Shown here: one piece after another, positions 1-64,000 of the stretch
Layout: the number at the start of each line of letters is the position of its first letter
Numbering within the stretch: position 1 is the first letter of the stretch
Assembly: GCF_003640665.1 (NCBI RefSeq)
Contig: NZ_QQXL01000001.1
Span: forward strand, 248,001-312,000
DNA length: 64,000 nucleotides
Direction of reading: 5' to 3'
Origin: Galactobacter caseinivorans
Lineage (GTDB): Bacteria > Actinomycetota > Actinomycetes > Actinomycetales > Micrococcaceae
Made by a program: the position numbers and the translations under genes
The notes under the pieces: model-generated
What the model was told of the DNA's origin: nothing
Seen by the model: only the letters and a program-made list of their open reading frames with translations
The model's database searches: none

Positions 1-167
1 AGCTCATCGGATAACCGAGCCCAGGTAGCGCGCTCGAGTCCCACGAAGGGGGAACTCGCGGAATTGTCTCCCAGGCCCATGGACCTGGTCACTGCTCGGT
101 GTTGACTCACGTTGGCCATTGTTCACCGACGTGTTCTGGGTCGCAAAATTTTGAGGGGTCTCGCCGT

Positions 168-180
168 TAAGATGGTGTTC
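168..180 (+). promoter_or_regulatory. Leaderless -10 element of glmS
   Basis: TAAGAT lies at 168-173 and is followed by 7 bases and then the ATG at 181, so transcription should begin at or next to the start codon. This favours ATG 181 over the in-frame ATG at 172, which lies inside the hexamer. No clear -35 box is seen. Nothing gene-like can be supported in bases 1-167; frame 1 is open only to a stop at 103-105. Confidence 0.6.
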
Positions 181-2052
181 ATGTGTGGAATCGTGGGTTA
201 TGCAGGCCGGACCGACCTCGCGTCGGGTCCCAAGGCTCTTGACGTTGTTCTGGAGGGGCTTCGCCGCCTCGAATACCGCGGTTACGACTCGGCCGGTGTG
301 GCCGTCGTTGCCGACGGAGAGATCACCTCGCGGAAGAAGGCCGGAAAGCTGGCCAATCTGCTCGGTGAGATCGATGAGAACCCCCTGCCCGCCTCAAACA
401 CCGGCATTGGGCACACCCGATGGGCCACCCACGGTGGCCCCACCAACGAGAATGCCCATCCGCACCTGGCGGATGGCGGCAAGCTTGCCGTGATTCACAA
501 CGGCATCATCGAGAACTTCTCCACCCTGAAGCAGGGCCTGGTGGCTCGCGGGCACGTGTTCCTCTCTCAGACCGATACCGAGGTCGCTGCCGCCCTCCTG
601 GGCGAGGTGTACCACGGCGAGGCCGCCGAGGACCTGACCCTGGCGCTGCGCCTGACCTCCGCCAAGCTGGAGGGTGCCTTCACCCTGCTGGCCGTGCACG
701 CGGACCAGCCCGGCGTCGTGGTGGCCTCCCGCCGCAACTCCCCGCTGGTGGTGGGCCTGGGAGACGGCGAGAACTTCCTGGGCTCTGACGTCTCCGGCTT
801 CATCGACTTCACCCGTCGCGCGGTGGAACTGGGCCAGGACCAGGTCGTCACGATCACCCCTGATGACTACACGGTCACCGACTTTGCCGGGAACCCGGCC
901 CAGGGCCGCGAGTTCACGGTGGACTGGGACGCCGCAGCGGCAGAGAAGGGCGGTTTTGACTCCTTCATGGCGAAGGAGATCCACGACCAGCCCCAGGCCG
1001 TGGCTGACACGCTCCTTGGCCGCGTTGACTCCAACGGCCGCCTGGCCCTGGACGAGCTGCGCATCGACGCGGACGAGCTCAAGGCCATCGACAAGATCGT
1101 GGTCCTGGCCTGTGGCACCTCCGCCTACGCCGCGCACGTGGCCAAGTACGCCATTGAGCACTGGTGCCGCGTGCCCGTGGAGGTGGAGCTCAGCCACGAG
1201 TTCCGCTACCGCGACCCCATCGTCAGCCCCAGCACCCTGGTCGTGACCATCTCGCAGTCCGGCGAGACCATGGACACGCTCATGGCGCTGCGCTACGCCA
1301 AGGAGCAGGGCGCCCGCACCCTGGCCATCTGTAACACTAATGGCTCCTCCATCCCGCGCGAGTCTGACGCGGTGCTGTACACGCACGCCGGCCCGGAGAT
1401 CGCCGTGGCCTCCACCAAGGCCTTCCTGGCGCAGATTACCGCGACCTACCTGCTTGGACTGTACCTGGCCCAGCTGCGAGGCAACCTGTTCCGGGGAGAG
1501 ATCGCGGACACCCTGGCTGACATGGCCGCCATCCCCGCCAAGATCCAGTCCATCCTGGATCGCGAGGATGAGGTCAAGGAGCTGGCCCGTGCCATGCAGG
1601 ACACCACGAGCGTGCTGTTCCTTGGCCGCCACGTGGGCTACCCCGTGGCCATGGAAGGCGCGCTCAAGCTCAAGGAGCTGGCGTACATCCACGCGGAGGG
1701 CTTTGCCGCTGGCGAGCTGAAGCACGGCCCCATCGCCCTGATTGATGAGGGCAAGTCGGTCTTTGTGGTGGTGCCCTCACCCCGTGGGCGCTACTCCATG
1801 CACTCCAAGGTGGTCTCCAACATCCAGGAGGTCCGCGCCCGCGGCGCCAAGACGCTGGTGATCGCCGAAGAGGGCGACGAGGCAGTGCAGGACTTTGCCG
1901 AGTGGGTCTTCCGCGTGCCGGAGACCAAGACGCTGCTGATGCCGCTGCTCACCGTGGTGCCGCTGCAGATCTTTGCCTGCGAGCTGGCCGGGGCCAAGGG
2001 CCTGAATGTGGACCAGCCGCGCAACCTGGCCAAGTCCGTCACGGTCGAGTAG
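181..2052 (+). CDS. glmS: Glutamine--fructose-6-phosphate aminotransferase (isomerizing)
   Basis: GlmS makes glucosamine-6-phosphate from fructose-6-phosphate and glutamine in the cytosol, the first step towards UDP-GlcNAc for peptidoglycan. The 623-residue protein (usual length about 610) begins MCGIVGYAG, placing the catalytic Cys directly after the removable Met, which fixes the start at 181. Residues 1 to about 230 form the class II glutaminase domain (HTRWATHG, HNGIIENF). Two SIS sugar-isomerase domains follow, with CGTSAYAA, SQSGETMDTL and AEGFAAGELKHGPIALI. The C-terminus DQPRNLAKSVTVE is typical. It is followed by a strong terminator shared with convergent galU. No glmS ribozyme is apparent upstream. 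Confidence 0.98.
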   Translation: MCGIVGYAGRTDLASGPKALDVVLEGLRRLEYRGYDSAGVAVVADGEITSRKKAGKLANLLGEIDENPLPASNTGIGHTRWATHGGPTNENAHPHLADGGKLAVIHNGIIENFSTLKQGLVARGHVFLSQTDTEVAAALLGEVYHGEAAEDLTLALRLTSAKLEGAFTLLAVHADQPGVVVASRRNSPLVVGLGDGENFLGSDVSGFIDFTRRAVELGQDQVVTITPDDYTVTDFAGNPAQGREFTVDWDAAAAEKGGFDSFMAKEIHDQPQAVADTLLGRVDSNGRLALDELRIDADELKAIDKIVVLACGTSAYAAHVAKYAIEHWCRVPVEVELSHEFRYRDPIVSPSTLVVTISQSGETMDTLMALRYAKEQGARTLAICNTNGSSIPRESDAVLYTHAGPEIAVASTKAFLAQITATYLLGLYLAQLRGNLFRGEIADTLADMAAIPAKIQSILDREDEVKELARAMQDTTSVLFLGRHVGYPVAMEGALKLKELAYIHAEGFAAGELKHGPIALIDEGKSVFVVVPSPRGRYSMHSKVVSNIQEVRARGAKTLVIAEEGDEAVQDFAEWVFRVPETKTLLMPLLTVVPLQIFACELAGAKGLNVDQPRNLAKSVTVE

Positions 2053-2115
2053 CCAAGGCGCGGCGCCCTCACTGGGTGTGACGCCCCAGCCGGGCGCCTC
2101 GCTTAAGAAAGACCG

Positions 2116-2149
2116 AAGAAGCCCCGGACCGCATGGTCCGGGGCTTCTT
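2116..2149. terminator. Bidirectional terminator between glmS and galU
   Basis: A perfect 15-bp inverted repeat (AAGAAGCCCCGGACC, 4-base loop GCAT) with A-rich flank on the left and T-rich flank on the right sits between the convergent ends of glmS and galU. It can serve both genes. Confidence 0.9.
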
Positions 2150-2174
2150 GAGTGTTGATGGGCGGTGGTGGGGC

Positions 2175-3089
2175 CTACTTGTTTTCCCACGTGGGTGCGG
2201 TGGGCACGTATTCGCGCAACCACTGCACCAGCTCCGGGCCCAGATCCGCGCGCTCGGAGGCCAGCTGGATCACGGCCTTGATGTAAGAGATCTTGTCTCC
2301 GGTGTCGAAGCGTCGGCCGCGGAAGATCACGGCGGTGACGCCGCCACCCTGATCAGCTGGCATGCCGGCCAGCTCAAGCAGCGCGTCCGTCAGCTGGATC
2401 TCGTTTCCGCGACCGGGCTCGGTGGTCTCTAGCACGTCAAAGACGGCGGGGTGGAGCACATAGCGGCCAATGACGGCCAGGTTGGAGGGGGCCTCCTCGG
2501 GGGAGGGCTTCTCCACCAGAGTGTTGACCTTCACGTAGTTCTCCCCAGGAACCTCTGTGACGTCGGCGCAACCATAGGCGGAGATGCTCTCGTGGGGCAC
2601 CTCCATGAGGGCGATGACAGAACCGCCCACACGCTCCTGTACTGCAATCATGTCCGCGAGGAGGGTGTCCTTGGCATCGATCAGGTCATCGCCGAGCAGC
2701 ACGGCAAAGGGCTCGTCGCCCACGTGGCCGCGGGCGCGCAGCACGGCGTGGCCCAACCCGCGGGGGTCGCCCTGGCGGATGTAGTGGATGTCCCCCAAGT
2801 TCGTCGCGTGCTGCACGGAGGCGAGCTTGTTGTTATCGCCCTTCTCCCGCAGCTGGGACTCGAGGGAGGGCATGCGGTCAAAGTGGTCCTCGAGGGAACG
2901 CTTGTTGCGCCCCGTCACCATCAGCAAATCATGCAGGCCGGCAGTAACTGCCTCCTCCACGACGTACTGAATCGCGGGCACATCCACGACAGGGAGCATT
3001 TCCTTGGGCATGGCTTTGGTGGCGGGTAGGAAGCGAGTCCCCATTCCCGCGGCCGGAAAAACGGCCTTACGGACTTTCGCAGTGGTCAT
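2175..3089 (-). CDS. galU: UTP--glucose-1-phosphate uridylyltransferase
   Basis: GalU forms UDP-glucose from UTP and glucose-1-phosphate, supplying envelope polysaccharides, glycolipids and trehalose. The 304-residue protein has the nucleotidyltransferase start [20 protein letters not shown], the sugar-nucleotide region [10 protein letters not shown] and the [14 protein letters not shown] segment typical of bacterial GalU; length is normal for the family. On the minus strand a TAAATA/TTAAAT hexamer (3096-3102) lies 6-7 bases before the ATG, consistent with a leaderless transcript. It is divergent from acpS across about 54 bp, so the two promoters are close. Confidence 0.97.
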
Positions 3090-3131
3090 GGTCGCTATTT
3101 AATCACCCAAGTGCAAGGGCCCTCAGAAGGC

Positions 3132-3143
3132 TACGATCGTGGG
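3132..3143 (+). promoter_or_regulatory. Leaderless -10 element of acpS
   Basis: TACGAT at 3132-3137 followed by 6 bases and GTG 3144. The spacing selects GTG 3144 over the earlier in-frame start at 3111 and matches the MIVGIGVD start of the family. Confidence 0.65.
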
Positions 3144-3503
3144 GTGATTGTGGGCATTGGAGTGGACGTGGTGGCATTGGCGCGTTTTGAGCGTCAGATA
3201 GAGCGGACACCCGCCTTAGTTGAGCGGCTCTTCTGCCCCGACGAGCGTGTGCGGCACCCGCGTTCCCTGGCTGCGCGCTTTGCCGCGAAGGAGGCGGTGG
3301 CCAAGGCGCTTGGTGCCCCCGGGAACTTGCGCTGGCATGACTGCGAGGTGGTGACCTCACCCTCCGGGGCGCCGTCCATCCGCGCGTCCGGAACGGTGGC
3401 GGAGCGGGCCACGGCGCTGGGCGTCTCCAGGTGGCACGTCTCTTTGACGCACGACGGCGACTCGGCGATAGCCATGGTGGTGGCGGAGGGTGACGGGCTG
3501 TGA
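3144..3503 (+). CDS. acpS: Holo-[acyl-carrier-protein] synthase
   Basis: AcpS transfers 4'-phosphopantetheine from CoA to a serine of acyl carrier protein, activating fatty acid synthesis. The 119-residue product (family about 120) starts [15 protein letters not shown], containing the Mg-binding Asp, and has the second signature [13 protein letters not shown] with the Mg-binding Glu. The GTG start at 3144 is chosen from the conserved N-terminus and the leaderless -10. The stop codon overlaps the GTG of the next gene (GTGA), so acpS and the NAD(P)HX repair fusion are translationally coupled, an arrangement common in Actinobacteria. Confidence 0.95.
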
Positions 3504-5161
3504 CCGGCGTGTGGCCCGGCAGTAGGCTGCGCGCGGCGGAGGCCGCCGCGATTGACGCGGCGTGCGCTGCGGGGGATCCCGATCGCTACATGCGTGTGGC
3601 GGCGCAGGGCATCGCGACGCTGGTGCTGCGCCACCTGGGGCGCGGCGGCGCGCAGGTGCGACGCAGCGCCGTGCCGGTGATCGCCGCGCCGCTGCCCCAG
3701 CGCTCACAGGTGACGGCCCTGGCCGGCAGCGGTGTGGCCGGCGCCCGGATCGTGGCGCTGGTGGGGCCGGGCAACAACGGCGGCGACGGGCTCTACGCGC
3801 TGGCCGCCCTGGCGCGACGCGGCGCTGCGTGCACCGCAATCCTCCTGGCCGAGCGCCACCACGGGCGCGGGGCGCAAGCCCTGCGGCTGGCGGGAGGCCG
3901 CGTGAGAATGGCCGGCACGGCGGGGGCGGAGCGGGCCCTTGCCGCCGCCTCGGTGGTGCTCGACGCCGCTCTGGGCACCGGAGCGCGCACAGCGGGTTCG
4001 GCGCGGGGCCGGGTCATGGCCTGGCCTCAGCTTCCCGATGCGGCCTGGCGAATTGCCTGCGACCTGCCCTCCGGCCTGGATGCGGAGGGCGAAGAGCCTG
4101 GGGCTGGGGGAGCCTGCGCTGGTACAGAAGTGCAGCCGGTGGAATCCCAGCCTGTGGAACCCCCCTGGGTGGACACGACGGTGGCGTTGGGTGCGCCGTC
4201 GCTGGGCCTGGTGCTCGGCCGTGGCCGGGAGCTCTGCGGGGAGGTGCACGTGGTGCCCGTGCCGGGGCTCTTGGACCCCACCCTCCTGGGGGAGCCCGCC
4301 GTGCAGTTGCTCAGCCCGAACGAAGCGTTGGACAGCATGCTGTCACCACGCGCGGGCGATCACAAGTACAGCAGGGGAGTGCTTGGCCTCGTCGCCGGCT
4401 CGCCCGCCTACCCAGGAGCGGCCATCCTGTGCGCCAAGGCGGCGCTGGAGACCGGCGTGGGGATGCTCAGCGCATTCACTCGCGGCACGGCAAGGCTGCA
4501 GTTTGGCGCCGCCGTCCCGGAGGCTGTGGTCTCCTCTCGCGACCAGGCACCGGACGGGCCGGCGGCAAGCAGGGTGAACGCCTGGGTGCTTGGCCCAGGT
4601 CTGGGCGAATCTGAGCAAGACCTGGACGCTGCCCGCAGGGTCCTCGCGTCCGGAACCCCCGCCGTCGTGGACGCCTCCGCGCTCGCCGTCGTGCAGTTGC
4701 CAGCGCTAGCGCCAGTGCCAGTGGAGTCGCCAGCGCCGTCGCGTCCGTGGATCCTGACCCCACACGCGGGCGAGCTGCGCGCGCTGTCCGAGCGGCTGGG
4801 GCTTGACCTGCCTGACCCGGCACGGTGGCCGCTGGCGAGCGTGAAGCAGGCGGCGCGGGCGCTGCGCTGCGTGGTGCTATTGAAGGGTTCGTGCACGCTG
4901 GTGGCGACCCCGCAGGGCCAGGTCTTTGCCGCGGCCAGCGCGGGGCCGGGGCTGGCGGTGGCCGGCAGCGGGGACACGCTCGCCGGAATCCTCGGCGCGG
5001 TCCTGACCACGCACGTGACCCGCAGCGGCGCGGCCACGCCCCAGGAATTGGCGCGGTGGGCCGCCGCGGCGGCGGTGGTGCACGGGCTGGCCGGGGCCGC
5101 AGCCCCTGGCCCAGCGGAGGGGCTCAGTGCGGGAATCCGAAGCGTGTTGCAGACCCGCTGA
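3500..5161 (+). CDS. nnr: Bifunctional NAD(P)HX epimerase / ADP-dependent dehydratase
   Basis: This enzyme repairs hydrated NADH and NADPH. In the family the N-terminal YjeF domain epimerises R-NAD(P)HX and the C-terminal ribokinase-like domain dehydrates S-NAD(P)HX using ADP or ATP. In the 553-residue protein the first domain (about residues 1-245) shows [21 protein letters not shown]. The second (about 275-553) shows [27 protein letters not shown] and the [14 protein letters not shown] nucleotide site. The N-terminal part carries Ala/Gly-rich insertions. Translation starts at GTG 3500, overlapping the acpS stop by 4 bases. The sequence supports a complete two-domain enzyme with no visible frameshift. 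Confidence 0.93.
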
Positions 5162-5269
5162 GTCCACCGGATGGGCCAATTCGTCGGCGTGCGTGGAAGA
5201 ATGAGCCGAGCTGATCTTGAGTGCTGGGTGAAGAGGCCCGCACCGCACGGCAAGGGGGAGTAGACACAC

Positions 5270-7753
5270 GTGGGCACCAATGGCTTTGATTTTGCCCGCG
5301 GGAATCTCTCCAAACTCACCCGCCTGCCGCTCTACGCGCTGGGAAAGCCCGCGCAGTGGCTCATCCCGCGCACACCCAAACAGTGGGTCTTTGGCAGCGG
5401 CGCAGGCGTGGCACAGGGCGCCTGGGAGCTGTGGCAAGAGGTGGCCCGGCGCGAGCCCATGGCCCGCATGGTGTGGCTGGTCGCCAATGACGCGCAAGAG
5501 GACCAGGCCCGTGAGGCGGGCATCGACTGGGTGTACGCCCAGAGCTGGCGCGGGTTCTGGCGGACCCTGCGCGCCAAGACCCTGGTCGTCACCCACGGGC
5601 TGGGGGATGTGAACCGCTACGCCTCCGGGGGTGGCTACGTGGTCCAGCTCTGGCACGGGATTCCCCTGAAACGCATTCATCTTGACTCCCCGGCCACGCT
5701 GAACCTTGGCCGGCGGGTACCCGCCGTGGTCACCGCGCTGCTGCGCCGCCTCTACCGCGCGGGTTCCCGCCGCATCTCCCTTTTTCCCGTCCCGTCCGCC
5801 CTGGTGGCCTCTCGCATTCACTCCGCCTTTGACCTGCCCCCGGAGCGCATCCTGATTTCCGGTGACCCCCGCGACGAGGCCCTTGTGAGCGGCAGCAAGC
5901 GCGAGCGCGCCGCCCTGGCCTGCCGTGTGTTGGAGGGCGCGGGTGTGGTGGGTGCTGAGGACTCCGGCCGGCGCGTGGTGCTCTTTGCCCCCACCTGGCG
6001 CGACGGGGACCAGGACCCTGCGGTGCCTGGGCCGCAGGAGCGCGACGCGCTCCAGGGGCTGGCGGAGGAGCTTGACCTGATCATTGTGGTGCGCCCGCAC
6101 CCGTTGGGGGTGGGGTCCTACCGCTCCGCCCTGGCCGGCGCCGACCGGCTGCGCATGGCGGACTCCGAGGCGGTGGCGGACGTCAACCAGATCCTGAGCG
6201 GTGTGGAGCTGCTGATCACCGACTACTCCTCTGTCGCGATGGACTACTCGCTCACCGGCTCCCACCTGGTGTGGTTTGCCCCGGACCGCGAGGAGTACGA
6301 GCGCACCCGCGGTTTGTATGAGGACTATGCCACCACCACCGGTGAGCATGAGAAGGACTGGGCCGGCGTCGTCGAGCGGGTGCGGGAGGCACTGAGCGTG
6401 CCCGACGGCGCGACGGCGCGGGCCTCGCTGTTGGCCACGCGCTCGCTGCGCGATCGCTTCTTTGACGTCACGGAACCCGGCGCCCCTGGGCGCGTGTACG
6501 ACGCGATCCTGGCGGATCGCACGCCGGGCCAGCACCGTGACGAGGAGTCCGTGTACCAGCCGCAAGCGGGCGCGGACGTGAGGGAGGCCGAACCGGTGGC
6601 GTCTGACGTGGCGAGCTCTGAACCGATGACTCCGGGGCCAGTGGTCTTTTTTGAGAGCTTCTACGGGCTGCGTGCCAACGACAACCCCGCCGGGATCGAC
6701 GCCGCCCTGGCGCGGCTGCGCCCGGAGGTGCGCAGGATCTGGAGCGTGGCGTCTGAGGCGGTTCAGGTGCCCAGCGGCGCGGAACAGGTGGTGGAGGGAA
6801 CCCCGGCGTGGGAGGCCGCCCGCCGGGACGCCGGACTGTTTGTCCTCAACGACTGGCTCCGCACACCCGTGCCCCGCCCGGGCGAACAAAAGGTGCTGCA
6901 GACCTGGCACGGCACCCCGCTCAAGAACCTGGCGCTGGGGCGGCCCAAGGTGGGCCTGCGCACCCGCCTGGCCATCCTGAAGCAGTCCCGCCGATGGGAC
7001 GCGCTGCTGAGCCAGAACCCGTACAGCTCCCATCGCCTGGCCACGGACTATGCGTTCAGGGGGCCGGTGTGGGAGCTGGGCTACCCGCGCAACGATCGTC
7101 TCAGCCCTGCGGACCCCGCGGCCGCCCGCGCCGCCGCGAGGGTTGACCTTGGACTCTCGGCGCACGCCCGCGTGGTGCTGTACGCACCCACTTGGCGCGA
7201 TGACGGGCGGATTGTGCTGGACGGCGCGGGGATCGCGCGCGTGCAGCGGGCGCTCAGCGCGGCTGACTCGATTGGCGCGGCTGGCTCGGGTGGGGAGGGC
7301 ACCGAAGGCGACGACGTCGTCATCCTGGTCCGCGCCCACAGCCGCGTCGCGGAGGGGCTCGGGGACGCCGGCGCGGGAACCGCGGTCCGCGATGTCTCTG
7401 GGGAGAACGGGCTGGAACGCCTGCTCCTTGCCGCGGACGTGCTGGTCACCGACTACTCCTCGGTGATGTTTGATGCGGCCGTCACCAGCATCCCCATGGT
7501 GTTTCACGTTCCCGACCTGGAGCTGTACCGCGATAGCCAGCGCGGCTTTGGGCTGGACTTCGAGACGCGGGCCCCGGGCCCGCTCACGCGCACGGAGGAG
7601 GAGCTGGTACAGGCGATCCGCGCGGCGAGCACGGGCGACGCTGAGTTTGAGTGGCGATACGCTGCCTGGCGGGCGGACTTCACGCCCTGGGACGACGGCG
7701 CCGCGGGCGAGCGTGTGGTGCGCCGGCTGGAGGCCGAGGGTTTCCTGCGCTGA
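5270..7753 (+). CDS. Double-domain CDP-glycerol glycerophosphotransferase
   Basis: Proteins of the TagF/Glyphos_transf family add glycerol-phosphate units from CDP-glycerol to teichoic-acid chains at the inner face of the membrane. This 827-residue protein carries two copies of the catalytic domain. Copy 1 (about residues 60-410) has LWHGIPLKRIHLD, APTWRDGDQ, VVRPHPLG and LLITDYSSVAMDYSL. Copy 2 (about 460-827) has TWHGTPLKNLALGRPK, APTWRDDG, LVRAHSRV and LVTDYSSVMFDAAV. Both keep the His and the Asp-Tyr-Ser-Ser motif. An acidic linker joins them. GTG 5270 is supported by the ribosome site AAGGGGGAG. The neighbouring glycosyltransferase fits a wall-polymer role. One domain might prime and the other extend; that is inference. 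Confidence 0.88.
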   Translation: MGTNGFDFARGNLSKLTRLPLYALGKPAQWLIPRTPKQWVFGSGAGVAQGAWELWQEVARREPMARMVWLVANDAQEDQAREAGIDWVYAQSWRGFWRTLRAKTLVVTHGLGDVNRYASGGGYVVQLWHGIPLKRIHLDSPATLNLGRRVPAVVTALLRRLYRAGSRRISLFPVPSALVASRIHSAFDLPPERILISGDPRDEALVSGSKRERAALACRVLEGAGVVGAEDSGRRVVLFAPTWRDGDQDPAVPGPQERDALQGLAEELDLIIVVRPHPLGVGSYRSALAGADRLRMADSEAVADVNQILSGVELLITDYSSVAMDYSLTGSHLVWFAPDREEYERTRGLYEDYATTTGEHEKDWAGVVERVREALSVPDGATARASLLATRSLRDRFFDVTEPGAPGRVYDAILADRTPGQHRDEESVYQPQAGADVREAEPVASDVASSEPMTPGPVVFFESFYGLRANDNPAGIDAALARLRPEVRRIWSVASEAVQVPSGAEQVVEGTPAWEAARRDAGLFVLNDWLRTPVPRPGEQKVLQTWHGTPLKNLALGRPKVGLRTRLAILKQSRRWDALLSQNPYSSHRLATDYAFRGPVWELGYPRNDRLSPADPAAARAAARVDLGLSAHARVVLYAPTWRDDGRIVLDGAGIARVQRALSAADSIGAAGSGGEGTEGDDVVILVRAHSRVAEGLGDAGAGTAVRDVSGENGLERLLLAADVLVTDYSSVMFDAAVTSIPMVFHVPDLELYRDSQRGFGLDFETRAPGPLTRTEEELVQAIRAASTGDAEFEWRYAAWRADFTPWDDGAAGERVVRRLEAEGFLR

Positions 7754-7795
7754 GGTGCCTGGCTCTCCTGGCCCGGGTTTCTTCAGCAGGCGCGA

Positions 7796-8992
7796 CTAGC
7801 CCGCCGCGGGGTCCTCGATGCGTACCCGTGAGGTATCCACGGTGCCCTCGCCGCCGGTCACCACGCCGCGCAGGAAGCCGGTTCCCCATGCCACGTGCAT
7901 GGTGGCGAGCACGCCCGGCACCAAAACCCGGGCGGCCAAGCCACCCGCGTTCTTGGCGCTCACGGCCGTCCCAAGCAACAGGGCAAGGTAGAGGCCCAGC
8001 GGGGCGTAGGCCAGGGAACCGACCAAGCCGAGCCAGCCGTGCAGCACACCGGTGGCCTGTAGGACGGCCACGATGATGGCCACGGTGATGAGGAGCACCA
8101 GCGCTGGCGGGGCAAAAAAACGCAGGGAGTTGCTGGCCCCGTGGCGCCTGACCAACTCTCCGCGCCACACGCCGGTGGCGTGGAACTGCCGGGCCAAGGC
8201 GCCCCATGAGGCGCGCGGCCAGTACGTCACCGTGAGATCTGGATCGAAGTAGACCAGGTGGCCGGCCTCGCGCAAGCGAAGGTTGAGCTCCCAATCCTCC
8301 CCGCGGGCAATCCCCTCGTCGAAGAGGCCCACGGCAAAGAGCGGCTCGCGGCGGAACACGCCAAGGTAGGCGGACTCGGCCGGTCCGGCCTCCCCGTGCC
8401 CGTGATAGGCGGCGCCGCCCAGGCCCATGCGGGAGTTGTATCCCACCGCGATGGCGCGCTGCACGGCGCCCTTGCCATGGGCGCTCATGACGCCACCCAC
8501 GTTGGCGGCGCCCGTGCGATGCAGGGTCCGCACGGCCGCTCGCGTGTAGCCGTCGGAGAGCGTGGCGTGGGCGTCCACGCGGACAATGATGGGGTGGACG
8601 GTAGCCCGCAGGGCCAGGTTCAGACCCTTGGAGATGTTGGCCTCGGGATTGTGGACCAGGCGCAACCTGGAGTCCGCCGCGGCCAGGCGCGCGGCAATCA
8701 CATCCGTGCCGTCCGTGGAGGGGCCAAGGGAGAGAACCAGCTCCGTCTGACCCGGGTAGTCCTGGGTCAGGACCGCGTTGACCGCCTCTTCCAGGTCCGT
8801 CTCCTCATTCAGGACGGGCATCACGTAACTCACGCCCGGCCACTGCTCAGCCCCGGCGGCTGCGCCGGCCTCCCCGTGGACGGCTGCGCCTGCCTCCGCG
8901 CCGACCCGCGCGCCTGCCTCCGCGTCGACCCGCGCGCCCGGGTAGTCCGGATCGGAGGGGCGCTGAGTAGGGGTGGGAGAGTCGGCGGGCAT
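7796..8992 (-). CDS. Family 2 glycosyltransferase with C-terminal membrane segments
   Basis: A GT-A fold glycosyltransferase of about 398 residues, related to succinoglycan-type enzymes. VSYVMPVLNEETDLEEAVNAVL opens the domain, SLGPSTDGT and VRVDAHAT (DxD-like) mark the sugar-nucleotide and metal site, and FDEGIARGEDWELNLRLR is the acceptor-side ED motif. Near the C-terminus are two to three hydrophobic segments (ALVLLITVAIIVAVL, LGLYLALLLGTAV), suggesting membrane anchoring with a cytosolic active site. The N-terminus before the domain is an Ala/Glu/Gly repeat tract (units like DAEAGARVGAEAGA). ATG 8992 is preferred; a start 45 bases upstream is possible. Substrate unknown; it faces the CDP-glycerol enzyme convergently. 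Confidence 0.83.
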   Translation of the reverse strand: MPADSPTPTQRPSDPDYPGARVDAEAGARVGAEAGAAVHGEAGAAAGAEQWPGVSYVMPVLNEETDLEEAVNAVLTQDYPGQTELVLSLGPSTDGTDVIAARLAAADSRLRLVHNPEANISKGLNLALRATVHPIIVRVDAHATLSDGYTRAAVRTLHRTGAANVGGVMSAHGKGAVQRAIAVGYNSRMGLGGAAYHGHGEAGPAESAYLGVFRREPLFAVGLFDEGIARGEDWELNLRLREAGHLVYFDPDLTVTYWPRASWGALARQFHATGVWRGELVRRHGASNSLRFFAPPALVLLITVAIIVAVLQATGVLHGWLGLVGSLAYAPLGLYLALLLGTAVSAKNAGGLAARVLVPGVLATMHVAWGTGFLRGVVTGGEGTVDTSRVRIEDPAAG

Positions 8993-9086
8993 GGGCACGA
9001 TTCTGCCACGCCAGCGTGGCCCTGCAGGTGCAGACAAAGCCGGTCGGCGCCAACAAAGCAGGGTGAAGACGGCTGATCGGGACGAC

Positions 9087-9099
9087 TAAAGTGGGGCCC
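9087..9099 (+). promoter_or_regulatory. Leaderless -10 element of alr
   Basis: TAAAGT at 9087-9092 is followed by 7 bases and GTG 9100. The alternative GTG at 9091 lies within the hexamer, so 9100 is the likelier start. Confidence 0.5.
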
Positions 9100-10329
9100 G
9101 TGCACCACGACCCCTCACTCCCCGCTGAACCAGAGCGCCTGGCGAGCATCGATCTCTGCGCGATCCGCCACAACATCCGCCAGATCGTGGCGCGGACGAG
9201 CCCGGCCGCGGTCATGAGCGTGGTGAAGGCCAACGCCTACGGTCACGGCGCGGTTCCCGTGGCCAAGGCGGCGCTGGAGGCCGGGGCAACCTGGATCGGC
9301 GCCGCCCACGTGGCAGAGGGCCTTGCCTTGCGTGCTGCGGGCATCGACGCCCCGCTGTTGTGCTGGCTACACACCGAGGCCACCGACTTTGCCGCCGGCA
9401 TCACGGCGGGGATTGACCTTGGCGTGTCCGGCTGGGAGCTGGAGGGGATCGCCAGCGCGGCGCGTGCGGTGCGGATCCCCGCCCGCGTGCACCTCAAGAT
9501 CGACACCGGGCTGGGCCGCAACGGCAGCACCCGCGCGCAGTGGCCGGCGTTGCTGGAACGGGCCGCGCAGCTGGAGGCGGACGGAGTGTTGCGGGTGGTG
9601 GGCATCTTTTCCCACTTCGCGGTCGCGGACGAGCCAGAGCGCCCAGAGACGGACGAGCAGCTCCAGGCGTTTCGCGAGGCGGTGGCCCAGGCACGGGAGG
9701 CGGGCCTTGAGCCTCAGGTGCGCCATCTGGCCAACTCTCCCGCGCTACTCTCGCGGCCGGACACCCACTTTGACCTGGTGCGCTGCGGCCTGGCCACCTA
9801 TGGGCTTTCCCCGTTTGAGGGCGTCACCAGCGCAGATCTCAAGCTGCGTCCGGCCATGCGCCTGTCCACGCGCCTGGCCAACGTCAAGCGGGTGCCGGCC
9901 GGGCATGGCGTCTCTTACGGGCTGCGCTACAGCACGGATCGGGAGACGGTCTTTGGCCTGGTCCCGCTGGGCTACGCGGACGGCGTGCCACGGGTCAGCG
10001 AGGGCGGGCCCGTGCTGATCAACGGCTCCGTCTACCCCAGCGTGGGGCGCGTGGCGATGGACCAATTTGTGGTGGACCTTGGCCCGGATGCGGACGAGGA
10101 CGCGCTCCTGGGCGCCGAGACCGTCCTGTTCGGCGGCGAGGGCGCCCCGGCCGTGGAGGAGTGGGCCCGCGCGGCGGGGACGCTGAATTACGAGATCGTC
10201 ACCCGCATCTCCGAGCGCGTGCCGCGCAGGTGGTTAGAGGCGCCCAGCGCCGGCGGGCCCCAGGACAAGCGTCCACAGGACGAGCCTCCCCAGAATCAGC
10301 ACCCCGCAAGCAGCGAGGAAGGACAGTAG
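9100..10329 (+). CDS. alr: Alanine racemase
   Basis: Alr interconverts L- and D-alanine with pyridoxal phosphate and supplies D-Ala for peptidoglycan. The 409-residue protein has the PLP-lysine motif SVVKANAYGHGAVPVAKAAL near residue 43 and the C-terminal catalytic tyrosine in GHGVSYGLRYST. The KIDTGLGRNG segment and the beta-barrel C-terminal domain with VAMDQFVVDLG are also present. A Pro/Gln-rich tail extends past the usual end. The alr stop TAG shares its last base with the GTG of tsaE (TAGTG), so the two genes are co-transcribed; alr-tsaE adjacency is common in Actinobacteria. Confidence 0.96.
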   Translation: MHHDPSLPAEPERLASIDLCAIRHNIRQIVARTSPAAVMSVVKANAYGHGAVPVAKAALEAGATWIGAAHVAEGLALRAAGIDAPLLCWLHTEATDFAAGITAGIDLGVSGWELEGIASAARAVRIPARVHLKIDTGLGRNGSTRAQWPALLERAAQLEADGVLRVVGIFSHFAVADEPERPETDEQLQAFREAVAQAREAGLEPQVRHLANSPALLSRPDTHFDLVRCGLATYGLSPFEGVTSADLKLRPAMRLSTRLANVKRVPAGHGVSYGLRYSTDRETVFGLVPLGYADGVPRVSEGGPVLINGSVYPSVGRVAMDQFVVDLGPDADEDALLGAETVLFGGEGAPAVEEWARAAGTLNYEIVTRISERVPRRWLEAPSAGGPQDKRPQDEPPQNQHPASSEEGQ

Positions 10330-10901
10330 TGGAGCAGATGCGCCTGAACCTGGAGCTTCCCAGCGCCCCATCCACCCAGGAGGCCGCCCGCAGACTCGGA
10401 ACTGTGCTGCAGGCCGGTGATTTGCTGGTGCTGGTGGGGGAACTTGGAGCCGGAAAAACCACGTTCACCCAAGGGCTGGGGCTGGGACTTGGCGTGCGCG
10501 GCGGGATCATCTCCCCGACCTTTGTCCTGGCCCGCAGGCACCCCTCCCTGACCGGCGGCCCCGAGCTGGTGCACGTGGATGCCTACCGGCTCGGCTCCGC
10601 CGGAGAATTGGAGGACCTGGACCTGGTGGACACCATGGACCGGGCCGTCACCGTCGTGGAGTGGGGACGCGACCGCGCGGAGGGGCTCTCCGACTCCCGC
10701 CTGGAACTGGAGCTGATCCGCCCGGTCGGCGGCGCATCCGAGCTGGAGCGCGCAGCAGATGCCCCGGCCCCTTGGGAGAGTGAGGAGCTGGAGGACGATG
10801 CGACGCCGCGGCAACTGCACCTCAGCGCTCACGGCCCGCGATGGGACGCGGCGGCCTGGCAACGGCTGCGCTCGGCCCTGGAGTCCCACCCCCTTCCCTG
10901 A
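10329..10901 (+). CDS. tsaE: tRNA t6A biosynthesis ATPase TsaE
   Basis: TsaE is the ATPase that works with TsaB and TsaD to make N6-threonylcarbamoyladenosine at position 37 of ANN-decoding tRNAs. The P-loop VGELGAGKTTFTQGLGLGLG is near residue 40, followed by SPTFVLARRH and VHVDAYRL (the HxDxYR motif) and VVEWGRDRAE. At 190 residues it is longer than the usual 150 because of an acidic C-terminal extension. The GTG start at 10329 is preceded by AGGAAGG and overlaps the alr stop by one base. The partners tsaB and tsaD lie just downstream but have their own promoter. Confidence 0.95.
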   Translation: MEQMRLNLELPSAPSTQEAARRLGTVLQAGDLLVLVGELGAGKTTFTQGLGLGLGVRGGIISPTFVLARRHPSLTGGPELVHVDAYRLGSAGELEDLDLVDTMDRAVTVVEWGRDRAEGLSDSRLELELIRPVGGASELERAADAPAPWESEELEDDATPRQLHLSAHGPRWDAAAWQRLRSALESHPLP

Positions 10902-10958
10902 GCTAGGACGTGCTCGCAGGGGCACGCGAACAGAGCGAGGGCATGAACGCGGCGGGCG

Positions 10959-10970
10959 TAAACTGGTCGC
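10959..10970 (+). promoter_or_regulatory. Leaderless -10 element of tsaB
   Basis: TAAACT at 10959-10964, then 6 bases, then GTG 10971. It gives tsaB-rimI-tsaD a promoter separate from alr-tsaE. Confidence 0.65.
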
Positions 10971-11717
10971 GTGCGTCTGCTTGTCATTGACACCTCCTCC
11001 GTCGTCTCCGTCGCCTTGATTCAGGCCCCGGACGATTCCTCCTCCGGCGACGCTCAGATCCTGAGCGACCTGGTCGGAACAGACACCCATCGCCACGCCG
11101 AGGACCTGACGCCCGCGGTGCGCTCCGCGCTCGCCGAGGCCGGTTGGGACGCGCCGGACGTGATTTTGGCCGGAGACGGCCCCGGCCCCTTCACCGGGTT
11201 GCGCGTTGGGCTGGCCACGGCCCAGACCCTGGCCTTTGCCTGGGGCATCCCCGTCTATGGCCTCTGCTCCCTGGATGGCCTGGCGCACCAGGCCGCGCCG
11301 CTCGCGGTCGCGGCGGGCGCCTCGGAGCTGCTGGCTGTCCTTGATGCGCGGCGCAAGGAGCTCTACTGGGCGCGCTACTCCAGCCGCGGGGAGCGCCTGG
11401 ATGGCCCCCACGTGGGCGGCGTGGAGACCCTTCCGATGCGCGCGGAGACCCTGCCGGTCAACGGCACTTCCCTGCCCGACGGCGTGGTGCTGGCCGGCGC
11501 GGGCGTCGCCGCCCGCTCGGAGCAGTTGGCGGCGCACCCGCTCCCGGTGTTGCCGGGAACAGAAAGCCTGGCGGTGAGCGCCGCGCACCTTGGCCTGGCG
11601 TGGCTTGAGCAGGGACGCCCGCAGGACGCGCCGCGGGCGCGCTACCTGCGTGAGTCCGATGCGGTGGTGCCCGGCTCCATGGCCGGGGTGGACGTCAAGG
11701 CAGGGCAGCGCGGATGA
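10971..11717 (+). CDS. tsaB: tRNA t6A biosynthesis protein TsaB
   Basis: TsaB is the ASKHA-fold partner that dimerises with TsaD in the t6A complex and carries no catalysis of its own. The 248-residue protein starts RLLVIDTSSVVSVALI and has the signature GDGPGPFTGLRVGLATAQTLA; both are characteristic of TsaB and differ from the metal-binding TsaD motifs. The start GTG 10971 follows a leaderless -10. The stop overlaps rimI by 4 bases (ATGA), and rimI overlaps tsaD in the same way, making a tight three-gene operon. Confidence 0.95.
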   Translation: MRLLVIDTSSVVSVALIQAPDDSSSGDAQILSDLVGTDTHRHAEDLTPAVRSALAEAGWDAPDVILAGDGPGPFTGLRVGLATAQTLAFAWGIPVYGLCSLDGLAHQAAPLAVAAGASELLAVLDARRKELYWARYSSRGERLDGPHVGGVETLPMRAETLPVNGTSLPDGVVLAGAGVAARSEQLAAHPLPVLPGTESLAVSAAHLGLAWLEQGRPQDAPRARYLRESDAVVPGSMAGVDVKAGQRG

Positions 11718-12319
11718 GTCCGCATGCACCGGGACCGGCGCACCTGCCGGACGCACCGGCGTCGGACCTGGAAAAGGCCCCCGCCGGCTACACCATCACC
11801 ACGCTGGGACCGGAACACGTGCCGGCCCTGCATGCCCTGGAGACGGTGCTCTTTCCGCTGGATGCCTGGCCGGAGCAGATGTTCCGCGAGGAGCTAGCCC
11901 ACCCAGAATGGCGTCGCTACTGGGGTGTGCGCACGGCCACGGGTGAGCTGGTGGGCTATTGCGGTGCCCAGTATTCGCCGCGGCTGGCGGATGTGCAGAC
12001 CATCGGTGTGCTGGCCGCGCACGAGGGGCACGGGCTGGGGAGCTTCCTGCTGCGCCTCATGGTGGAGCGGGCCAGCGCGTGGGGCGCCACGGACCTGCTG
12101 CTAGAGGTGCGCCAGGACAACCCGCGCGCCCAGGCCCTGTACGTGCGGCACGGATTTGAGACCATTCACACCCGCAAGGGCTACTACAACGACGGAACGG
12201 ACGCGCTGATCATGCAACGCGCATTGGGTGGCAGTGACTCGGGCCGAGGCGACGTCCACGGCGACGTCCAAGGCAACGGTCACAGCGGGCCAGTGCCCGC
12301 CGAAGGAGAACAAGCATGA
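11714..12319 (+). CDS. rimI: Ribosomal-protein-alanine N-acetyltransferase RimI
   Basis: A GNAT-fold enzyme of 201 residues in the position always taken by RimI in actinobacterial tsaB-rimI-tsaD operons; RimI acetylates the N-terminus of ribosomal protein S18. The acetyl-CoA loop is visible in [21 protein letters not shown], and the substrate side ends with [23 protein letters not shown], a pattern typical of RimI. It overlaps both neighbours by 4 bases. A Gly/Asp-rich C-terminal tail after the fold is an extension compared with the usual 150-residue protein. The substrate is inferred from family and context. Confidence 0.9.
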
Positions 12320-13395
12320 GCGCCGATGCACCCCTGGTCCTGGGGATCGAATCCAGCTGCGATGAGACGGGGATTGGCCTGGTGCGCGGCACCGAGTTGT
12401 TGGCCAACGCCGTGGCCAGTTCCATGCAGGAGCACGTGCGCTTTGGTGGGGTCATCCCGGAGATTGCCTCCCGCGCCCACCTGGAATCGCTGGTGCCCAC
12501 CCTGCGTGAGGCGCTGGCCACCGCGGACGTGACGCTGGCGGAGGTGGATGCCATCGCCGTGACCACCGGCCCGGGACTCGCCGGCGCCCTCATGGTGGGG
12601 GTCGCAGGAGCTAAGGCGCTGGCGCTGGCCACGGGCAAGCCCCTCTACGCGGTGAATCACCTGGTGGCGCACGTGGGAGTCGGCGTGTTGGAGGGCGGCG
12701 AACTGCCGGATTCCCTGGCGGCGCTGCTGGTCTCCGGCGGGCACACGGAGATTCTGCGCGTGGGCTCGCTGAGTTCCGATGTGGAGCTGCTGGGCAGCAC
12801 CATCGACGACGCAGCGGGGGAGGCCTACGACAAGGTGGCACGCCTGCTTGGCCTGCCGTACCCGGGCGGTCCAGTGATTGACAAGCTGGCGGCGCAGGGA
12901 AACCCCAAGGCCATCCGCTTCCCGCGCGGGCTGAGCCTTGGCAAGTTCATGGGCACGGCGGAGGCGCCCGGCCCGCACCGCTACGATTTTTCCTTCTCCG
13001 GGCTCAAGACCGCCGTGGCGCGCTATGTGGAGGACTGCCACGCCCGCGGCGTTCAGGTTCCTGTGGCGGATGTGGCCGCGAGCTTCCAGGAGGCCGTGGT
13101 GGACGTGATCACCAAGAAGGCGGTCCTGGCCTGCCAGGAGCACGGGCTCAAGAACCTGCTCCTGGGCGGAGGGGTGGCAGCCAACAGCCGCCTGCGTGAA
13201 TTACTGACAGCACGCTGTCAATCGGCGGGGATCGGTCTGCGCATCCCGCGCCCCGGCCTCTGCACCGACAACGGCGCCATGATTGCCGCCCTCGGGGCAC
13301 AGCTGGTCCAAGCGGGCGTAGCCCCGACCGGCACCGACTTTGGGACGGACACGGGAATGCCGCCGTCCGTGATCTCGCTGCCGCCGGCCGCGTAA
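12316..13395 (+). CDS. tsaD: tRNA N6-adenosine threonylcarbamoyltransferase TsaD
   Basis: TsaD transfers the threonylcarbamoyl group from threonylcarbamoyl-AMP to A37 of tRNA. The 359-residue ASKHA-fold protein shows [14 protein letters not shown] at the N-terminus, the metal-binding histidines in [11 protein letters not shown], the [12 protein letters not shown] nucleotide motif, [19 protein letters not shown] and [16 protein letters not shown]. Length and motifs are standard and complete. The ATG overlaps the rimI stop. It ends only 7 bases before the convergent end of the next gene, so there is no room for a conventional terminator in the spacer. Confidence 0.97.
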
Positions 13396-13402
13396 GCCGG
13401 GC

Positions 13403-14545
13403 CTAGTCCTCCATGCGCAGGCGGCGCGTGTTCTGCAGCACCACCTCGCGCAGGTCACCGTCATGCGCCGCGGCCACCGCGCGCTGGCGCTGGTAGCCGG
13501 CACCCTCTGTGACGATCCGCCAGACGTCGGCCAGTTCCTGCTCGCACCCCAGGCGCTTGGCCACGGGGGCCAGGCGCGTGAGCTCGTCCGCGAGGTGCTC
13601 GGTGACCAGCTTCTCGTTGCCCGCCGAGTCAAGAATGATGATCGCGTCGAGCCCGTAGCGGGCGGCCCGCCACTTGTTTTCCACGCGGAACCAGTTGCTC
13701 ATCACCGGGATGTGGCGGCCCGCGTCAAGCTGCGCGGACATGTCCGCCACCAGGCACTGGGTGAAGGCGGCCACGGCGGCCACCTCGCGGATGGAGGTCA
13801 GCCCATCGCAGATACGCATCTCCACCGTGCCGAAGCGCGGAACGGGGCGCACGTCCCAGCGGATCTCGTTGATCTCATCCACCACGCCCGTGTGGACCAT
13901 GTCCGCCACGTACTTCTCATACTCGCTCCACTGATCAAAGTGGAAGGGTAGGCCGCCGGTGGGAAGCTGCTGGAACATCAGGGAGCGCTGCGAGGCGTAT
14001 CCGGTGTCGTTCCCGCTCCAGAAGGGGGAGGAGGCGGAGAGCGCCAGCAGATGGGGCTGGTAGTTGATCAGCCCGTCCACGATGGGCAGGGCCTTGGCGC
14101 TGTGGTCCAGGCCGACGTGCACGTGCACGCCGTAGATGACCATCTGGCGGCCCCACCACTGCGTGCGATCAATCAGGGTCGCGTAGCGCTCCTTGTCCGT
14201 GACCGGCTGCAGCTCCGGCGGGGCAAACGGGTGCGAGCCCGCGCTGTAGAGCTCCACGCCAAGCGGGTCGGTGATGCGGCGCACCTCCGCGAGCGTCTCC
14301 GAGAGCTCGGCGCGAGCCGAGGCCACCTCGTGGTGCACGCCGGTCACCAACTCCACGGTGTTGGAGAGCAATTCCTGCGTCACCCGCGGGTGCTCATCAT
14401 CGATGCCGAGGCCGTCCTGGAGCTTGATTCCGTCCAGAACCTCCTGGGCCACCGAGCGCAGGTCGGCGCTCTGAGCGTCCACCAGGGCAATCTCCCATTC
14501 GATGCCCAGCGTGGATGCCTCAGATTGCGCGAAGTCGATCTGCAC
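13403..14545 (-). CDS. YbdK-type carboxylate-amine ligase (glutamate-cysteine ligase 2 family)
   Basis: A 380-residue protein of the GCS2 family, which joins glutamate to an amine using ATP; some members act as weak glutamate-cysteine ligases and the actinobacterial substrate is often unknown. Diagnostic segments are TLGIEWEIALVDAQS at the N-terminus, SAGSHPFAP, the HVHVGLDHSAKALP metal/nucleotide region, NDTGYASQRSLMFQQLPTGG and RPVPRFGTVEMRICDG. GTG 14545 is chosen because GGAGGG lies 7 bases upstream; a TTG 15 bases earlier would fall inside that site. Single gene, convergent with tsaD. Actinobacteria use mycothiol, so a glutathione role is unlikely. Confidence 0.88.
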   Translation of the reverse strand: MQIDFAQSEASTLGIEWEIALVDAQSADLRSVAQEVLDGIKLQDGLGIDDEHPRVTQELLSNTVELVTGVHHEVASARAELSETLAEVRRITDPLGVELYSAGSHPFAPPELQPVTDKERYATLIDRTQWWGRQMVIYGVHVHVGLDHSAKALPIVDGLINYQPHLLALSASSPFWSGNDTGYASQRSLMFQQLPTGGLPFHFDQWSEYEKYVADMVHTGVVDEINEIRWDVRPVPRFGTVEMRICDGLTSIREVAAVAAFTQCLVADMSAQLDAGRHIPVMSNWFRVENKWRAARYGLDAIIILDSAGNEKLVTEHLADELTRLAPVAKRLGCEQELADVWRIVTEGAGYQRQRAVAAAHDGDLREVVLQNTRRLRMED

Positions 14546-14736
14546 GTAGTTTCCCTCCAACCGAGGATCACCCTCACGGTGACCCTGCTTCCCCCGATTC
14601 TAGAACCGCCGCGCCCTCTTGCCTGACGAAACGGCGTCGCTTCGTCACCGAAGGGGATCATGGCGCGCCCCGCGGGCCCCCTTCTGTGACCCGCACGACC
14701 CGCGCAACCCGCAGCTCCGTCCGCGGCGGGACCCGC

Positions 14737-15600
14737 TCAGTTTGTCGCGGCCGGGCTCTGCAGCAGCCGGCGCAGACGGATGGCGCCCATGGAGGTGGTG
14801 GCGCGCAGTTCGGCGGTGGACTCCGAGGCGGGGCCGGGGGTGGCCTGCAATTCGTTAAAGACGGAGCCTGCCTTGCTGTGGGCGTCCACCCAGACGGCGA
14901 CCCCAGGGGAGACGGCGATGTCCACCTCACCCATGGACGTGGCGGCGTCGAGGCGCCCGCTCTCCACCCGGTCCACGCGGACCGCTCCGAGGGAGGTGCG
15001 CAGGCGCGCCTCGCCTGAGAGCACGCCAAGGGTGATGGAGCCGTTGGAGGTCTTGGCGGAGAGGGGGCTGCCGGTGCGGCCCAGATTCAGCGCGCCGTTG
15101 GAGCTCTTGATGGTGGTGCGCCCGCCGGAGGCACCCAGCTGCACCTCCCCGGAGGAGGTGGTGAGCTCCGCCTCGCCCTCAACGGTGCCAACAAAGACGG
15201 GCCCGTTGGAGGTGGTGGCCTTGAGCGTGAGCGCCCGGTCCACGGCGATGGAGCCGTTGGAGCTGTGCATGCGGGCCTGCCCCACCGGGCCATCCACCCG
15301 CACGGATCCGTTACCGGTGCGGCATTCCACGGGGGTGCCCTGTGGCACCTCCACGGTGATGACGGCCGTGCCCAGGTTGAACCCAAAGAGGCCCAGGGTG
15401 GGCGCGTAGATGCTCACGGCATCCTTGCTGCCCTCCACGCTGATGCGCTCTGCGGTGCGCTGGTCAATGCCGCGGCCGGGGTGCGCGGGCGCTACCTGGA
15501 CGCTGATGCGTCCGGGCTCCGCGCTGGCCTTGATGTTGATGAGAGCGGACGGCACGGCGATCACGAGCCGCGCGTCCGGTGCCACGGTGAAGTCCTGCAT
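14737..15600 (-). CDS. DUF4097-family beta-strand repeat protein
   Basis: A 287-residue protein built of short beta-strand repeats ending in SNG, TSNG or TSMG. Examples are MHSSNGSIAVD, TTSNGPVFVG, IKSSNGALNLG, KTSNGSITLG and TSMGEVDIAV, spaced about 20 residues apart from roughly residue 100 to the end. This is the toastrack/DUF4097 adhesin-like fold. No signal peptide or membrane segment is visible, so it is probably cytosolic. A ribosome site GAAAGG precedes ATG 15600. It lies 40 bp downstream of the ribbon-helix-helix gene on the same strand and is almost certainly co-transcribed with it. The pairing recurs in Actinobacteria but its function is not established. Confidence 0.85.
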   Translation of the reverse strand: MQDFTVAPDARLVIAVPSALINIKASAEPGRISVQVAPAHPGRGIDQRTAERISVEGSKDAVSIYAPTLGLFGFNLGTAVITVEVPQGTPVECRTGNGSVRVDGPVGQARMHSSNGSIAVDRALTLKATTSNGPVFVGTVEGEAELTTSSGEVQLGASGGRTTIKSSNGALNLGRTGSPLSAKTSNGSITLGVLSGEARLRTSLGAVRVDRVESGRLDAATSMGEVDIAVSPGVAVWVDAHSKAGSVFNELQATPGPASESTAELRATTSMGAIRLRRLLQSPAATN

Positions 15601-15640
15601 GGCGTTGCCTTTCGAGAGGGGGAGGCGCGCGGGGTGCGCG

Positions 15641-16219
15641 TCAGTTCATCCAGCCGGTGATGCGACGGCCGTCGTTGCGCACGCCCGGCGCGCGCGGGGG
15701 TGCCGGGGGAGTGGGCGGCAGGGGCGGGGTGGCCACGGCGGTGGCGACGGTGCGCACCAGCCACGCGTTGACGGACTGCCCGGCGGCGGCGGCAGCGGCC
15801 TCCGCCTGGGACTTCAGCGACTCCGGCAGGCGCAGGTTGATGCGCGCGGTTTCCCCGTGGTCCGCCTCCAGGGCATCCGCTATGCCCGACGCCGCGGGGT
15901 ACAGCCCCGCTGCTGCCTCGCCGGAACGCGGGGTGGGCTGCGGGGCCGCCTCCGCTTCCGCTTCGGTGTCCGCGGTGGGCGTGAGCCCTGAGGCGGTGAG
16001 CCGGGGCTCGCCGCCGGAAAGTGCCAGGCTGACGGAGCCGGGGGCCAGGTCGGCGCTGAGTTCATCCGCGGCGGCGGCGAGGGCGTTGATCAGGGTGAGG
16101 CGCAGCGAGGAGTCCAGGGCAAGGGCCAGCCGTTCCGCGTGCTCTGCCGCGGCAGAATCCTCCGGGACGGCTGCGGCCAGGTCGCGCTGGGTGGCGGAAA
16201 CAAAGCGATCGAGATCCAT
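15641..16219 (-). CDS. HicB-like ribbon-helix-helix DNA-binding protein
   Basis: A 192-residue protein with a C-terminal ribbon-helix-helix (RINLRLPESLKSQAEAAAAAAG, then SVNAWLVRTVATAVA), the fold of Arc/HicB-type regulators. The N-terminal half (about residues 1-70) is a helical Ala-rich region, and the middle is an acidic Pro/Ala linker. Databases often label such proteins HicB-family antitoxin, but no HicA toxin is adjacent; the downstream partner is a beta-repeat protein. The start codon overlaps the first of a phased array of TGGCACCA boxes, strongly suggesting autoregulation. The leaderless promoter TTGACG-17-CACAGT fixes the ATG at 16219. Confidence 0.82.
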   Translation of the reverse strand: MDLDRFVSATQRDLAAAVPEDSAAAEHAERLALALDSSLRLTLINALAAAADELSADLAPGSVSLALSGGEPRLTASGLTPTADTEAEAEAAPQPTPRSGEAAAGLYPAASGIADALEADHGETARINLRLPESLKSQAEAAAAAAGQSVNAWLVRTVATAVATPPLPPTPPAPPRAPGVRNDGRRITGWMN

Positions 16220-16291
16220 GGCACCACTGTGGCACCATCATGGTGTCACGTCAAGCAAAAGTGGCACCACAGTGGCACCACAGTGGCGCCA
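16219..16291 (-). promoter_or_regulatory. Promoter and phased operator array of the ribbon-helix-helix operon
   Basis: TGGCACCA-type octamers start at 16219, 16230, 16241 (inverted variant TGGTGTCA), 16262, 16273 and 16284 (TGGCGCCA), giving steps of 11, 11, 21, 11 and 11 bp. On the minus strand the array encloses TTGACG (16249-16254), a 17-bp spacer and CACAGT (16226-16231), which ends 6 bases before the ATG at 16219. Boxes therefore cover the -10, the spacer, the start codon and upstream DNA. The geometry fits cooperative binding of ribbon-helix-helix dimers on one face of the helix. Binding is inferred, not shown. Confidence 0.8.
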
Positions 16292-16326
16292 TGTGGGCTG
16301 CGGTGGGGCCGCGGGTGACGCGGTGG

Positions 16327-17607
16327 CTAGCCGAGTGGTTCCACCTCGATGGCCGCGCGGCGCTCGCCGACGCGGGTGAGGATGAGCGTGGCGGCGCGCC
16401 CGTTCTTGTTTTTGCCCAGCCCGGCCAGCACCTCGCGGCGCAGCTGCTCCGGCGTCACATCCACGCCGCGCTTCTTCACATCCAGACGGTTCACGCCGGT
16501 GGACTTGGCCCAGGCGCGCAGGTGCTTGGACTTGAGCGGATGGACCTGCACCACACGGTAGGCATGGCCAAGCGGAGTGCTCGGCTCCTCCTCGCAGCTC
16601 AGGTAGGCGATGTGCGGGTCAAGGCCGCGCGCCCCGATCTGCTGAGCCAGGTCCGCGACCAGCCCCGCCCGGATCACGGCCCCATCCGGCTCCACCAGGA
16701 ACCGGCCCAGCCCATCCAGGCCGTCCGGGACCAAGAGGTCTCCTACCAATGCGGCCGCCTCCGGATCCATGCCGGGGAACCAGGTGGATGCGGTGAGCTC
16801 CGCGGAGGAATTGCCGCGGACCACCACCGCGGCCCGGCGCACCTGAGGCCTGCGAAGGCGGTTGAACCACATCGTGGCCTCCACGACGTCCCCGCCGTCC
16901 GAGAGCCAGACCGCCTCGGCGTTCTCCGGCACGGCGGTGTGGGGCAGGCCGGGCCCCAGTTTCACGCCCACCTCGCGCCCGGCGTCAGCCAGGGACTCCA
17001 CAAAGCTCAGGGGCGGGGAGAAGGCCTCCGGATCAAAGATGCGCCGGGTTCCGGAGGAACTCGTGTCGCGTCGCGCAGGATCCAGCCACACGCCGTCGAC
17101 CCCTTCCAGGTCCACCGTGGTGGCGTCCCCGTGGATCACCCGAGCGTCGTCGAAGGGCATCAGGTTCAAGGTGGCGGCCGCCGCCGTGAGCTCGTCCGCC
17201 TCCACGGCCGTCACGGCCAGCCCCAGCGAGGCGAAGGCCAGCGAGTCCGCGCCGATCCCGCATCCAAGGTCGGCGACGGAGCTCAGGCCCGCCCCGGCAA
17301 AGCGCTGGGCGTGGCGGGCCGCAACGGGAAGGCGCGTGGCCTGCTCCAGCCCGGCGCGCGTCAAAAAGAGCGAGTCCGCAAACGGGCCAAACTTGGCCTC
17401 GCCCCGGGAGCGAAGGCGCAGCTGATGCACCGCGGCGCTGACCAGCTCCGCCGGGTGCCCGTCCTTGCGCAGGCGCAACGTGAGCTCGGTGGCCGCGGCA
17501 TCCGATCCGGCCTCCGCCGGGCGGTGGGCCGCCAGCAGGGCCAGGCCCTCCGGGGTCAGCAGCGGGGCAAGCGGTTCCTGGGCGGAGGACGCGGTAGGCA
17601 ACGACAT
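16327..17607 (-). CDS. Class I SAM-dependent methyltransferase with THUMP-like domain
   Basis: A 426-residue protein with a Rossmann methyltransferase core: motif I VADLGCGIGADSLAF at about residue 110, acidic loop VTAVEADELT, and a motif-IV-like VWLDPARR that resembles nucleic-acid methyltransferases. The C-terminal part matches the THUMP-like domain that follows this core in Actinobacteria, suggesting an RNA substrate, which is not proven. ATG 17607 is 7 bases after a minus-strand TAGGGT. It is divergent from groES; its promoter lies about 55-60 bp from the first CIRCE box. Confidence 0.85.
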   Translation of the reverse strand: MSLPTASSAQEPLAPLLTPEGLALLAAHRPAEAGSDAAATELTLRLRKDGHPAELVSAAVHQLRLRSRGEAKFGPFADSLFLTRAGLEQATRLPVAARHAQRFAGAGLSSVADLGCGIGADSLAFASLGLAVTAVEADELTAAAATLNLMPFDDARVIHGDATTVDLEGVDGVWLDPARRDTSSSGTRRIFDPEAFSPPLSFVESLADAGREVGVKLGPGLPHTAVPENAEAVWLSDGGDVVEATMWFNRLRRPQVRRAAVVVRGNSSAELTASTWFPGMDPEAAALVGDLLVPDGLDGLGRFLVEPDGAVIRAGLVADLAQQIGARGLDPHIAYLSCEEEPSTPLGHAYRVVQVHPLKSKHLRAWAKSTGVNRLDVKKRGVDVTPEQLRREVLAGLGKNKNGRAATLILTRVGERRAAIEVEPLG

Positions 17608-17620
17608 GACCTCAACCCTA
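17608..17620 (-). promoter_or_regulatory. Leaderless -10 element of the THUMP-like methyltransferase gene
   Basis: Minus-strand TAGGGT (17615-17620) followed by 7 bases and ATG 17607. Confidence 0.6.
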
Positions 17621-17673
17621 GACGGCGAGGGGCGGCGACGGCGGCGCCGGGCGGTCTCGCCGTGGGTGAACTT

Positions 17674-17700
17674 CTGGCACTCACCTTGACCGAGTGCCAG
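17674..17700 (+). promoter_or_regulatory. CIRCE operator 1 (HrcA site) upstream of groES
   Basis: CTGGCACTC-N9-GAGTGCCAG, a perfect 9-bp inverted repeat with the canonical 9-bp spacer of CIRCE elements. The spacer holds the -35 box TTGACC (17686-17691), so HrcA bound here would directly block RNA polymerase. Confidence 0.93.
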
Positions 17701-17714
17701 CGCCTTCCTAGAGT
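17686..17714 (+). promoter_or_regulatory. groES-groEL promoter
   Basis: TTGACC (17686-17691), a 17-bp spacer and TAGAGT (17709-17714), a good vegetative promoter. It lies between and partly inside the two CIRCE boxes. The expected transcript start, about 17721, coincides with the left arm of CIRCE 2. Confidence 0.8.
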
Positions 17715-17720
17715 GAGGAC

Positions 17721-17749
17721 ATCAGCACTCGCAGCACGTGAGTGCTGAT
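17721..17749 (+). promoter_or_regulatory. CIRCE operator 2 upstream of groES
   Basis: ATCAGCACTC-N9-GAGTGCTGAT, a perfect 10-bp inverted repeat with 9-bp spacer. It starts 47 bp after CIRCE 1 and sits at the predicted transcription start, so it would also form a hairpin at the 5' end of the mRNA. Confidence 0.93.
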
Positions 17750-17843
17750 CACCACCCCGCAGGCATCCGGATCGGCACCGCGACGACGACCCGGCCCGCA
17801 GGCGGTCCAGAATCATTAGGTCACGACAGAAGGAGAGAGCCGC

Positions 17844-18140
17844 ATGTCGGTCTCCATCAAGCCCCTCGAGGATCGCATCGTCATCCAGCAGCTCGAGGCC
17901 GAGCAGACCACCGCCTCAGGCCTGGTCATCCCGGACACCGCCAAGGAAAAGCCCCAGGAGGGCAAGGTTGTCGCCGTGGGCCCCGGTCGCATCGACGACA
18001 ACGGCAACCGCGTTCCGGTGGACGTCGCCGAAGGCGACGTGGTCATCTACTCCAAGTACGGCGGAACCGAGGTCAAGGTGGGCGGCCAGGAGTACCTGGT
18101 GCTCTCCGCCCGCGACGTCCTCGCCATCGTCGAGAAGTGA
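17844..18140 (+). CDS. groES: Co-chaperonin GroES
   Basis: The 98-residue GroES subunit; seven copies cap the GroEL chamber during folding. The start [20 protein letters not shown], the mobile loop region [19 protein letters not shown] and the end [15 protein letters not shown] are family-typical. AGAAGGAGAG provides a strong ribosome site before ATG 17844. The untranslated leader is about 120 bases and contains CIRCE 2. It is followed by groEL after 144 bp containing a hairpin. Confidence 0.98.
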
Positions 18141-18146
18141 TCCTCG

Positions 18147-18188
18147 CGCCGTCGCCCCGTACCAGCCCAGCTGGGCGGGGCGACGGCG
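18147..18188 (+). terminator. Hairpin between groES and groEL (possible attenuator or processing site)
   Basis: A 12-bp perfect stem CGCCGTCGCCCC/GGGGCGACGGCG closes over an inner CCCAG/CTGGG stem. There is no U-tract, and groEL has no obvious promoter of its own, so partial termination or mRNA processing that sets the GroES:GroEL ratio is likelier than full termination. A second hairpin GCCTCAC/GTGAGGC lies at 18225-18244. Confidence 0.6.
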
Positions 18189-18272
18189 TCTGAGTGTGGC
18201 CCGCTCTCGCGGACCCGCTCTTTTGCCTCACCCCCGTGTGAGGCCCCTCATCTCAAGACTTCTTCACTGTAG

Positions 18273-19877
<1,605 letters not shown>

Positions 19878-19922
19878 TCCTCCCCTGACGTTCCCGGCCG
19901 CGCAGCTTGGCGTCGCCACCCC

Positions 19923-19960
19923 AACGCCGCCCTTCCCGCCTGTGCGGGGAGGGCGGCGTT
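19923..19960 (+). terminator. Terminator of groESL
   Basis: A 17-bp stem (AACGCCGCCC... paired to ...GGGCGGCGTT, one G-U pair) with loop CTGT, followed by GTTGTTGT. Confidence 0.85.
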
Positions 19961-20090
19961 GTTGTCGGCGCAGGTCCCGGGGCTGGCCCCCCGGCCGGCC
20001 CCAGCCGGCCCCCGGTCCAGCAGAAAAGGTCACGCTCAGGTAACATTGATGTGATCCAGCGGTCACCTCCCCGCCAGGAATCCCGAACTG

Positions 20091-22436
20091 ATGCCACACA
20101 ACATCACCCCCGCCCCTCAGCGTCAGGGCACGTCTGTGTCCGCGACCGGGGCCACTGCCGCCGCCGCTCAGGCGCCCCAGCGCTCCGGTTCCTTCCGCCG
20201 TGACCTGGCCGGCCTGCGGGGTGTGGCCGTGCTGCTGGTGGCGGTTTATCACATCTGGATTGGCAGGGTCTCCGGGGGAGTGGACGTCTTCCTCCTCATG
20301 TCCGCGTTCTTCTTGACCGGCGGCTGGGCCCGCTCGGTGGATCAGGGGGCGCCGCGGACCGTGGCCGGTTCGTGGTTGCGGCGCCTGCAGGGCCTGCTCC
20401 CCGCCGCCGTGCTGACCTTGGTGGTGACGGTGTGCGTCACCCTGCTGCTGCAGCCGGCCACCCGGTGGGCGGAGTTCATGACGCAGGCGTGGGCCTCGCT
20501 TGGCTACACGCAAAACCAGCACCTGGCCGCCGCCTCCGTTGATTACTACAACGCGGATCATTCCTCCGCGAGCCCCTTGCAGCACTTCTGGTCCCTCTCC
20601 GTGCAGGGGCAGGTGTTTGTGCTGTGGCCGCTCCTGCTGGCCGGCGGCGCGCTGCTGGCTCGCGGGCTCAGCGCCCTTGCCGCCCGCCGTGGGCGCGGCC
20701 CCATCGGCTTCCGGGCCGTCATGATCGTGGTGTTCCTGCTGGTGGGCGGCGCCTCCCTGGCCTACTCGGTCCAGTTCACGCAGTCCCACCAGGCGCAGGC
20801 CTACTTCTCCACGCAGGCCCGCCTGTGGGAGTTTGCGCTCGGCTCCCTCCTGGCCCTCTCGGTGGACCGCATCCCTGCCCTTCCGCGCCTGCTCTCCCGC
20901 GCGCTGGGCTGGCTCGGGATGGCCGCGCTGCTCAGCTGCGGCGTGCTGCTCAACGTCGAGGGCCAGTTCCCTGGCTACGCGGCCCTATGGCCCACCCTCG
21001 CCGCGGCCGCGATCATCGTGGCCGGCACCGGGGAGCGCCCACTCACGCGGGCCGACGTCGGTTGGTGGCTATCGCGCCGACCCGCCACCTGGCTCGGGTC
21101 CATCTCCTACCCGCTCTACCTGTGGCACTGGCCGGTCCTTGTCCTCAGCCTCTACCTGCTTGGACAGGAGCGCCCCACCTTCTGGCAGGGAGCCCTGATG
21201 CTGCTTGGTGCCATGCTGCTGGCCTGGCTGACGCACCGCTACGTGGAGGCGCCGGCTACCCGGTGGGCCGCTGCCCGACGCCGCTCGGTCACCACCGCGC
21301 GCGCCTCGCGTTCCGCAGACGCTCACGAACCCAAAGAATCCAAAGAACCCCGCCAGCACCGGGTACCCCGCCTGCCCCGCCTGCCCCGCCTTCTCCGCCT
21401 GCCCCGGCAAACCGCCGCCCTGGCTGGGGCGCTCCCACGCGTCGTCGGGCGCTACAGCGGTGCCTTCCAGCGCAATGCCCGCAGCGCGGCCGTGGTCCTG
21501 ATCAGCCTGGCGGCCGTCTTGCCGCTGGCCGTCTGGCAGAGCGCCCTGACCTCGCAGGAGCGCGCCGCGGCCGTGCAGCCGGAGCGCGATAATCCGGGAG
21601 CCGCCAGCCTGGAGAGTGACTTTGTGGATGAGAGTGATCCCTCCTCCATCGCGCTGCCGCTGGCCAGCCAAGTCAAGAACGACTGGGCCACGCCGGGGGA
21701 GGCGTGCACGGGGGACTGGGTTCCGGATAACCCCGCCAACGAGTTCTGCCTGCAGGGTGGGAACCCGGAGGCCAAGAAGACCGTGGTGATGGTGGGGGAT
21801 TCGCACGCACAGCAGTGGTCCCCGGCGCTGGACGCCGCAGCAAACCACAGCGACCTGCGGTGGGTCATGGTCTACCGGCCCGGGTGCCGCTACGGCGACC
21901 TGCCCAATGAGGCGGAGCATGTGGACTGCCAGAATCACAACGCCGCCGCCAAGGACTACGTGCTGGACCGGGCCGCCTCCATCGACGCCGTGCTGGTGGT
22001 CGGGACCCGCACCACCGAGCCGGCCACGGCGGGGGAGGTGGCACCGCAGGAGGTGGTCGTGGACGGGCTCCGCGCGGCCCTTGCCCCGTGGGCCAAGGCC
22101 GGCCTGCCCATCGTGGCGATCCGTGACACCCCGCGGCAGGCCTTTGATGTGGCGGACTGCCAAGCCACGCTGACCACCTCGGTCCAGGATTGTGAGGGGC
22201 GCCTGGAGGACCTGGTGGCACCGAGCAACCCGGCGCTGGAACTGAGCAGCGGGCCGGACCGGATCCCGGGCGTGCGCACCATGGACCTGAACGACGTGGT
22301 CTGCCCCCAGGGCACCTGCCCGCCCGTGATCGGCAACGTGAATGTGTGGATCGATAACTCACACCTCACCGCGAAGTTCTCCTCCACCACAGGCGCCGCC
22401 TTCGATCGCAGGATGAAGACCGCGCTGGGATGGTAG
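20091..22436 (+). CDS. OafA/YrhL-type membrane acyltransferase with C-terminal SGNH domain
   Basis: A 781-residue envelope O-acyltransferase. Residues about 30-380 form the acyltransferase-3 membrane domain with some ten hydrophobic segments; it starts RRDLAGLRGVAVLLVAVYHIW and holds the conserved His in VYHIW, SGGVDVFLLMSAFFLTG and YPLYLWHWPVLVL. After a Pro/Arg-rich linker (LPRLPRLLRLPR) and another membrane segment, residues about 500-781 form an extracellular SGNH domain: VMVGDSHAQQWSPAL carries the Ser (GDSH) and WIDNSHLT the His of the DxxH motif. Such proteins O-acetylate peptidoglycan, wall polymers or glycans; the substrate here is unknown. Upstream TAACAT (20041-20046) may be the -10, with AGGA before the ATG. 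Confidence 0.88.
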   Translation: MPHNITPAPQRQGTSVSATGATAAAAQAPQRSGSFRRDLAGLRGVAVLLVAVYHIWIGRVSGGVDVFLLMSAFFLTGGWARSVDQGAPRTVAGSWLRRLQGLLPAAVLTLVVTVCVTLLLQPATRWAEFMTQAWASLGYTQNQHLAAASVDYYNADHSSASPLQHFWSLSVQGQVFVLWPLLLAGGALLARGLSALAARRGRGPIGFRAVMIVVFLLVGGASLAYSVQFTQSHQAQAYFSTQARLWEFALGSLLALSVDRIPALPRLLSRALGWLGMAALLSCGVLLNVEGQFPGYAALWPTLAAAAIIVAGTGERPLTRADVGWWLSRRPATWLGSISYPLYLWHWPVLVLSLYLLGQERPTFWQGALMLLGAMLLAWLTHRYVEAPATRWAAARRRSVTTARASRSADAHEPKESKEPRQHRVPRLPRLPRLLRLPRQTAALAGALPRVVGRYSGAFQRNARSAAVVLISLAAVLPLAVWQSALTSQERAAAVQPERDNPGAASLESDFVDESDPSSIALPLASQVKNDWATPGEACTGDWVPDNPANEFCLQGGNPEAKKTVVMVGDSHAQQWSPALDAAANHSDLRWVMVYRPGCRYGDLPNEAEHVDCQNHNAAAKDYVLDRAASIDAVLVVGTRTTEPATAGEVAPQEVVVDGLRAALAPWAKAGLPIVAIRDTPRQAFDVADCQATLTTSVQDCEGRLEDLVAPSNPALELSSGPDRIPGVRTMDLNDVVCPQGTCPPVIGNVNVWIDNSHLTAKFSSTTGAAFDRRMKTALGW

Positions 22437-22495
22437 GCACGCAAGGTTGCGAAGCCCGCAAGGTTGCTGGGCCCGCAAGCTGGCATCGCGGGTGA

Positions 22496-24115
<1,620 letters not shown>

Positions 24116-24140
24116 GGCTGACGCAGCATCAACCTCTAGG

Positions 24141-24198
24141 GCCCGACGGCGGCCCGGAACCTTTCGCAGGAAAGGTTCCGGGCCGCCGTCGGGCGTTT
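24141..24198 (+). terminator. Terminator of guaB
   Basis: A perfect 25-bp inverted repeat (outer arm GCCCGACGGCGGCCCGG, loop GCAG) ending in GTTTTC. It is one of the two longest terminator stems in the window. Confidence 0.95.
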
Positions 24199-24283
24199 TC
24201 TGCCGTGCACGCCTTCCCGCGCCCGGCTGCCTTCCCCCGCCCGGCCGGGAGACGCGAGTGGGGGAGTGGGCCCCCGGGATTGG

Positions 24284-24295
24284 TAGGGTGGCCCG
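24284..24295 (+). promoter_or_regulatory. Leaderless -10 element of guaB3
   Basis: TAGGGT at 24284-24289, 6 bases, GTG 24296. Confidence 0.65.
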
Positions 24296-25444
24296 GTGAG
24301 TAATGACATCGAGATTGGCCGGTTCAAGCGCGCCCGCCAGGCGTATTCGCTGGACGACGTGGCAATTGTCCCCTCCCGCCGCACCCGCGATCCCCAGGAC
24401 GTGTCCACGTCCTGGCAGATTGACGCGTACTCCTTTGACACCCCGTTCATCGCCGCCCCGATGGACTCCGTGATGTCACCGGACACCGCGATTGAGCTGG
24501 GGCGCCAGGGCGGCGTGGGCGTGCTGAATCTCGAGGGCGTCTGGACCCGTTATGAGGATCCGGAGAAGGTCCTCACCGAGATTGCCTCGCTGGAGAGCGC
24601 CACCGAGCACGGCACGGACCCCCGGGTCACCCGCCGCCTGCAGGAGTTGCTCGCCGCGCCCATTCAGCCAGAGCTGATCAAGGCCCGCCTGGAGCAGATC
24701 CGCGAGGCCGGCGTGGTGGTGGCCGGTTCGCTGACCCCGCAGCGCACGCAGGAGCACTACAAGACGGTGCTGGAGGCCGGCGTGGAGCTCTTTGTCATCC
24801 GCGGCACCACGGTCTCCGCCGAGCACGTCTCGGAGCGCCACGAGCCCCTGAACCTGAAGAAGTTCATCTACGAACTTGACGTCCCCGTGATCGTCGGCGG
24901 CGCCGCCGGATACACCCCCGCACTGCACCTGATGCGCACCGGAGCGGCCGGCGTGCTGGTCGGTTTTGGTGGCGGCGCCACCGGGACCACCCGCCGCGCC
25001 ATGGGCATTCACGTCCCCATGGCCACCGCCATCGCGGACGTCGCGGCCGCGCGCAGCGACTACCTGGATGAGTCCGGCGGGCGCTACGTGCACGTCATTG
25101 CCGACGGCGGCGTGTCCACCTCCGGTGACATCGTCAAGGCCATGGCGCTGGGCGCAGATGCGGTGATGTTGGGCACGGCCCTGGCTCGCGCCGAGGAGGC
25201 CCCGGGCCGCGGCTGGCACTGGGGCATGGAGGCCGCCCACGATTCGGTGCCGCGCGGCGACCGCGTCAGGGTCGGCACCGTCGGCCCCATGTCGCAGGTG
25301 CTGCACGGGCCCTCACACCACACCAACGGCACCTCCAACCTGGTGGGCATGCTGCGCAAGTCCATGGCCACCACCGGCTATGTGGACCTGAAGTCCTTCC
25401 AGAAGGTGGACATGATCCTGGCGCCGTACCAAGCCGGCTCCTGA
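24296..25444 (+). CDS. guaB3: GuaB3-family IMP dehydrogenase-related protein
   Basis: A 382-residue paralogue of IMP dehydrogenase without CBS domains. The N-terminus EIGRFKRARQAYSLDDVAIVPSRRTRDP is characteristic of GuaB3, found beside guaB in Actinobacteria. At the equivalent of the catalytic loop it reads VGFGGGATGTTRRAMG, lacking the Cys of GuaB, so ordinary IMP oxidation by that mechanism is not expected. Some GuaB3 proteins have been reported to act on guanine nucleotides; the activity here is not established. It has its own leaderless promoter and terminator. Confidence 0.92.
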   Translation: MSNDIEIGRFKRARQAYSLDDVAIVPSRRTRDPQDVSTSWQIDAYSFDTPFIAAPMDSVMSPDTAIELGRQGGVGVLNLEGVWTRYEDPEKVLTEIASLESATEHGTDPRVTRRLQELLAAPIQPELIKARLEQIREAGVVVAGSLTPQRTQEHYKTVLEAGVELFVIRGTTVSAEHVSERHEPLNLKKFIYELDVPVIVGGAAGYTPALHLMRTGAAGVLVGFGGGATGTTRRAMGIHVPMATAIADVAAARSDYLDESGGRYVHVIADGGVSTSGDIVKAMALGADAVMLGTALARAEEAPGRGWHWGMEAAHDSVPRGDRVRVGTVGPMSQVLHGPSHHTNGTSNLVGMLRKSMATTGYVDLKSFQKVDMILAPYQAGS

Positions 25445-25457
25445 CACCCCATGCCTC

Positions 25458-25489
25458 GGACCGCCACCCCCTTGAGGGGGTGGCGGTCC
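25458..25489 (+). terminator. Terminator of guaB3
   Basis: A perfect 14-bp stem GGACCGCCACCCCC with loop TTGA. Confidence 0.88.
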
Positions 25490-25565
25490 GCTGTTGTGGC
25501 GGGGCGGTGACGCGGGGATGCTGGGCATCACGTGGGCGCTGGTTAGTCCCGTTCTCTATGGGCCG

Positions 25566-25578
25566 TAGAATAAGCACT
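25566..25578 (+). promoter_or_regulatory. Leaderless -10 element of the SURF1 gene
   Basis: TAGAAT at 25566-25571, 7 bases, GTG 25579. It selects this start over one 99 bases upstream that would lie in the guaB3 terminator. Confidence 0.7.
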
Positions 25579-26502
25579 GTGCTGAAGACCGCCCTCAAGC
25601 CCAAATGGATCGGCACCCTCCTGGGGTGTCTGATTGCGGCGACGCTCTTTGTTTTGCTGAGCCAATGGCAATTTGGCCAGTCCACGGAGAAGGCCCCGAC
25701 CACCTCCGGCAAGACGGAGAACGCCGTCCCGCTGACCTCACACTTCCAGCCCGGGCGTGACATGTTTGCGCCGGACGCGGACCAGATTGTCACCGCCAAG
25801 GGCCGTTTCGTTGAGGGCTCCGCCCTCCTGGTGAACCGTCTCAAGGACGGGGCGGAGGGCTACTGGGTGGTCGCCGCTTTCCTGCCCGACGGCGCCCCGG
25901 AGGGCAACGTGATCCCGGTGGCTCGCGGGTGGCAACAGGAAGCAACGGCTCCGCAGGCACTGCCCACCGGCAGCGTTGAGCTGCGGGGGCGCCTGCTGCC
26001 AAGCGAGGCCCCGACGGCCGGCCCAAGCAGCGAAGGGAAGGGCCTGAAGGACCTTTCCGCAGCCCGCCTGGCCAACGTCTGGGATCGGGACAGCTACGAC
26101 GGGTTCATTGCCATCTTTGACGCGACCTCCGCCGGCGCAGATGTGGGCGCCGCCAGCGCAGGGCTTGAGCCCATCTGGGTTGGCCCGCAGCCAGAAGAGG
26201 ACAAGGTCAACTGGCTCAACATCTTCTACGGCGTCGAATGGGTCGTCTTCGCCGGATTTGCCTTCTTCATCTGGTGGCGGCTGGTCAAGGATGACATGGT
26301 CCGCGACCAGGAATACCAGACCGAGTTGGAGGCGTGGAAGGCCCGCCAGGCCGTCCGCGCCGCGCAGGCGGCAGGCGAGCACACGGCGTCGGGCACAGAA
26401 CCCGCCGCAACGCACGCCACCCAGCCCGCCGCAACACCCCAGAACCACACCAGTGACCAGGCCGCCAACGAGCGGCCCAGCCGGAAGGACCCGCACGCAT
26501 GA
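25579..26502 (+). CDS. SURF1-family cytochrome oxidase assembly protein
   Basis: SURF1 proteins assist haem a3 insertion into cytochrome c oxidase at the membrane. This 307-residue protein has one transmembrane helix near the start (WIGTLLGCLIAATLFVLLSQ, ending in the typical WQF) and one near residue 220 (WVVFAGFAFFIWWRLV). Between them is the extracytoplasmic domain with GSALLVNRLKDGAEGYWVV and VIPVARGW. After the second helix an Ala/Thr/Pro-rich cytosolic tail of about 70 residues is added. The stop overlaps the DUF3817 gene by 4 bases (ATGA). It belongs with aerobic respiration and lies between guaB3 and guaA, a conserved actinobacterial order. Confidence 0.9.
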   Translation: MLKTALKPKWIGTLLGCLIAATLFVLLSQWQFGQSTEKAPTTSGKTENAVPLTSHFQPGRDMFAPDADQIVTAKGRFVEGSALLVNRLKDGAEGYWVVAAFLPDGAPEGNVIPVARGWQQEATAPQALPTGSVELRGRLLPSEAPTAGPSSEGKGLKDLSAARLANVWDRDSYDGFIAIFDATSAGADVGAASAGLEPIWVGPQPEEDKVNWLNIFYGVEWVVFAGFAFFIWWRLVKDDMVRDQEYQTELEAWKARQAVRAAQAAGEHTASGTEPAATHATQPAATPQNHTSDQAANERPSRKDPHA

Positions 26503-27002
26503 GCCAGCCCGCCCAGGACCCAGCAGCCATGCCGGCTCCAGAGGATGACCCCATGCCCACGCGCAAGCGCACCTTCGCTGGCACCCGCCAGCAAATCAAG
26601 GCGGCCGCGGGCTTCTACAAGGTGGCCTCCTACATCACCGGCGTGATGCTGCTGCTCTTGGTGGTGGAAATGGTGCTCAAGTACGGCTTCAAGCTCGTGG
26701 CCTACGCGGGCGGAACCACCCTTAGCGGCGGCAGCAATGTGTTCACGCTGGTCCAGGAGGGGCAGGTGGTGGGCGGCTTCAACGTCTCCATCGCCGTGCT
26801 GATTGCCCACGGCTGGTTGTACGTGGTGTACCTGCTGGCCGTGTTCATCCTGTGGTCGCGCATGCGCTGGAGCCTGGGGCAGTTCATCGCGATTGCGTTG
26901 GGTGGCGTGGTGCCCTTCCTCTCCTTCATCATGGAGGCCAAGGTGCACAAGCAGGTCCAGGAGGACCTGGCGCAGAATCCTGAGGCCATCCGGCGGTACT
27001 GA
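26499..27002 (+). CDS. DUF3817-family integral membrane protein
   Basis: A 167-residue membrane protein coupled to the SURF1 gene. Three hydrophobic segments are clear: [42 protein letters not shown] and [20 protein letters not shown]. The spacing and the ending [17 protein letters not shown] fit DUF3817, a small family common beside guaA in Actinobacteria. A 30-residue charged cytosolic N-terminus precedes the first helix. Function is unknown; coupling to SURF1 suggests a membrane or respiratory role, which is inference. Confidence 0.87.
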
Positions 27003-27072
27003 GGCCGGTCCTGACCGGTGCCGCCAGCGGTGGCGCCGATCACCACACTCTTTTCCCTGAACGACTCTCCGA

Positions 27073-27085
27073 TAGGCTTGGGCCC
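27073..27085 (+). promoter_or_regulatory. Leaderless -10 element of guaA
   Basis: TAGGCT at 27073-27078, 7 bases, GTG 27086. Confidence 0.65.
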
Positions 27086-28669
27086 GTGACTGACACCCCC
27101 TCCACTTCAGAGCAGCGCCCGGTTCTTGTAGTCGACTACGGCGCGCAGTATGCCCAGTTGATCGCCCGCCGCGTGCGCGAGGCAAACATCTACTCCGAGA
27201 TCGTCCCTCACACGGCGAGCACCGAGCAGATCCTGGCCAAGAACCCGGCCGCGATCATCCTCTCCGGTGGTCCCTCCTCCGTGTATGCAGAGGGCGCACC
27301 GGTCGTGGGCGCGGACCTGTTCCGCGCCGGCGTCCCGACCCTGGGCATTTGCTACGGCTTCCAGGCCATGGCCAACGCCCTGGGCGGCGTGGTCGCAGAG
27401 ACCGGCCTGCGTGAGTACGGCTCCACCCCGGTGGCCGCAACCGGCCAGATCAGCACCCTGCTGGACGGCGTGCCGGCAGAGCAGCTCACCTGGATGAGCC
27501 ACGGCGACTCGGTCTCCCAGGCGCCGGAGGGCTTCACGGTCCTGGCCACGTCTGAGGGCGCCCCCGTGGCTGCCTTCGCGGATGAGGAGAACCACCTCTA
27601 CGGCGTGCAGTGGCACCCCGAGGTGAAGCACTCCACCTTTGGCCAGAAGATCCTGGAGAACTTCCTCTACCAGGGCGCGGGGCTCACCCCCACCTGGACC
27701 GCGGGCAACATCGTGGACGAGCAGGTAGCCCGGATCCGCGAGCAGGTGGGCAACAAGCGCGCCATCTGCGCCCTCTCCGGCGGAGTGGATTCCGCCGTAG
27801 CCGCCGCCCTGGTGCAGCGCGCCATCGGCGATCAGCTCACCTGCGTGTACGTGGATCACGGCCTGATGCGTCAGGACGAGTCGGCAGAGATTGAGAAGGC
27901 CTTTGGCGCCTCCACCGGCGGAGCCAAGCTCATGGTCGTGGACGCCGCGGAGCTCTTCCTGGGCAAGCTCGCCGGCGTCACCGACCCGGAGACCAAGCGC
28001 AAGATCATCGGTGAGCAGTTCATCCGCACCTTTGAGCGGGCGCAGGCAGAGATCATTGCCTCCTCCGAGGGCGAGGACGTGGCGTTCCTGGTGCAGGGCA
28101 CCCTGTACCCGGACGTCGTGGAGTCCGGCGGCGGCGAGGGTACCGCCAACATCAAGAGCCACCACAACGTGGGTGGGCTCCCGGATGACATCGAGTTTGA
28201 ACTGGTGGAGCCGCTGCGCGCGCTCTTCAAGGACGAGGTGCGTGCCGTGGGCACCGCCCTTGGCCTGCCGGATGAGATTGTGCACCGCCAGCCCTTCCCG
28301 GGCCCCGGTCTCGGCATCCGCATCATCGGCGAGGTCACCAAGGATCGCCTTGACCTGCTGCGCAAGGCGGACGCCATCGCCCGCGCGGAGCTGACCGCTG
28401 CCGGGCTGAACCGCCAGGTGTGGCAGATGCCCGTGGTGCTCTTGGCGGACGTGCGCTCGGTCGGCGTCCAGGGGGATCACCGCACCTACGGTCACCCCGT
28501 GGTGCTGCGGCCCGTCTCCTCTGAGGACGCCATGACCGCGGACTGGTCGCGCCTGCCGTATGAGCTGCTCTCCAAGATCTCCAACCGCATCACCAACGAG
28601 GTGGACGGGGTCAACCGCGTGGTGCTGGACGTGACCAGCAAGCCGCCGGGAACCATCGAGTGGGAGTGA
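27086..28669 (+). CDS. guaA: GMP synthase (glutamine-hydrolysing)
   Basis: GuaA aminates XMP to GMP using glutamine and ATP, completing the guanine branch begun by guaB. The 527-residue protein has a class I amidotransferase domain (Cys in [15 protein letters not shown], His/Glu in [12 protein letters not shown]), the ATP pyrophosphatase P-loop [15 protein letters not shown] near residue 230, and the dimerisation domain with [14 protein letters not shown] and the end KPPGTIEWE. All catalytic residues are present. It has its own leaderless promoter and a terminator. Confidence 0.98.
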
Positions 28670-28680
28670 CCCGCTGAGCT

Positions 28681-28718
28681 GGCCCCGATCGAGACGCTGC
28701 CGCGTCCCGGTCGGGGCC
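28681..28718 (+). terminator. Terminator of guaA
   Basis: A 16-bp stem GGCCCCGATCGAGACG paired to CGTCCCGGTCGGGGCC with two imperfect pairs and a 6-base loop. Confidence 0.75.
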
Positions 28719-28896
28719 GCTGAGTTTGTGCGGGGGCGCTGTGTTCTTCAGCGTCCCGGGCAGTGATGCCGGGCCCATTTCACGCGGTTTGCGGCGTGTG
28801 AGGCCTCGCCTGCCGGGCTGGCCCGGCGGGAGCAACTACCGTTAAAAATTGATGCCGGGCATGCCCCTCGCCCGGCGCAGAGGGACGAGGAGAGAC

Positions 28897-31800
28897 GTGA
28901 GCGCACAGACCGGTCAGGACGCACGCTTTGGAGCATGGCTGCAGTCCCTGGGACCCGGCGGCGGTGGGGATACCCTGCTGCACTTTGTGCCGTCCTCAGA
29001 GAATAGCGTTGAGCTGACGCACGCCCACCCCTCCGGCTTGGCGCAATTGCTGGCCGGGCGCCGTACGCGCCTGTCCACGCTGCTGCGGGATCCGGTGCAG
29101 TACACCCAGGCTCGGCGCACTGCGCGTGCCATCAGCTCCACCATCGCCGACGTGGCCGCACAGCGCGGCATCGAGGTGGGCTACCTCGCCACCGGCCTGG
29201 TCACCTGGCGCGCGCTGCGTCAGAGCGGCAACGATTTTTACTCCGCCCCCGTCATGCTGGGGCACGTCTCCATGGAGCGCCGCGAGGGTGTGGATGATGA
29301 GGAGTTGCAGCTCGTGGAGCGCAGCACCCCCAACCCGGCCCTGTTGCGCCACCTGAGCCACACCTTTGGCGTCAAGATTGAGGCCAAGGAACTGATCGAC
29401 GCCGCGTACGTCACCGCGCGCTTTGACCCTACGGCGCCGCTGACCGTGCTGCGCGAGGCGCTGCGCGATGTGCCGGGGCTGGTGGTCGCCGACCGCATGG
29501 TCCTTTCCACCTTCGCCGACGTCGCGGATCCCGCCGACCCCTCCGTGGTCTCCCCTGAGCACCCGGTCGTCGCCGCGCTGATGCAGAGCGTGGGGGACAC
29601 GACCATCCTTCCGGGCCCGCGCCGCCGTACCCCGCGTGGCCAGGCCGGTCCCGCCGCTGGCAGTGGTTCCGCGCAGGCCGAGGCCCAGCCCGACGGCGCT
29701 GTTCCCGGCGCGGCTGTTCCCGACGCGGGTGAGACCAATGCCGCGAAGGCTGACTCTGCTGGGGCTGGTTCTGCTGCGTCCGGTGCTGCTGACTCCGGTT
29801 CTGATGAATCCGGTTCCGGCCGATCCGGAGAGCCCGCTTCCGGCGGCTCCAAGGACGCCGGCCAGACGTCTTCCACACCCATCGTTGACCCGGCCGGGGC
29901 CGCTTCTGCGGCGCCCGCGGGACCCGCCGGCGCTTCGACGGCCGCCACCGACGCGGCGTCGCGGGCTACGGGAGCCCCGGCGTCAGAGCGCCTGGTTCCC
30001 CAGACGCTGCGCGACGACGTGGCGACCCCGGGCTCTGATCTGCGTGATCCCTCCGACGAGTTGCTGGTCTTGGATGCGGACGAGGACCAGTTTGCGGCCC
30101 TTGATCTGGTCTCCGCCGGTCGCTCGGTCACCGTCAGCGCCCCTCCCGGAACGGGTGGAACCACCTTTGCCGTGAACGCGGCCGTGCGCTTGGCCGCCCA
30201 GGGCAAGCGCGTGCTGGTTGTTGCCGAGCGTGAGCAGTCAGTCTCGGATTTCTTGGGGTCCCTGGCCCAGGTGGGTCTGGATTCCCTGGCCCTTCCCCTG
30301 CGCCGCGACGTGGATGCGGAGGAACTGCGCCGCCGATTGGTGGAGGCAGTGCTGCGCAACGAGCGCACCACGGAGCCGCATGCGCAGCAGAACCAGACCT
30401 TGTTGCGGGATCGTCGGCTGGCGCTGATTGAGCACGTGCGTTCGCTGCGCTCGGTGCGCCCGCGCTGGAAGGCCTCCCCGCTGCAGGCCATGCGTGAACT
30501 GGCACGAGTCACCTCACGCGTGCCCGCCCCGTCCACCACGGTGCGCCTGAAGCGCTCGGTGCTAGACGCCATGCCGGATCGCGCTCCTGTGGCAGAGCAG
30601 CTGCAGCGGGCCGCTGACCTGGGAGCCTTTGACGAGGCAACCGCACTGAGCCCGTGGTTTGGCGCCAGGCTGCGCCACCGCGGCGAGGCGGAGCAGGCGG
30701 TGGAGCTGGTGCGCGGCCTGGGCAAGGACGTGCCGCCGCTGCGTGCCAAGCTTGAATCCACGGCCAAGGCGACGCGCATTAAGCCCGTGCGGACCTTTGC
30801 CCAGTGGGGCAAGACGCTGCGCCTGCTCGTGGATGTGCGCCGCTCGCTGGACAAGTTTGAGCCGGACATCTTTGACAAGGCCGTGGATGACCTCATTGCC
30901 GCGACGGGCTCGCCGCATTGGCGCAAGCAGCGCGGCATTGAGATGAGCTCCATGACCCGCTCGCGCCTGCGCCGTGTGGCCAAGGAGTACGTGCGCCCCG
31001 GTGTGCACATCGAGGACCTGCACACGGCCCTGATCCAGGTGCAGGAACAGCGCAAGGCGTGGGAGCTGCTGGCCACGGATCAGCGCTACCCCAGCGTCCC
31101 CACCGGTCTGGAGGAGGTGCTGAGCACCTTCCGCGAGGTGTTGGCGCGCCTGGAGAAGCTGGAAAAGGTGCTGCCGACCCCGCCTGCGGGTGAGCGTGTG
31201 CTGAGCAAGCTGGCGCTGGCCGAGTTGCAGAGCACGCTGGAGTCCCTGAGCGCGGCAGAGAAGGACCTCTCCACTTTGCCGGAGCGCACCATTTTGCTGG
31301 AGACCCTGCGTGAGCAGGGCCTGGGGGATTTGGTGGATGACTTTAAGCGCCGCTCGGTGCTGAAGGAGCTCATCCCGAGCGAGCTGGATCAGGCGTGGTG
31401 GCAGTCGGTGCTGGAGGCCATGGTCTCTGGGGATGACTACCTTGCGCTGCAGGACGGGCAGACGCTGGCTCGTGTGCAGTCCGATTTTGCGCGCTCCGAT
31501 GCCAAGCATGTGGGTGCCGGTGCAGAAGAGGTGCGGTATCGCCTCTCGCGCAAGTGGAAGGGCGGGCTGGCGGATCACCGGGTGGCCGCGCGGGATCTGC
31601 GCGCGCTGCTCAAGATCGGCGACCCCTCCGTGGCCCAGCTGGCCGCGCTCTCTCCTGACCTGGTGGGCGCGCTGGTCCCGATCTGGGTCGGTGCACCCCT
31701 GTACTTGCCCTCCGCGTTGCCGCGCTGGAGCCGCTTTGATGTCACCATCCTGTTGGACGCAGAGTCGCTGTCCTTGGTGGCAGGGCTCGGGGCGATTGGT

Positions 31801-32952
31801 CGCTCCGATCAGGTCATCGCCATCGGCGATCCCGTCTCCGGTGCGCCGCGCCCGCTCACGGTGTCCGTGGACCCGGGCGAGGCTTCCCACGCCCGCCGCG
31901 TGCCGCTCAGCGCCTATGAGGCGTTGGCGGGCGTGACGCCGCGCCGCGCCCTGACCCGGGTACACCGCCCCATCGACGACCGCCTGGTGCACGCCGCTTC
32001 CCCGAGTTACGAGCGGGGTCTGAGCGCCTATCCGTCCCCGGGCGGAGCGGATCCCGCCGCGGCCGTCATCACGGTGGACGGCGCCACCGCCCTGGCAGGC
32101 TCCGGCGCCGTGGAGACCACGCCTGCCGAGGTGGCTGCGGTGGTCAAACTGGTCTTTGAGCAGTTGGAGAATCATCCCGAGCGCTCCCTTGCCGTGATCG
32201 CGGGGAATCAGCAGCATGCTCGCGCCGTGGCCAAGGCCGTGGGCGCCGCGATGGCGCACCACCCCGACACGGAGTCCTCCTTCCGTCGCAGCCACGAGCC
32301 GTTTGTGGTCACCACGGCGGAGCGTCTGCAGGGGCTGCGACGTGACGCGGTGATCTTCACGTTGGGCTTTGGACGCACGCCGCATGGGCGACCGGTCCAC
32401 GACTTTGGCACGTTGGCCACCCCGTCCGGCGCCCGCGCCGTGGGCGCCGCGCTGCTGGCCGGGCGGGAATGGATGCGAATTGTTGCCGCGTTCTCCGCGT
32501 CGGAGCTGGATGCGGAGCGGCTGCGCCACGGCGCGGCCAAGCTGGTCGCCGCTATGCGTGCGGTGGAGTCCCCGGCGCACGTGAGTGACAGCGCCCAGGT
32601 GGAGGATCCTCTGCTGGGCGACCTGGCCGAGCGACTGAGGGTGTGGGGCCTGACCGTGGTGCATGAGCACGCGCCCGGGGTGGACTTGGCCGTCTTCCCG
32701 CCGGAGGGATCGCAGGCAGTGCCGGTGGCGGTGGTCTCGGATGGTAGCGACACCTACGCCTCCGCCTCCGTCCGCTCGCGCTCCCGCATCGTTCCCACGG
32801 AGCTGGCGCGCCGTGGGTGGAACCCCACGCAGGTGTGGACCATCGACGTGTTCTCTGATCCGGCGGCCGTGGCTCGTCAGATTGCCGGCGAGCTGGGCCT
32901 GCGCACGCCGCGCGGGCGCCATGACGCCACCGCGGCGTCCGAGCAGGACTGA
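28897..32952 (+). CDS. Large helicase-like (DUF4011-related) protein with degenerate P-loop
   Basis: A 1351-residue protein; similar very large proteins follow guaA in many Micrococcales and are often called DNA helicase or AAA ATPase. Residues about 1-255 resemble the DUF4011-type N-terminus. Residues about 260-385 are a Gly/Ala/Ser/Pro-rich linker. A P-loop-like motif at about 414-425 reads SAPPGTGGTTF, with Gly in place of the catalytic Lys. Helical and coiled regions follow. Near the C-terminus RLQGLRRDAVIFTLGFGRTPHGRP resembles superfamily 1 helicase motif V, and the last 110 residues (AERLRVWGLTVVHEHAPGVD, GWNPTQVWTIDVFSDP) resemble a degenerate PD-(D/E)XK domain. GTG 28897 is chosen for GAGGAGAG just upstream. 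The family assignment is from memory of motifs. Confidence 0.65.
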   Translation: MSAQTGQDARFGAWLQSLGPGGGGDTLLHFVPSSENSVELTHAHPSGLAQLLAGRRTRLSTLLRDPVQYTQARRTARAISSTIADVAAQRGIEVGYLATGLVTWRALRQSGNDFYSAPVMLGHVSMERREGVDDEELQLVERSTPNPALLRHLSHTFGVKIEAKELIDAAYVTARFDPTAPLTVLREALRDVPGLVVADRMVLSTFADVADPADPSVVSPEHPVVAALMQSVGDTTILPGPRRRTPRGQAGPAAGSGSAQAEAQPDGAVPGAAVPDAGETNAAKADSAGAGSAASGAADSGSDESGSGRSGEPASGGSKDAGQTSSTPIVDPAGAASAAPAGPAGASTAATDAASRATGAPASERLVPQTLRDDVATPGSDLRDPSDELLVLDADEDQFAALDLVSAGRSVTVSAPPGTGGTTFAVNAAVRLAAQGKRVLVVAEREQSVSDFLGSLAQVGLDSLALPLRRDVDAEELRRRLVEAVLRNERTTEPHAQQNQTLLRDRRLALIEHVRSLRSVRPRWKASPLQAMRELARVTSRVPAPSTTVRLKRSVLDAMPDRAPVAEQLQRAADLGAFDEATALSPWFGARLRHRGEAEQAVELVRGLGKDVPPLRAKLESTAKATRIKPVRTFAQWGKTLRLLVDVRRSLDKFEPDIFDKAVDDLIAATGSPHWRKQRGIEMSSMTRSRLRRVAKEYVRPGVHIEDLHTALIQVQEQRKAWELLATDQRYPSVPTGLEEVLSTFREVLARLEKLEKVLPTPPAGERVLSKLALAELQSTLESLSAAEKDLSTLPERTILLETLREQGLGDLVDDFKRRSVLKELIPSELDQAWWQSVLEAMVSGDDYLALQDGQTLARVQSDFARSDAKHVGAGAEEVRYRLSRKWKGGLADHRVAARDLRALLKIGDPSVAQLAALSPDLVGALVPIWVGAPLYLPSALPRWSRFDVTILLDAESLSLVAGLGAIGRSDQVIAIGDPVSGAPRPLTVSVDPGEASHARRVPLSAYEALAGVTPRRALTRVHRPIDDRLVHAASPSYERGLSAYPSPGGADPAAAVITVDGATALAGSGAVETTPAEVAAVVKLVFEQLENHPERSLAVIAGNQQHARAVAKAVGAAMAHHPDTESSFRRSHEPFVVTTAERLQGLRRDAVIFTLGFGRTPHGRPVHDFGTLATPSGARAVGAALLAGREWMRIVAAFSASELDAERLRHGAAKLVAAMRAVESPAHVSDSAQVEDPLLGDLAERLRVWGLTVVHEHAPGVDLAVFPPEGSQAVPVAVVSDGSDTYASASVRSRSRIVPTELARRGWNPTQVWTIDVFSDPAAVARQIAGELGLRTPRGRHDATAASEQD

Positions 32953-33066
32953 GCTGGTGCAGTTGCTAGCGCTGGCCGTCCCGGTCTCCACGCTGGGTGC
33001 GCTGTGCCAGAGAAGTCGGAAGGGGCAACGCAGCGGGCTGCAGGGCTGGCAGCGGGGCGGCGCGCG

Positions 33067-33411
33067 ATGAGCGAGCGCCGCCACCGCGGCCCACGCCGTT
33101 TTGTGGCACCGATGACGCATCTTGCGGGCGAGCCGACCGTGGGATCCATCCAGGGATGGCACGCGGGCGAGGCCAAGCAGGCGCCTGATGCGTCCGAGCC
33201 ATCCGCTACCGATCCCTCCGGAGACGCCGCGAGCCGGCAAGCGCAGCAGCGACTGGAACAGCAGACGGACCGGCCCGAGAACGTCAACCGGACCGAGAAC
33301 GTCAACCGGCCTGAGCACCTCAACCGGCCCGAGCGCACGCCCGCTCAGCGCGCCGAGGATGCGGCGCGCCTGGCCTGGTACCAACGGGACAAGCCGCCCC
33401 ACTGGAGTTAG
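33067..33411 (+). CDS. Small conserved-position protein with NVNRPE repeats
   Basis: A 114-residue hydrophilic protein 114 bp downstream of the helicase-like gene, same strand. It begins MSERRHRGPRRFVAPMTHLAG, has a central repeat NVNRTE-NVNRPE-HLNRPE (residues about 78-96; DNA repeat at 33279-33336), and ends ARLAWYQRDKPPHWS. No membrane segment or known domain. The ending resembles small proteins that follow this helicase family in Micrococcales, which supports it as a real gene. An in-frame start 63 bases upstream is possible. Function unknown. Confidence 0.6.
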   Translation: MSERRHRGPRRFVAPMTHLAGEPTVGSIQGWHAGEAKQAPDASEPSATDPSGDAASRQAQQRLEQQTDRPENVNRTENVNRPEHLNRPERTPAQRAEDAARLAWYQRDKPPHWS

Positions 33412-33445
33412 TGGCACCCAAACACTCCAGCACCCAAGCATCCCG

Positions 33446-34195
33446 CTACCCCGTCACCACAAGGCTGACCGCGCCGCGTTGTGGGGCACCAGAAACGGCA
33501 GCGGCCGCGCTGCGTGGCACTGACACGACCACCACTACTCCTTGGCCGGACTGCGCCGAGGAGCCAAGCCACCCACCGGCTTGCTCCGCGCCTCCCGCCC
33601 ACAGGACCCTGGCCCCGCTGACCACGCTCCGACTCGGTGCGCTCCTCTCCTCAGAGGCATCCGTGACGATCACCTCCACCACATCGCCGGGCCGCACAAA
33701 CCCGGCCGGGTTTCCCTTGCCAAGGGCCAGACCCACAGCGACCCGGCCAGGTTCCAGCCCCTTGGTCAGGCCTGAGCCGGCCAGGGCGGAGCGATGCAGC
33801 GGCACGCCGGCGGGCCACGGCACGGCCAGGGTCCGCCCCACCAGCTCGCGCTCGTGACCCTCCTCCGGGGAGGAAGGCCCAGAGAGACGCACCTGGATCA
33901 GGTCCTCCGCGCTCAGCACATGCCCGGCGCTCAGATCGGCACGGGGAGCGGAGACCAGCCTGGCGCCGGCGTCCGCCGGGGCCACGGCGCGCAGCCCGGC
34001 AAAGACGGCGACAAAAACGAGTCCCGCGATCAGCCAGCGTCGGCGCCGCCTCCACCATTCGGCGGGCGAACGCCGCGGGCGGCGCAGGGTCGCTTGCCGT
34101 CCGCGCTGGGGTGCTGAGCCGGGCTCGTCACGCGGGGCGTCCCGCATGGAGGTGCCCCGGCCGGAGGTTCGTCGGGGGTGGGATCGCTGAAACAT
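33446..34195 (-). CDS. SAF-domain (CpaB/RcpC-like) membrane-anchored protein
   Basis: A 249-residue protein with an Arg-rich cytosolic N-terminus, one transmembrane helix (RRRRRWLIAGLVFVAVFAGLRAV) and an external SAF domain. The SAF part has RLVSAPRADLSAGHVLSAEDLIQVRL, VGRTLAVPWPAGVPLHRSAL and VAVGLALGKGNPAGFVRPGDVVEVIV, as in CpaB/RcpC pilus-assembly proteins. No Flp pilus genes lie nearby, so a pilus role is uncertain. The start at 34195 follows a weak minus-strand -10, CACTCT (34202-34207), by 6 bases, the same hexamer and spacing as rmuC; 34147 is an alternative. It lies downstream of the fmdB terminator. Confidence 0.78.
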   Translation of the reverse strand: MFQRSHPRRTSGRGTSMRDAPRDEPGSAPQRGRQATLRRPRRSPAEWWRRRRRWLIAGLVFVAVFAGLRAVAPADAGARLVSAPRADLSAGHVLSAEDLIQVRLSGPSSPEEGHERELVGRTLAVPWPAGVPLHRSALAGSGLTKGLEPGRVAVGLALGKGNPAGFVRPGDVVEVIVTDASEERSAPSRSVVSGARVLWAGGAEQAGGWLGSSAQSGQGVVVVVSVPRSAAAAVSGAPQRGAVSLVVTG

Positions 34196-34237
34196 GAATC
34201 CAGAGTGCCCCGCCGAGCGGTGCCCGGAGACGGCAAA

Positions 34238-34263
34238 CGGCCCCGTTGTGGATAACGGGGCCG
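34238..34263 (-). terminator. Terminator downstream of fmdB
   Basis: A perfect 10-bp stem CGGCCCCGTT/AACGGGGCCG with a 6-base loop, followed on the minus strand by TTTG. Confidence 0.8.
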
Positions 34264-34298
34264 TGTTGGTGCAGCTGTGAGGGACGCGAGCGCGTCGG

Positions 34299-34694
34299 CT
34301 ACGAGGAGGCGGCCGGCGCGGTGGCGGGGGCCGTTGCAGAGGCGGAACCGGCGGAGTTTTTCGTCGGCGCGGAGCTCCCCGCATCCGAGGACCCGCCTCC
34401 GGAACCGGCGTTTCCGGAACCAGTTCCTCCGGAACCAGTTCCTCCGGAACCGCTCGCGGCAGCGGACGTGGCCGAGCCAGCGGCGGCCGGAGCCGCGGAA
34501 TCCGCGCCAACAGAGGACGCGCGCGAGTCGTTGCGATAGAAGCCGGATCCCTTAAAGACCACGCCCACGCTGTTGAACTTCTTGCGCAGGTGCCCCTGGC
34601 ATTCGGGGCACACCGTCAGGGAGTCCTCGTGGAAACCCTGGAAAATGTCGAAGTGACGGCCGCAGTCCTTGCAGGCGTATTCGTAGGTGGGCAT
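34299..34694 (-). CDS. FmdB-family zinc ribbon protein
   Basis: A 131-residue protein. Residues 1-55 form the FmdB/CxxC_CxxC regulatory domain: MPTYEYACKDCGRHFDIFQ and LTVCPECQGHLRKKFN supply four Zn-ligand cysteines, and GVVFKGSGFYRNDSR ends the domain. The remainder (about residues 60-131) is a Ser/Gly/Thr/Ala low-complexity tail with GSGGTGSG and GNAGSGG units. Such small proteins are annotated as putative regulators, but function is not established. It sits between 5-formyl-THF cyclo-ligase and the SAF protein on the same strand, a common Micrococcales order. Confidence 0.9.
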   Translation of the reverse strand: MPTYEYACKDCGRHFDIFQGFHEDSLTVCPECQGHLRKKFNSVGVVFKGSGFYRNDSRASSVGADSAAPAAAGSATSAAASGSGGTGSGGTGSGNAGSGGGSSDAGSSAPTKNSAGSASATAPATAPAASS

Positions 34695-34828
34695 GAAAAA
34701 CCTTCGCTCTGGCGTGCCGCACGGGAGTGGGCCTCCCCGGCACAGGGAATCTGTGGCACTACGGATCTTCGACTAGCAATCTTAGCCCCGCCGACCGCCT
34801 GCGTCCGTGGTGCGCGCCACGGCCGCGC

Positions 34829-35419
34829 TCATCCGAGGGCGAACGGAAGCCGACTGACGCCGGAAGGCGTCCACACGGCGTCGAGCACCGCATCCCACGG
34901 CTGCGCCGGCACCGACTGAACCACCTCGGAATCCAGCACAACGCCTACGTGCAGCCCAGCATGATCCGCCAGGAAGCGGTCGTAATACCCGCCGCCCTGG
35001 CCAAGGCGCGTCCCGTCAAAGCCGACAGAGAGCGCCGGAACCAGCACCAGATCCGCGTCCTGTGCAGAGGCGGACTCGGCGCCCACCGGCTCGGGAACCG
35101 GCGCCAAGGCGCTCATGCCCACCTGCACATCGGGGTGCCACAGGACCCAGGTGAGTTGGTGTTCTGGGGCACACAACGGCACCACGACGCGGTGGCCGCG
35201 TTGGTGCCAGCGGCGCAGGGCGTGCCTCAGGTCGGGTTCCCCCGGCGCGGCAAGGTACGCGGCGATCGTGAGGGGGCGCTGATCCAGTAACGCGGTGACC
35301 TGCTCCGCACTGCGCCCCAAGGCGTTGGCGGCCGCCTCCCGCTCGGGTGCCTGCAGGGCCCGGCGGGCAGTGCGGACAGCGCTGCGGGCGGCGCGCTTGG
35401 CATCGGCGAGAGATTCCAT
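34829..35419 (-). CDS. 5-formyltetrahydrofolate cyclo-ligase
   Basis: The enzyme (YgfA/MTHFS) converts 5-formyl-THF to 5,10-methenyl-THF with ATP, returning stored folate to one-carbon metabolism. The 196-residue protein has KRAARSAVRTARRAL at the N-terminus, VVVPLCAPEHQLTW, and the ATP/folate signature VGFDGTRLGQGGGYYDRFL. Length is normal. The start ATG 35419 follows a minus-strand CATGAT (35426-35431) by 6 bases; an in-frame extension of 112 residues upstream is antisense to the neighbouring gene and rejected. It is divergent from a GNAT gene, with only 47 bp between start codons. Confidence 0.92.
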   Translation of the reverse strand: MESLADAKRAARSAVRTARRALQAPEREAAANALGRSAEQVTALLDQRPLTIAAYLAAPGEPDLRHALRRWHQRGHRVVVPLCAPEHQLTWVLWHPDVQVGMSALAPVPEPVGAESASAQDADLVLVPALSVGFDGTRLGQGGGYYDRFLADHAGLHVGVVLDSEVVQSVPAQPWDAVLDAVWTPSGVSRLPFALG

Positions 35420-35466
35420 GGGCCCATCATGGCCCACACGGGGCAGGACGCGCCTACGATGCCAGC
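35420..35466. promoter_or_regulatory. Back-to-back leaderless promoters of the cyclo-ligase and GNAT genes
   Basis: In 47 bp there are a minus-strand CATGAT (35426-35431, 6 bases before ATG 35419) and a plus-strand TACGAT (35455-35460, 6 bases before ATG 35467). The two -10 boxes are 23 bp apart, so each promoter's -35 region overlaps the other's -10 zone and the two genes probably compete for polymerase. Confidence 0.6.
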
Positions 35467-36126
35467 ATGCGCTATCCCCGACGCCCGCCCACCTTGGTGG
35501 TGCCGTCTGCGCTGGCGCTGACCCCGTGGCGGCTCGCGGATCGGGAGCAATGGTCAGAGTTGGTCCGGCGCAACGAGACGTGGTTGAGACCGTTTGCCGC
35601 GGTGGCGCCACCCGGCCTGGGGCAGCTGGGCCGTGCCGCGGCGGATGCCGCTCGCGACTCCACGTCCTGGCCGGCCATCGTGCGTGCGCAGGAGCGGAGG
35701 AACCGGTCGGGGGAGGCGCTGGGTTGGATCCTGCGGGTACCCGCCGCGGGCGCACTGGCCCTTCCAGCAGAGGAACAGAGGCCGGAGCGGTGGCGCCCGG
35801 CCGGCCAGCTCAGCATCACCGCCATCCATAGGGGCGCCTCCATGAGCGGAACGCTTGGCTACTGGATTGACCGGGAACTGGCCGGCCGTGGGCTCATGAC
35901 CAAGGCGGTGGGAGCGGCGGCACGCTACGCGCTTGGTCCCGGCGGGCTGCACCGTCTTGAAGCGGTGATTCACCCGGCCAACCAGGCCAGCATCGCGGTG
36001 GTGCGGCGCTGCGGATTCCGCGAGGAGGGGCTCCGGGCGGGGGCCCTGCACACCAGCACCGGTTGGCAAGATCACCTGGTGTTTGCGCTGACGAGTGAGG
36101 AGCTGGGCGCATCCATGGGGAGGTGA
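35467..36126 (+). CDS. RimJ/RimL-type GNAT acetyltransferase
   Basis: A 219-residue GNAT protein resembling RimJ/RimL, enzymes that acetylate N-termini of ribosomal proteins or small molecules. LTPWRLADREQWSELVRRNETWLRPF opens the fold. GTLGYWIDRELAGRGLMTKAVGAAARYAL contains the acetyl-CoA pyrophosphate loop, and RLEAVIHPANQASIAVVRRCGFREEGLRAGAL is the usual end of RimJ-like proteins. The start at ATG 35467 is set by the leaderless -10. Substrate unknown. No partner gene is coupled downstream; the next gene starts 128 bp away. Confidence 0.88.
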   Translation: MRYPRRPPTLVVPSALALTPWRLADREQWSELVRRNETWLRPFAAVAPPGLGQLGRAAADAARDSTSWPAIVRAQERRNRSGEALGWILRVPAAGALALPAEEQRPERWRPAGQLSITAIHRGASMSGTLGYWIDRELAGRGLMTKAVGAAARYALGPGGLHRLEAVIHPANQASIAVVRRCGFREEGLRAGALHTSTGWQDHLVFALTSEELGASMGR

Positions 36127-36254
36127 GTCGGGAACCCCACAGCGATTGAGACGGGAACACACCGCGCCGCTTGAGCCCTCATCGCCGAGATGGCGGCTAT
36201 TTTTGTGGGAGCCGGCTCTGCTGGCACCCCCCTTTTTTCCCACAGGAGGCCACG

Positions 36255-37067
36255 ATGTCGTCGCAGACGGACACGTTCAAGATTCGTTGGGGCAAGCTTG
36301 CCCTGGCGCTCATCGGCGTGCTCGCGGTGCTCGCGACGCCCGTGACCTTTGTTGTGGCTCTGGTGAGCCCGCTGAGTCTCTGGACTCCTTTGCTGTGCCT
36401 GGCGTTGGTTGTGATCAGCTTTGCTGGCCTGCGTGCCTCCGCGGTCAAGGATCGCCAGGCCAAGGCGTGGCAGCGCGCCGCGGCGACGGTGCCTCAGCGC
36501 GTGGCTGCCCAGCCGGAAGCGGCCCAGGCCAAGGACACGAAGGTCGCCCAGCCGGCGGACAAGAACGCCTCTGATCAGAAGGTTGCCGCGCAGAAGACTG
36601 GCGCACAGAAGACTGCGGCCCAGGTGGCTGCAGCCAAGCAGGCAGCGGAGAAGCAGGCCGCGGCAGAGAAGGCAGCGGCGGCCGCCAAGGACCGCCCGTT
36701 CGACATGCAGGCGCAGGACAAGGCCCCGGCCGAGGTCGCGGCGCCCCAGCAGGACGTCACCGTCACTGCCACCCAGGCCGAGCCGGCAGCGCAGGCCACG
36801 CCCGCGTCGTCGGGCACCGCCGTGGCGCAGACCGCACCGGTCCAGACGCCGACGCCGGACACCTCCTGGGCGCCCCGCGAACTGCCGGTGCCCGGCTACG
36901 TCGGTGCCGCCCGCGCCGAGCGCTCGGCCCCGGCCCCGCTGGAGCAGGCCGCAGAGAAGCGCGCCACGGAGGTCACCAGCATCCGCCAGGCGGAGGCGGA
37001 CCGCGTGGCGGAGGAACGAGCGGAACGGCTCAACCTCGACGCCGTGCTGCAGCGCCGCCGCGCTTAA
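36255..37067 (+). CDS. Two-helix membrane protein with long Ala/Lys/Gln-rich tail
   Basis: A 270-residue protein starting at ATG 36255 after a perfect AGGAGG. Two adjacent transmembrane helices (LALALIGVLAVLATPVTFVVALV and WTPLLCLALVVISFAGL) are followed by about 200 cytosolic residues rich in Ala, Gln and Lys. Repeating segments such as KVAAQKTGAQKTAAQ and AAEKQAAAEKAAAAAK probably form a coiled coil, and the end VLQRRRA is basic. No catalytic motif or known domain is recognised. Family members in Micrococcales are annotated as hypothetical membrane proteins. It is a real gene by ribosome site and codon pattern. Confidence 0.75.
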   Translation: MSSQTDTFKIRWGKLALALIGVLAVLATPVTFVVALVSPLSLWTPLLCLALVVISFAGLRASAVKDRQAKAWQRAAATVPQRVAAQPEAAQAKDTKVAQPADKNASDQKVAAQKTGAQKTAAQVAAAKQAAEKQAAAEKAAAAAKDRPFDMQAQDKAPAEVAAPQQDVTVTATQAEPAAQATPASSGTAVAQTAPVQTPTPDTSWAPRELPVPGYVGAARAERSAPAPLEQAAEKRATEVTSIRQAEADRVAEERAERLNLDAVLQRRRA

Positions 37068-37153
37068 GGTAGGCAACTCCCCGTCCTGATCCGGTCAAAC
37101 GGACCGCGCGCCGAGGCTGCGTGGGGGATGGGGCGGCCGGGCACCAGGCGGGT

Positions 37154-37660
37154 TCAGGCGCCCCCGTGCCCCTCCGGCGCCAGCGGCCCGGACGTCCCCG
37201 GGTGATGCGCAAAGATCAGCGTGGTCTCGGCGTGCGCCACGGAGCTGTCCGTCGCCAGGTGATCCAGGACCCAGTCCCGCAGGGCATCCGCGGACGCCAC
37301 GGCGATGTGCAGCAGGTAATCCGTGCCGCCGGAGACGTGGAACATCTCCACTACGTCCGGCAAGCTCGGCACAAAACTGGTGAAGCGGTCAATCTCGTCG
37401 CGATCGTGCGCGCGCAGCTTCACGGCGACCAGCGCGCGGACCGGACGGCCCACCGCCGGGAGGGATACGCGGGCGTGGTAGCCCTCAATCACGCCGCGTT
37501 CCACCAGAGATCGGGTGCGCACCAGCGCGGTGGAGGGGGCGATGCCCACCAGTTCTGCCAGCGCGGCGTTACTGATGCGCGCATCCGCCACGAGGGCGTC
37601 AATGATGGCGCGGTCGATCGCGTCGATTCCGGTCGGGTTCTGCGGCGAGACGGTGCTCAT
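37154..37660 (-). CDS. Lrp/AsnC-family transcriptional regulator
   Basis: A 168-residue regulator. The N-terminal helix-turn-helix spans about residues 12-62 (IDAIDRAIIDALVADARISNAALAELVGIAPSTALVRTRSLVERGVIEGY). The C-terminal RAM effector domain covers about 70-150 (VRALVAVKLRAHDRDEIDRF, VSGGTDYLLHIAV). Lrp/AsnC proteins sense amino acids or similar ligands and often control a neighbouring gene; the divergent lipoprotein 73 bp away and alaA beyond it are candidate targets. No obvious palindrome was found between them. Confidence 0.92.
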   Translation of the reverse strand: MSTVSPQNPTGIDAIDRAIIDALVADARISNAALAELVGIAPSTALVRTRSLVERGVIEGYHARVSLPAVGRPVRALVAVKLRAHDRDEIDRFTSFVPSLPDVVEMFHVSGGTDYLLHIAVASADALRDWVLDHLATDSSVAHAETTLIFAHHPGTSGPLAPEGHGGA

Positions 37661-37720
37661 GTCCTCATTGGATCACAGGCCAACCGTGGCGCGCTCTGGG
37701 CCGCTGCCAGGGCGCTGACC

Positions 37721-37733
37721 TAAGCTGGCCTGG
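37721..37733 (+). promoter_or_regulatory. Leaderless -10 element of the binding lipoprotein gene
   Basis: TAAGCT at 37721-37726, 7 bases, ATG 37734. Confidence 0.6.
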
Positions 37734-38900
37734 ATGACTTTTTCCAAGCCCCGCCGTCCCCTTGCCGCTTGTGGCCTGCTCGCCATTGCCGCGGTGGCTT
37801 TGAGCGCCTGCACCACGGATTCAGATACGCCGGTCATCACCGACGCCCCCTCCACGACCACCTCCACGGTGCGCGTGGCGGCGGTCGGTGCGGACCAGGA
37901 CGCCCGGCTGCTGAGCACCGCCACGGTGGAGGCGCTCGCAGCCAACGGCCTCAAGGCCAAGGACCTCACGGGTGAGCAGCAGGACGGCTGGAGCGTTGAT
38001 GAGGCGCTGGGCGCGCTGAAAGACGGCAACGTGGACGTGGTGATCTCCGGTTCTTCCGCGTTGGCCGCCAAGGCGCCGGCGCAGACCTCTGGTGAGGAGC
38101 AATCCTCAGGGCCCGACGACGCAGGGTCGGGTTCCCCCTCCGCCTCGCCTTCCGCGTCGGGGACGGATGAAAACCCGGACCAGACGCAAGGTGAGGGCAC
38201 GCCGGGCGCCGGCCCGGCGTCGTCGGGCAGCGAGGCTTCCGGGGCCCCCTCCACTGTGCGCACGCCGCCGGCTGACCAAGCCGCCGCCGTGGCCGCCGCC
38301 AGCTCGGTGCTGCCAGAGGGCAGTGCCGTGGCGAGCACCGCGCTGAAAGAGCGCCGCCCCGTCATGCTCGCGAGCAAGGCGGTCGCCAGCGCAAAGGAAC
38401 TCACCACCGTGAAGCAGGCGGCCTCCGCCTGCTCCGGCCTCTCCATCGCCACCCCGGAGGACTGGGATGCCAGCTGGGGCAAGGTGTGGCTGACCGGCCT
38501 GGGATGCGAGCCGCAAAGCACCACCCACCCAGACACCTCTGCCGCGGTCACGCGTGATCTGCTGCTGGGCACGGTGCAGGTGGGCGTCGCGGAGTCAACG
38601 GATCCCGGCATTGCCGACTACGGGCTGGTCTCGCTGGAGGATCCGGACAAGGCCCTTGGCACGGATCCGGTTGTCGGCATTGTGCGCAAGCAGACAGTGG
38701 GCCAGGACGCCATCGCCATCATGAATAAGGTCACCGGCGCCGCCCAGGGGGATGACTGGCTGGAGCTGCGCCGGGTGGCTGACCCGCTCACCCAGGATCA
38801 GCGCGGGGCGGACGTGGGCCGCTGGCTGGTGGCACGCGGCGTGCTGGAAGGCAACGACGATGGGCTGCCCAAGACCAAGGCGCCCGCGTCGGCTTCCTAA
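37734..38900 (+). CDS. Putative solute-binding lipoprotein (OpuAC-like)
   Basis: A 388-residue secreted lipoprotein. The signal peptide ends in the lipobox ALSAC, so Cys at about residue 24 would be lipidated. The mature part has segments resembling the type 2 periplasmic-binding fold (VDVVISGSSALAAKA, PGIADYGLVSLEDPDKALGTDPVVGIV and the C-terminal VGRWLVARGVLEGND), reminiscent of OpuAC glycine-betaine-binding proteins. A Ser/Gly/Pro/Asp-rich stretch (residues about 120-185) interrupts the first lobe. No permease or ATPase gene is adjacent, so it may be an orphan receptor. Ligand unknown; the family assignment is tentative. Confidence 0.7.
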   Translation: MTFSKPRRPLAACGLLAIAAVALSACTTDSDTPVITDAPSTTTSTVRVAAVGADQDARLLSTATVEALAANGLKAKDLTGEQQDGWSVDEALGALKDGNVDVVISGSSALAAKAPAQTSGEEQSSGPDDAGSGSPSASPSASGTDENPDQTQGEGTPGAGPASSGSEASGAPSTVRTPPADQAAAVAAASSVLPEGSAVASTALKERRPVMLASKAVASAKELTTVKQAASACSGLSIATPEDWDASWGKVWLTGLGCEPQSTTHPDTSAAVTRDLLLGTVQVGVAESTDPGIADYGLVSLEDPDKALGTDPVVGIVRKQTVGQDAIAIMNKVTGAAQGDDWLELRRVADPLTQDQRGADVGRWLVARGVLEGNDDGLPKTKAPASAS

Positions 38901-38962
38901 GTATCCGCACCACCTTCCGTCGCAACATGCGCGCACAGCGTGACCCGGCGCGGTGTCGGTGA

Positions 38963-38974
38963 CAAGATGGCTCC
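38963..38974 (+). promoter_or_regulatory. Leaderless -10 element of alaA
   Basis: CAAGAT at 38963-38968, 6 bases, GTG 38975. Confidence 0.5.
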
Positions 38975-40195
38975 GTGCCCGAATACAAACAGTCAGCCAA
39001 GCTCCAGAACGTTCTCTACGACATCCGTGGTCCGGTGTTGGAGGAGGCGCAACGAATGGAGGACGCGGGTCACCGCGTCCTGAAGCTGAACATCGGCAAC
39101 CCGGCACCGTTCGGCTTCCAGGCACCGGACTCCATCTTGGTGGACGTGATCCGCAACCTGCCCCACGCCCAGGGGTACTCCGAGTCCCGCGGCATCCTCA
39201 GCGCGCGCACGGCGGTCTCGCAGTATTACCAGACGCGCGGCATCCAGACCATCAGCGTGGATGATATCTACCTCGGCAACGGCGTCTCCGAGCTCATTAC
39301 TCTCAGCCTCAACGCCCTGCTAGATGACGGCGACGAGATCCTGGTCCCCGCCCCCGACTACCCGCTGTGGACGGCGTCCACGTCGTTGGCCGGCGGCCGC
39401 GCGGTGCACTATTTGACCGTGGAGGAAGAGGGGTGGATGCCGGACCTGGAGGACATGGAGGCCAAGATTACGCCCCGCACCAAGGGCATCGTGGTCATCA
39501 ACCCGAATAACCCCACGGGCGCCGTCTACCCCAAGCCGGTCCTGGAGGGCATCCTGGAGCTGGCCCGCAAGCACGGCCTCATCGTTTTTGCCGACGAGAT
39601 CTACGAGAAGATCACCTACGAGGGCGCCGAGGCCATCAACGTGGCCTCCCTGGCGGATGACGTGCTGACGCTGACCTTCTCCGGGCTTTCCAAGGCCTAC
39701 CGCCTGTGTGGTTTCCGCGCGGGATGGATGGCCATTTCCGGGCCAAAGCACCTCGCCAGTGATTACATCGAGGGTCTGAATCTGCTCACGAACATGCGCC
39801 TGTGTGCCAACGTTCCGGCGCAGCACGCCATCCAGACCGCGCTGGGCGGCTATCAGTCCATCAATGACCTGATCCTTCCCGGCGGGCGTCTTCTGGAGCA
39901 ACGCAACCTGGCGTACAAGCTCCTCAACGAGATCCCCGGGGTCTCCTGTCAGCAGGCACACGGGGCCATGTACCTCTTCCCGAAGCTGGATCCTGAGGTG
40001 TACCCCATTCAGAATGATGAGCGTTTTGCCCTGGATCTGCTCAAGCAGCAAAAGATCCTCATCACCCAGGGCACCGGTTTTAACTGGGTCAAGCCGGATC
40101 ACTTCCGCCTGGTGACTTTGCCCGGCGTAGAGCTTCTTGAGGACGCCATCGGTAGGATCGCCGAGTATCTGGAGGATCTGCGCGAACACGCCTGA
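38975..40195 (+). CDS. alaA: Glutamate-pyruvate (alanine) aminotransferase AlaA-like
   Basis: A class I/II PLP-dependent aminotransferase of 406 residues, closely resembling E. coli AlaA throughout (YDIRGPVLEEAQRMED, LKLNIGNPAPFGFQAPD, IVVINPNNPTGAVYPKPVLE, MRLCANVPAQHAIQTALGGY). AlaA transfers the amino group of glutamate to pyruvate to form alanine. The PLP lysine is in FSGLSKAYRLCGFRAGW. GTG 38975 agrees with both the conserved N-terminus and the leaderless -10. It is followed after 26 bp by ppk2. Confidence 0.93.
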   Translation: MPEYKQSAKLQNVLYDIRGPVLEEAQRMEDAGHRVLKLNIGNPAPFGFQAPDSILVDVIRNLPHAQGYSESRGILSARTAVSQYYQTRGIQTISVDDIYLGNGVSELITLSLNALLDDGDEILVPAPDYPLWTASTSLAGGRAVHYLTVEEEGWMPDLEDMEAKITPRTKGIVVINPNNPTGAVYPKPVLEGILELARKHGLIVFADEIYEKITYEGAEAINVASLADDVLTLTFSGLSKAYRLCGFRAGWMAISGPKHLASDYIEGLNLLTNMRLCANVPAQHAIQTALGGYQSINDLILPGGRLLEQRNLAYKLLNEIPGVSCQQAHGAMYLFPKLDPEVYPIQNDERFALDLLKQQKILITQGTGFNWVKPDHFRLVTLPGVELLEDAIGRIAEYLEDLREHA

Positions 40196-40221
40196 TCCCG
40201 ACGGACTCTCAGGAGGAACGC

Positions 40222-41175
40222 GTGGCCAAGTCGAGCAAGTCGGGAAAATCCAAGCAACAGGGCAAGTCAGCCGCCAAGGCGGCCAAACCGGCGGAGGCGC
40301 CGGCGGTCGCGGTTGATCAGCCGGCGGCTGAGGCACACCAGGTGCCCGACGTCGCTGCGTTGCGTTGGGTGGTCGGCTCCACCTTGGGGGATCACAACAC
40401 CAGGGACAAGACCGGTTTTGACGGAGACAAGGTGGCGGGCCAGGCGGCGTTGGCCGCGGGCGTGCCAGCGCTGAGCGAGCTGCAGGAGCGCCTCTTTGCT
40501 GCCTCTCAGGGCGGGGACAAGCGCCGGGTGCTACTGGTGCTGCAGGCCATGGACACCGCTGGCAAGGGTGGCATTGTGCGCCACGTGGTGGGCGCCGTGG
40601 ATCCGCAGGGCGTGGAGCATGTGGCGTTTAAGGCCCCCACCGCGCAGGAGCAGAAGCATGACTTCCTGTGGCGCATCCGCAGGCATGTGCCCGGCCCGGG
40701 CAAGATCGGCGTCTTTGACCGCTCCCACTACGAGGACGTGCTGGTGCACCGCGTGCGCGAGCTGTCCCCGTTGGCTGAGGTGGAGAAGCGCTACGGAGCC
40801 ATCGTCGACTTCGAGAAGGAGTTGGCGCAGGAGGGCATCACCGTCATCAAGGTGATGCTGCACATCTCCCGCGAGGAGCAGGGTGCCCGGTTGGCCGAGC
40901 GCCTGGAGCGCCCGGACAAGTTCTGGAAGTACAACCCCTCAGACCTGGATGATCGCGAGTACTGGGATCAGTACCAGGACGCCTACCGGATCGCGATGGA
41001 TAAGACCTCCACGCTCGCGGCGCCCTGGTACGTGGTCCCTGCGGATCGGAAGTGGTACGCCCGCCTGGCCGTGCAGACGCTTCTGACCCAGGCGCTGGCC
41101 GGGATTGACCCCCAGTGGCCCGCGGCGGACTTTGACGTGGAGGCGGAGAAGAAGCGCCTCGTCGACCTGGGCTGA
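40222..41175 (+). CDS. ppk2: PPK2-family polyphosphate:nucleotide phosphotransferase
   Basis: A 317-residue PPK2 enzyme, which moves phosphate between polyphosphate and nucleotides. The P-loop VLQAMDTAGKGGIVRHVVGA, Walker B FDRSHYEDVLVHRVR and the lid segment RPDKFWKYNPSDLDDREYWDQY are intact. A basic Lys/Ser/Ala-rich N-terminal extension of about 35 residues precedes the core, perhaps for polyphosphate binding. GTG 40222 is supported by AGGAGG. Whether it works on mono-, di- or triphosphates cannot be read from the sequence. Confidence 0.93.
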   Translation: MAKSSKSGKSKQQGKSAAKAAKPAEAPAVAVDQPAAEAHQVPDVAALRWVVGSTLGDHNTRDKTGFDGDKVAGQAALAAGVPALSELQERLFAASQGGDKRRVLLVLQAMDTAGKGGIVRHVVGAVDPQGVEHVAFKAPTAQEQKHDFLWRIRRHVPGPGKIGVFDRSHYEDVLVHRVRELSPLAEVEKRYGAIVDFEKELAQEGITVIKVMLHISREEQGARLAERLERPDKFWKYNPSDLDDREYWDQYQDAYRIAMDKTSTLAAPWYVVPADRKWYARLAVQTLLTQALAGIDPQWPAADFDVEAEKKRLVDLG

Positions 41176-41199
41176 TTCGGTGCTCCCCGCCGGCGGCGC

Positions 41200-41466
41200 C
41201 TAGCGAGCATCCTCGCCGGGAGCGCCGGCGGCGCGTGCCGCGTCCAGTCGCTGACGCGCGCCGTCCAGCCACTGCTCGCAGCGCGTCGCCAGTGCCTCGC
41301 CGCGCTCCCACAGCGCCAGGGATTCCTCCAGCGCCGTGCCGCCAGCCTCGAGGCGCTGCACCACCTCCACCAGCTCCGCGCGAGCCTGTTCGTAGCTCAG
41401 GGCCTGCACATCGGCGGGGAGGGTGGGCTCCGCCGGGGCGGTGGGTTCGTTGGTGTTCTGGGTCAT
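41200..41466 (-). CDS. xseB: Exodeoxyribonuclease VII small subunit
   Basis: The 88-residue small subunit. With XseA it forms exonuclease VII, which degrades single-stranded DNA from either end. [38 protein letters not shown] is the signature helix pair of XseB. An AAGGAC site precedes ATG 41466. It lies 149 bp after xseA on the same strand; the spacer holds short CCTGGTC repeats but no clear terminator, so one operon is likely. Confidence 0.95.
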
Positions 41467-41615
41467 CGTCGTGTCCTTACGTTGCGGTGAATCGTTGTGG
41501 TGAGGTCGTGGAGGTGGCCTCGCGCGGATGATCGGCGCTCGGGGCTCCCAAGAGTGCCGGGACTCCTGGCGCCAGCCCCTGGTCAGTCCCTGGTCTGTCC
41601 CGGGCCAGCACGGGC

Positions 41616-42854
41616 CTAGCCTGGCTCGCCCAGCGAGCTCAGCGCCAGGCTGCCGCGCGCCAAGCGTGCCCTGACTGCGGTACCCGAGGGGGCGTCGTCG
41701 GGCGCTCTGAGCACCGTGCCATCCTCGCGCTGCAGCACCGCGTACCCGCGGTCCAGCGTCATTTGTGGGGACAAAGCGCGCAACTGCGCCGTGAGGTGAG
41801 AAACCTCGTCGCCGGCGCGGCCCACGCGGTGCGTCACGGAGAGCAGCGCCCGCTCGCGCAAACGCTGCAGTTCCTCGGCGCGCGTGCGCACCATTCCCTC
41901 CGGATCGGAGAGCACCGGGCGGGAACGGATGTTCTCCAGGTCCCGCGCTGACCGGTCCAACATGTCCTGCAACGCGCGGCGCAGTAGCCGCCGGCCCTCC
42001 GCGATGCGGGCGCGTTCCTCGCTCACCTCCGGGACCACACGCTTGGCCGCGTCGGTCGGGGTGGAGGCGCGCAGGTCGGCCACGTCATCCAGCAGCGGGC
42101 GGTCCGCCTCGTGGCCAATCGCGCTGACCACCGGCGTGGTGGCGGCCGCGACGGCCCGCACCAGGCGCTCGTCACTGAACCCCAGCAGGTCCTCCAGCGC
42201 GCCGCCGCCGCGGGCAATCACAATGACCTCCACCTCCGGGTCGGCATCCAACTCCTGGAGCGCGGCAATCACCTCTCCCACGGAGCGCGGGCCCTGGACG
42301 GCGGCGTGGCGCACCTCAAAATCAACGGCGGGCCAGCGCAGCGCTGCGTTGCGCAGCACATCCTTCTCAGCGTCAGAATTGGCGCCGGTGATGAGCCCAA
42401 TGCGGTGCGGAAGGAACGGAAGGGGAAGCTTGCGGTCGGCGTCGAACAGGCCCTCCTCACTCAGCTGGCGGCGCAGGCGTTCCAGCCTGGCCAACAGGTC
42501 TCCCAGTCCCACTGGGCGCAGGTCGGAGGCGTTCATGGACAGGCGCCCGGTCTTCAGGAAGAAGCTGGGGCGGACGTGAGCCACCACGCGTGAGCCCACC
42601 TCCGGCCGGTCCGGGAGGCCGCGCAACACGCTGGACCAGACGGTGACGGGCAGCGAGTGCTCCACCTCCAGGTCACGCATGGTGAGGAAGCCGTGCCCGT
42701 TGCGCAGGTTCACCTCGATGAGCTGGCCCTCAATCCAGGTGGCCGGGGCGCGCTCGATGTGGGCCTTGAGGTTTTCCGCGAGCCGGGTCAATGGCCACGG
42801 GTTCTCCGCGCTGGTGCCCGAGGCCGTGGTGGCCGGGGGATCATCCTGAGACAT
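41616..42854 (-). CDS. xseA: Exodeoxyribonuclease VII large subunit
   Basis: The 412-residue catalytic subunit of exonuclease VII. An OB-fold domain covers about residues 20-125 ([31 protein letters not shown]). The nuclease core holds [31 protein letters not shown] and [24 protein letters not shown], followed by [25 protein letters not shown] and a helical region. ATG 42854 is preceded by GAAAGGAG; a start 45 bases upstream is less likely. The C-terminal tail is shorter than in E. coli (456 residues), as is usual in Actinobacteria. Confidence 0.96.
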
Positions 42855-42964
42855 GAAACGCTCCTTTCGGATCGGGCCTGGCCTGAGCCGCCAAGACACC
42901 TACCCCCAGTAGAGTAGGTGCCCCTGACAATAAACACCCGCCCGGGCGGGGGAGGAGCGCACGG

Positions 42965-43852
42965 ATGCGAAACGTGTTGGCCGTCTTGCTTGCGGCCTTA
43001 GCCGCGCTCTCCGGCGCTTCCGCGTGGGGTGGGTCGGTGATTGACCAGGCGCTGACGCAGCCGCAAACGCTGCATTCCACGCTGGGTCCGTTGATCGACA
43101 ACCAAGATGTGCGCGCCATGCTGGCGACCCGGGTCAAGGCCCAGGTCGTGGAGCGCATGCCGGGCGGAGTGGTCCCCAAGCGGGCAGCGAAGCTCGTGGA
43201 TGCCGCCGCCAAGCGCGCCACGGATGCGGTGCTTGATGATCCGCAGGTGAAGCAGAGCTGGCTGGATTCGCTGGATGAGTCCCGTGAGCTCTACGTTCAG
43301 CGCGTGCGCAAGGAAGGCGGCAACGCCGGCCGGGTGGAGGTCGTCTTGGATCCGCTGGCCACCCTCGCAGCCACCCACGTGAGCGATGCGCTCAACTCCA
43401 CCGGGGTCAAGATCAAGGCTCCTTCCAACGTCACCTGGCGACTGGATGAGGACATCTCGGAAATTTCCCCCGTGGCCTCCCTGGCCGTGCCCGGCACGCA
43501 ACTGGTGGTCCACCAATCCCAGTACTGGCTGATCTACGCGATCGTCGCGGCCGCCCTGATGCTGCTGGCCTTGCTGGCCGCCAAACGCCGTGCCGTGGCG
43601 ATCTTCACCGCCGGCGTGGTTGGCGGCGCGGCTGGGCTGGTCGGGGTGTGGGTCGCCGGGCTGGTCGGCGGCGTCGCAGAGGGCAACGGCAACGCCGTCG
43701 CCGGTGCTGCGGCGGGGTCGCTGGGGACCCTGATGCGTGAGACCTCTTTCCCGGTGGCCCTTGCCGGTGCCGCCTTGTTCGTTCTCGGCGTGGTGATGCT
43801 GATCATTGGGGGCGTCGTAAACAGGCGTCGCTCGGTAGACTTCGCAGTATGA
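42965..43852 (+). CDS. Hypothetical four-helix membrane protein upstream of ispH
   Basis: A 295-residue protein with an N-terminal signal-anchor ([18 protein letters not shown]) and an external domain of about 160 residues ([43 protein letters not shown]). Three C-terminal helices follow ([61 protein letters not shown]). The helices are Gly/Ala-rich. GGGGAGGAG precedes ATG 42965. Its stop overlaps the ispH ATG by 4 bases. No function is recognised; similar proteins are annotated as hypothetical membrane proteins in related genomes. Confidence 0.8.
43836..43848 (+). promoter_or_regulatory. Possible internal leaderless -10 element of ispH
   Basis: TAGACT at 43836-43841 inside the last codons of the upstream gene, then 7 bases and ATG 43849. 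It could allow ispH to be expressed independently of the coupled upstream gene. Confidence 0.5.
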
Positions 43853-44946
43853 GTACTACCGCCGTGTCCGTGTCCCTGGGTCTTCCCGAGGTGCCGCGAA
43901 ATCGGCGCTCACGCGCCGAAATTGAAGCCGCCGCACCCGTGGAGGGCACCAAGCGCGTGCTGCTTGCGGCTCCGCGAGGCTACTGCGCCGGCGTGGATCG
44001 CGCCGTGATCGCGGTGGAGAAGGCCCTGGAGCACTACGGCGCCCCCGTGTACGTGCGCAAGCAGATTGTGCACAACCTGCACGTGGTGCGGACGCTGGAG
44101 GCCAAGGGCGCCATCTTCGTTGAAGAGACCGAGGAGGTCCCCACCGGGGAGCTCGTCGTCTTCTCCGCGCATGGCGTCTCACCCGCCGTGGTGAAGTCCG
44201 CGGAGGATCGCGAGCTGCGCACCATCGACGCCACGTGCCCCCTGGTGACCAAGGTCCACCGCGAGGCAGTGCGCTTTGCCCGCGCCGGCCAGGAAATCTT
44301 GCTGATTGGGCATGAGGGACACGAGGAGGTGGAGGGCACGTACGGCGAGGCGCCGGAGGCCACCACGATCGTGAACAACCCGGCCGAGGCCCGCACGGTT
44401 CACGTCACCGACCCGGAGAACGTCACGTGGCTCTCACAGACCACGCTCTCCGTGGACGAGACCATGGAGATTGTGGCGATCCTGCGGGAGCGCTTCCCGA
44501 ATCTGCAGGACCCGCCCTCGGATGACATTTGCTACGCCACCACCAACCGCCAGGCGGCCATCAAGGAGATCGCGCCGCACGCGGACCTGGTGATCGTGGT
44601 GGGCTCCGCCAATTCCTCCAACTCCGTGCGGCTGGTAGAGGTGGCGCTGGAGTACGGAGCCCGCGCCGCGCACCGCGTGGACTTCGCCCGCCAGGTGGAC
44701 GAGTCCTGGTTTGCGGGCGTCACCACCGTCGGCGTGACCTCCGGCGCCTCCGTTCCGGACGTGCTGGTGCAGGACGTGCTCGCGCTGCTGGCCGAGTACG
44801 GCTACGCCGGCGTAGAAGAGATCGTCACGGCGGATGAGGACATCCTGTTCTCCCTCCCCAAGGAACTGCGCGCCAAGCTCAAGGAAGACGGGGACACGTC
44901 CCGCGGCCTGGGCGGGCGCAAGGCCAAGGCCAAGCCCACGGCGTAG
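43849..44946 (+). CDS. ispH: 4-hydroxy-3-methylbut-2-enyl diphosphate reductase
   Basis: IspH (LytB) is the last enzyme of the MEP isoprenoid pathway, reducing HMBPP to IPP and DMAPP with a [4Fe-4S] cluster. The three cluster cysteines lie in [24 protein letters not shown] and [11 protein letters not shown]. Substrate-binding residues appear in [13 protein letters not shown] and [13 protein letters not shown]. At 365 residues it has a 40-residue N-terminal extension and a basic tail relative to the E. coli protein. The window therefore uses the MEP route. Confidence 0.97.
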
Positions 44947-45023
44947 GGCTTGGGCGGGTCGGCCGCTGCTCGTGCTCGTGCTGCTGCTCGTGGTCCTGCT
45001 CCTGTTCCGTTCCGTTCCGATGG

Positions 45024-45423
45024 CCACCCGGTTCCGGGCCTGCCACTTCATACGACAAACGCCGTCTTCCACGACGCCGTTTGTCGTATGAGGTGTCACG
45101 GTGGCCGGCTGCTGTCGTGTGAGGTGGCATGTGTCTTCCGACGTGGCGCCACCACCCCGAAGCACAGCCTCGTCCTCGAGTCCGCCCCTCGTCCTCGAGC
45201 ACGGCCTTCACCCTCGAGCACGCCCCTCGTCAGGGCTGCCGCCGAGGTGTGCCTTCAGTCCGGACTCCACACCCACCCGGTTCCGGGCCTGCCACTTCAT
45301 ACGACAAACGCCGTCTTCCACGACGGCGTTTGTCGTATCAGGTGTCACGGTGGCCGGCTGCTGTCGTGTGAGGTGGCATGTGTCTTCTGACGTGGCACCA
45401 CCACCCCCACCACCCCGAAGCAC
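45024..45423. repeat. Direct repeat pair carrying palindromic TCATACGACA elements
   Basis: Two nearly identical copies lie in the 544-bp gene-free stretch between ispH and the nuclease-domain gene: copy A 45024-45165 and copy B 45273-45423 (offset 249 bp, B has a 9-bp expansion of CCACC). Each carries a hairpin with arms ATACGACAAACGCCGTC; the stem is perfect over 17 bp in copy B (45299-45315 / 45322-45338) and has central mismatches in A. Each ends with GTCGTGTGAGGTGGCATGTG. The 107 bp between the copies contains three CTCGAG-centred degenerate repeats. A third, related palindrome is at 46520-46577. No coding region is supported here. Confidence 0.85.
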
Positions 45424-45490
45424 GCCCCCTCACCCGGTTATCCACAGGCCGCCCGGCCGCTTTCTGGCTCAAGGTCCACAATCGGTGGGT

Positions 45491-46453
45491 ATGGACAACT
45501 CACCGCACACCGATTGGCCGACTCCGTGCCCGCTGCTGGTTCGCCGCGAGCCAGCGCATCGACTGGTACGGGCCCAGCAACGAGGAGACGCGGCGCGAAT
45601 ATCCCCCGGGAACTACGTGGAAACAACGCAGTGGGAGGGGCTGGCCCCGTGGCAGAAGCGACGGGTGCTCGCCGAGGGGCTCCATCTGAATCATCCGGAA
45701 ATCGTCTTCGCCGGCGCCAGCAGCCTGGAGCTGCGGGGGCTCCCGGTCTTGAACTACGGGCTGGCCATCGCGCTGCACCGGGACGGGCGCCCGCGCCGCA
45801 TGCGACGCAACGTGGTCTCCGGAGGGCAGGCGCTGACGAGATACACGGTCGAAACCGTGGATTTCGCGCCACTAGATGACGGTGCAGATCGGATCGGAAA
45901 CTGGCGCTGCGAGTCCCTCGAGGCGGCAGCGGTTCGCGTCGTCACCGGAGTGGAGACCGGGCTTTCGGCCGCGGTCTTGGTGCTCGACGGCGCGTGGTGG
46001 GCTCTCGGGGCCGGTCCAGATGGGCGCGCGGCGCTCGAGCGGGCTGCGGTGGGACTCCCGGGGGTTGCCGTGAGCCGGTTCAACCGCGCAATGGATCTGG
46101 CGTCGCCGCTTTCAGAAAGCGCGGCGGAATCGTTGGCTCGTGTCGCCATGTGGGAGCTGGGGTTCCAACTACCTGCTGCGCAGGTGGAGTTGCTCATCGA
46201 GGGACGCCTTGTGCGGCCGGATTTCTTGTGGCCGGGCCAACTGATTCTCGAAGTTGACGGCGAGGGCAAGTACGCAGGGCCCGACGAGGCTCAGAGTCGG
46301 CGCGCGGAAAAGCAACGTCAGTTGGCCTTGGAGCGGGCAGGCTATCGTGTGGCCAGGGCCGAATGGGCGGACGTCATCAACCCGCAGCGTTTCCGAGGAG
46401 TCCTGGCCCGGCTCGGGGTCCCACCCGCCGAACGGCAACGCCAGGCCGGCTGA
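45491..46453 (+). CDS. AbiEi-like winged-helix protein with C-terminal DUF559-type nuclease domain
   Basis: A 320-residue protein. The N-terminus (REPAHRLVRAQQRGDAARISPGNYV) resembles the wing-helix that starts AbiEi antitoxins and related actinobacterial proteins. The C-terminal third (about 220-310) fits the DUF559/Vsr-like PD-(D/E)XK fold: EGRLVRPDFLWPGQLILEVD supplies Asp and E-x-D, followed by QSRRAEKQRQLALERAGYRV. Function is unknown; nuclease activity is inferred from residues. Start 45491 is chosen because CACAAT lies 8 bases upstream and the extension further upstream is repeat DNA. It is flanked by palindromic repeats on both sides, suggesting an accessory insertion. Confidence 0.72.
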   Translation: MDNSPHTDWPTPCPLLVRREPAHRLVRAQQRGDAARISPGNYVETTQWEGLAPWQKRRVLAEGLHLNHPEIVFAGASSLELRGLPVLNYGLAIALHRDGRPRRMRRNVVSGGQALTRYTVETVDFAPLDDGADRIGNWRCESLEAAAVRVVTGVETGLSAAVLVLDGAWWALGAGPDGRAALERAAVGLPGVAVSRFNRAMDLASPLSESAAESLARVAMWELGFQLPAAQVELLIEGRLVRPDFLWPGQLILEVDGEGKYAGPDEAQSRRAEKQRQLALERAGYRVARAEWADVINPQRFRGVLARLGVPPAERQRQAG

Positions 46454-46519
46454 GTGCACCCTCACTGAGGATCGTTTTATTGGCACGGCGGCGGGAGCGA
46501 ACCCGGTGGGCCAGCTGAG

Positions 46520-46577
46520 TGCCACCTCATACGACACATGCCGTCGTGGAAGACGGCATGTGTCGTATGAGGTGGCA
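46520..46577. terminator. Long palindromic terminator between the nuclease-domain gene and rmuC
   Basis: A perfect 26-bp inverted repeat (outer arm TGCCACCTCATACGACACAT, loop GTGGAA) followed by TTTT lies between convergent genes. The outer arm shares CCACCTCATACGACA with the palindromes at 45044-45095 and 45291-45344, so it belongs to the same repeat family while acting as a bidirectional terminator. Confidence 0.88.
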
Positions 46578-46599
46578 TTTTCGCCTGAAGGCGAGGTGG

Positions 46600-47820
46600 C
46601 TAGCGGGCCGGGGATCCCGAGTCCATACCGGGGGCGTCCTGGTCCGTGAGTTCCGCCGGGACCGGGCGCGGGGCCGCCTCGATGGGCGACGCCGCGTCGA
46701 AGGGCACCGCCGCCGTGTCCGGGAGCCCCGGATCCAGCTCGCCGATGCGCCGCACGCTGGGAAGAACGCGGGATTGCAGGGCTCCCACAAAGCGGTTGTA
46801 GCCCTCCACCGTGCCGCGTAGGGACGAACCGAGCTTGTCCAGGTGGCCGGAGAGCGTTCCGAGCCGGCGGTGCAGTTCTTGGGCCTCGCTCAGGAGTTCG
46901 CGGGCATTCTGTGTCACGAGTTCCTGCCGCCAGGACACGGCCAGCCCCTTCAGGATGGCCAGCAACGTCCCTGGGGAGGCCAGCACCACGCCGCGCGTGA
47001 ACGCATCGTCTAGTAAGGATCCGTCTGCTTGCAACGCGTCCGCCAGCACCGACTCGGACGGCACAAAGCAGACCACCAACTCGGGGGAGCCCGGCAACGA
47101 ATCCTGGTAGCGACGATCACCCAGGGCCATCACATGCCCGCGCAGCGCCTTGGCATGCTCGGCCAGGAGGCCCGCCCGTTCGCGGGCCGCCTGCGCAGTG
47201 TCCTCTGTTCCCACGCGATGGGCCTGCAACAACTTATCCAGCGGAACCTTGGCATCCACCGCGACCGACTTGCCTCCGGGGAGCCACACCACCAGGTCGG
47301 GGCGTCCCGACCCGGCGGCTACTTGCTCATCAAAGTCCACGTGGCGCAGCATCCCGGCGGCCTCCACCACACGGCGCAGCTGCACCTCGCCCCAGGCGCC
47401 ACGCCGGCTTGAATCCCTCAACGATCCGGCCAGGGACGAGGTGGTGCGCAGGAGCTCCGCGTCCATGTGGGCCGCACGCTCCAGCTGTTCCGAGAGCTGC
47501 GAGTACTGATCCACGCGGTCCCGCTCCAACACGGTGACGGTCTTTTGCATGCGTTCCAGCCGCTCGGACACCGGCGCAAGCGCGCGAAGCACCGCCTCAT
47601 CCCGGGTGCGCCTGGCCTCATCCGTCACGAGCCCGCTCTCAAGCACCTGGGCCCGGGCAAGGGCGCCCGCCGCCTGAGCCCGCGCGTCAGCGGCGTCGTC
47701 GAGCGCTGAACGCAACCCGGCGTCGTCGCGCCGGGGACCCCACTGCAGCGTGCCAAGCACGCCAAGCCCCGCGCCAACCACCAATAACAACACGGCCCAC
47801 AGCACCGTCGCGAAAGTCAT
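46600..47820 (-). CDS. rmuC: DNA recombination protein RmuC homologue
   Basis: A 406-residue RmuC-family protein, thought to limit DNA inversions and to act as a nuclease-like factor at the membrane. It has an N-terminal anchor (FATVLWAVLLLVVGAGLGVLG), a coiled coil at about residues 35-130, and the RmuC core: RRGAWGEVQLRRVVEAAGMLRHVDF, GRPDLVVWLPGGKSVAVDAKVPLDKLLQA (the D-x-K nuclease-like motif) and LVVCFVPSESVLADAL. The start ATG 47820 follows minus-strand CACTCT by 6 bases. It is divergent from ychF across 60 bp; an extension upstream antisense to ychF is rejected. Confidence 0.93.
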   Translation of the reverse strand: MTFATVLWAVLLLVVGAGLGVLGTLQWGPRRDDAGLRSALDDAADARAQAAGALARAQVLESGLVTDEARRTRDEAVLRALAPVSERLERMQKTVTVLERDRVDQYSQLSEQLERAAHMDAELLRTTSSLAGSLRDSSRRGAWGEVQLRRVVEAAGMLRHVDFDEQVAAGSGRPDLVVWLPGGKSVAVDAKVPLDKLLQAHRVGTEDTAQAARERAGLLAEHAKALRGHVMALGDRRYQDSLPGSPELVVCFVPSESVLADALQADGSLLDDAFTRGVVLASPGTLLAILKGLAVSWRQELVTQNARELLSEAQELHRRLGTLSGHLDKLGSSLRGTVEGYNRFVGALQSRVLPSVRRIGELDPGLPDTAAVPFDAASPIEAAPRPVPAELTDQDAPGMDSGSPAR

Positions 47821-47826
47821 GTCCTC

Positions 47827-47880
47827 AGAGTGCCACCGTGCCCCGACAGAGTGCTCCAAGCACCGGTAGGATGGTGTCTC
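47827..47880. promoter_or_regulatory. Divergent -10 elements of rmuC and ychF
   Basis: Minus-strand CACTCT (47827-47832), 6 bases before the rmuC ATG, and plus-strand TAGGAT (47867-47872), 8 bases before the ychF GTG at 47881. Confidence 0.55.
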
Positions 47881-48966
47881 GTGGCTCTTACTATCGGAAT
47901 CGTCGGACTGCCCAACGTTGGCAAGTCCACCATGTTCAATGCCCTGACCCGTGCGCAGGTGCTCGCGGCGAACTACCCGTTCGCTACGATCGAGCCCAAC
48001 GTCGGTGTGGTCCCGCTGCCGGATGAGCGCCTCAAGGTGCTCGCGGGGCTCTTCAGCTCCGACAAGACCATTCCCGCGAGTGTGTCCTTTGTGGACATCG
48101 CCGGAATCGTCAAGGGCGCGTCTGAGGGGGAGGGGCTGGGCAACCAGTTCCTGGCCAACATCCGCGAGGCGGACGCAATTTGCCAGGTGACGCGCGGCTT
48201 TGCCGACCCTGACGTGATTCACGTGAACGGCAAAGTTGACCCGGATGATGACATTGACACCATCACCACTGAGCTGGTGCTGGCGGATATGCAGACGGTA
48301 GAGAAGGCCCTTCCGCGCCTGCAGAAGGAGCTTTCTAACAAGAAGCTGGACAAGTCTTACGTGGACGAGGTCGCCAAGGCGCTGACCATCCTTGAGGACG
48401 GCCGCACGCTCTTCAGCGCCACCGTCACGGACAAGCTGGATCTGGAGCTCATCAAGCCCCTTCAGCTCCTGACCGCCAAGCCCTTCATTTACGTCTTCAA
48501 TCTGGATGACGAGACGCTCGCGGATGAGGCCCTGAAGACGCGCCTGACGGAGTCCGTGGCCCCGGCCACCGCAGTGTTCCTTGACGCGCAGTTTGAGGCC
48601 GAGCTCGTGGAGCTGGACGAGGACGAGGCAGAGGAAATGCTGCACGAGGCCGGCTACGAGAAGTCCGGCCTGGAGAAGCTGGCCAAGGCCGGGTACGAGA
48701 CCCTCGGCCTGCAGTCCTACCTCACCGCCGGGCCCAAGGAGACGCGCGCCTGGACCATCAAGCGCGGTGCCACTGCCCCCGAGGCGGCCGGTGTGATCCA
48801 CACCGACTTCCAGCGCGGGTTCATCAAGGTCGAGGTCATTGGCTACGACGACCTGGTGGAGCTGGGCTCTGTGAAGGCGGCCCGCGAGGCGGGCAAGGCC
48901 CGCATGGAGGGCAAGGAGTACATCATGCGCGACGGCGACGTGGTGGAGTTCCGCTTCAACGTGTGA
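47881..48966 (+). CDS. ychF: Ribosome-binding ATPase YchF
   Basis: YchF (OLA1-like) is an Obg-family P-loop protein that prefers ATP and binds ribosomes. The 361-residue product shows GIVGLPNVGKSTMFNALTRA (G1), ANYPFATIEPNVGVV, the G3 motif VDIAGIVKGASEGEGLGNQFL, and a C-terminal TGS-type domain ending RDGDVVEFRFNV. Length and motifs are complete. The GTG follows a TAGGAT by 8 bases. Its last 30 bases (48937-48966) are the parental copy of a repeat that recurs three times downstream, so the 3' end has served as an insertion site. Confidence 0.97.
   Translation: MALTIGIVGLPNVGKSTMFNALTRAQVLAANYPFATIEPNVGVVPLPDERLKVLAGLFSSDKTIPASVSFVDIAGIVKGASEGEGLGNQFLANIREADAICQVTRGFADPDVIHVNGKVDPDDDIDTITTELVLADMQTVEKALPRLQKELSNKKLDKSYVDEVAKALTILEDGRTLFSATVTDKLDLELIKPLQLLTAKPFIYVFNLDDETLADEALKTRLTESVAPATAVFLDAQFEAELVELDEDEAEEMLHEAGYEKSGLEKLAKAGYETLGLQSYLTAGPKETRAWTIKRGATAPEAAGVIHTDFQRGFIKVEVIGYDDLVELGSVKAAREAGKARMEGKEYIMRDGDVVEFRFNV
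48937..48966 (+). repeat. ychF 3'-end repeat R1 (intact gene end)
   Basis: GACGTGGTGGAGTTCCGCTT then CAACGTGTGA, encoding DVVEFRFNV-stop. It is the reference for R2 (49627), R3 (51197) and R4 (52265). Confidence 0.9.
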
Positions 48967-49030
48967 GTGACCGGACCCTCGGGCCGGATGTCACCGAGGT
49001 CGGCTCGTCGGAGCCCTGCGATGACGCTGG

Positions 49031-49387
49031 TCAGGAATCGATGGCGAAGCCATCGTTGTCAAACAGAACACCGTCGGTCTCTAGCCTCTTTCTCGCCTCC
49101 GAATAGACGACGCCACGACTCTTCGGGTTGCCCGCGACGAGGCGAAGGAGTGTCTCGCGGGCGACATTCCGATGCAGCACTACCGCGACCTGGACGCCCC
49201 AGAACCGGTCGAAGGCAAACCGGTCGAGGACGAGGACTGTTGCCGCCGGATTCCCCGCGGCAACAGCGCGGATAGCCTGATTGGGGTCGGAGAAGAACGG
49301 TTCGAAGTCCGCTTCTTCCTCTGCCACGCGAGCGAGGGCGTACCGTCGCTGCTCATCGGCCTTTTCCTCGGCTGTTTTCCGTGCCAT
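49031..49387 (-). CDS. Hypothetical protein with variant leucine-rich-repeat-like segments
   Basis: A 118-residue protein in the first module behind ychF, on the opposite strand. After a charged helix (ARKTAEEKADEQRRYALARVAEEE) it has two similar helical units, NQAIRAVAAGNPAATVLVLDRF and NVARETLLRLVAGNPKSRGVVY, resembling LRV/HEAT-type repeats with the AGNP turn. It ends NDGFAIDS. No ribosome site is clear. The residue pattern looks protein-like, but no homologue is recalled and the function is unknown. No partner gene is present in the module. Confidence 0.55.
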   Translation of the reverse strand: MARKTAEEKADEQRRYALARVAEEEADFEPFFSDPNQAIRAVAAGNPAATVLVLDRFAFDRFWGVQVAVVLHRNVARETLLRLVAGNPKSRGVVYSEARKRLETDGVLFDNDGFAIDS

Positions 49388-49626
49388 ATCTGGAAGCTCT
49401 CATCTCATCAGTCAAGCCGTCTGGGTCGTATCGCGGAGGAAGGAGCCCTCTGCGGAACTGGGCGATGGTGACAACCGCGCATCGCTCAGTTTTGATCAGG
49501 CTCGTTCACAGAAGAATCCTATGCTCCCGATCGCACTCGGCGACGATGCCTTCCGCGGCAGTTGACAGTTCATCGGCGCGCTCGCAGCGCGTGTGGATGT
49601 CCGCGCTAGAGGTTGCCATCTGCAGC

Positions 49627-49656
49627 GACGTGGTGGAGTTCCGCTTTAACGTCTAG
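49627..49656 (+). repeat. ychF 3'-end repeat R2
   Basis: GACGTGGTGGAGTTCCGCTT then TAACGTCTAG, identical to the ychF end for its first 20 bases and encoding the same DVVEFRFNV-stop, though no ychF body precedes it. The surrounding gene-free stretch 49388-49739 holds no other supported feature upstream of the abiEi operator. Confidence 0.9.
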
Positions 49657-49705
49657 TAGCGTGCCGGTTCAGCGTCTGATCGTCCAGTCACGCCTCAGGT
49701 AGCTC

Positions 49706-49739
49706 GTCACAACACTACCGTTTTCGGTATAGTTGTGAC
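49706..49739 (+). promoter_or_regulatory. Operator-promoter of the abiE operon
   Basis: An inverted repeat GTCACAACACTACCG-TTTT-CGGTATAGTTGTGAC (15-bp arms, two mismatches) ends directly at the abiEi ATG. TATAGT (49728-49733) lies in the right arm 6 bases before the ATG, so the transcript is leaderless and a protein on the palindrome would block it. AbiEi antitoxins are known to repress their own operon by binding inverted repeats. Confidence 0.85.
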
Positions 49740-50282
49740 ATGGCCACCGAAATGAAGTACCGGGATGTCATTCGCGAGATAGCGCTCGATCACTATGGCT
49801 ATGTCGCCACGAGAGATGCAGCTGAGGCTGGCGTTCCTGCCGTTGAGCTCCCTAAGCTGGCTGCCCGAGGCGGTTTGAAGAATATCGCGTACGGACTGTA
49901 CCGCGTACCGGATGTTCCTCCTACTCGATACGACCAGTTCGCCGAAGCGCTCCTGCGGGTTGGCGAGGGTGCATACCTCCATGGGGAGTCGGTGTTGGCC
50001 TTGTTTGGACTCGCCGACGTGAACCCTCGACAGATCAAGGTGGCCGTTTGTAGACGCGCCCGCTCGAAATTGCCAGCGTTCATCGAGTTGACGCAGGTAG
50101 CGGACGATGCATGTACGACGCTCTACGAGGGACTCGAGTCGCAGACTGTCGCCGATGCCCTGCTTGAGTGCCGTGGAGGTATCGAGCCCGAACGTCTCCT
50201 GGTAGCCGCCAAGCAAGCTCGAGTTCAAGGATTGCTCACGACCGCCGAATGGCAGCGAGTGACAAAGGGCGTTCGGCGGTGA
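49740..50282 (+). CDS. abiEi: Type IV toxin-antitoxin antitoxin AbiEi
   Basis: A 180-residue AbiEi-like antitoxin and autoregulator. The N-terminal winged helix covers about residues 5-60 (YRDVIREIALDHYGYVATRDAAEAGVPAVELPKLAARGGLKNIAYGLYR). The C-terminal domain includes GEGAYLHGESVLALFGLADVNPRQIKVAV, a family-typical stretch. Its stop overlaps the toxin GTG by 4 bases (GTGA), giving coupled translation. In characterised AbiE systems AbiEi counteracts the toxin without stable complex formation and represses the operon. The base composition looks more A/T-rich than in flanking core genes, consistent with transfer. Confidence 0.88.
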   Translation: MATEMKYRDVIREIALDHYGYVATRDAAEAGVPAVELPKLAARGGLKNIAYGLYRVPDVPPTRYDQFAEALLRVGEGAYLHGESVLALFGLADVNPRQIKVAVCRRARSKLPAFIELTQVADDACTTLYEGLESQTVADALLECRGGIEPERLLVAAKQARVQGLLTTAEWQRVTKGVRR

Positions 50283-51106
50283 GCTACGCCGGCGCTCCCG
50301 CGAGTGTGCGCTCGTTGGAGCAGCGCATCCGTAACCTCGAAGGTGACGACGGATTGGCCCAGCGTCGCAGGGTGAGCATGGCGCTGGTCGTAGTTGGTCA
50401 GATGCTCCCTGGGGGAGTGATCAAGGGTGGCAGCGCGATGGCGTTGCGCTATGGGCGGGGGACGCGGTTTACCCAAGACCTCGATGCCGCGCGAGTTCAG
50501 ACGCTCGCCCGATTCCGGAGCGACTTCGAGGAGACTCTGGCAGAAGGTTGGGCTGGTTTCACCGGCCGCTTGGTCGAGAGGTCCGCGCCCCGGCCGCCGG
50601 CTGTTCCGACGGCGTACGTCATGCAGCCCTTCGACGTGAAGCTCGATTATCTCGGTAGGTCGTGGTGCACGGTGAAGTTCGAACTTGGTCACAACGAGAT
50701 AGGCGACGCCGACGAGCCAGAGTTCCAACTCGCCGACGACTTGGCCGGGCTCTTCACCGAGGTCGGCCTCGAATCTCCGGGGCCGGTACCGGTGATGCGC
50801 GCAGATCACCAGGTCGCGCAGAAGCTCCACGCTGTCTCCGGTGAGAGCAGTGAACGTGCTCGCGACCTGGCCGACCTCCAACTTCTTGACAAGGGTGAGG
50901 ACCTCGACCTCGGGCAGGTCGCGGCGACGTGCGTCCGGCTCTTCGACTACCGGCGGCAACAGGCTTGGCCGCCGCCCATCGTCGTGGGCGAGCAGTGGGA
51001 CACCCTCTACGCTGATGCCGCAGAAGACTTGGACGTGTTGCCGACCGTGGAAGAGGCCGTCGCCTGGGCCAACGATTTCGTGCAACGCATTTCAGCGGCC
51101 GGCTGA
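50279..51106 (+). CDS. abiEii: AbiEii/AbiGii-family nucleotidyltransferase toxin
   Basis: A 275-residue toxin of the DUF1814/AbiEii nucleotidyltransferase family; related toxins (for example MenT) block growth by adding nucleotides to tRNA, and AbiE systems give phage abortive infection. The motif VIKGGSAMALRYGRGTRFTQDLD near residues 40-65 holds the GGS and D-x-D metal site. FDVKLDYLGRSWCTVKFE and MRADHQVAQKLHAVSGESSERARDLADLQLL contain the further conserved Asp, Lys and RxxDLxD motif. GTG 50279 overlaps the abiEi stop. The active site appears intact, so the system is probably functional. Confidence 0.88.
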   Translation: MSYAGAPASVRSLEQRIRNLEGDDGLAQRRRVSMALVVVGQMLPGGVIKGGSAMALRYGRGTRFTQDLDAARVQTLARFRSDFEETLAEGWAGFTGRLVERSAPRPPAVPTAYVMQPFDVKLDYLGRSWCTVKFELGHNEIGDADEPEFQLADDLAGLFTEVGLESPGPVPVMRADHQVAQKLHAVSGESSERARDLADLQLLDKGEDLDLGQVAATCVRLFDYRRQQAWPPPIVVGEQWDTLYADAAEDLDVLPTVEEAVAWANDFVQRISAAG

Positions 51107-51196
51107 GTGGTTGCCCGGCGTGGCAAGACGAGAGCCACAGCCGTCCTCAATCGGCAACGACCAACGCGAGGTGGCGCAGAGGCTATTCCGTGACAG

Positions 51197-51220
51197 AACG
51201 TGGCGGAGTTCCGCTTCAAC
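51197..51220 (+). repeat. ychF 3'-end repeat R3 (degenerate)
   Basis: AACGTGGCGGAGTTCCGCTT then CAAC, matching R1 with two substitutions over 24 bases but losing the stop (reads VAEFRFNN). It ends the abiE module 90 bp after the toxin stop. Confidence 0.8.
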
Positions 51221-51263
51221 AACGGACGTCCGTTCCGTGGGGAATCTGCCTCGGGACGAGCGA

Positions 51264-51275
51264 TAGGGTGTGCAG
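51264..51275 (+). promoter_or_regulatory. Leaderless -10 element of the small membrane protein gene
   Basis: TAGGGT at 51264-51269, 6 bases, ATG 51276, chosen over a GTG at 51270. Confidence 0.6.
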
Positions 51276-51593
51276 ATGACCAACTCACCGTCACACGGCG
51301 ACACCGTCACGCCGACTACTCGTCTTCGTGCGCCGAGGGGCGTTATCTGGATGCTGTTTTTTGCGCCGTTCCTTATCGCGGCCGGAGCCTTCATAACGGT
51401 GGCGATGCGACCGTACGTGACTGAGATATCAGCGGAAGGGGATGCAATGCTCATGGCATGGTTCGGCGCGATCCTGCTGTGCCTTGGCGTCGCATTCCTC
51501 ATCGCCGGACTCGCTCTTGTGGGCGTTCGTTCGCTCATGCAACAGCAAACGGAGCTACTCCGTCGCGCTCAACCCGAGCGCCACCGAGACTGA
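51276..51593 (+). CDS. Small two-helix membrane protein
   Basis: A 105-residue protein in the third module behind ychF. A polar N-terminus (MTNSPSHGDTVTPTTRLR) precedes helices VIWMLFFAPFLIAAGAFITVAM and MAWFGAILLCLGVAFLIAGLALVGV, and a charged end QTELLRRAQPERHRD faces the cytosol. No domain is recognised. A leaderless promoter supports expression. Its place beside an abortive-infection module invites the idea of a membrane effector, but there is no direct evidence. Confidence 0.65.
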   Translation: MTNSPSHGDTVTPTTRLRAPRGVIWMLFFAPFLIAAGAFITVAMRPYVTEISAEGDAMLMAWFGAILLCLGVAFLIAGLALVGVRSLMQQQTELLRRAQPERHRD

Positions 51594-51687
51594 TGCCGGT
51601 GGGCGAATCTGCAGTCAAACCACGAATGCGACTTGAACGTCGGGCTCTGCGGGATAGGGTCGCGGCGATCACGCCGCTAGTGGTTGC

Positions 51688-52182
51688 ATGAGCAGCGCAG
51701 CATGGATCGCTGAGCTCGACCGACAGGTACCTGACGACGTCGCGAGGTTGCTCACCACGGTCCCCGAGTGGTTCGCGCAGCCGGAATCCAACGAGGAGTA
51801 CATCGAAGCAGCTCGCTCCAAGGAGACATGGACGGTCCGTGACAGCGCGGGAAGGGTCGTCGGTGTCACGCTGATCGATCGCCACTTTGTGCATGTCGCC
51901 GAGGTGCACCTCACCGTTGTCGACCGGTCAGTGCACGGGACCGGCGTCGGCACGGCAATGCTCAGGGCTGTCGAAGACGATGCGGTGCGCCGTGGGGTGC
52001 GGCTGCTGCAGGTGAAGACCCTCGGAGCCTCACACCCAGATCCCGGATACGCGCGCACTCGTCACTTCTACGAGCGGTGGGGTTTTCTGTCGCTGGAGGA
52101 GACCGAGCTCTGGGGTGAAGGCACACCCTGTTTGATCATGGTGAAACCGCTGCCTGCCCTTCGAGTAACAGGCACAACCTGA
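51688..52182 (+). CDS. GNAT-family acetyltransferase in the ychF module
   Basis: A 164-residue GNAT protein. GRVVGVTLIDRHFVHVAEVHLTVVDRSVHGTGVGTAMLRAVED contains beta-4 and the acetyl-CoA loop (R/Q-x-x-G-x-G/A variant VHGTGVG). LLQVKTLGASHPDPGYARTRHFYERWGFLSLEE is the typical C-terminal half of this acetyltransferase subgroup. The substrate is unknown. It lies in the last module before repeat R4, 94 bp after the small membrane protein gene. Confidence 0.85.
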   Translation: MSSAAWIAELDRQVPDDVARLLTTVPEWFAQPESNEEYIEAARSKETWTVRDSAGRVVGVTLIDRHFVHVAEVHLTVVDRSVHGTGVGTAMLRAVEDDAVRRGVRLLQVKTLGASHPDPGYARTRHFYERWGFLSLEETELWGEGTPCLIMVKPLPALRVTGTT

Positions 52183-52264
52183 CGGTCTCTGCAGCCTCGA
52201 AGTTTTGAGAAGCATGCGGTCACGGACGTGGTGCACGTCCCGCCCAAAGGTTGGCATCTGCGGC

Positions 52265-52294
52265 GGCGCGGTGCAGCTCCGGTTCAACGTCTAG
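52265..52294 (+). repeat. ychF 3'-end repeat R4 (diverged)
   Basis: GGCGCGGTGCAGCTCCGGTT then CAACGTCTAG, encoding GAVQLRFNV-stop. It shares with R2 the flank GGTTGNCATCTGC upstream and CTAGNAGC downstream, so R2 and R4 are related beyond the core. The ancestral ychF terminator follows 53 bp later. The 330-bp gene-free stretch 52183-52512 contains only R4 and that terminator. Confidence 0.78.
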
Positions 52295-52346
52295 CAGCTT
52301 TCCGGATCAACTTTTGGTTCTGCTCTCCGGGCCAACCCGGTACCGC

Positions 52347-52407
52347 AGCCAGCCACAAAAGAAGCCCACCTGCCCCAAAGGCAGGTGGGCTTCTCTTGTG
52401 GCTGGCT
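52347..52407. terminator. Strong terminator after repeat R4
   Basis: A 28-bp stem with one mismatch (inner arm GAAGCCCACCTGCC / GGCAGGTGGGCTTC, outer AGCCAGCCACA / TGTGGCTGGCT, loop CCAAA). It probably served ychF before the modules were inserted, and now also faces the end of the NmrA-like gene. Confidence 0.88.
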
Positions 52408-52512
52408 ATTCGCGCGCTTGTGCGGGGGCCAAGGCGGAACAGGGGGCGATCAGAGCGGGACGCCCCAGGTGGAGGGTCCGTTTACCGCCCAGGGCGCCGT
52501 TCGCATCACCGG

Positions 52513-53379
52513 TCAGGCGGACAGCACTTCACTGAGCCATGCGCTCACTGTCCGGGGGTTCAGGCCAAGCAGCGTCTGGGCGCTGTTGCTTTCGGCGATG
52601 ACGTTGCCCTCCTGTGCATTCAGGGCCTGGTAGAGCCCGACGACGGGGGCGGATGCCTCTGCACCAAACAGCGGCTGGATCAGCTCGCCAAACTGGTCCG
52701 GGGTGATGGCCTGGAACTGGACTTCACGGCCCAGCTGCTCGGTGAATCCCTTGGCGAGGTCGGGGCCGGTCAGTCCGGGGAGGTGGCCGATGGCCACCGT
52801 TCCGGTCACGGTGGTGTCGGTGAGGAGCTTAACGACGACGTCGGCGACGTCCAGGTGCGAGCTCCACGACACGGGGAAGGACTCGGGCAGGGGGTAGCGC
52901 AGCACGCCTTCTTCCTGCGCGGGGCCGGCGACCATGGGAAGCAGCAGGTTCTCCAGGTACAGGCGCGGGGCGACCACGGCGGTGGAGACGCCGGTTTCGG
53001 TGATGTTGCGGATCAGGGTCGCGATGGGGCTCTCATCGGGTGCCTGCAGGGCGGTGCCGGGCTGGTCGACGATCTGCCCGCTGGTGGAGATGACGACGCG
53101 ACCCGGACGGGCGGCGGCCACAGCTGCCGTAATTGCCTCGACGTAGGCGGGTGCGCTCTCGGCGCCGCCCATCGGCAGGTGGACGAACACGCCGTCCGCG
53201 CCGGTGTATGCGGCGGTGAGTGCCTTGGCGTCGGCGAGGTCGACGGCCACGGAGGTGACGCCGTCGGGCAGGCCGGCGGGCGTGCGCACGGCGGCGACGG
53301 CCTGCTTGCCTGCGGCGGTGAGAGCGGAGAGGACGGGGGAACCTTGGGCGCCGGTTGCGCCATGCACGATGTAAGTCAT
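52513..53379 (-). CDS. NmrA-like NAD(P)-binding oxidoreductase
   Basis: A 288-residue atypical short-chain dehydrogenase of the NmrA/QorB type. The Rossmann motif TYIVHGATGAQGSPVLSALTAAG is at the N-terminus; VISTSGQIVDQPG and VVAPRLYLENLL follow. Relatives reduce quinones or sense NADP. It is divergent from an HxlR-family gene across 64 bp containing an inverted repeat, the layout of the qor2-qorR quinone stress locus of Corynebacterium glutamicum. A redox-stress role is inferred from that context. Confidence 0.83.
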   Translation of the reverse strand: MTYIVHGATGAQGSPVLSALTAAGKQAVAAVRTPAGLPDGVTSVAVDLADAKALTAAYTGADGVFVHLPMGGAESAPAYVEAITAAVAAARPGRVVISTSGQIVDQPGTALQAPDESPIATLIRNITETGVSTAVVAPRLYLENLLLPMVAGPAQEEGVLRYPLPESFPVSWSSHLDVADVVVKLLTDTTVTGTVAIGHLPGLTGPDLAKGFTEQLGREVQFQAITPDQFGELIQPLFGAEASAPVVGLYQALNAQEGNVIAESNSAQTLLGLNPRTVSAWLSEVLSA

Positions 53380-53385
53380 GCCCCT

Positions 53386-53443
53386 ATTAGTGCATGCAGT
53401 GCACCGGTTACGTCAACTGCACTAATGGGGTATTCTTCAAGTT
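53386..53443. promoter_or_regulatory. Operator and promoter region between the reductase and HxlR genes
   Basis: ATTAGTGCA (53386-53394) and TGCACTAAT (53418-53426) are perfect 9-bp inverted arms separated by 23 bp; a further TGCAGTGCA lies at 53396-53404. For the HxlR gene TATTCT (53431-53436) is followed by 7 bases and GTG 53444. The minus-strand arm ends in CTAAT directly upstream of the reductase ATG. Regulator binding here would affect both promoters. Confidence 0.7.
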
Positions 53444-53809
53444 GTGAGTGATCCCGATATTCCCGACTGCGGCGTTGCCCGCTTCCTGATGCTGTTCGAC
53501 GGTCCGTGGGCCACGCTGATTGTGCGCGAACTCATGCATGGCCGCCAGCGCTTTGGCGAGCTGCGGGAGGCACTGGACGGCATCAGCGCCCACACCCTCA
53601 CCAACCGCCTGCGCCTCTTCGAAGCGCGCGGCATCGTGACTCGCACCGCGTACCCGGAGATCCCGCCGCGCGTGGAGTATGAGCTCACCGAGTTGGGGTG
53701 GCAGCTGCGGCCCGTGCTTGATGCGATGTACGCGTGGGGGATGGACGCCCCGGCCTCAGCCTTCACCAACGCGGACCTGCCCTCGCGCCCCGATCTAGTC
53801 GCCGGCTGA
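53444..53809 (+). CDS. HxlR-family (DUF24) transcriptional regulator
   Basis: A 121-residue winged-helix regulator: RFLMLFDGPWATLIVRELMHGRQRFGELREAL then ISAHTLTNRLRLFEARGIVTRTAYPEIPPRVEYELTELG is the full HxlR signature. A single Cys near residue 9 (PDCGVARF) sits where redox-sensing members (QorR, HypR) have their reactive cysteine. Together with the divergent NmrA-like reductase this suggests a quinone- or electrophile-sensing switch; that is inference. Translation starts at GTG 53444 from a leaderless mRNA. Confidence 0.9.
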   Translation: MSDPDIPDCGVARFLMLFDGPWATLIVRELMHGRQRFGELREALDGISAHTLTNRLRLFEARGIVTRTAYPEIPPRVEYELTELGWQLRPVLDAMYAWGMDAPASAFTNADLPSRPDLVAG

Positions 53810-53847
53810 CGTTCGATTAACCCGCGAGGCCACGCGCCTCGTGGAGG

Positions 53848-54624
53848 TCAACTCCGGCCCACATCCCGCCTCAGGATGCCTGGCCAGGTCTCCACCTCCG
53901 CAGGCGTGCGCGCCACGTGCAGCGTCGCCTGCGGCAGCAGCGCGGCAAGTGCTTCCGCGGTGGACAGCGGGTGGCTCGGGTCATCGATCCACGCCAAAAT
54001 AGTGGTCGGAATGTCGATCCGCGCCACGGCCGCAGGGTCCGGCAGATCGCTGAGCGCAGCGCCTCGGAACAAGGAAGGCAGCAAGTGCTCGACGACGTCG
54101 GGCACAGTGTGCGGGCGGCCCACGGTCGCGGGTGGCGGGGGAGCGGCCTGCGCCGCAGCGATGAACGCCTCGACGCCATGGGACTCGATCAGCTCTGCGG
54201 CGGCGCGATAATTCACGGCCTGCGAAGTGCGGGTTTCCCATGCGGTGGGAGGCAACATCAGCGTGAGCCCGCTGAAACGGCTGGGCTCACGGGAGGCGGC
54301 ATGCAGCAGCGTGGCCGCCCCCATGGACGGGCCAACGCCGTGGACCCGTTCGCCCGGGAACCAGTGATCCAGCAGTCGCAGAAGGTCATCGGCCAGGCCC
54401 GTCCATCGATAATCCTCCGGGACGTTCCGCCCCGTCGAGCGGCCGTGCCCACGGGCGTCGTACCGCAGCAGGCGGGTCCCGCTCAGCCCGCGACCGAGGT
54501 CAAGATGCAGCACCCGATCCCGCGCGCGGCTGGATGTGAGGCCGTGCAACTGGACCACCGGATGGCCGCCTTCATCGCTCCACGCGACCGCAAGTTCGGC
54601 GCCGGGGACCTCGAAGGGTGGCAT
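53848..54624 (-). CDS. Alpha/beta hydrolase
   Basis: A 258-residue alpha/beta-hydrolase. VVQLHGLTSSRARD provides the oxyanion-hole HG motif, LLRYDARGHGRSTG the strand-4 region, and VHGVGPSMGAATLLHAA the nucleophile elbow (GPSMG, Ser near residue 100). A C-terminal acid is plausible in TILAWIDDPSHPLS, but the final catalytic His is not obvious in the usual GH context, so activity is uncertain. Substrate unknown. It is convergent with the HxlR gene, 38 bp away. Confidence 0.82.
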   Translation of the reverse strand: MPPFEVPGAELAVAWSDEGGHPVVQLHGLTSSRARDRVLHLDLGRGLSGTRLLRYDARGHGRSTGRNVPEDYRWTGLADDLLRLLDHWFPGERVHGVGPSMGAATLLHAASREPSRFSGLTLMLPPTAWETRTSQAVNYRAAAELIESHGVEAFIAAAQAAPPPPATVGRPHTVPDVVEHLLPSLFRGAALSDLPDPAAVARIDIPTTILAWIDDPSHPLSTAEALAALLPQATLHVARTPAEVETWPGILRRDVGRS

Positions 54625-54718
54625 CGGGTTTCTCCTTGAATTACGAATCTGCGGCTGACTCGTGACGGGCCCCAGAAACTCTTGCGACGGTGTTAACCGT
54701 TCAGACTATCTGCGGCGC

Positions 54719-54730
54719 TAGGCTTCGGCC
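54719..54730 (+). promoter_or_regulatory. Leaderless -10 element of the condensation-GNAT gene
   Basis: TAGGCT at 54719-54724, 6 bases, ATG 54731. Confidence 0.65.
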
Positions 54731-56497
54731 ATGCGACTGACCAATGTCTCGCACCTTCGCCTGCCGTTCGGACGCCTGTGGGGCTACGACGTGAGCGTGG
54801 GCGCGCTGGGCCGCCAGCTGCCGGTGTCCTTTGACCAGCGGCTGCACGTGGGTGCCGGCGAGCGTCCGGGTTCCTGGATGGGGCTGTCTTTTCAGCTGCC
54901 AACGCCCACGCCGCGTGAGGCGTTGGCCAAGGCCTGGCTGGCCGTCATCGCCCGTCACGGCACGCTGCGCTCGGCCTTCGTCCCCGGCAAGGACGGGGGA
55001 CCGCAACTCCACGACCTTTCGCTGGGTCCCGGCGGTTGGGTTGAGCATCAGGTGGCACCGGGCCAGGCGGTCAATGAGGCCGTGCGGCGCGTTCTCGATG
55101 CGGCCTGCTCGCCTTATCAGCAGCCCGCGCATCGGCTGTGTGTCCTCGAGACCGCCGCCGGGCTCACCGTCGTCATCGCAGCGGACCACTCTCATGTGGA
55201 TATGTGGTCCATGTTGGTGATTGCTCGTGATCTCCTGGCGGCCCTGAACGAAGAAGCGGCGGGCCGCGAGCTGTTGCCCGGCTCCGTGCCCACCTTTGCC
55301 GAACACACCCAGGCGTTGCTGGAGTGGGAGCCGGCGCCGGAGCGCGTGCACCAACGCTGGGAGGCCATCCTCCGCGACAGCGGCGGCGTCATGCCGCAGT
55401 TTCCGCTGCCACTTGGCGCTCCCGAACTCCAGCCAGAACGCGTCGAGGTCCGCGATGTCTTCGATGTTGATGACGCGGCAGACTTTGCGGCGCAGGCCCG
55501 CAGCGACGGGGTCTCTACCCTCGCACTCGCCGTCGTCGCGATGACCGCCGTGACGCGCGAGCTGGCCGGAACCCCGCTGCGCGCCGTCTTCCCCGTGCAC
55601 AGCCGTTTTGATCACAACTGGCATGACTCCGTGGGCTGGTTCATCACCAATTCTGTGCTCGAGTCGGCGCTCGCCGAGCCGGCGGCCGCTGCCGCCGCGG
55701 TGAAGGAGGCCGTGCAGCTCGGTTCGTGGCCGCTCGCGGACGTGCTGGCTCCTTGGGGCGGCATGCCCGTGGCGCCGGGCATGTTTGCGATCTCCTGGCT
55801 GGATCTGCGCAGGCTGCCGGTCCGCATCGACTCCGTGGGCCTGGATGCCTCCTACGTCAGCGCGGCCATCGCCACCGACGGTGTCATGTTGTGGTTCATC
55901 CTGGACGAGACCGGGCTGCATCTGAGGTGCCGTTATCCGGACACAGTTGAGGCCCGCGCGAACGTGGGCGGTTGGCTTGATCTGTTGGTCGCTCGGTTGC
56001 AGGCGGATGCGCGTTCCTCGGTGCGGGGGTTGCTGCGCGTGGCGGGCCGGAGGTTCCGGCTTGATCGGGCCACCCGCGAGGACGTCGGGGCGATCGCGGC
56101 GTTGGTCTCTGAAGATGAGTTTGGCGCGGACCACACAAGTGCCGGGCTGGGCGCATACCAGGCGGCCTTCAGCGCGGTTGCGCGCGAGCATTCCAACTAC
56201 CTGGGGGTGGTCCGGGACAGCGATGACCGCATCGTCGCCACCATGCAGTTGACGATCATTCCGGGTCTTTCCCAGGGCGGCTCCTCCCGTCTGCAGATCG
56301 ATGGACTGCGCGTTGCGGCGCCGGACCGGTCGCAGGGCCTGGGCTCCGCGATGCTGGAATGGGCGCATGATTTTGGCCGTGCCCGTGGGGCGCAGATGGT
56401 GCAGGTGAGCGCCGACAATGCGCGCGAACGCGCGCGAGACTTCTACACGCGGCTCGGATACGCGACCACCCACGTCGGGCTGAAAAGGCGCCTTTAG
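54731..56497 (+). CDS. Fusion of a condensation-like domain and a GNAT acetyltransferase domain
   Basis: A 588-residue protein. Residues about 30-430 resemble non-ribosomal-peptide condensation or PapA/chloramphenicol-transferase folds: LAVIARHGTLRSAFV, then TVVIAADHSHVDMWSMLVIARDLL holding the HxxxD part of the HHxxxDG motif (first His replaced by Asp, Gly by Met), and FPVHSRFDHNWHDSVGWFITN, a DFGWG-side region. Residues about 440-588 are a GNAT domain (FRLDRATREDVGAIAALVSEDE, IDGLRVAAPDRSQGLGSAMLEWAH). The catalytic His is retained. No adenylation or carrier domain is nearby, so it may acylate a small substrate. Function unknown. Confidence 0.72.
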   Translation: MRLTNVSHLRLPFGRLWGYDVSVGALGRQLPVSFDQRLHVGAGERPGSWMGLSFQLPTPTPREALAKAWLAVIARHGTLRSAFVPGKDGGPQLHDLSLGPGGWVEHQVAPGQAVNEAVRRVLDAACSPYQQPAHRLCVLETAAGLTVVIAADHSHVDMWSMLVIARDLLAALNEEAAGRELLPGSVPTFAEHTQALLEWEPAPERVHQRWEAILRDSGGVMPQFPLPLGAPELQPERVEVRDVFDVDDAADFAAQARSDGVSTLALAVVAMTAVTRELAGTPLRAVFPVHSRFDHNWHDSVGWFITNSVLESALAEPAAAAAAVKEAVQLGSWPLADVLAPWGGMPVAPGMFAISWLDLRRLPVRIDSVGLDASYVSAAIATDGVMLWFILDETGLHLRCRYPDTVEARANVGGWLDLLVARLQADARSSVRGLLRVAGRRFRLDRATREDVGAIAALVSEDEFGADHTSAGLGAYQAAFSAVAREHSNYLGVVRDSDDRIVATMQLTIIPGLSQGGSSRLQIDGLRVAAPDRSQGLGSAMLEWAHDFGRARGAQMVQVSADNARERARDFYTRLGYATTHVGLKRRL

Positions 56498-56677
56498 GCG
56501 CCCATAAAAGTCATTGTTCGACGCCGTTTGGTCGGCTCCCACGCTCAGCGGAGCGAAGTACCGCGGCGCTGCCCGCGCTGTGAGACCCAACCATCCGGGC
56601 AACATCGGCCGCCAAGGAGAGACCAAGGCAGGCTCGGCCGCGTCAGCGTCAGCGTGAGCACCTGCCCACCCCGACCG

Positions 56678-56712
56678 TTGACGGGGCGGGCCATGCCGCG
56701 CATGGTGGAGGG
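56678..56712 (+). promoter_or_regulatory. Leaderless promoter of the second hydrolase gene
   Basis: TTGACG (56678-56683), a 17-bp spacer, CATGGT (56701-56706), then 6 bases and GTG 56713. One of the few leaderless starts here with a recognisable -35. The rest of 56498-56677 holds nothing supported. Confidence 0.7.
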
Positions 56713-57618
56713 GTGAGAGTCCTCGAGTTCGACAGCGTCTCGTTGGCCGTCGATGAATGTGGCGACAAATCTTCCCCGGCCGTCCTGCTCTTGGCCGGCG
56801 CCACCCAGTCCATGGACTGGTGGACCCCGGATTTCTGCGGCCTGCTTGCCGAGCAAGGGCTGCGGGTCATCCGGTTTGACCAGCGCGATACCGGCCAGTC
56901 GAGCGCGAGCCCTCCCGGCAGCCCGGACTACTCGGACGCCGACCTGGCGCAGGATCCGATCAGGATCCTTGACGCGCTGGGCATCGGCTCGGCACATGTG
57001 GTGGGCCTGTCGATGGGCGGCGGCCTGGCCCAGCTCCTGGGCCTTCGCTACCCTCGGCGCGTGCGCACCCTCACCCTGATCGAGTCGTCGCCGATCGGCG
57101 GGGAGACGGCTCAACTTCCAGCGCCTTGCGCCGCCTTGGTCGCCGCTGAACGCGACCTCCCCTCGGTTGCGGACTGGGCAGACACCCAGGAGGTTATCGA
57201 CTACCGGGTCGCGGCGGAGCGCCCGTACGCGGGTTCGCTTGGCTTTGACGAGTTCCGGGTCCGCGCCATTGCCACGGTCGAATGCGAGCGCACCACCAGC
57301 ATGGAATCCGCGATGAGCAACCATTTCCTTGCGGGCAGCGGCGTACCGGATGGCGATTCCCCCGAGGCCACCGCACTCACGGACCCCTCGCTGATCGCCG
57401 CCCCGACCCTGGTCATTCACAGCGACGCGGATCCGTTCTTCCCTTTGCCCCATGGCGAGGCGCTCGCCGCCATGATTCCGAACGCCACGCTGCTACGGAT
57501 CCATGGCATGGGCCATGAGGCGCCGCCCCCTCAGTTGTGGGGCGTCGTCGTGCCTGCCATCCGTGACCATGTGCTGGGACATGACCAGCCTGGCGCGCAT
57601 GATGCTGGCACCGCTTGA
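56713..57618 (+). CDS. Alpha/beta hydrolase (AB hydrolase-1 type)
   Basis: A 301-residue alpha/beta hydrolase. VLLLAGATQSMDWW is the oxyanion region, RVIRFDQRDTGQSS the conserved DxRDTGxS turn of esterase-like members, and AHVVGLSMGGGLAQLLGLRYP the nucleophile elbow (GLSMGG). APTLVIHSDADPFFPL gives the acid and RIHGMGHEAPPPQLW the catalytic His, so the triad is complete. This subgroup includes aclacinomycin-type methylesterases; the substrate is not known. Its end overlaps the start of the following transporter gene. Confidence 0.9.
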   Translation: MRVLEFDSVSLAVDECGDKSSPAVLLLAGATQSMDWWTPDFCGLLAEQGLRVIRFDQRDTGQSSASPPGSPDYSDADLAQDPIRILDALGIGSAHVVGLSMGGGLAQLLGLRYPRRVRTLTLIESSPIGGETAQLPAPCAALVAAERDLPSVADWADTQEVIDYRVAAERPYAGSLGFDEFRVRAIATVECERTTSMESAMSNHFLAGSGVPDGDSPEATALTDPSLIAAPTLVIHSDADPFFPLPHGEALAAMIPNATLLRIHGMGHEAPPPQLWGVVVPAIRDHVLGHDQPGAHDAGTA

Positions 57619-58852
57619 GCGGTGGGCCAGATGCTCAACGGCGCCGTTGGTGGCGTGGCTCTCCTTCCTGGCGATCATCATGTACGTCCAGCAGGCGTAC
57701 GGTTCTGCCGCCAGCGCCGTCGTGTTCTTGGTTCAGACGGTGCCGGCGCTCTTGGCGGCGCGCAGCGTCAGCGACCGGATCCCGAGCAGAGCGGCTCGGA
57801 AGTACTGGGTGTGGGGCCATCTCGTGTTGAGCGCGATGACCGCAGCCCTGGCACTGACGCATACCCTTTTTGCCTCGGTGCTGGCCTACGTGGCTCTGTC
57901 CATGCTCCTCAAGGCCATCCTGTCGCCTCTCTACATGTCGCTCATCGCCGGGTCCGTCCCGCAGGAGCAGCGGCGCTCCACCATGACCGGTGTGGGGGCG
58001 GCGGGCTCCATCGCCATCGTGATCGCCCCGGCGCTCGGCGGCCTGCTGCTCAGCACTGTGGGCCCCGGCTGGCTCTTTGCCGTCAACGCGGCGACGTACG
58101 CCCTGGTGGCTGTCATCATGCTGGCACGTCAACAGATCCGCTCGCCGGAGGCGGCACAGGCTGGGGCGGATCAGGGCTCCCAAGCCGGCCAGCCAGTAGA
58201 GCCTCCGGCGCCGCGTAGCCCGTGGTCCTCCCTCCCTTCACCGAGGTCCCTCCTGTTTGGCCCGGGCAGCGGCGGTCGCTTTGTCTTGAAGGATCCGGTG
58301 CTGGCCACCTGGGTGCTTTTGCTCCTGGTCGGGGCGCTGCTCAACGGGATGGAGACCCCGTTCAGCTTCGACGTGCTTGGGGTAACGCAGGCCGAGTTTG
58401 GCTGGATCCTCTCCTGTTTTGGGCTGGGCGGACTACTGGTGTTGATCCTCTCCAGCGTCCGCGACGAACCGTTCATTGGGCCAAGATGGGCGGTGGTGAT
58501 GTACGCCGGTGGTTTGGCGGCGTGGATGGTGGCGGGGCCCGTGGGCGCCTACCTGGGGTTCTTCGTCGCTGGGATGGGCGGAGCCCTGATCTCCGGGTGG
58601 ACCCGGGCCCAGCTGGATCTCTGGTCTGAATCTCGGGGCGTGCGTGCGCAACTCATGTGGGGTTGGGCCAACCAGACCATGCTGTTCGTCAATCTCCTGA
58701 CGTACACCGCGGTGTCCGTCGCGTTTTCCTTCCACCCCTCTTCGACGGTCCTCGCAGGAGCAATCCTCCTTCTCTTCATCCCGTTCTTCGTGTGCGTCGC
58801 GGCCAACCTCCGCCAAAGCCAAAGCACCCCGCCCCCTCCGGCCGCCCACTAG
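57581..58852 (+). CDS. MFS transporter (efflux type)
   Basis: About 423 residues with some 11-12 hydrophobic helices: VAWLSFLAIIMYVQQAYG, AVVFLVQTVPALLAARSVSDR (the conserved D-R loop 2-3), YVALSMLLKAILSPLYMSLIAG, GAAGSIAIVIAPALGGLLLSTVG, LATWVLLLLVGALLNGM, WAVVMYAGGLAAWMVAGPVGAYLGFFVAGM and STVLAGAILLLFIPFFVCV. It resembles MFS drug/macrolide exporters with a long central loop. ATG 57581 is favoured; upstream in-frame starts lie deep in the hydrolase gene, and the two genes still overlap by 38 bases. Substrate unknown. Confidence 0.83.
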   Translation: MTSLARMMLAPLERWARCSTAPLVAWLSFLAIIMYVQQAYGSAASAVVFLVQTVPALLAARSVSDRIPSRAARKYWVWGHLVLSAMTAALALTHTLFASVLAYVALSMLLKAILSPLYMSLIAGSVPQEQRRSTMTGVGAAGSIAIVIAPALGGLLLSTVGPGWLFAVNAATYALVAVIMLARQQIRSPEAAQAGADQGSQAGQPVEPPAPRSPWSSLPSPRSLLFGPGSGGRFVLKDPVLATWVLLLLVGALLNGMETPFSFDVLGVTQAEFGWILSCFGLGGLLVLILSSVRDEPFIGPRWAVVMYAGGLAAWMVAGPVGAYLGFFVAGMGGALISGWTRAQLDLWSESRGVRAQLMWGWANQTMLFVNLLTYTAVSVAFSFHPSSTVLAGAILLLFIPFFVCVAANLRQSQSTPPPPAAH

Positions 58853-58979
58853 CGCCGCGGCGCTGAGGGCTGAGTTGCTCGACGACGCGTGGTCCAGTTC
58901 GGCGCTCAGCGCGCAACAAGGCGCTGGGTCGCGGTCGAGGGATGAGGAGTGCCGTTGATTCTTCGCCAAGTCGATCAGG

Positions 58980-58992
58980 TAGCATCCGGGTC
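58980..58992 (+). promoter_or_regulatory. Leaderless -10 element of the GAD-like gene
   Basis: TAGCAT at 58980-58985, 7 bases, ATG 58993. Confidence 0.65.
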
Positions 58993-59556
58993 ATGATTGA
59001 GATCTCGGATTTTGTGTCTCACGGGCCGGTTGAGCCTGAGGTCATTGAGGCCTACAGGGGGCGCGTTCCCGATGAGGTGATCCAGCTGTGGGAGAAGTAC
59101 GGGTATGGGACTTTTGCCGAGGGCTTTTTGCGGGTGATCAATCCGGCTGTGTATGAGGCGGAGTTGGCGGACTGTCTTGGTAAGACGCAGGGTGATGGGG
59201 TTGCGATCCCGATTTTGGTGACGGGGTTGGCTGACCTGATCACATGGGAGCCCAGCCATTCTGGATTTGTCGGGATCAAGTACCGTGAGGACGGCATCTC
59301 GGGTCTTAACAGCACGTTGAGCGCTATCCTGCGGATGCTGGGCAGGGGTACGGACTGGTACCTGTCAAGGACGTTGAATTGGGACATCTTTCCGAAGGCC
59401 ATTGCGGCACATGGGGAGTTGCCGTATGGGGAGTCCTTTACCTTTGTGCCGTTGCTGTCCTTGGGTGGACCGGAGAAGGTTGAGAATCTGAAGAAGCGCG
59501 AGACGATTGCCGCGATTCAGGTGATGGTGGAGTTCCAGGGCGTGGTTGGCCACTGA
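58993..59556 (+). CDS. GAD-like / Tdi1-type immunity protein
   Basis: A 187-residue protein. VEPEVIEAYRGRVPDEVIQLWEKYGYGTFAEGFLRVINP is the GAD-like domain start, and the second half (GVAIPILVTGLADLITWE, VGIKYREDGIS, WYLSRTLNWDIFPKAIAAHGELPYGESFTFVPLLSLGGPE) matches the DUF1851/Tdi1 C-terminal domain found in immunity proteins of polymorphic and type VI toxins. Base use is more A/T-rich than its neighbours, suggesting transfer. No cognate toxin gene is nearby, so it may be an orphan immunity gene. Confidence 0.83.
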   Translation: MIEISDFVSHGPVEPEVIEAYRGRVPDEVIQLWEKYGYGTFAEGFLRVINPAVYEAELADCLGKTQGDGVAIPILVTGLADLITWEPSHSGFVGIKYREDGISGLNSTLSAILRMLGRGTDWYLSRTLNWDIFPKAIAAHGELPYGESFTFVPLLSLGGPEKVENLKKRETIAAIQVMVEFQGVVGH

Positions 59557-59702
59557 GGGGCGCGCCTTGACGGCCGGACACGTATAACCACAGTTTTAAG
59601 AAGAAGGACCACAAGAACGCCGATCAGTTTTTTGGCCGGTGAGTTCAACGAGGCGCACACTCGCCTTTCCGCGCGTGGCCGGCGGCGTGCGACCATGAGG
59701 TC

Positions 59703-60260
59703 ATGTTCCTCGAGACACCGACCCTAGACACCGAGCGCCTGCGCTTGCGGCCCTTCTGTGACGCCGACGGTGACGCACTTTTTGCTCTCCAGAGCGACCC
59801 CGAAGTGGCGCGATACTGGGATTCCCCGCCGTGGACGGAGCGTGAATCCGTGGCTCGGTTCATGGCTGGTTGTCAGAAAATGGCGCAAGCGGGCGACGGC
59901 GTGCGGGTGGCGGTGGAGCGCGTTGCCGACGGGAGCTTCCTCGGCTGGTGCACGTTCTATGACTGGAATCCGGATTTTCGCAGCGCTGGGCTTGGTTTCT
60001 GTTTCACCCAAGCCTCGTGGGGCCGGGGTCATGCGACAGAGGCGGCCCGCGCGTTGCTGGGCTGGGCCTTTGCCACGCTTGACCTCAACAGGGTGCAGTC
60101 GGAGGCAGATACCCGTAACGCGGCGTCGGCTCGGGTCCTTGAAAAGCTGGGGTTCGTCCTAGAGGGCACGCTGCGCGAAGACTGCATCGTGAACGGTGAC
60201 GTGTCAGATTCGTGGGTCTACGGCTTGCTGCGCCGGGAGTGGGCAGGAATCGCGGCGTAG
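59703..60260 (+). CDS. RimJ/RimL-type GNAT acetyltransferase
   Basis: A 185-residue GNAT protein of the RimJ/RimL (N-acetyltransferase 3) type: LDTERLRLRPFCDADGDALFALQSDPEVARYWDSPPWT is a textbook start, followed by AGLGFCFTQASWGRGHATEAARALLGWAF with the acetyl-CoA loop and RVQSEADTRNAASARVLEKLGFVLEGTLRE. A weak -10 (GACCAT, 59691-59696) precedes the ATG by 6 bases. It is bracketed by CGGACACGTAT (59575-59585) and its inverted copy (60341-60351). Substrate unknown. Confidence 0.9.
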   Translation: MFLETPTLDTERLRLRPFCDADGDALFALQSDPEVARYWDSPPWTERESVARFMAGCQKMAQAGDGVRVAVERVADGSFLGWCTFYDWNPDFRSAGLGFCFTQASWGRGHATEAARALLGWAFATLDLNRVQSEADTRNAASARVLEKLGFVLEGTLREDCIVNGDVSDSWVYGLLRREWAGIAA

Positions 60261-60283
60261 TCGCCGCTCACGTTCACCGCGCA

Positions 60284-60356
60284 CAGAACGGACACGTAGT
60301 GCCGCGGCGGCCAGTCACCTGTGACTGGCCGCCTGGCCTGATACGTGTCCGTTCTG
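60284..60356. repeat. Nested palindrome between the GNAT and amidase genes
   Basis: Outer arms CAGAACGGACACGTA (60284-60298) and its perfect complement (60342-60356) enclose inner arms GGCGGCCAGTCAC (60306-60318) and complement (60321-60333) with a 2-base tip. The two stems are separated by an internal loop of 7 and 8 bases. It sits between convergent genes and may terminate both, but the two-tier architecture and lack of a U-tract are also typical of REP-like mobile palindromes. Confidence 0.8.
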
Positions 60357-60375
60357 GGCGTGCGGGTGACGTGCG

Positions 60376-61788
60376 TCAGCCTGCTCGCAACTGGGATTCG
60401 AGCGCCGCCGCCACGTCCATGAGGAGGCGTTCCTGCCCTGGCTTGGCAATGAGCTGGACGGAGTCCGGCAGGTGCGAGTCGGTAGACGGAACCGGGACGG
60501 AGAGGGCGGGGAAGCCCAGCAGGCTCCACGGAAGGGTCATGGACAGGAGCGCCTCACGCACGCCGCTCCACTCTCCCTCGCCGCTCAGCTCGCGCTGGTC
60601 CACCAAGGGTGCCTCGATCGGCACGGTCGGCATCACCAAGATGTCGGTCGTGGTCAATCTTTCCAGCACGCTCGCCCTGAGCTTGAGGCGCTCCTCGAGA
60701 GCTCTCACGTACTCCCAGCCGCTCACTTCAGACGCGGCGGTAAGGCGTTCAAGCACCTCCGGTTCAAAGAGCTCCGGATGCTCGCTGACCCGCTGCGCAT
60801 GAATGGCGTACGCCTCACCCGATTGAATCAGCCCGTAGAGGCGTGCGCTCTGGTCAATCTCTGGCAGGCCCACAACCCGGGACGCTGCCCCGGACTGCCC
60901 CAGGGCGTTCAGCGCCAGGCCGGCTGCCGCGCGGGATCGCTGGCCAGCGCGCTGCGTGAGCGCGCTGTCCACGGAGGCTATCCGAACGGCGGCCACCTCC
61001 ACAGGCGGCCGGGCCGCCCATTCCTTCCAGCGCGGAAGCCTGGCCCCGGCTAGGTCGGAGCCGGCGGAGAGCGCCCACCAGGACGCGGCCAGGTCTGCGA
61101 CGCTGCCCGCCAGCGGCCCCACTACGTCCATCGTGGGGGAGAGGGGGAACGCGCCCCGCGAGGGGAGCGCCCCTTGGGTGGGGCGCATCCCGACTGTTCC
61201 GCACAGCGCTGCCGGGACCCGGGCGGAGCCGCCCGTGTCCGTCCCCAAGGCCACCGGCACTATGCCGGCGGCCACCGCGGCACCGGAGCCCCCGCTCGAG
61301 CCGCCCGTCATGCGCTGCGTATCGTGCGGATTCCGCGCAGGCCCAGTGGCCGCTCGGTCACTGGTTGGACCGTAGGCAAATTCGTGCGTCTGCGTCTTCC
61401 CGAGGACCACAGCACCGGATTGCCGCAGCGACGTCACCACATCCGCGTCAATGACCGGGACATGATCGCTGAAGTGCCGCGACCCCATGGTGGTCCTGAG
61501 GCCGGACGTGGCAATCATGTCCTTGACCCCCACGGGCATCCCATGGAGCGGGCCTCGGTCCAGGCCCGCCTCCAGTTCACGGTCGGCCTGTCTCGCCGCC
61601 CGCAGGGCACCCTCGTCGTCAATGGTGACAAAACAGTTGAGCGACGGGTTATGCAGGTGCGCCGAGGCAAGCGCCTGTTCGGTGAGTTCCTCGGCGGAAA
61701 TCTCCCGGTTCCGCAGCCGCGCGCCCACCTCCGCGAGGGAGGTGCCCCCAAAAGGCCCGACGCCGGCTAGCGAGGGTTCGCTGCTCAT
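60376..61788 (-). CDS. Amidase (amidase-signature family)
   Basis: A 470-residue amidase-signature enzyme, which hydrolyses C-N bonds with a Ser-cisSer-Lys triad. The Lys is in HGMPVGVKDMIATSG, the glycine/serine signature is MTGGSSGGSGAAVAAGIVP, and the nucleophile segment is LGTDTGGSARVPAALCG. GTVGMRPTQGALPSRGAFPLS is also typical. The ATG overlaps the stop of the MFS transporter gene by 4 bases, so uptake and hydrolysis of the same amide are likely coupled. It is not GatA: no gatB or gatC is adjacent and the transporter link argues for catabolism. Confidence 0.92.
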   Translation of the reverse strand: MSSEPSLAGVGPFGGTSLAEVGARLRNREISAEELTEQALASAHLHNPSLNCFVTIDDEGALRAARQADRELEAGLDRGPLHGMPVGVKDMIATSGLRTTMGSRHFSDHVPVIDADVVTSLRQSGAVVLGKTQTHEFAYGPTSDRAATGPARNPHDTQRMTGGSSGGSGAAVAAGIVPVALGTDTGGSARVPAALCGTVGMRPTQGALPSRGAFPLSPTMDVVGPLAGSVADLAASWWALSAGSDLAGARLPRWKEWAARPPVEVAAVRIASVDSALTQRAGQRSRAAAGLALNALGQSGAASRVVGLPEIDQSARLYGLIQSGEAYAIHAQRVSEHPELFEPEVLERLTAASEVSGWEYVRALEERLKLRASVLERLTTTDILVMPTVPIEAPLVDQRELSGEGEWSGVREALLSMTLPWSLLGFPALSVPVPSTDSHLPDSVQLIAKPGQERLLMDVAAALESQLRAG

Positions 61789-63167
61789 GCGGCGGTCTCG
61801 GTCTTGGCACGCTTGGTACGGATGCCGGGCCGCACAAAGATCATGGCCAGCATGCCAATGGCCGTCGCCACAGCGGTGGCGATGAACATGGAGTTGTAGC
61901 CGTGCAGCATCACCAGGAACCCGGTCAGCGTGGGCGCCACGATCGTGGCGATGTTGGTGATGAAGTGGCTGATGCCGCCGTAGGTTCCGGCGCGGGTGGG
62001 TGCCGTATCGATGATGACGATCCAGTACACGGCGTTGGGCAGCGAGTTCAAGGCGTTGCCGATGGTCATGATCAGCAGCACCGCCCAGACGGTGTCCACG
62101 GTGGGGATGAGGCAGAAGCAGATGGTCGTCAGCAACAGGGATCCGGCGGCAAAACCGCTGCGGGCAATCCAGAGGCTGCCGGTCTTGCGGCGCAGCCAAT
62201 CTGAAATCCGGCCGCCGAGGAGGACGGTGAAGCAGGCGCCAATCCAGGGGATCATGCCGAGGTACCACAAGGAGCCAAGGTTGAAGCCAAAGTTGTCCTG
62301 CAGGTACTTGGGTGTCCAGGTCAGAATCATGAAGTTCACGTACTGGAAGGCGAAGTATCCAATGGCGTTCAGGACCAGGGTGCGGCTCTTGAAGAAGGCC
62401 CACCAGGGCAGCTTCTCGTCTTCCGTGGACACGCTGCGCTCGTCGGCGAGCATGTCATCCGTGTTGCGAATGACGGCCAGTTCTTCCGGAGAAACGCGGG
62501 GGTTGTTCTCTGGGCGGTCGGTGAAATAGCGCAACCAGAAGAACAGCCAGATCAGTCCCACCACGCCGAGGATGATGAACATCCAACGCCAGCTACCGGT
62601 GGCGGTCAGGAGGAACACGGCGATGGGCGCCGCAAGCATGGCGCCAAGGGGGGTGCCAAGCAGGCCGAGTGAGGCAGCAAAGCCGCGCTCGCGGACCGTG
62701 GCCCAGTTGGCCATGGTGCGGTTAATAGTGGAGAAGGTGGGGCCCTCTGCTACTCCGAAGAGGATGCGGAAGACCGCAAAGCCGACCAGCGCTGAGCCGC
62801 CGAAGAGGGCGATGCCGATGTCTCCGGCGAACGCCATGCCGACCTCAAAGATGGACCATAGCGACACGGCCCAGATCCAGACCCAACGCGGGCCCTTGCG
62901 ATCCGCCAGGATGCCGCCGATCAGGGCGCCGACCATGTACCCGTAGCCGAAGTAACCCAGGACCTGGCCCCAGGCCACCTTGTCCAGGCCAAACTCTTCA
63001 ATCATGGGGTTGGCGGCGTAGGAGATGGCTCCACGGTCCACATAGTTGATGACCGTGATGATCACGACCAACATGAAAATGGTGTAGCGGAAATTGGGAT
63101 TGAATGGCCTGTTGATCGCTGGGCCTCGCTTGGAGGCCTTGCGGGCCGCGTTGGGATTGTTCATCAA
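61785..63167 (-). CDS. MFS transporter of the anion:cation symporter type
   Basis: A 460-residue 12-helix transporter: YTIFMLVVIITVINYVDRGAISYAANPMIEEFGL and GYFGYGYMVGALIGGILADRKGPRWVW are typical of the ACS family (glucarate, tartrate and aromatic-acid symporters). WAFFKSRTLVLNAIGYFAFQYVNFMILTWTPKYLQDN starts the second half, and a basic C-terminus ends RTKRAKTETAA. A GAGAGCG site precedes ATG 63167. It is the first gene of a transporter-amidase operon, which suggests import of an acidic or amide-bearing solute. Confidence 0.9.
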   Translation of the reverse strand: MMNNPNAARKASKRGPAINRPFNPNFRYTIFMLVVIITVINYVDRGAISYAANPMIEEFGLDKVAWGQVLGYFGYGYMVGALIGGILADRKGPRWVWIWAVSLWSIFEVGMAFAGDIGIALFGGSALVGFAVFRILFGVAEGPTFSTINRTMANWATVRERGFAASLGLLGTPLGAMLAAPIAVFLLTATGSWRWMFIILGVVGLIWLFFWLRYFTDRPENNPRVSPEELAVIRNTDDMLADERSVSTEDEKLPWWAFFKSRTLVLNAIGYFAFQYVNFMILTWTPKYLQDNFGFNLGSLWYLGMIPWIGACFTVLLGGRISDWLRRKTGSLWIARSGFAAGSLLLTTICFCLIPTVDTVWAVLLIMTIGNALNSLPNAVYWIVIIDTAPTRAGTYGGISHFITNIATIVAPTLTGFLVMLHGYNSMFIATAVATAIGMLAMIFVRPGIRTKRAKTETAA

Positions 63168-63233
63168 CGCTCTCGCTCTCTAGGTGGTGGGCGTCTTTGC
63201 CCTGTGGAGGATGACTGGCGGTGCTGTGTCGGG

Positions 63234-63273
63234 ACGCTACAGGCAAAATCCCAAGCACACAATCGTTTGTGTT
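63234..63273 (-). promoter_or_regulatory. LacI-type operator and promoter of the transporter-amidase operon
   Basis: ACACAATCGTTTGTGT (63258-63273) is a 16-bp palindrome centred on CG with one mismatched pair, as LacI-family proteins prefer. On the minus strand TTGTGT (63258-63263) and TAGCGT (63234-63239), 18 bp apart, could be the -35 and -10, so the operator would cover the -35. A LacI-family gene lies just upstream. The rest of 63168-63369 shows nothing else. Confidence 0.6.
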
Positions 63274-63369
63274 GTGTGAAGTTGTGGCGGAGCTCACTGA
63301 GGTGGGCGGGCGCGGGGCGCCCGCTGGCAGGTGTGGGCGGGTGGGGGGTGAGGTGTGGTGCGCCCTGGG

Positions 63370-64000
63370 TTAGGGCTGCACGGGTACGCCGCTGGAGGCG
63401 CGGATGATGAGGGCCGGCTCCAGCTGTTCGCTTACCGGATCCTCCCCGGCCATTTTTTGCATCAGCAGCTCAAAGGAGCGGTAGCCCATCTGATGCATGG
63501 GTGAGCGCACGGTGGTGAGCGGTATGGGCAGCTCCACGGCCAGGGAGGTGTCATTGAACCCCACCAGGGCCACGTCGTCTGGGATCGCAATTCCGTGATC
63601 ACGGAGCACGCCAATAGCGCCGATGGCCGCAAAGTCGTTAGTGGCAAAAATAGCATTCGGGACGGTGCCCGCGGAAAGAATCTGTTCAGTAGCCATTCTT
63701 CCGCCCGCCGCATCGAAGGGGCCGTAAACAATTCGATGGTCGGGCACGTCAATGCCTGCTTCCCGGAAGCCGTCTACCACTCCGCGCACACGATCCGCTG
63801 CGGTGGACGCATAGCGTTGGCCCGCCAAGATTCCCACGTCCAAGCGACCCGTCTCGATGAGGTGGGCGGCCACGAGCCGCCCGCCCGCGTAGTCGTCGCA
63901 CGTCACCGAGACGTGCGCTGGATTGCGCCTGCTGACCAGCACCAGCGGGAATTCATCTTCCTTGAGCTCATCGAGGAATGGATCCTCAAGGTGCGCGTCG
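63370..64000 (-). CDS. LacI-family transcriptional regulator (C-terminal part, truncated by window end)
   Basis: The 3' part of a LacI/PurR-type regulator: 209 residues of the periplasmic-binding-like effector domain, with the DNA-binding N-terminus beyond position 64000. The frame stays open to the edge and reads DAHLEDPFLDELKEDEFPLV into the visible domain. VSVTCDDYAGGRLVAAHLIETG, DVGILAGQRYASTAADRVRGVVDGF, NAIFATNDFAAIGAIGVLRDHGIAIPDDVALVGFNDT and LTTVRSPMHQMGYRSFELLMQKM are standard. It ends 202 bp from the transporter start, same strand, and is the probable regulator of that operon. Ligand unknown. Confidence 0.92.
   Translation of the reverse strand, partial: DAHLEDPFLDELKEDEFPLVLVSRRNPAHVSVTCDDYAGGRLVAAHLIETGRLDVGILAGQRYASTAADRVRGVVDGFREAGIDVPDHRIVYGPFDAAGGRMATEQILSAGTVPNAIFATNDFAAIGAIGVLRDHGIAIPDDVALVGFNDTSLAVELPIPLTTVRSPMHQMGYRSFELLMQKMAGEDPVSEQLEPALIIRASSGVPVQP

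What the first reader, a model, noticed from the sequence alone, without database searches (positions are those of the whole stretch)
16219..16291. Six TGGCACCA-type boxes phased at 11 bp over a ribbon-helix-helix promoter
Boxes begin at 16219, 16230, 16241, 16262, 16273 and 16284, nearly one helical turn apart with one turn skipped. They run from the start codon of the ribbon-helix-helix gene back through its -10, spacer and upstream DNA. The regulated operon pairs this protein with a beta-strand-repeat protein of unknown role. The regularity suggests a cooperative filament-like repressor complex and defines a candidate autoregulated system.
Basis: partly seen in the sequence, partly recalled or inferred. 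Interest (0 to 1): 0.7.

Follow-up and report, generated by a model that had tools for sequence, protein, structure and literature searches.

The report
Phased autoregulatory operator of RHH–Toastrack operon
A bacterial control gene carries, in front of its own start, a ladder of short DNA boxes one helical turn apart; the same ladder stands before relatives of this gene across the actinobacteria and its letters change together with the protein's DNA-reading residue, so the protein very probably switches itself off there.

Summary
It is also widely conserved. Of 136 homologues ranked by protein, 135 have at least one exact box at -29/-30, -18/-19 or -7 from the start codon, and 66 of 120 have further boxes upstream. 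The "skipped turn" is empty in 120 of 120 because the -35 lies there; the -10 is built from the ends of two boxes, the last box runs into the ATG, and the mRNA is predicted leaderless. A DNA-only pattern finds the array almost only at this gene (30 of 30 fetched loci). One beta-strand residue covaries with the box: Asn with TGG half-sites, Ser/Thr with TGA, in 9 of 9 mixed family blocks. This is strong comparative evidence that the ribbon-helix-helix (RHH) protein binds the array and represses its own operon, which also holds a Toastrack (DUF4097) protein. Cooperative or filament-like assembly fits the phasing but is untested. RHH–Toastrack linkage in Actinobacteria was in print; my searches found no account of this operator. 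New variant of a known kind.

The parts
16219..16226 (-). Box at offset -7 (TGGTGCCA on the minus strand); its last base is the A of the ATG
   Evidence: exact box at -7 in 75 of 120 homologues
16230..16237 (-). Box at offset -18 (TGGTGCCA)
   Evidence: exact box at -18/-19 in 105 of 120 homologues
16241..16248 (-). Box at offset -29 (TGACACCA)
   Evidence: exact box at -29/-30 in 95 of 120 homologues
16226..16231 (-). Predicted -10 hexamer CACAGT, made of the ends of boxes -18 and -7 plus the 3-bp linker
   Evidence: sequence; xAxxxT at -12..-7 in 100 of 120 homologues
16249..16254 (-). Predicted -35 element TTGACG, occupying the skipped helical turn
   Evidence: sequence; TTG at -35/-36 in 112 of 120 homologues; no exact box starting at -48..-32 in 120 of 120
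16262..16269 (-). Upstream box at offset -50 (TGGTGCCA)
   Evidence: box cluster at -53..-49 in homologues
16273..16280 (-). Upstream box at offset -61 (TGGTGCCA)
   Evidence: box cluster at -63..-60
16284..16291 (-). Upstream box at offset -72 (TGGCGCCA)
   Evidence: box cluster at -74..-70
15641..16219 (-). 192-aa ribbon-helix-helix protein, presumed repressor; starts at the ATG that overlaps box -7
   Evidence: (Pfam HicB 26.2 bits, cutoff 21)
15989..16219 (-). Conserved N-terminal region, residues 1-77, two helices and a beta hairpin in the model
15731..15853 (-). RHH domain, residues 123-163; R126 and R130 invariant among 33 homologues, N128 the variable reading residue
14737..15600 (-). 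Toastrack (DUF4097) partner protein, 40 nt downstream
   Evidence: (mean pLDDT 96.2); 106 of 120 scanned downstream proteins match DUF4097

Best explanation
It is the operator of an autorepressed operon of two genes here, elsewhere often followed by an ABC transporter. Dimers of the RHH protein insert their beta ribbon into 8-bp boxes TGRYRYCA (here mostly TGGYRCCA). Boxes repeat every 11 bp, so neighbouring dimers sit on one face of the helix and can touch. The three promoter-proximal boxes cover the -10, the spacer and the start codon; the -35 takes the place of one box; further boxes continue upstream in phase. Occupied boxes exclude RNA polymerase from a leaderless promoter, so the protein holds down its own mRNA and that of the Toastrack protein. 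Release is probably by the Toastrack partner, or through the N-terminal domain or the conserved C-terminal GW motif, when the cell envelope is stressed. Shown here by computation: the array, its conservation, its near-exclusive place at this gene, protein-box covariation, promoter geometry. Inferred: binding, repression, leaderless start, contact between dimers, and the inducing signal.
For: (1) Conservation: 120 of 120 homologues taken from a protein-profile search have an exact core box (45 fill all three core places, 65 two, 10 one), and so have 15 of 16 further ones. Exact-box rate is 0.0036 per position at -150..-86, against 85 of 120 at -18. (2) Geometry: 148 of 260 adjacent spacings are 11 bp; best period 10.75 bp, R 0.90. 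(3) DNA-only search: 45 of 394 class genomes have the triple box ending in ATG and the reversed control matched none; 30 of 30 fetched loci have a family ORF at that ATG, one cut by a contig end; the 45 genomes are all among the 160 with the protein (lists compared by reading). (4) Covariation: mean fraction of TGG half-sites 0.83 with Asn (45), 0.33 with Ser (26), 0.21 with Thr (57); a second, partly overlapping set gives 0.80 (31), 0.37 (26), 0.34 (49); control positions 4/5 show no such rise; 9 of 9 family blocks that hold both types go the same way; 0 of 10000 within-family permutations reach the observed difference in either set. (5) Promoter: TTG at -35/-36 in 112 of 120, xAxxxT at -12..-7 in 100 of 120, SD-like word in 1 of 120 against 88 of 119 for the next gene. 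(6) Downstream DUF4097 in 106 of 120.
Against: No binding, footprint, transcript start or repression was measured. Activation is not excluded, although boxes over the -10 and the start argue for repression. One homologue (L299) has no boxes. Two arrays stand before P450 genes (L291, L146), so the site is not purely autoregulatory. The covariation has exceptions: 3 of 45 Asn and 2 of 83 Ser/Thr proteins in the first set, 2 of 31 and 12 of 75 in the second, lie on the wrong side of 0.6; one mixed block (Micrococcaceae) differs only 0.56 to 0.50; on the tree only 1 well-supported independent pair was available. The monomer model shows the two RHH helices but no strand at 123-130, as may be expected without the partner chain.
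Confidence: 0.88

Rival explanations
1. The boxes work as separate Arc-like pairs: two or three dimers bind independently or as dimers of dimers, without any extended filament. (This rivals only the filament part; it is a form of the best explanation.)
For: The core boxes are the most conserved; upstream boxes are patchy (exact box in 42 of 600 position-slots at -53..-49; 54 of 120 operators have none at -95..-49). 30 of 120 operators have only two exact boxes and 2 only one. Solved RHH folds nearest to this one include Arc and AtaR/KacA.
Against: Upstream boxes keep helical phase across the gap and up to about -83, which independent sites would not need.
Confidence: 0.55
2. Another regulator of the cell, not the RHH protein, binds the boxes.
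For: No binding was shown. Two arrays stand before P450 genes, and no RHH homologue was found in the 2.8 kb of L291.
Against: The array is found almost only at this gene and the RHH reading residue covaries with the box.
Confidence: 0.05
3. A HicB-type antitoxin of a toxin-antitoxin module that represses its own operon.
For: The only Pfam match above cutoff is HicB (26.2 bits); antitoxins of this fold commonly autoregulate (recalled).
Against: The partner is a Toastrack beta-helix; no PADLOC model matched; the HicB match covers only residues 126-157.
Confidence: 0.04
4. A dispersed repeat element or an RNA hairpin element in a 5' leader.
For: The boxes are near-palindromic and repeated.
Against: Only one array was found in the genome; the promoter elements place the boxes upstream of the transcript start.
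Confidence: 0.02

Closest known systems
ParR on parC (type II plasmid partition; R1, pB171, C. perfringens ParRB)
   Same: RHH protein on direct repeats about one turn apart at its own promoter, repressing it; R1 ParR needs at least two 11-bp repeats and ParRB uses 8-bp repeats 3 bp apart, the geometry seen here (PMC9426499, passages; PMC5016525, passages, for R1 parC split around the promoter).
   Different: No ParM-like gene in the operon; chromosomal; partner is Toastrack; boxes overlap the -10 and start codon instead of flanking the promoter; sequence relation not shown.
Omega repressor of pSM19035
   Same: RHH dimers wrap along tandem repeats overlapping promoters and form a protein helix on DNA (PMC5016525, passages).
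   Different: Heptad repeats; plasmid copy control and partition.
Arc repressor of phage P22, and AtaR/KacA antitoxins
   Same: Among the nearest solved RHH folds; Arc reads DNA with strand residues Gln-Asn-Arg (recalled), here Arg-Asn/Ser/Thr-Arg.
   Different: Arc binds one operator of two half-sites (recalled); the antitoxins have toxin partners; this protein has an extra N-terminal region and a C-terminal GW motif.
RHH–Toastrack–ABC transporter operons of Actinobacteria
   Same: [quoted passage not shown] very probably the same operon family.
   Different: The passages seen describe gene neighbourhoods; they mention no operator, leaderless promoter or recognition code.

Membership tests
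Ribbon-helix-helix DNA-binding proteins | RHH domain signature | tested here: met
   Pfam HicB 26.2 bits (cutoff 21), residues 126-157; VIA-align best Z 4.8 over 46 residues, rows mostly RHH proteins; Foldseek E-values weak, best 0.3; the monomer model has the two helices but no assigned strand
Ribbon-helix-helix DNA-binding proteins | dimeric beta ribbon in the DNA major groove | not testable with these tools
   only a monomer model; covariation of residue 128 with half-sites fits it
HicAB toxin-antitoxin | HicA toxin gene next to hicB | tested here: not met
   neighbours are DUF4097 downstream and a THUMP-like methyltransferase upstream
ParMRC partition systems | actin-like ParM in the operon | tested here: not met
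   downstream gene is DUF4097 in the window and in 106 of 120 scanned proteins; no actin-like family among the 19 listed
ParMRC partition systems | repeats spaced 10-11 bp at the promoter of the RHH gene's operon | tested here: met
   box array; comparison from PMC9426499
Toastrack (DUF4097) stress operons | Toastrack beta-helix protein | tested here: met
   Pfam DUF4097 32.1 bits, cutoff 22.9; model mean pLDDT 96.2, matches 4qrk and 4opw
Toastrack (DUF4097) stress operons | linked PspA, PspC, LiaF or ABC transporter genes | tested here: inconclusive
   the window's flanking genes are a methyltransferase and a glutamate-cysteine ligase-like gene; ABC ATPase motif pair within 2.6 kb in 33 of 81 named loci

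The most novel reading that the evidence does not exclude
The RHH protein assembles a graded, phased nucleoprotein spiral over up to eight helical turns from its start codon upwards, read out by the length of the array and dismantled by the Toastrack partner: a chromosomal ParR-like assembly turned into an envelope-stress switch, with a one-residue code (Asn for TGG, Ser/Thr for TGA) that has been switched repeatedly in evolution.
Probability: 0.25. Interest if true: 0.78.

Novelty: new variant of a known kind. Interest (0 to 1): 0.62.

Why it matters
It gives a regulator for which I found no functional study, with a profile match (E up to 0.001) in 160 of 394 sampled genomes of the class, a defined operator, a predicted promoter and a testable one-residue DNA recognition code. 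It supplies a natural series of operators with one to five exact boxes for asking how RHH proteins cooperate along DNA. It also gives a direct handle on what Toastrack proteins do to transcription in actinobacteria.

Tried and rejected
HicAB membership was considered because Pfam names the domain HicB; rejected on the partner gene. A defence role: no PADLOC model matched either protein. A repeated genomic element: rejected, only one array in the genome. A divergent promoter reading the upstream boxes on the plus strand was looked for by eye only: no -35-like word at the right distance. PDB search by sequence gave no useful match. The N-terminal region matched only common helical arrangements, which does not show a new fold. 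The tree gave one well-supported independent pair for the covariation (two of 129 rows there carried a wrongly read residue), so family blocks with permutations were used; family names come from two systems, so the nine blocks may overlap, and 7 named proteins are identical to one of the first set.

Dropped rows. Of 13 loci, L013 and L015 (pieces of genes already seen) and L017 (weak hit) were not examined upstream. In a first covariation count 10 of 120 proteins failed a strict motif regex; with a wider regex 15 of 249 were left out, 12 of them short or truncated. The 120 profiled homologues are part of the matches listed, whose list was itself cut: four already held (G000, G014, G028, G036), five of genus g81, and weaker or split matches were left out; 16 of those omitted were checked later, one of which (L299) lacks boxes. 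One-mismatch boxes do occur at -35 (17 of 120) and -34 (15 of 120), overlapping the -35 word. Downstream proteins come from a crude longest-ORF rule, so some of the 14 non-DUF4097 cases may be wrong frames. Of the other six, L059 and L113 match only at the N-terminus, L075 and L162 have the homologue starting 151 nt further on, L157 has it divergently, and L146 has a partial one about 2 kb away.

Full report
What is there. All fit TGRYRYCA, a consensus that is its own complement, with steps 11, 11, 21, 11, 11. In 200 simulated 64-kb windows the longest chain in helical phase was 1 or 2; here it is 6. In the window's genome, 4 of 5 exact box pairs at the 3-bp gap are these. The gene lies on the minus strand: 192 aa, with a C-terminal RHH domain (Pfam HicB), followed after 40 nt by a DUF4097/Toastrack protein. 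The window's genus is probably Galactobacter (Micrococcaceae), since the homologue in same-genus genome G003 has the same BLAST scores against the window protein as that of Galactobacter valiniphilus, L154; this is an inference.

Homologues. A protein search of 39 genomes, the own one included, found the gene in 10. Ten loci were read upstream, the own one included; each has at least two exact boxes among the offsets -29, -18 and -7. A DNA-only pattern (three boxes at 11-bp steps ending in ATG) was then run on 394 genomes of the class: 45 matched (22 of 138 genera), and the reversed control matched none. By reading translations, 30 of 30 loci fetched have a family ORF starting at the pattern's ATG, one of them cut by a contig end. 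Of 59 listed places (some are the two strands of one array), reading the lists together, 58 lie at such a gene or its operator and one (G386:C7) does not. All 45 genomes are among the 160 of 394 with a protein match.

Sample ranked by protein. From the hits, 120 homologues were fetched with upstream DNA. The profile was partly built from genes found through the boxes, but the hits were found and ranked by protein. Start codons: 119 ATG, 1 GTG. Exact boxes: 95 at -29/-30, 105 at -18/-19, 75 at -7; each of the 120 has at least one; 45 fill all three places, 65 two and 10 one. Upstream boxes cluster at about -51, -62, -72 and -83; 66 of 120 have at least one, and none has an exact box starting at -48..-32. 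Background is 0.0036 per position. Of 16 weaker or omitted hits, 15 also have core boxes; L299 has none. Of 260 adjacent spacings 148 are 11 bp, and the best period over all box distances is 10.75 bp, R 0.90.

Promoter. TTG stands at -35 or -36 in 112 of 120, xAxxxT at -12..-7 in 100 of 120, and an SD-like word in 1 of 120, against 88 of 119 for the downstream gene. A TANNNT signal about 12 bp upstream of the start marks leaderless genes in bacteria, and actinobacteria are rich in them (PMC3160421, passages). So transcription probably starts at the A of the ATG. The -10 hexamer is CA + linker + T, that is, shared with boxes -18 and -7. The skipped turn holds the -35.

Who binds. The residue between two arginines, R126 and R130, invariant in 33 aligned homologues, is Asn, Ser or Thr in all 234 proteins counted. 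Mean fraction of TGG half-sites: Asn 0.83 (45 proteins), Ser 0.33 (26), Thr 0.21 (57); in the named set 0.80 (31), 0.37 (26), 0.34 (49). Against a cut at 0.6, exceptions are 5 of 128 and 14 of 106. Base composition does not explain it: the central box positions are not richer in G+C in the Asn group. In family blocks holding both kinds, the Asn members are higher in 3 of 3 and 6 of 6, in one (Micrococcaceae) only slightly; 0 of 10000 within-family shuffles reach the observed mean difference in either set. The two lists use different names and may overlap, and 7 named proteins are identical to one of the first set. Parsimony gives 7 changes of the residue, but branch support is weak. This covariation is the best evidence that the protein itself reads the boxes.

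Operon and function. Of 120 scanned downstream proteins (window plus 119), 106 match DUF4097. The window's model is a confident beta-helix that matches 4qrk and 4opw, structures that PMC11237479 names as Toastrack. An ABC-ATPase motif pair (by regex) lies within 2.6 kb in 33 of 81 named loci with enough sequence; in the window the next gene is glutamate-cysteine ligase-like. PMC11237479 (passages) reports an actinobacterial Toastrack operon in which an RHH factor replaces GntR, and proposes Toastrack as a platform for sub-membrane signalling. In a Streptomyces antibiotic cluster a 177-aa protein of unknown function precedes a DUF4097 protein and a P450 (PMC9866976, table passage); that this is the RHH protein is a guess. 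Two arrays stand before cytochrome P450 genes (L291 and L146; Pfam p450), so the regulon is sometimes wider.

Mechanism. Most likely the protein represses its own leaderless promoter by covering -10, spacer and start with dimers at one-turn steps, extended upstream in phase; release is by the Toastrack partner or a ligand. Binding, repression, induction and filament formation are inferred.

Comparison. The geometry (8-bp repeats, 3-bp gaps) is that of ParRB from C. perfringens, and R1 ParR needs 11-bp repeats (PMC9426499, passages); ParR and omega assemblies are helical arrays with DNA (PMC5016525, passages). A review says RHH dimers bind multiple sites cooperatively and form oligomers along DNA (PMC5569661, passages). 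The module is not ParMRC (no ParM) nor HicAB (no HicA).

Novelty. Searches for DUF4097 with HicB (0 papers), DUF4097 (13 listed), toastrack (4 listed) and RHH with leaderless, autoregulation and Streptomyces (3 listed) brought up no description of this operator. Of these papers I saw passages of two and only listings of the rest; subscription papers are mostly not covered.

Noticed in passing
L291 (G386:C7) about 1247-1555; L146 near 3310 (minus strand): In two genomes (one named Streptomyces typhae, one unnamed) the same box array and -35 stand before a cytochrome P450 gene (Pfam p450); in L291 a 41-aa ORF without a Pfam match comes first.
   Followed up: partly
L299 (G090), upstream of the RHH homologue: The only one of 136 examined homologues without any core box.
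   Followed up: no
window 16219-15641, C-terminus: Most aligned homologues end in a conserved G-W motif (such as TGWVR), away from the RHH fold; it may bind the Toastrack partner.
   Followed up: no
L075 and L162 (Klenkia): The array's ATG opens a short ORF whose first residues resemble the family, and a homologue starts 151 nt downstream.
   Followed up: partly
L078, L126, L134, L158 (Dormiibacterota MAGs); L080, L157 (Acidimicrobiaceae MAGs); L082 (Thermoleophilia MAG), L115 (Solirubrobacter soli): The array also occurs in records named outside the class of the window, in seven MAGs and one isolate.
   Followed up: partly
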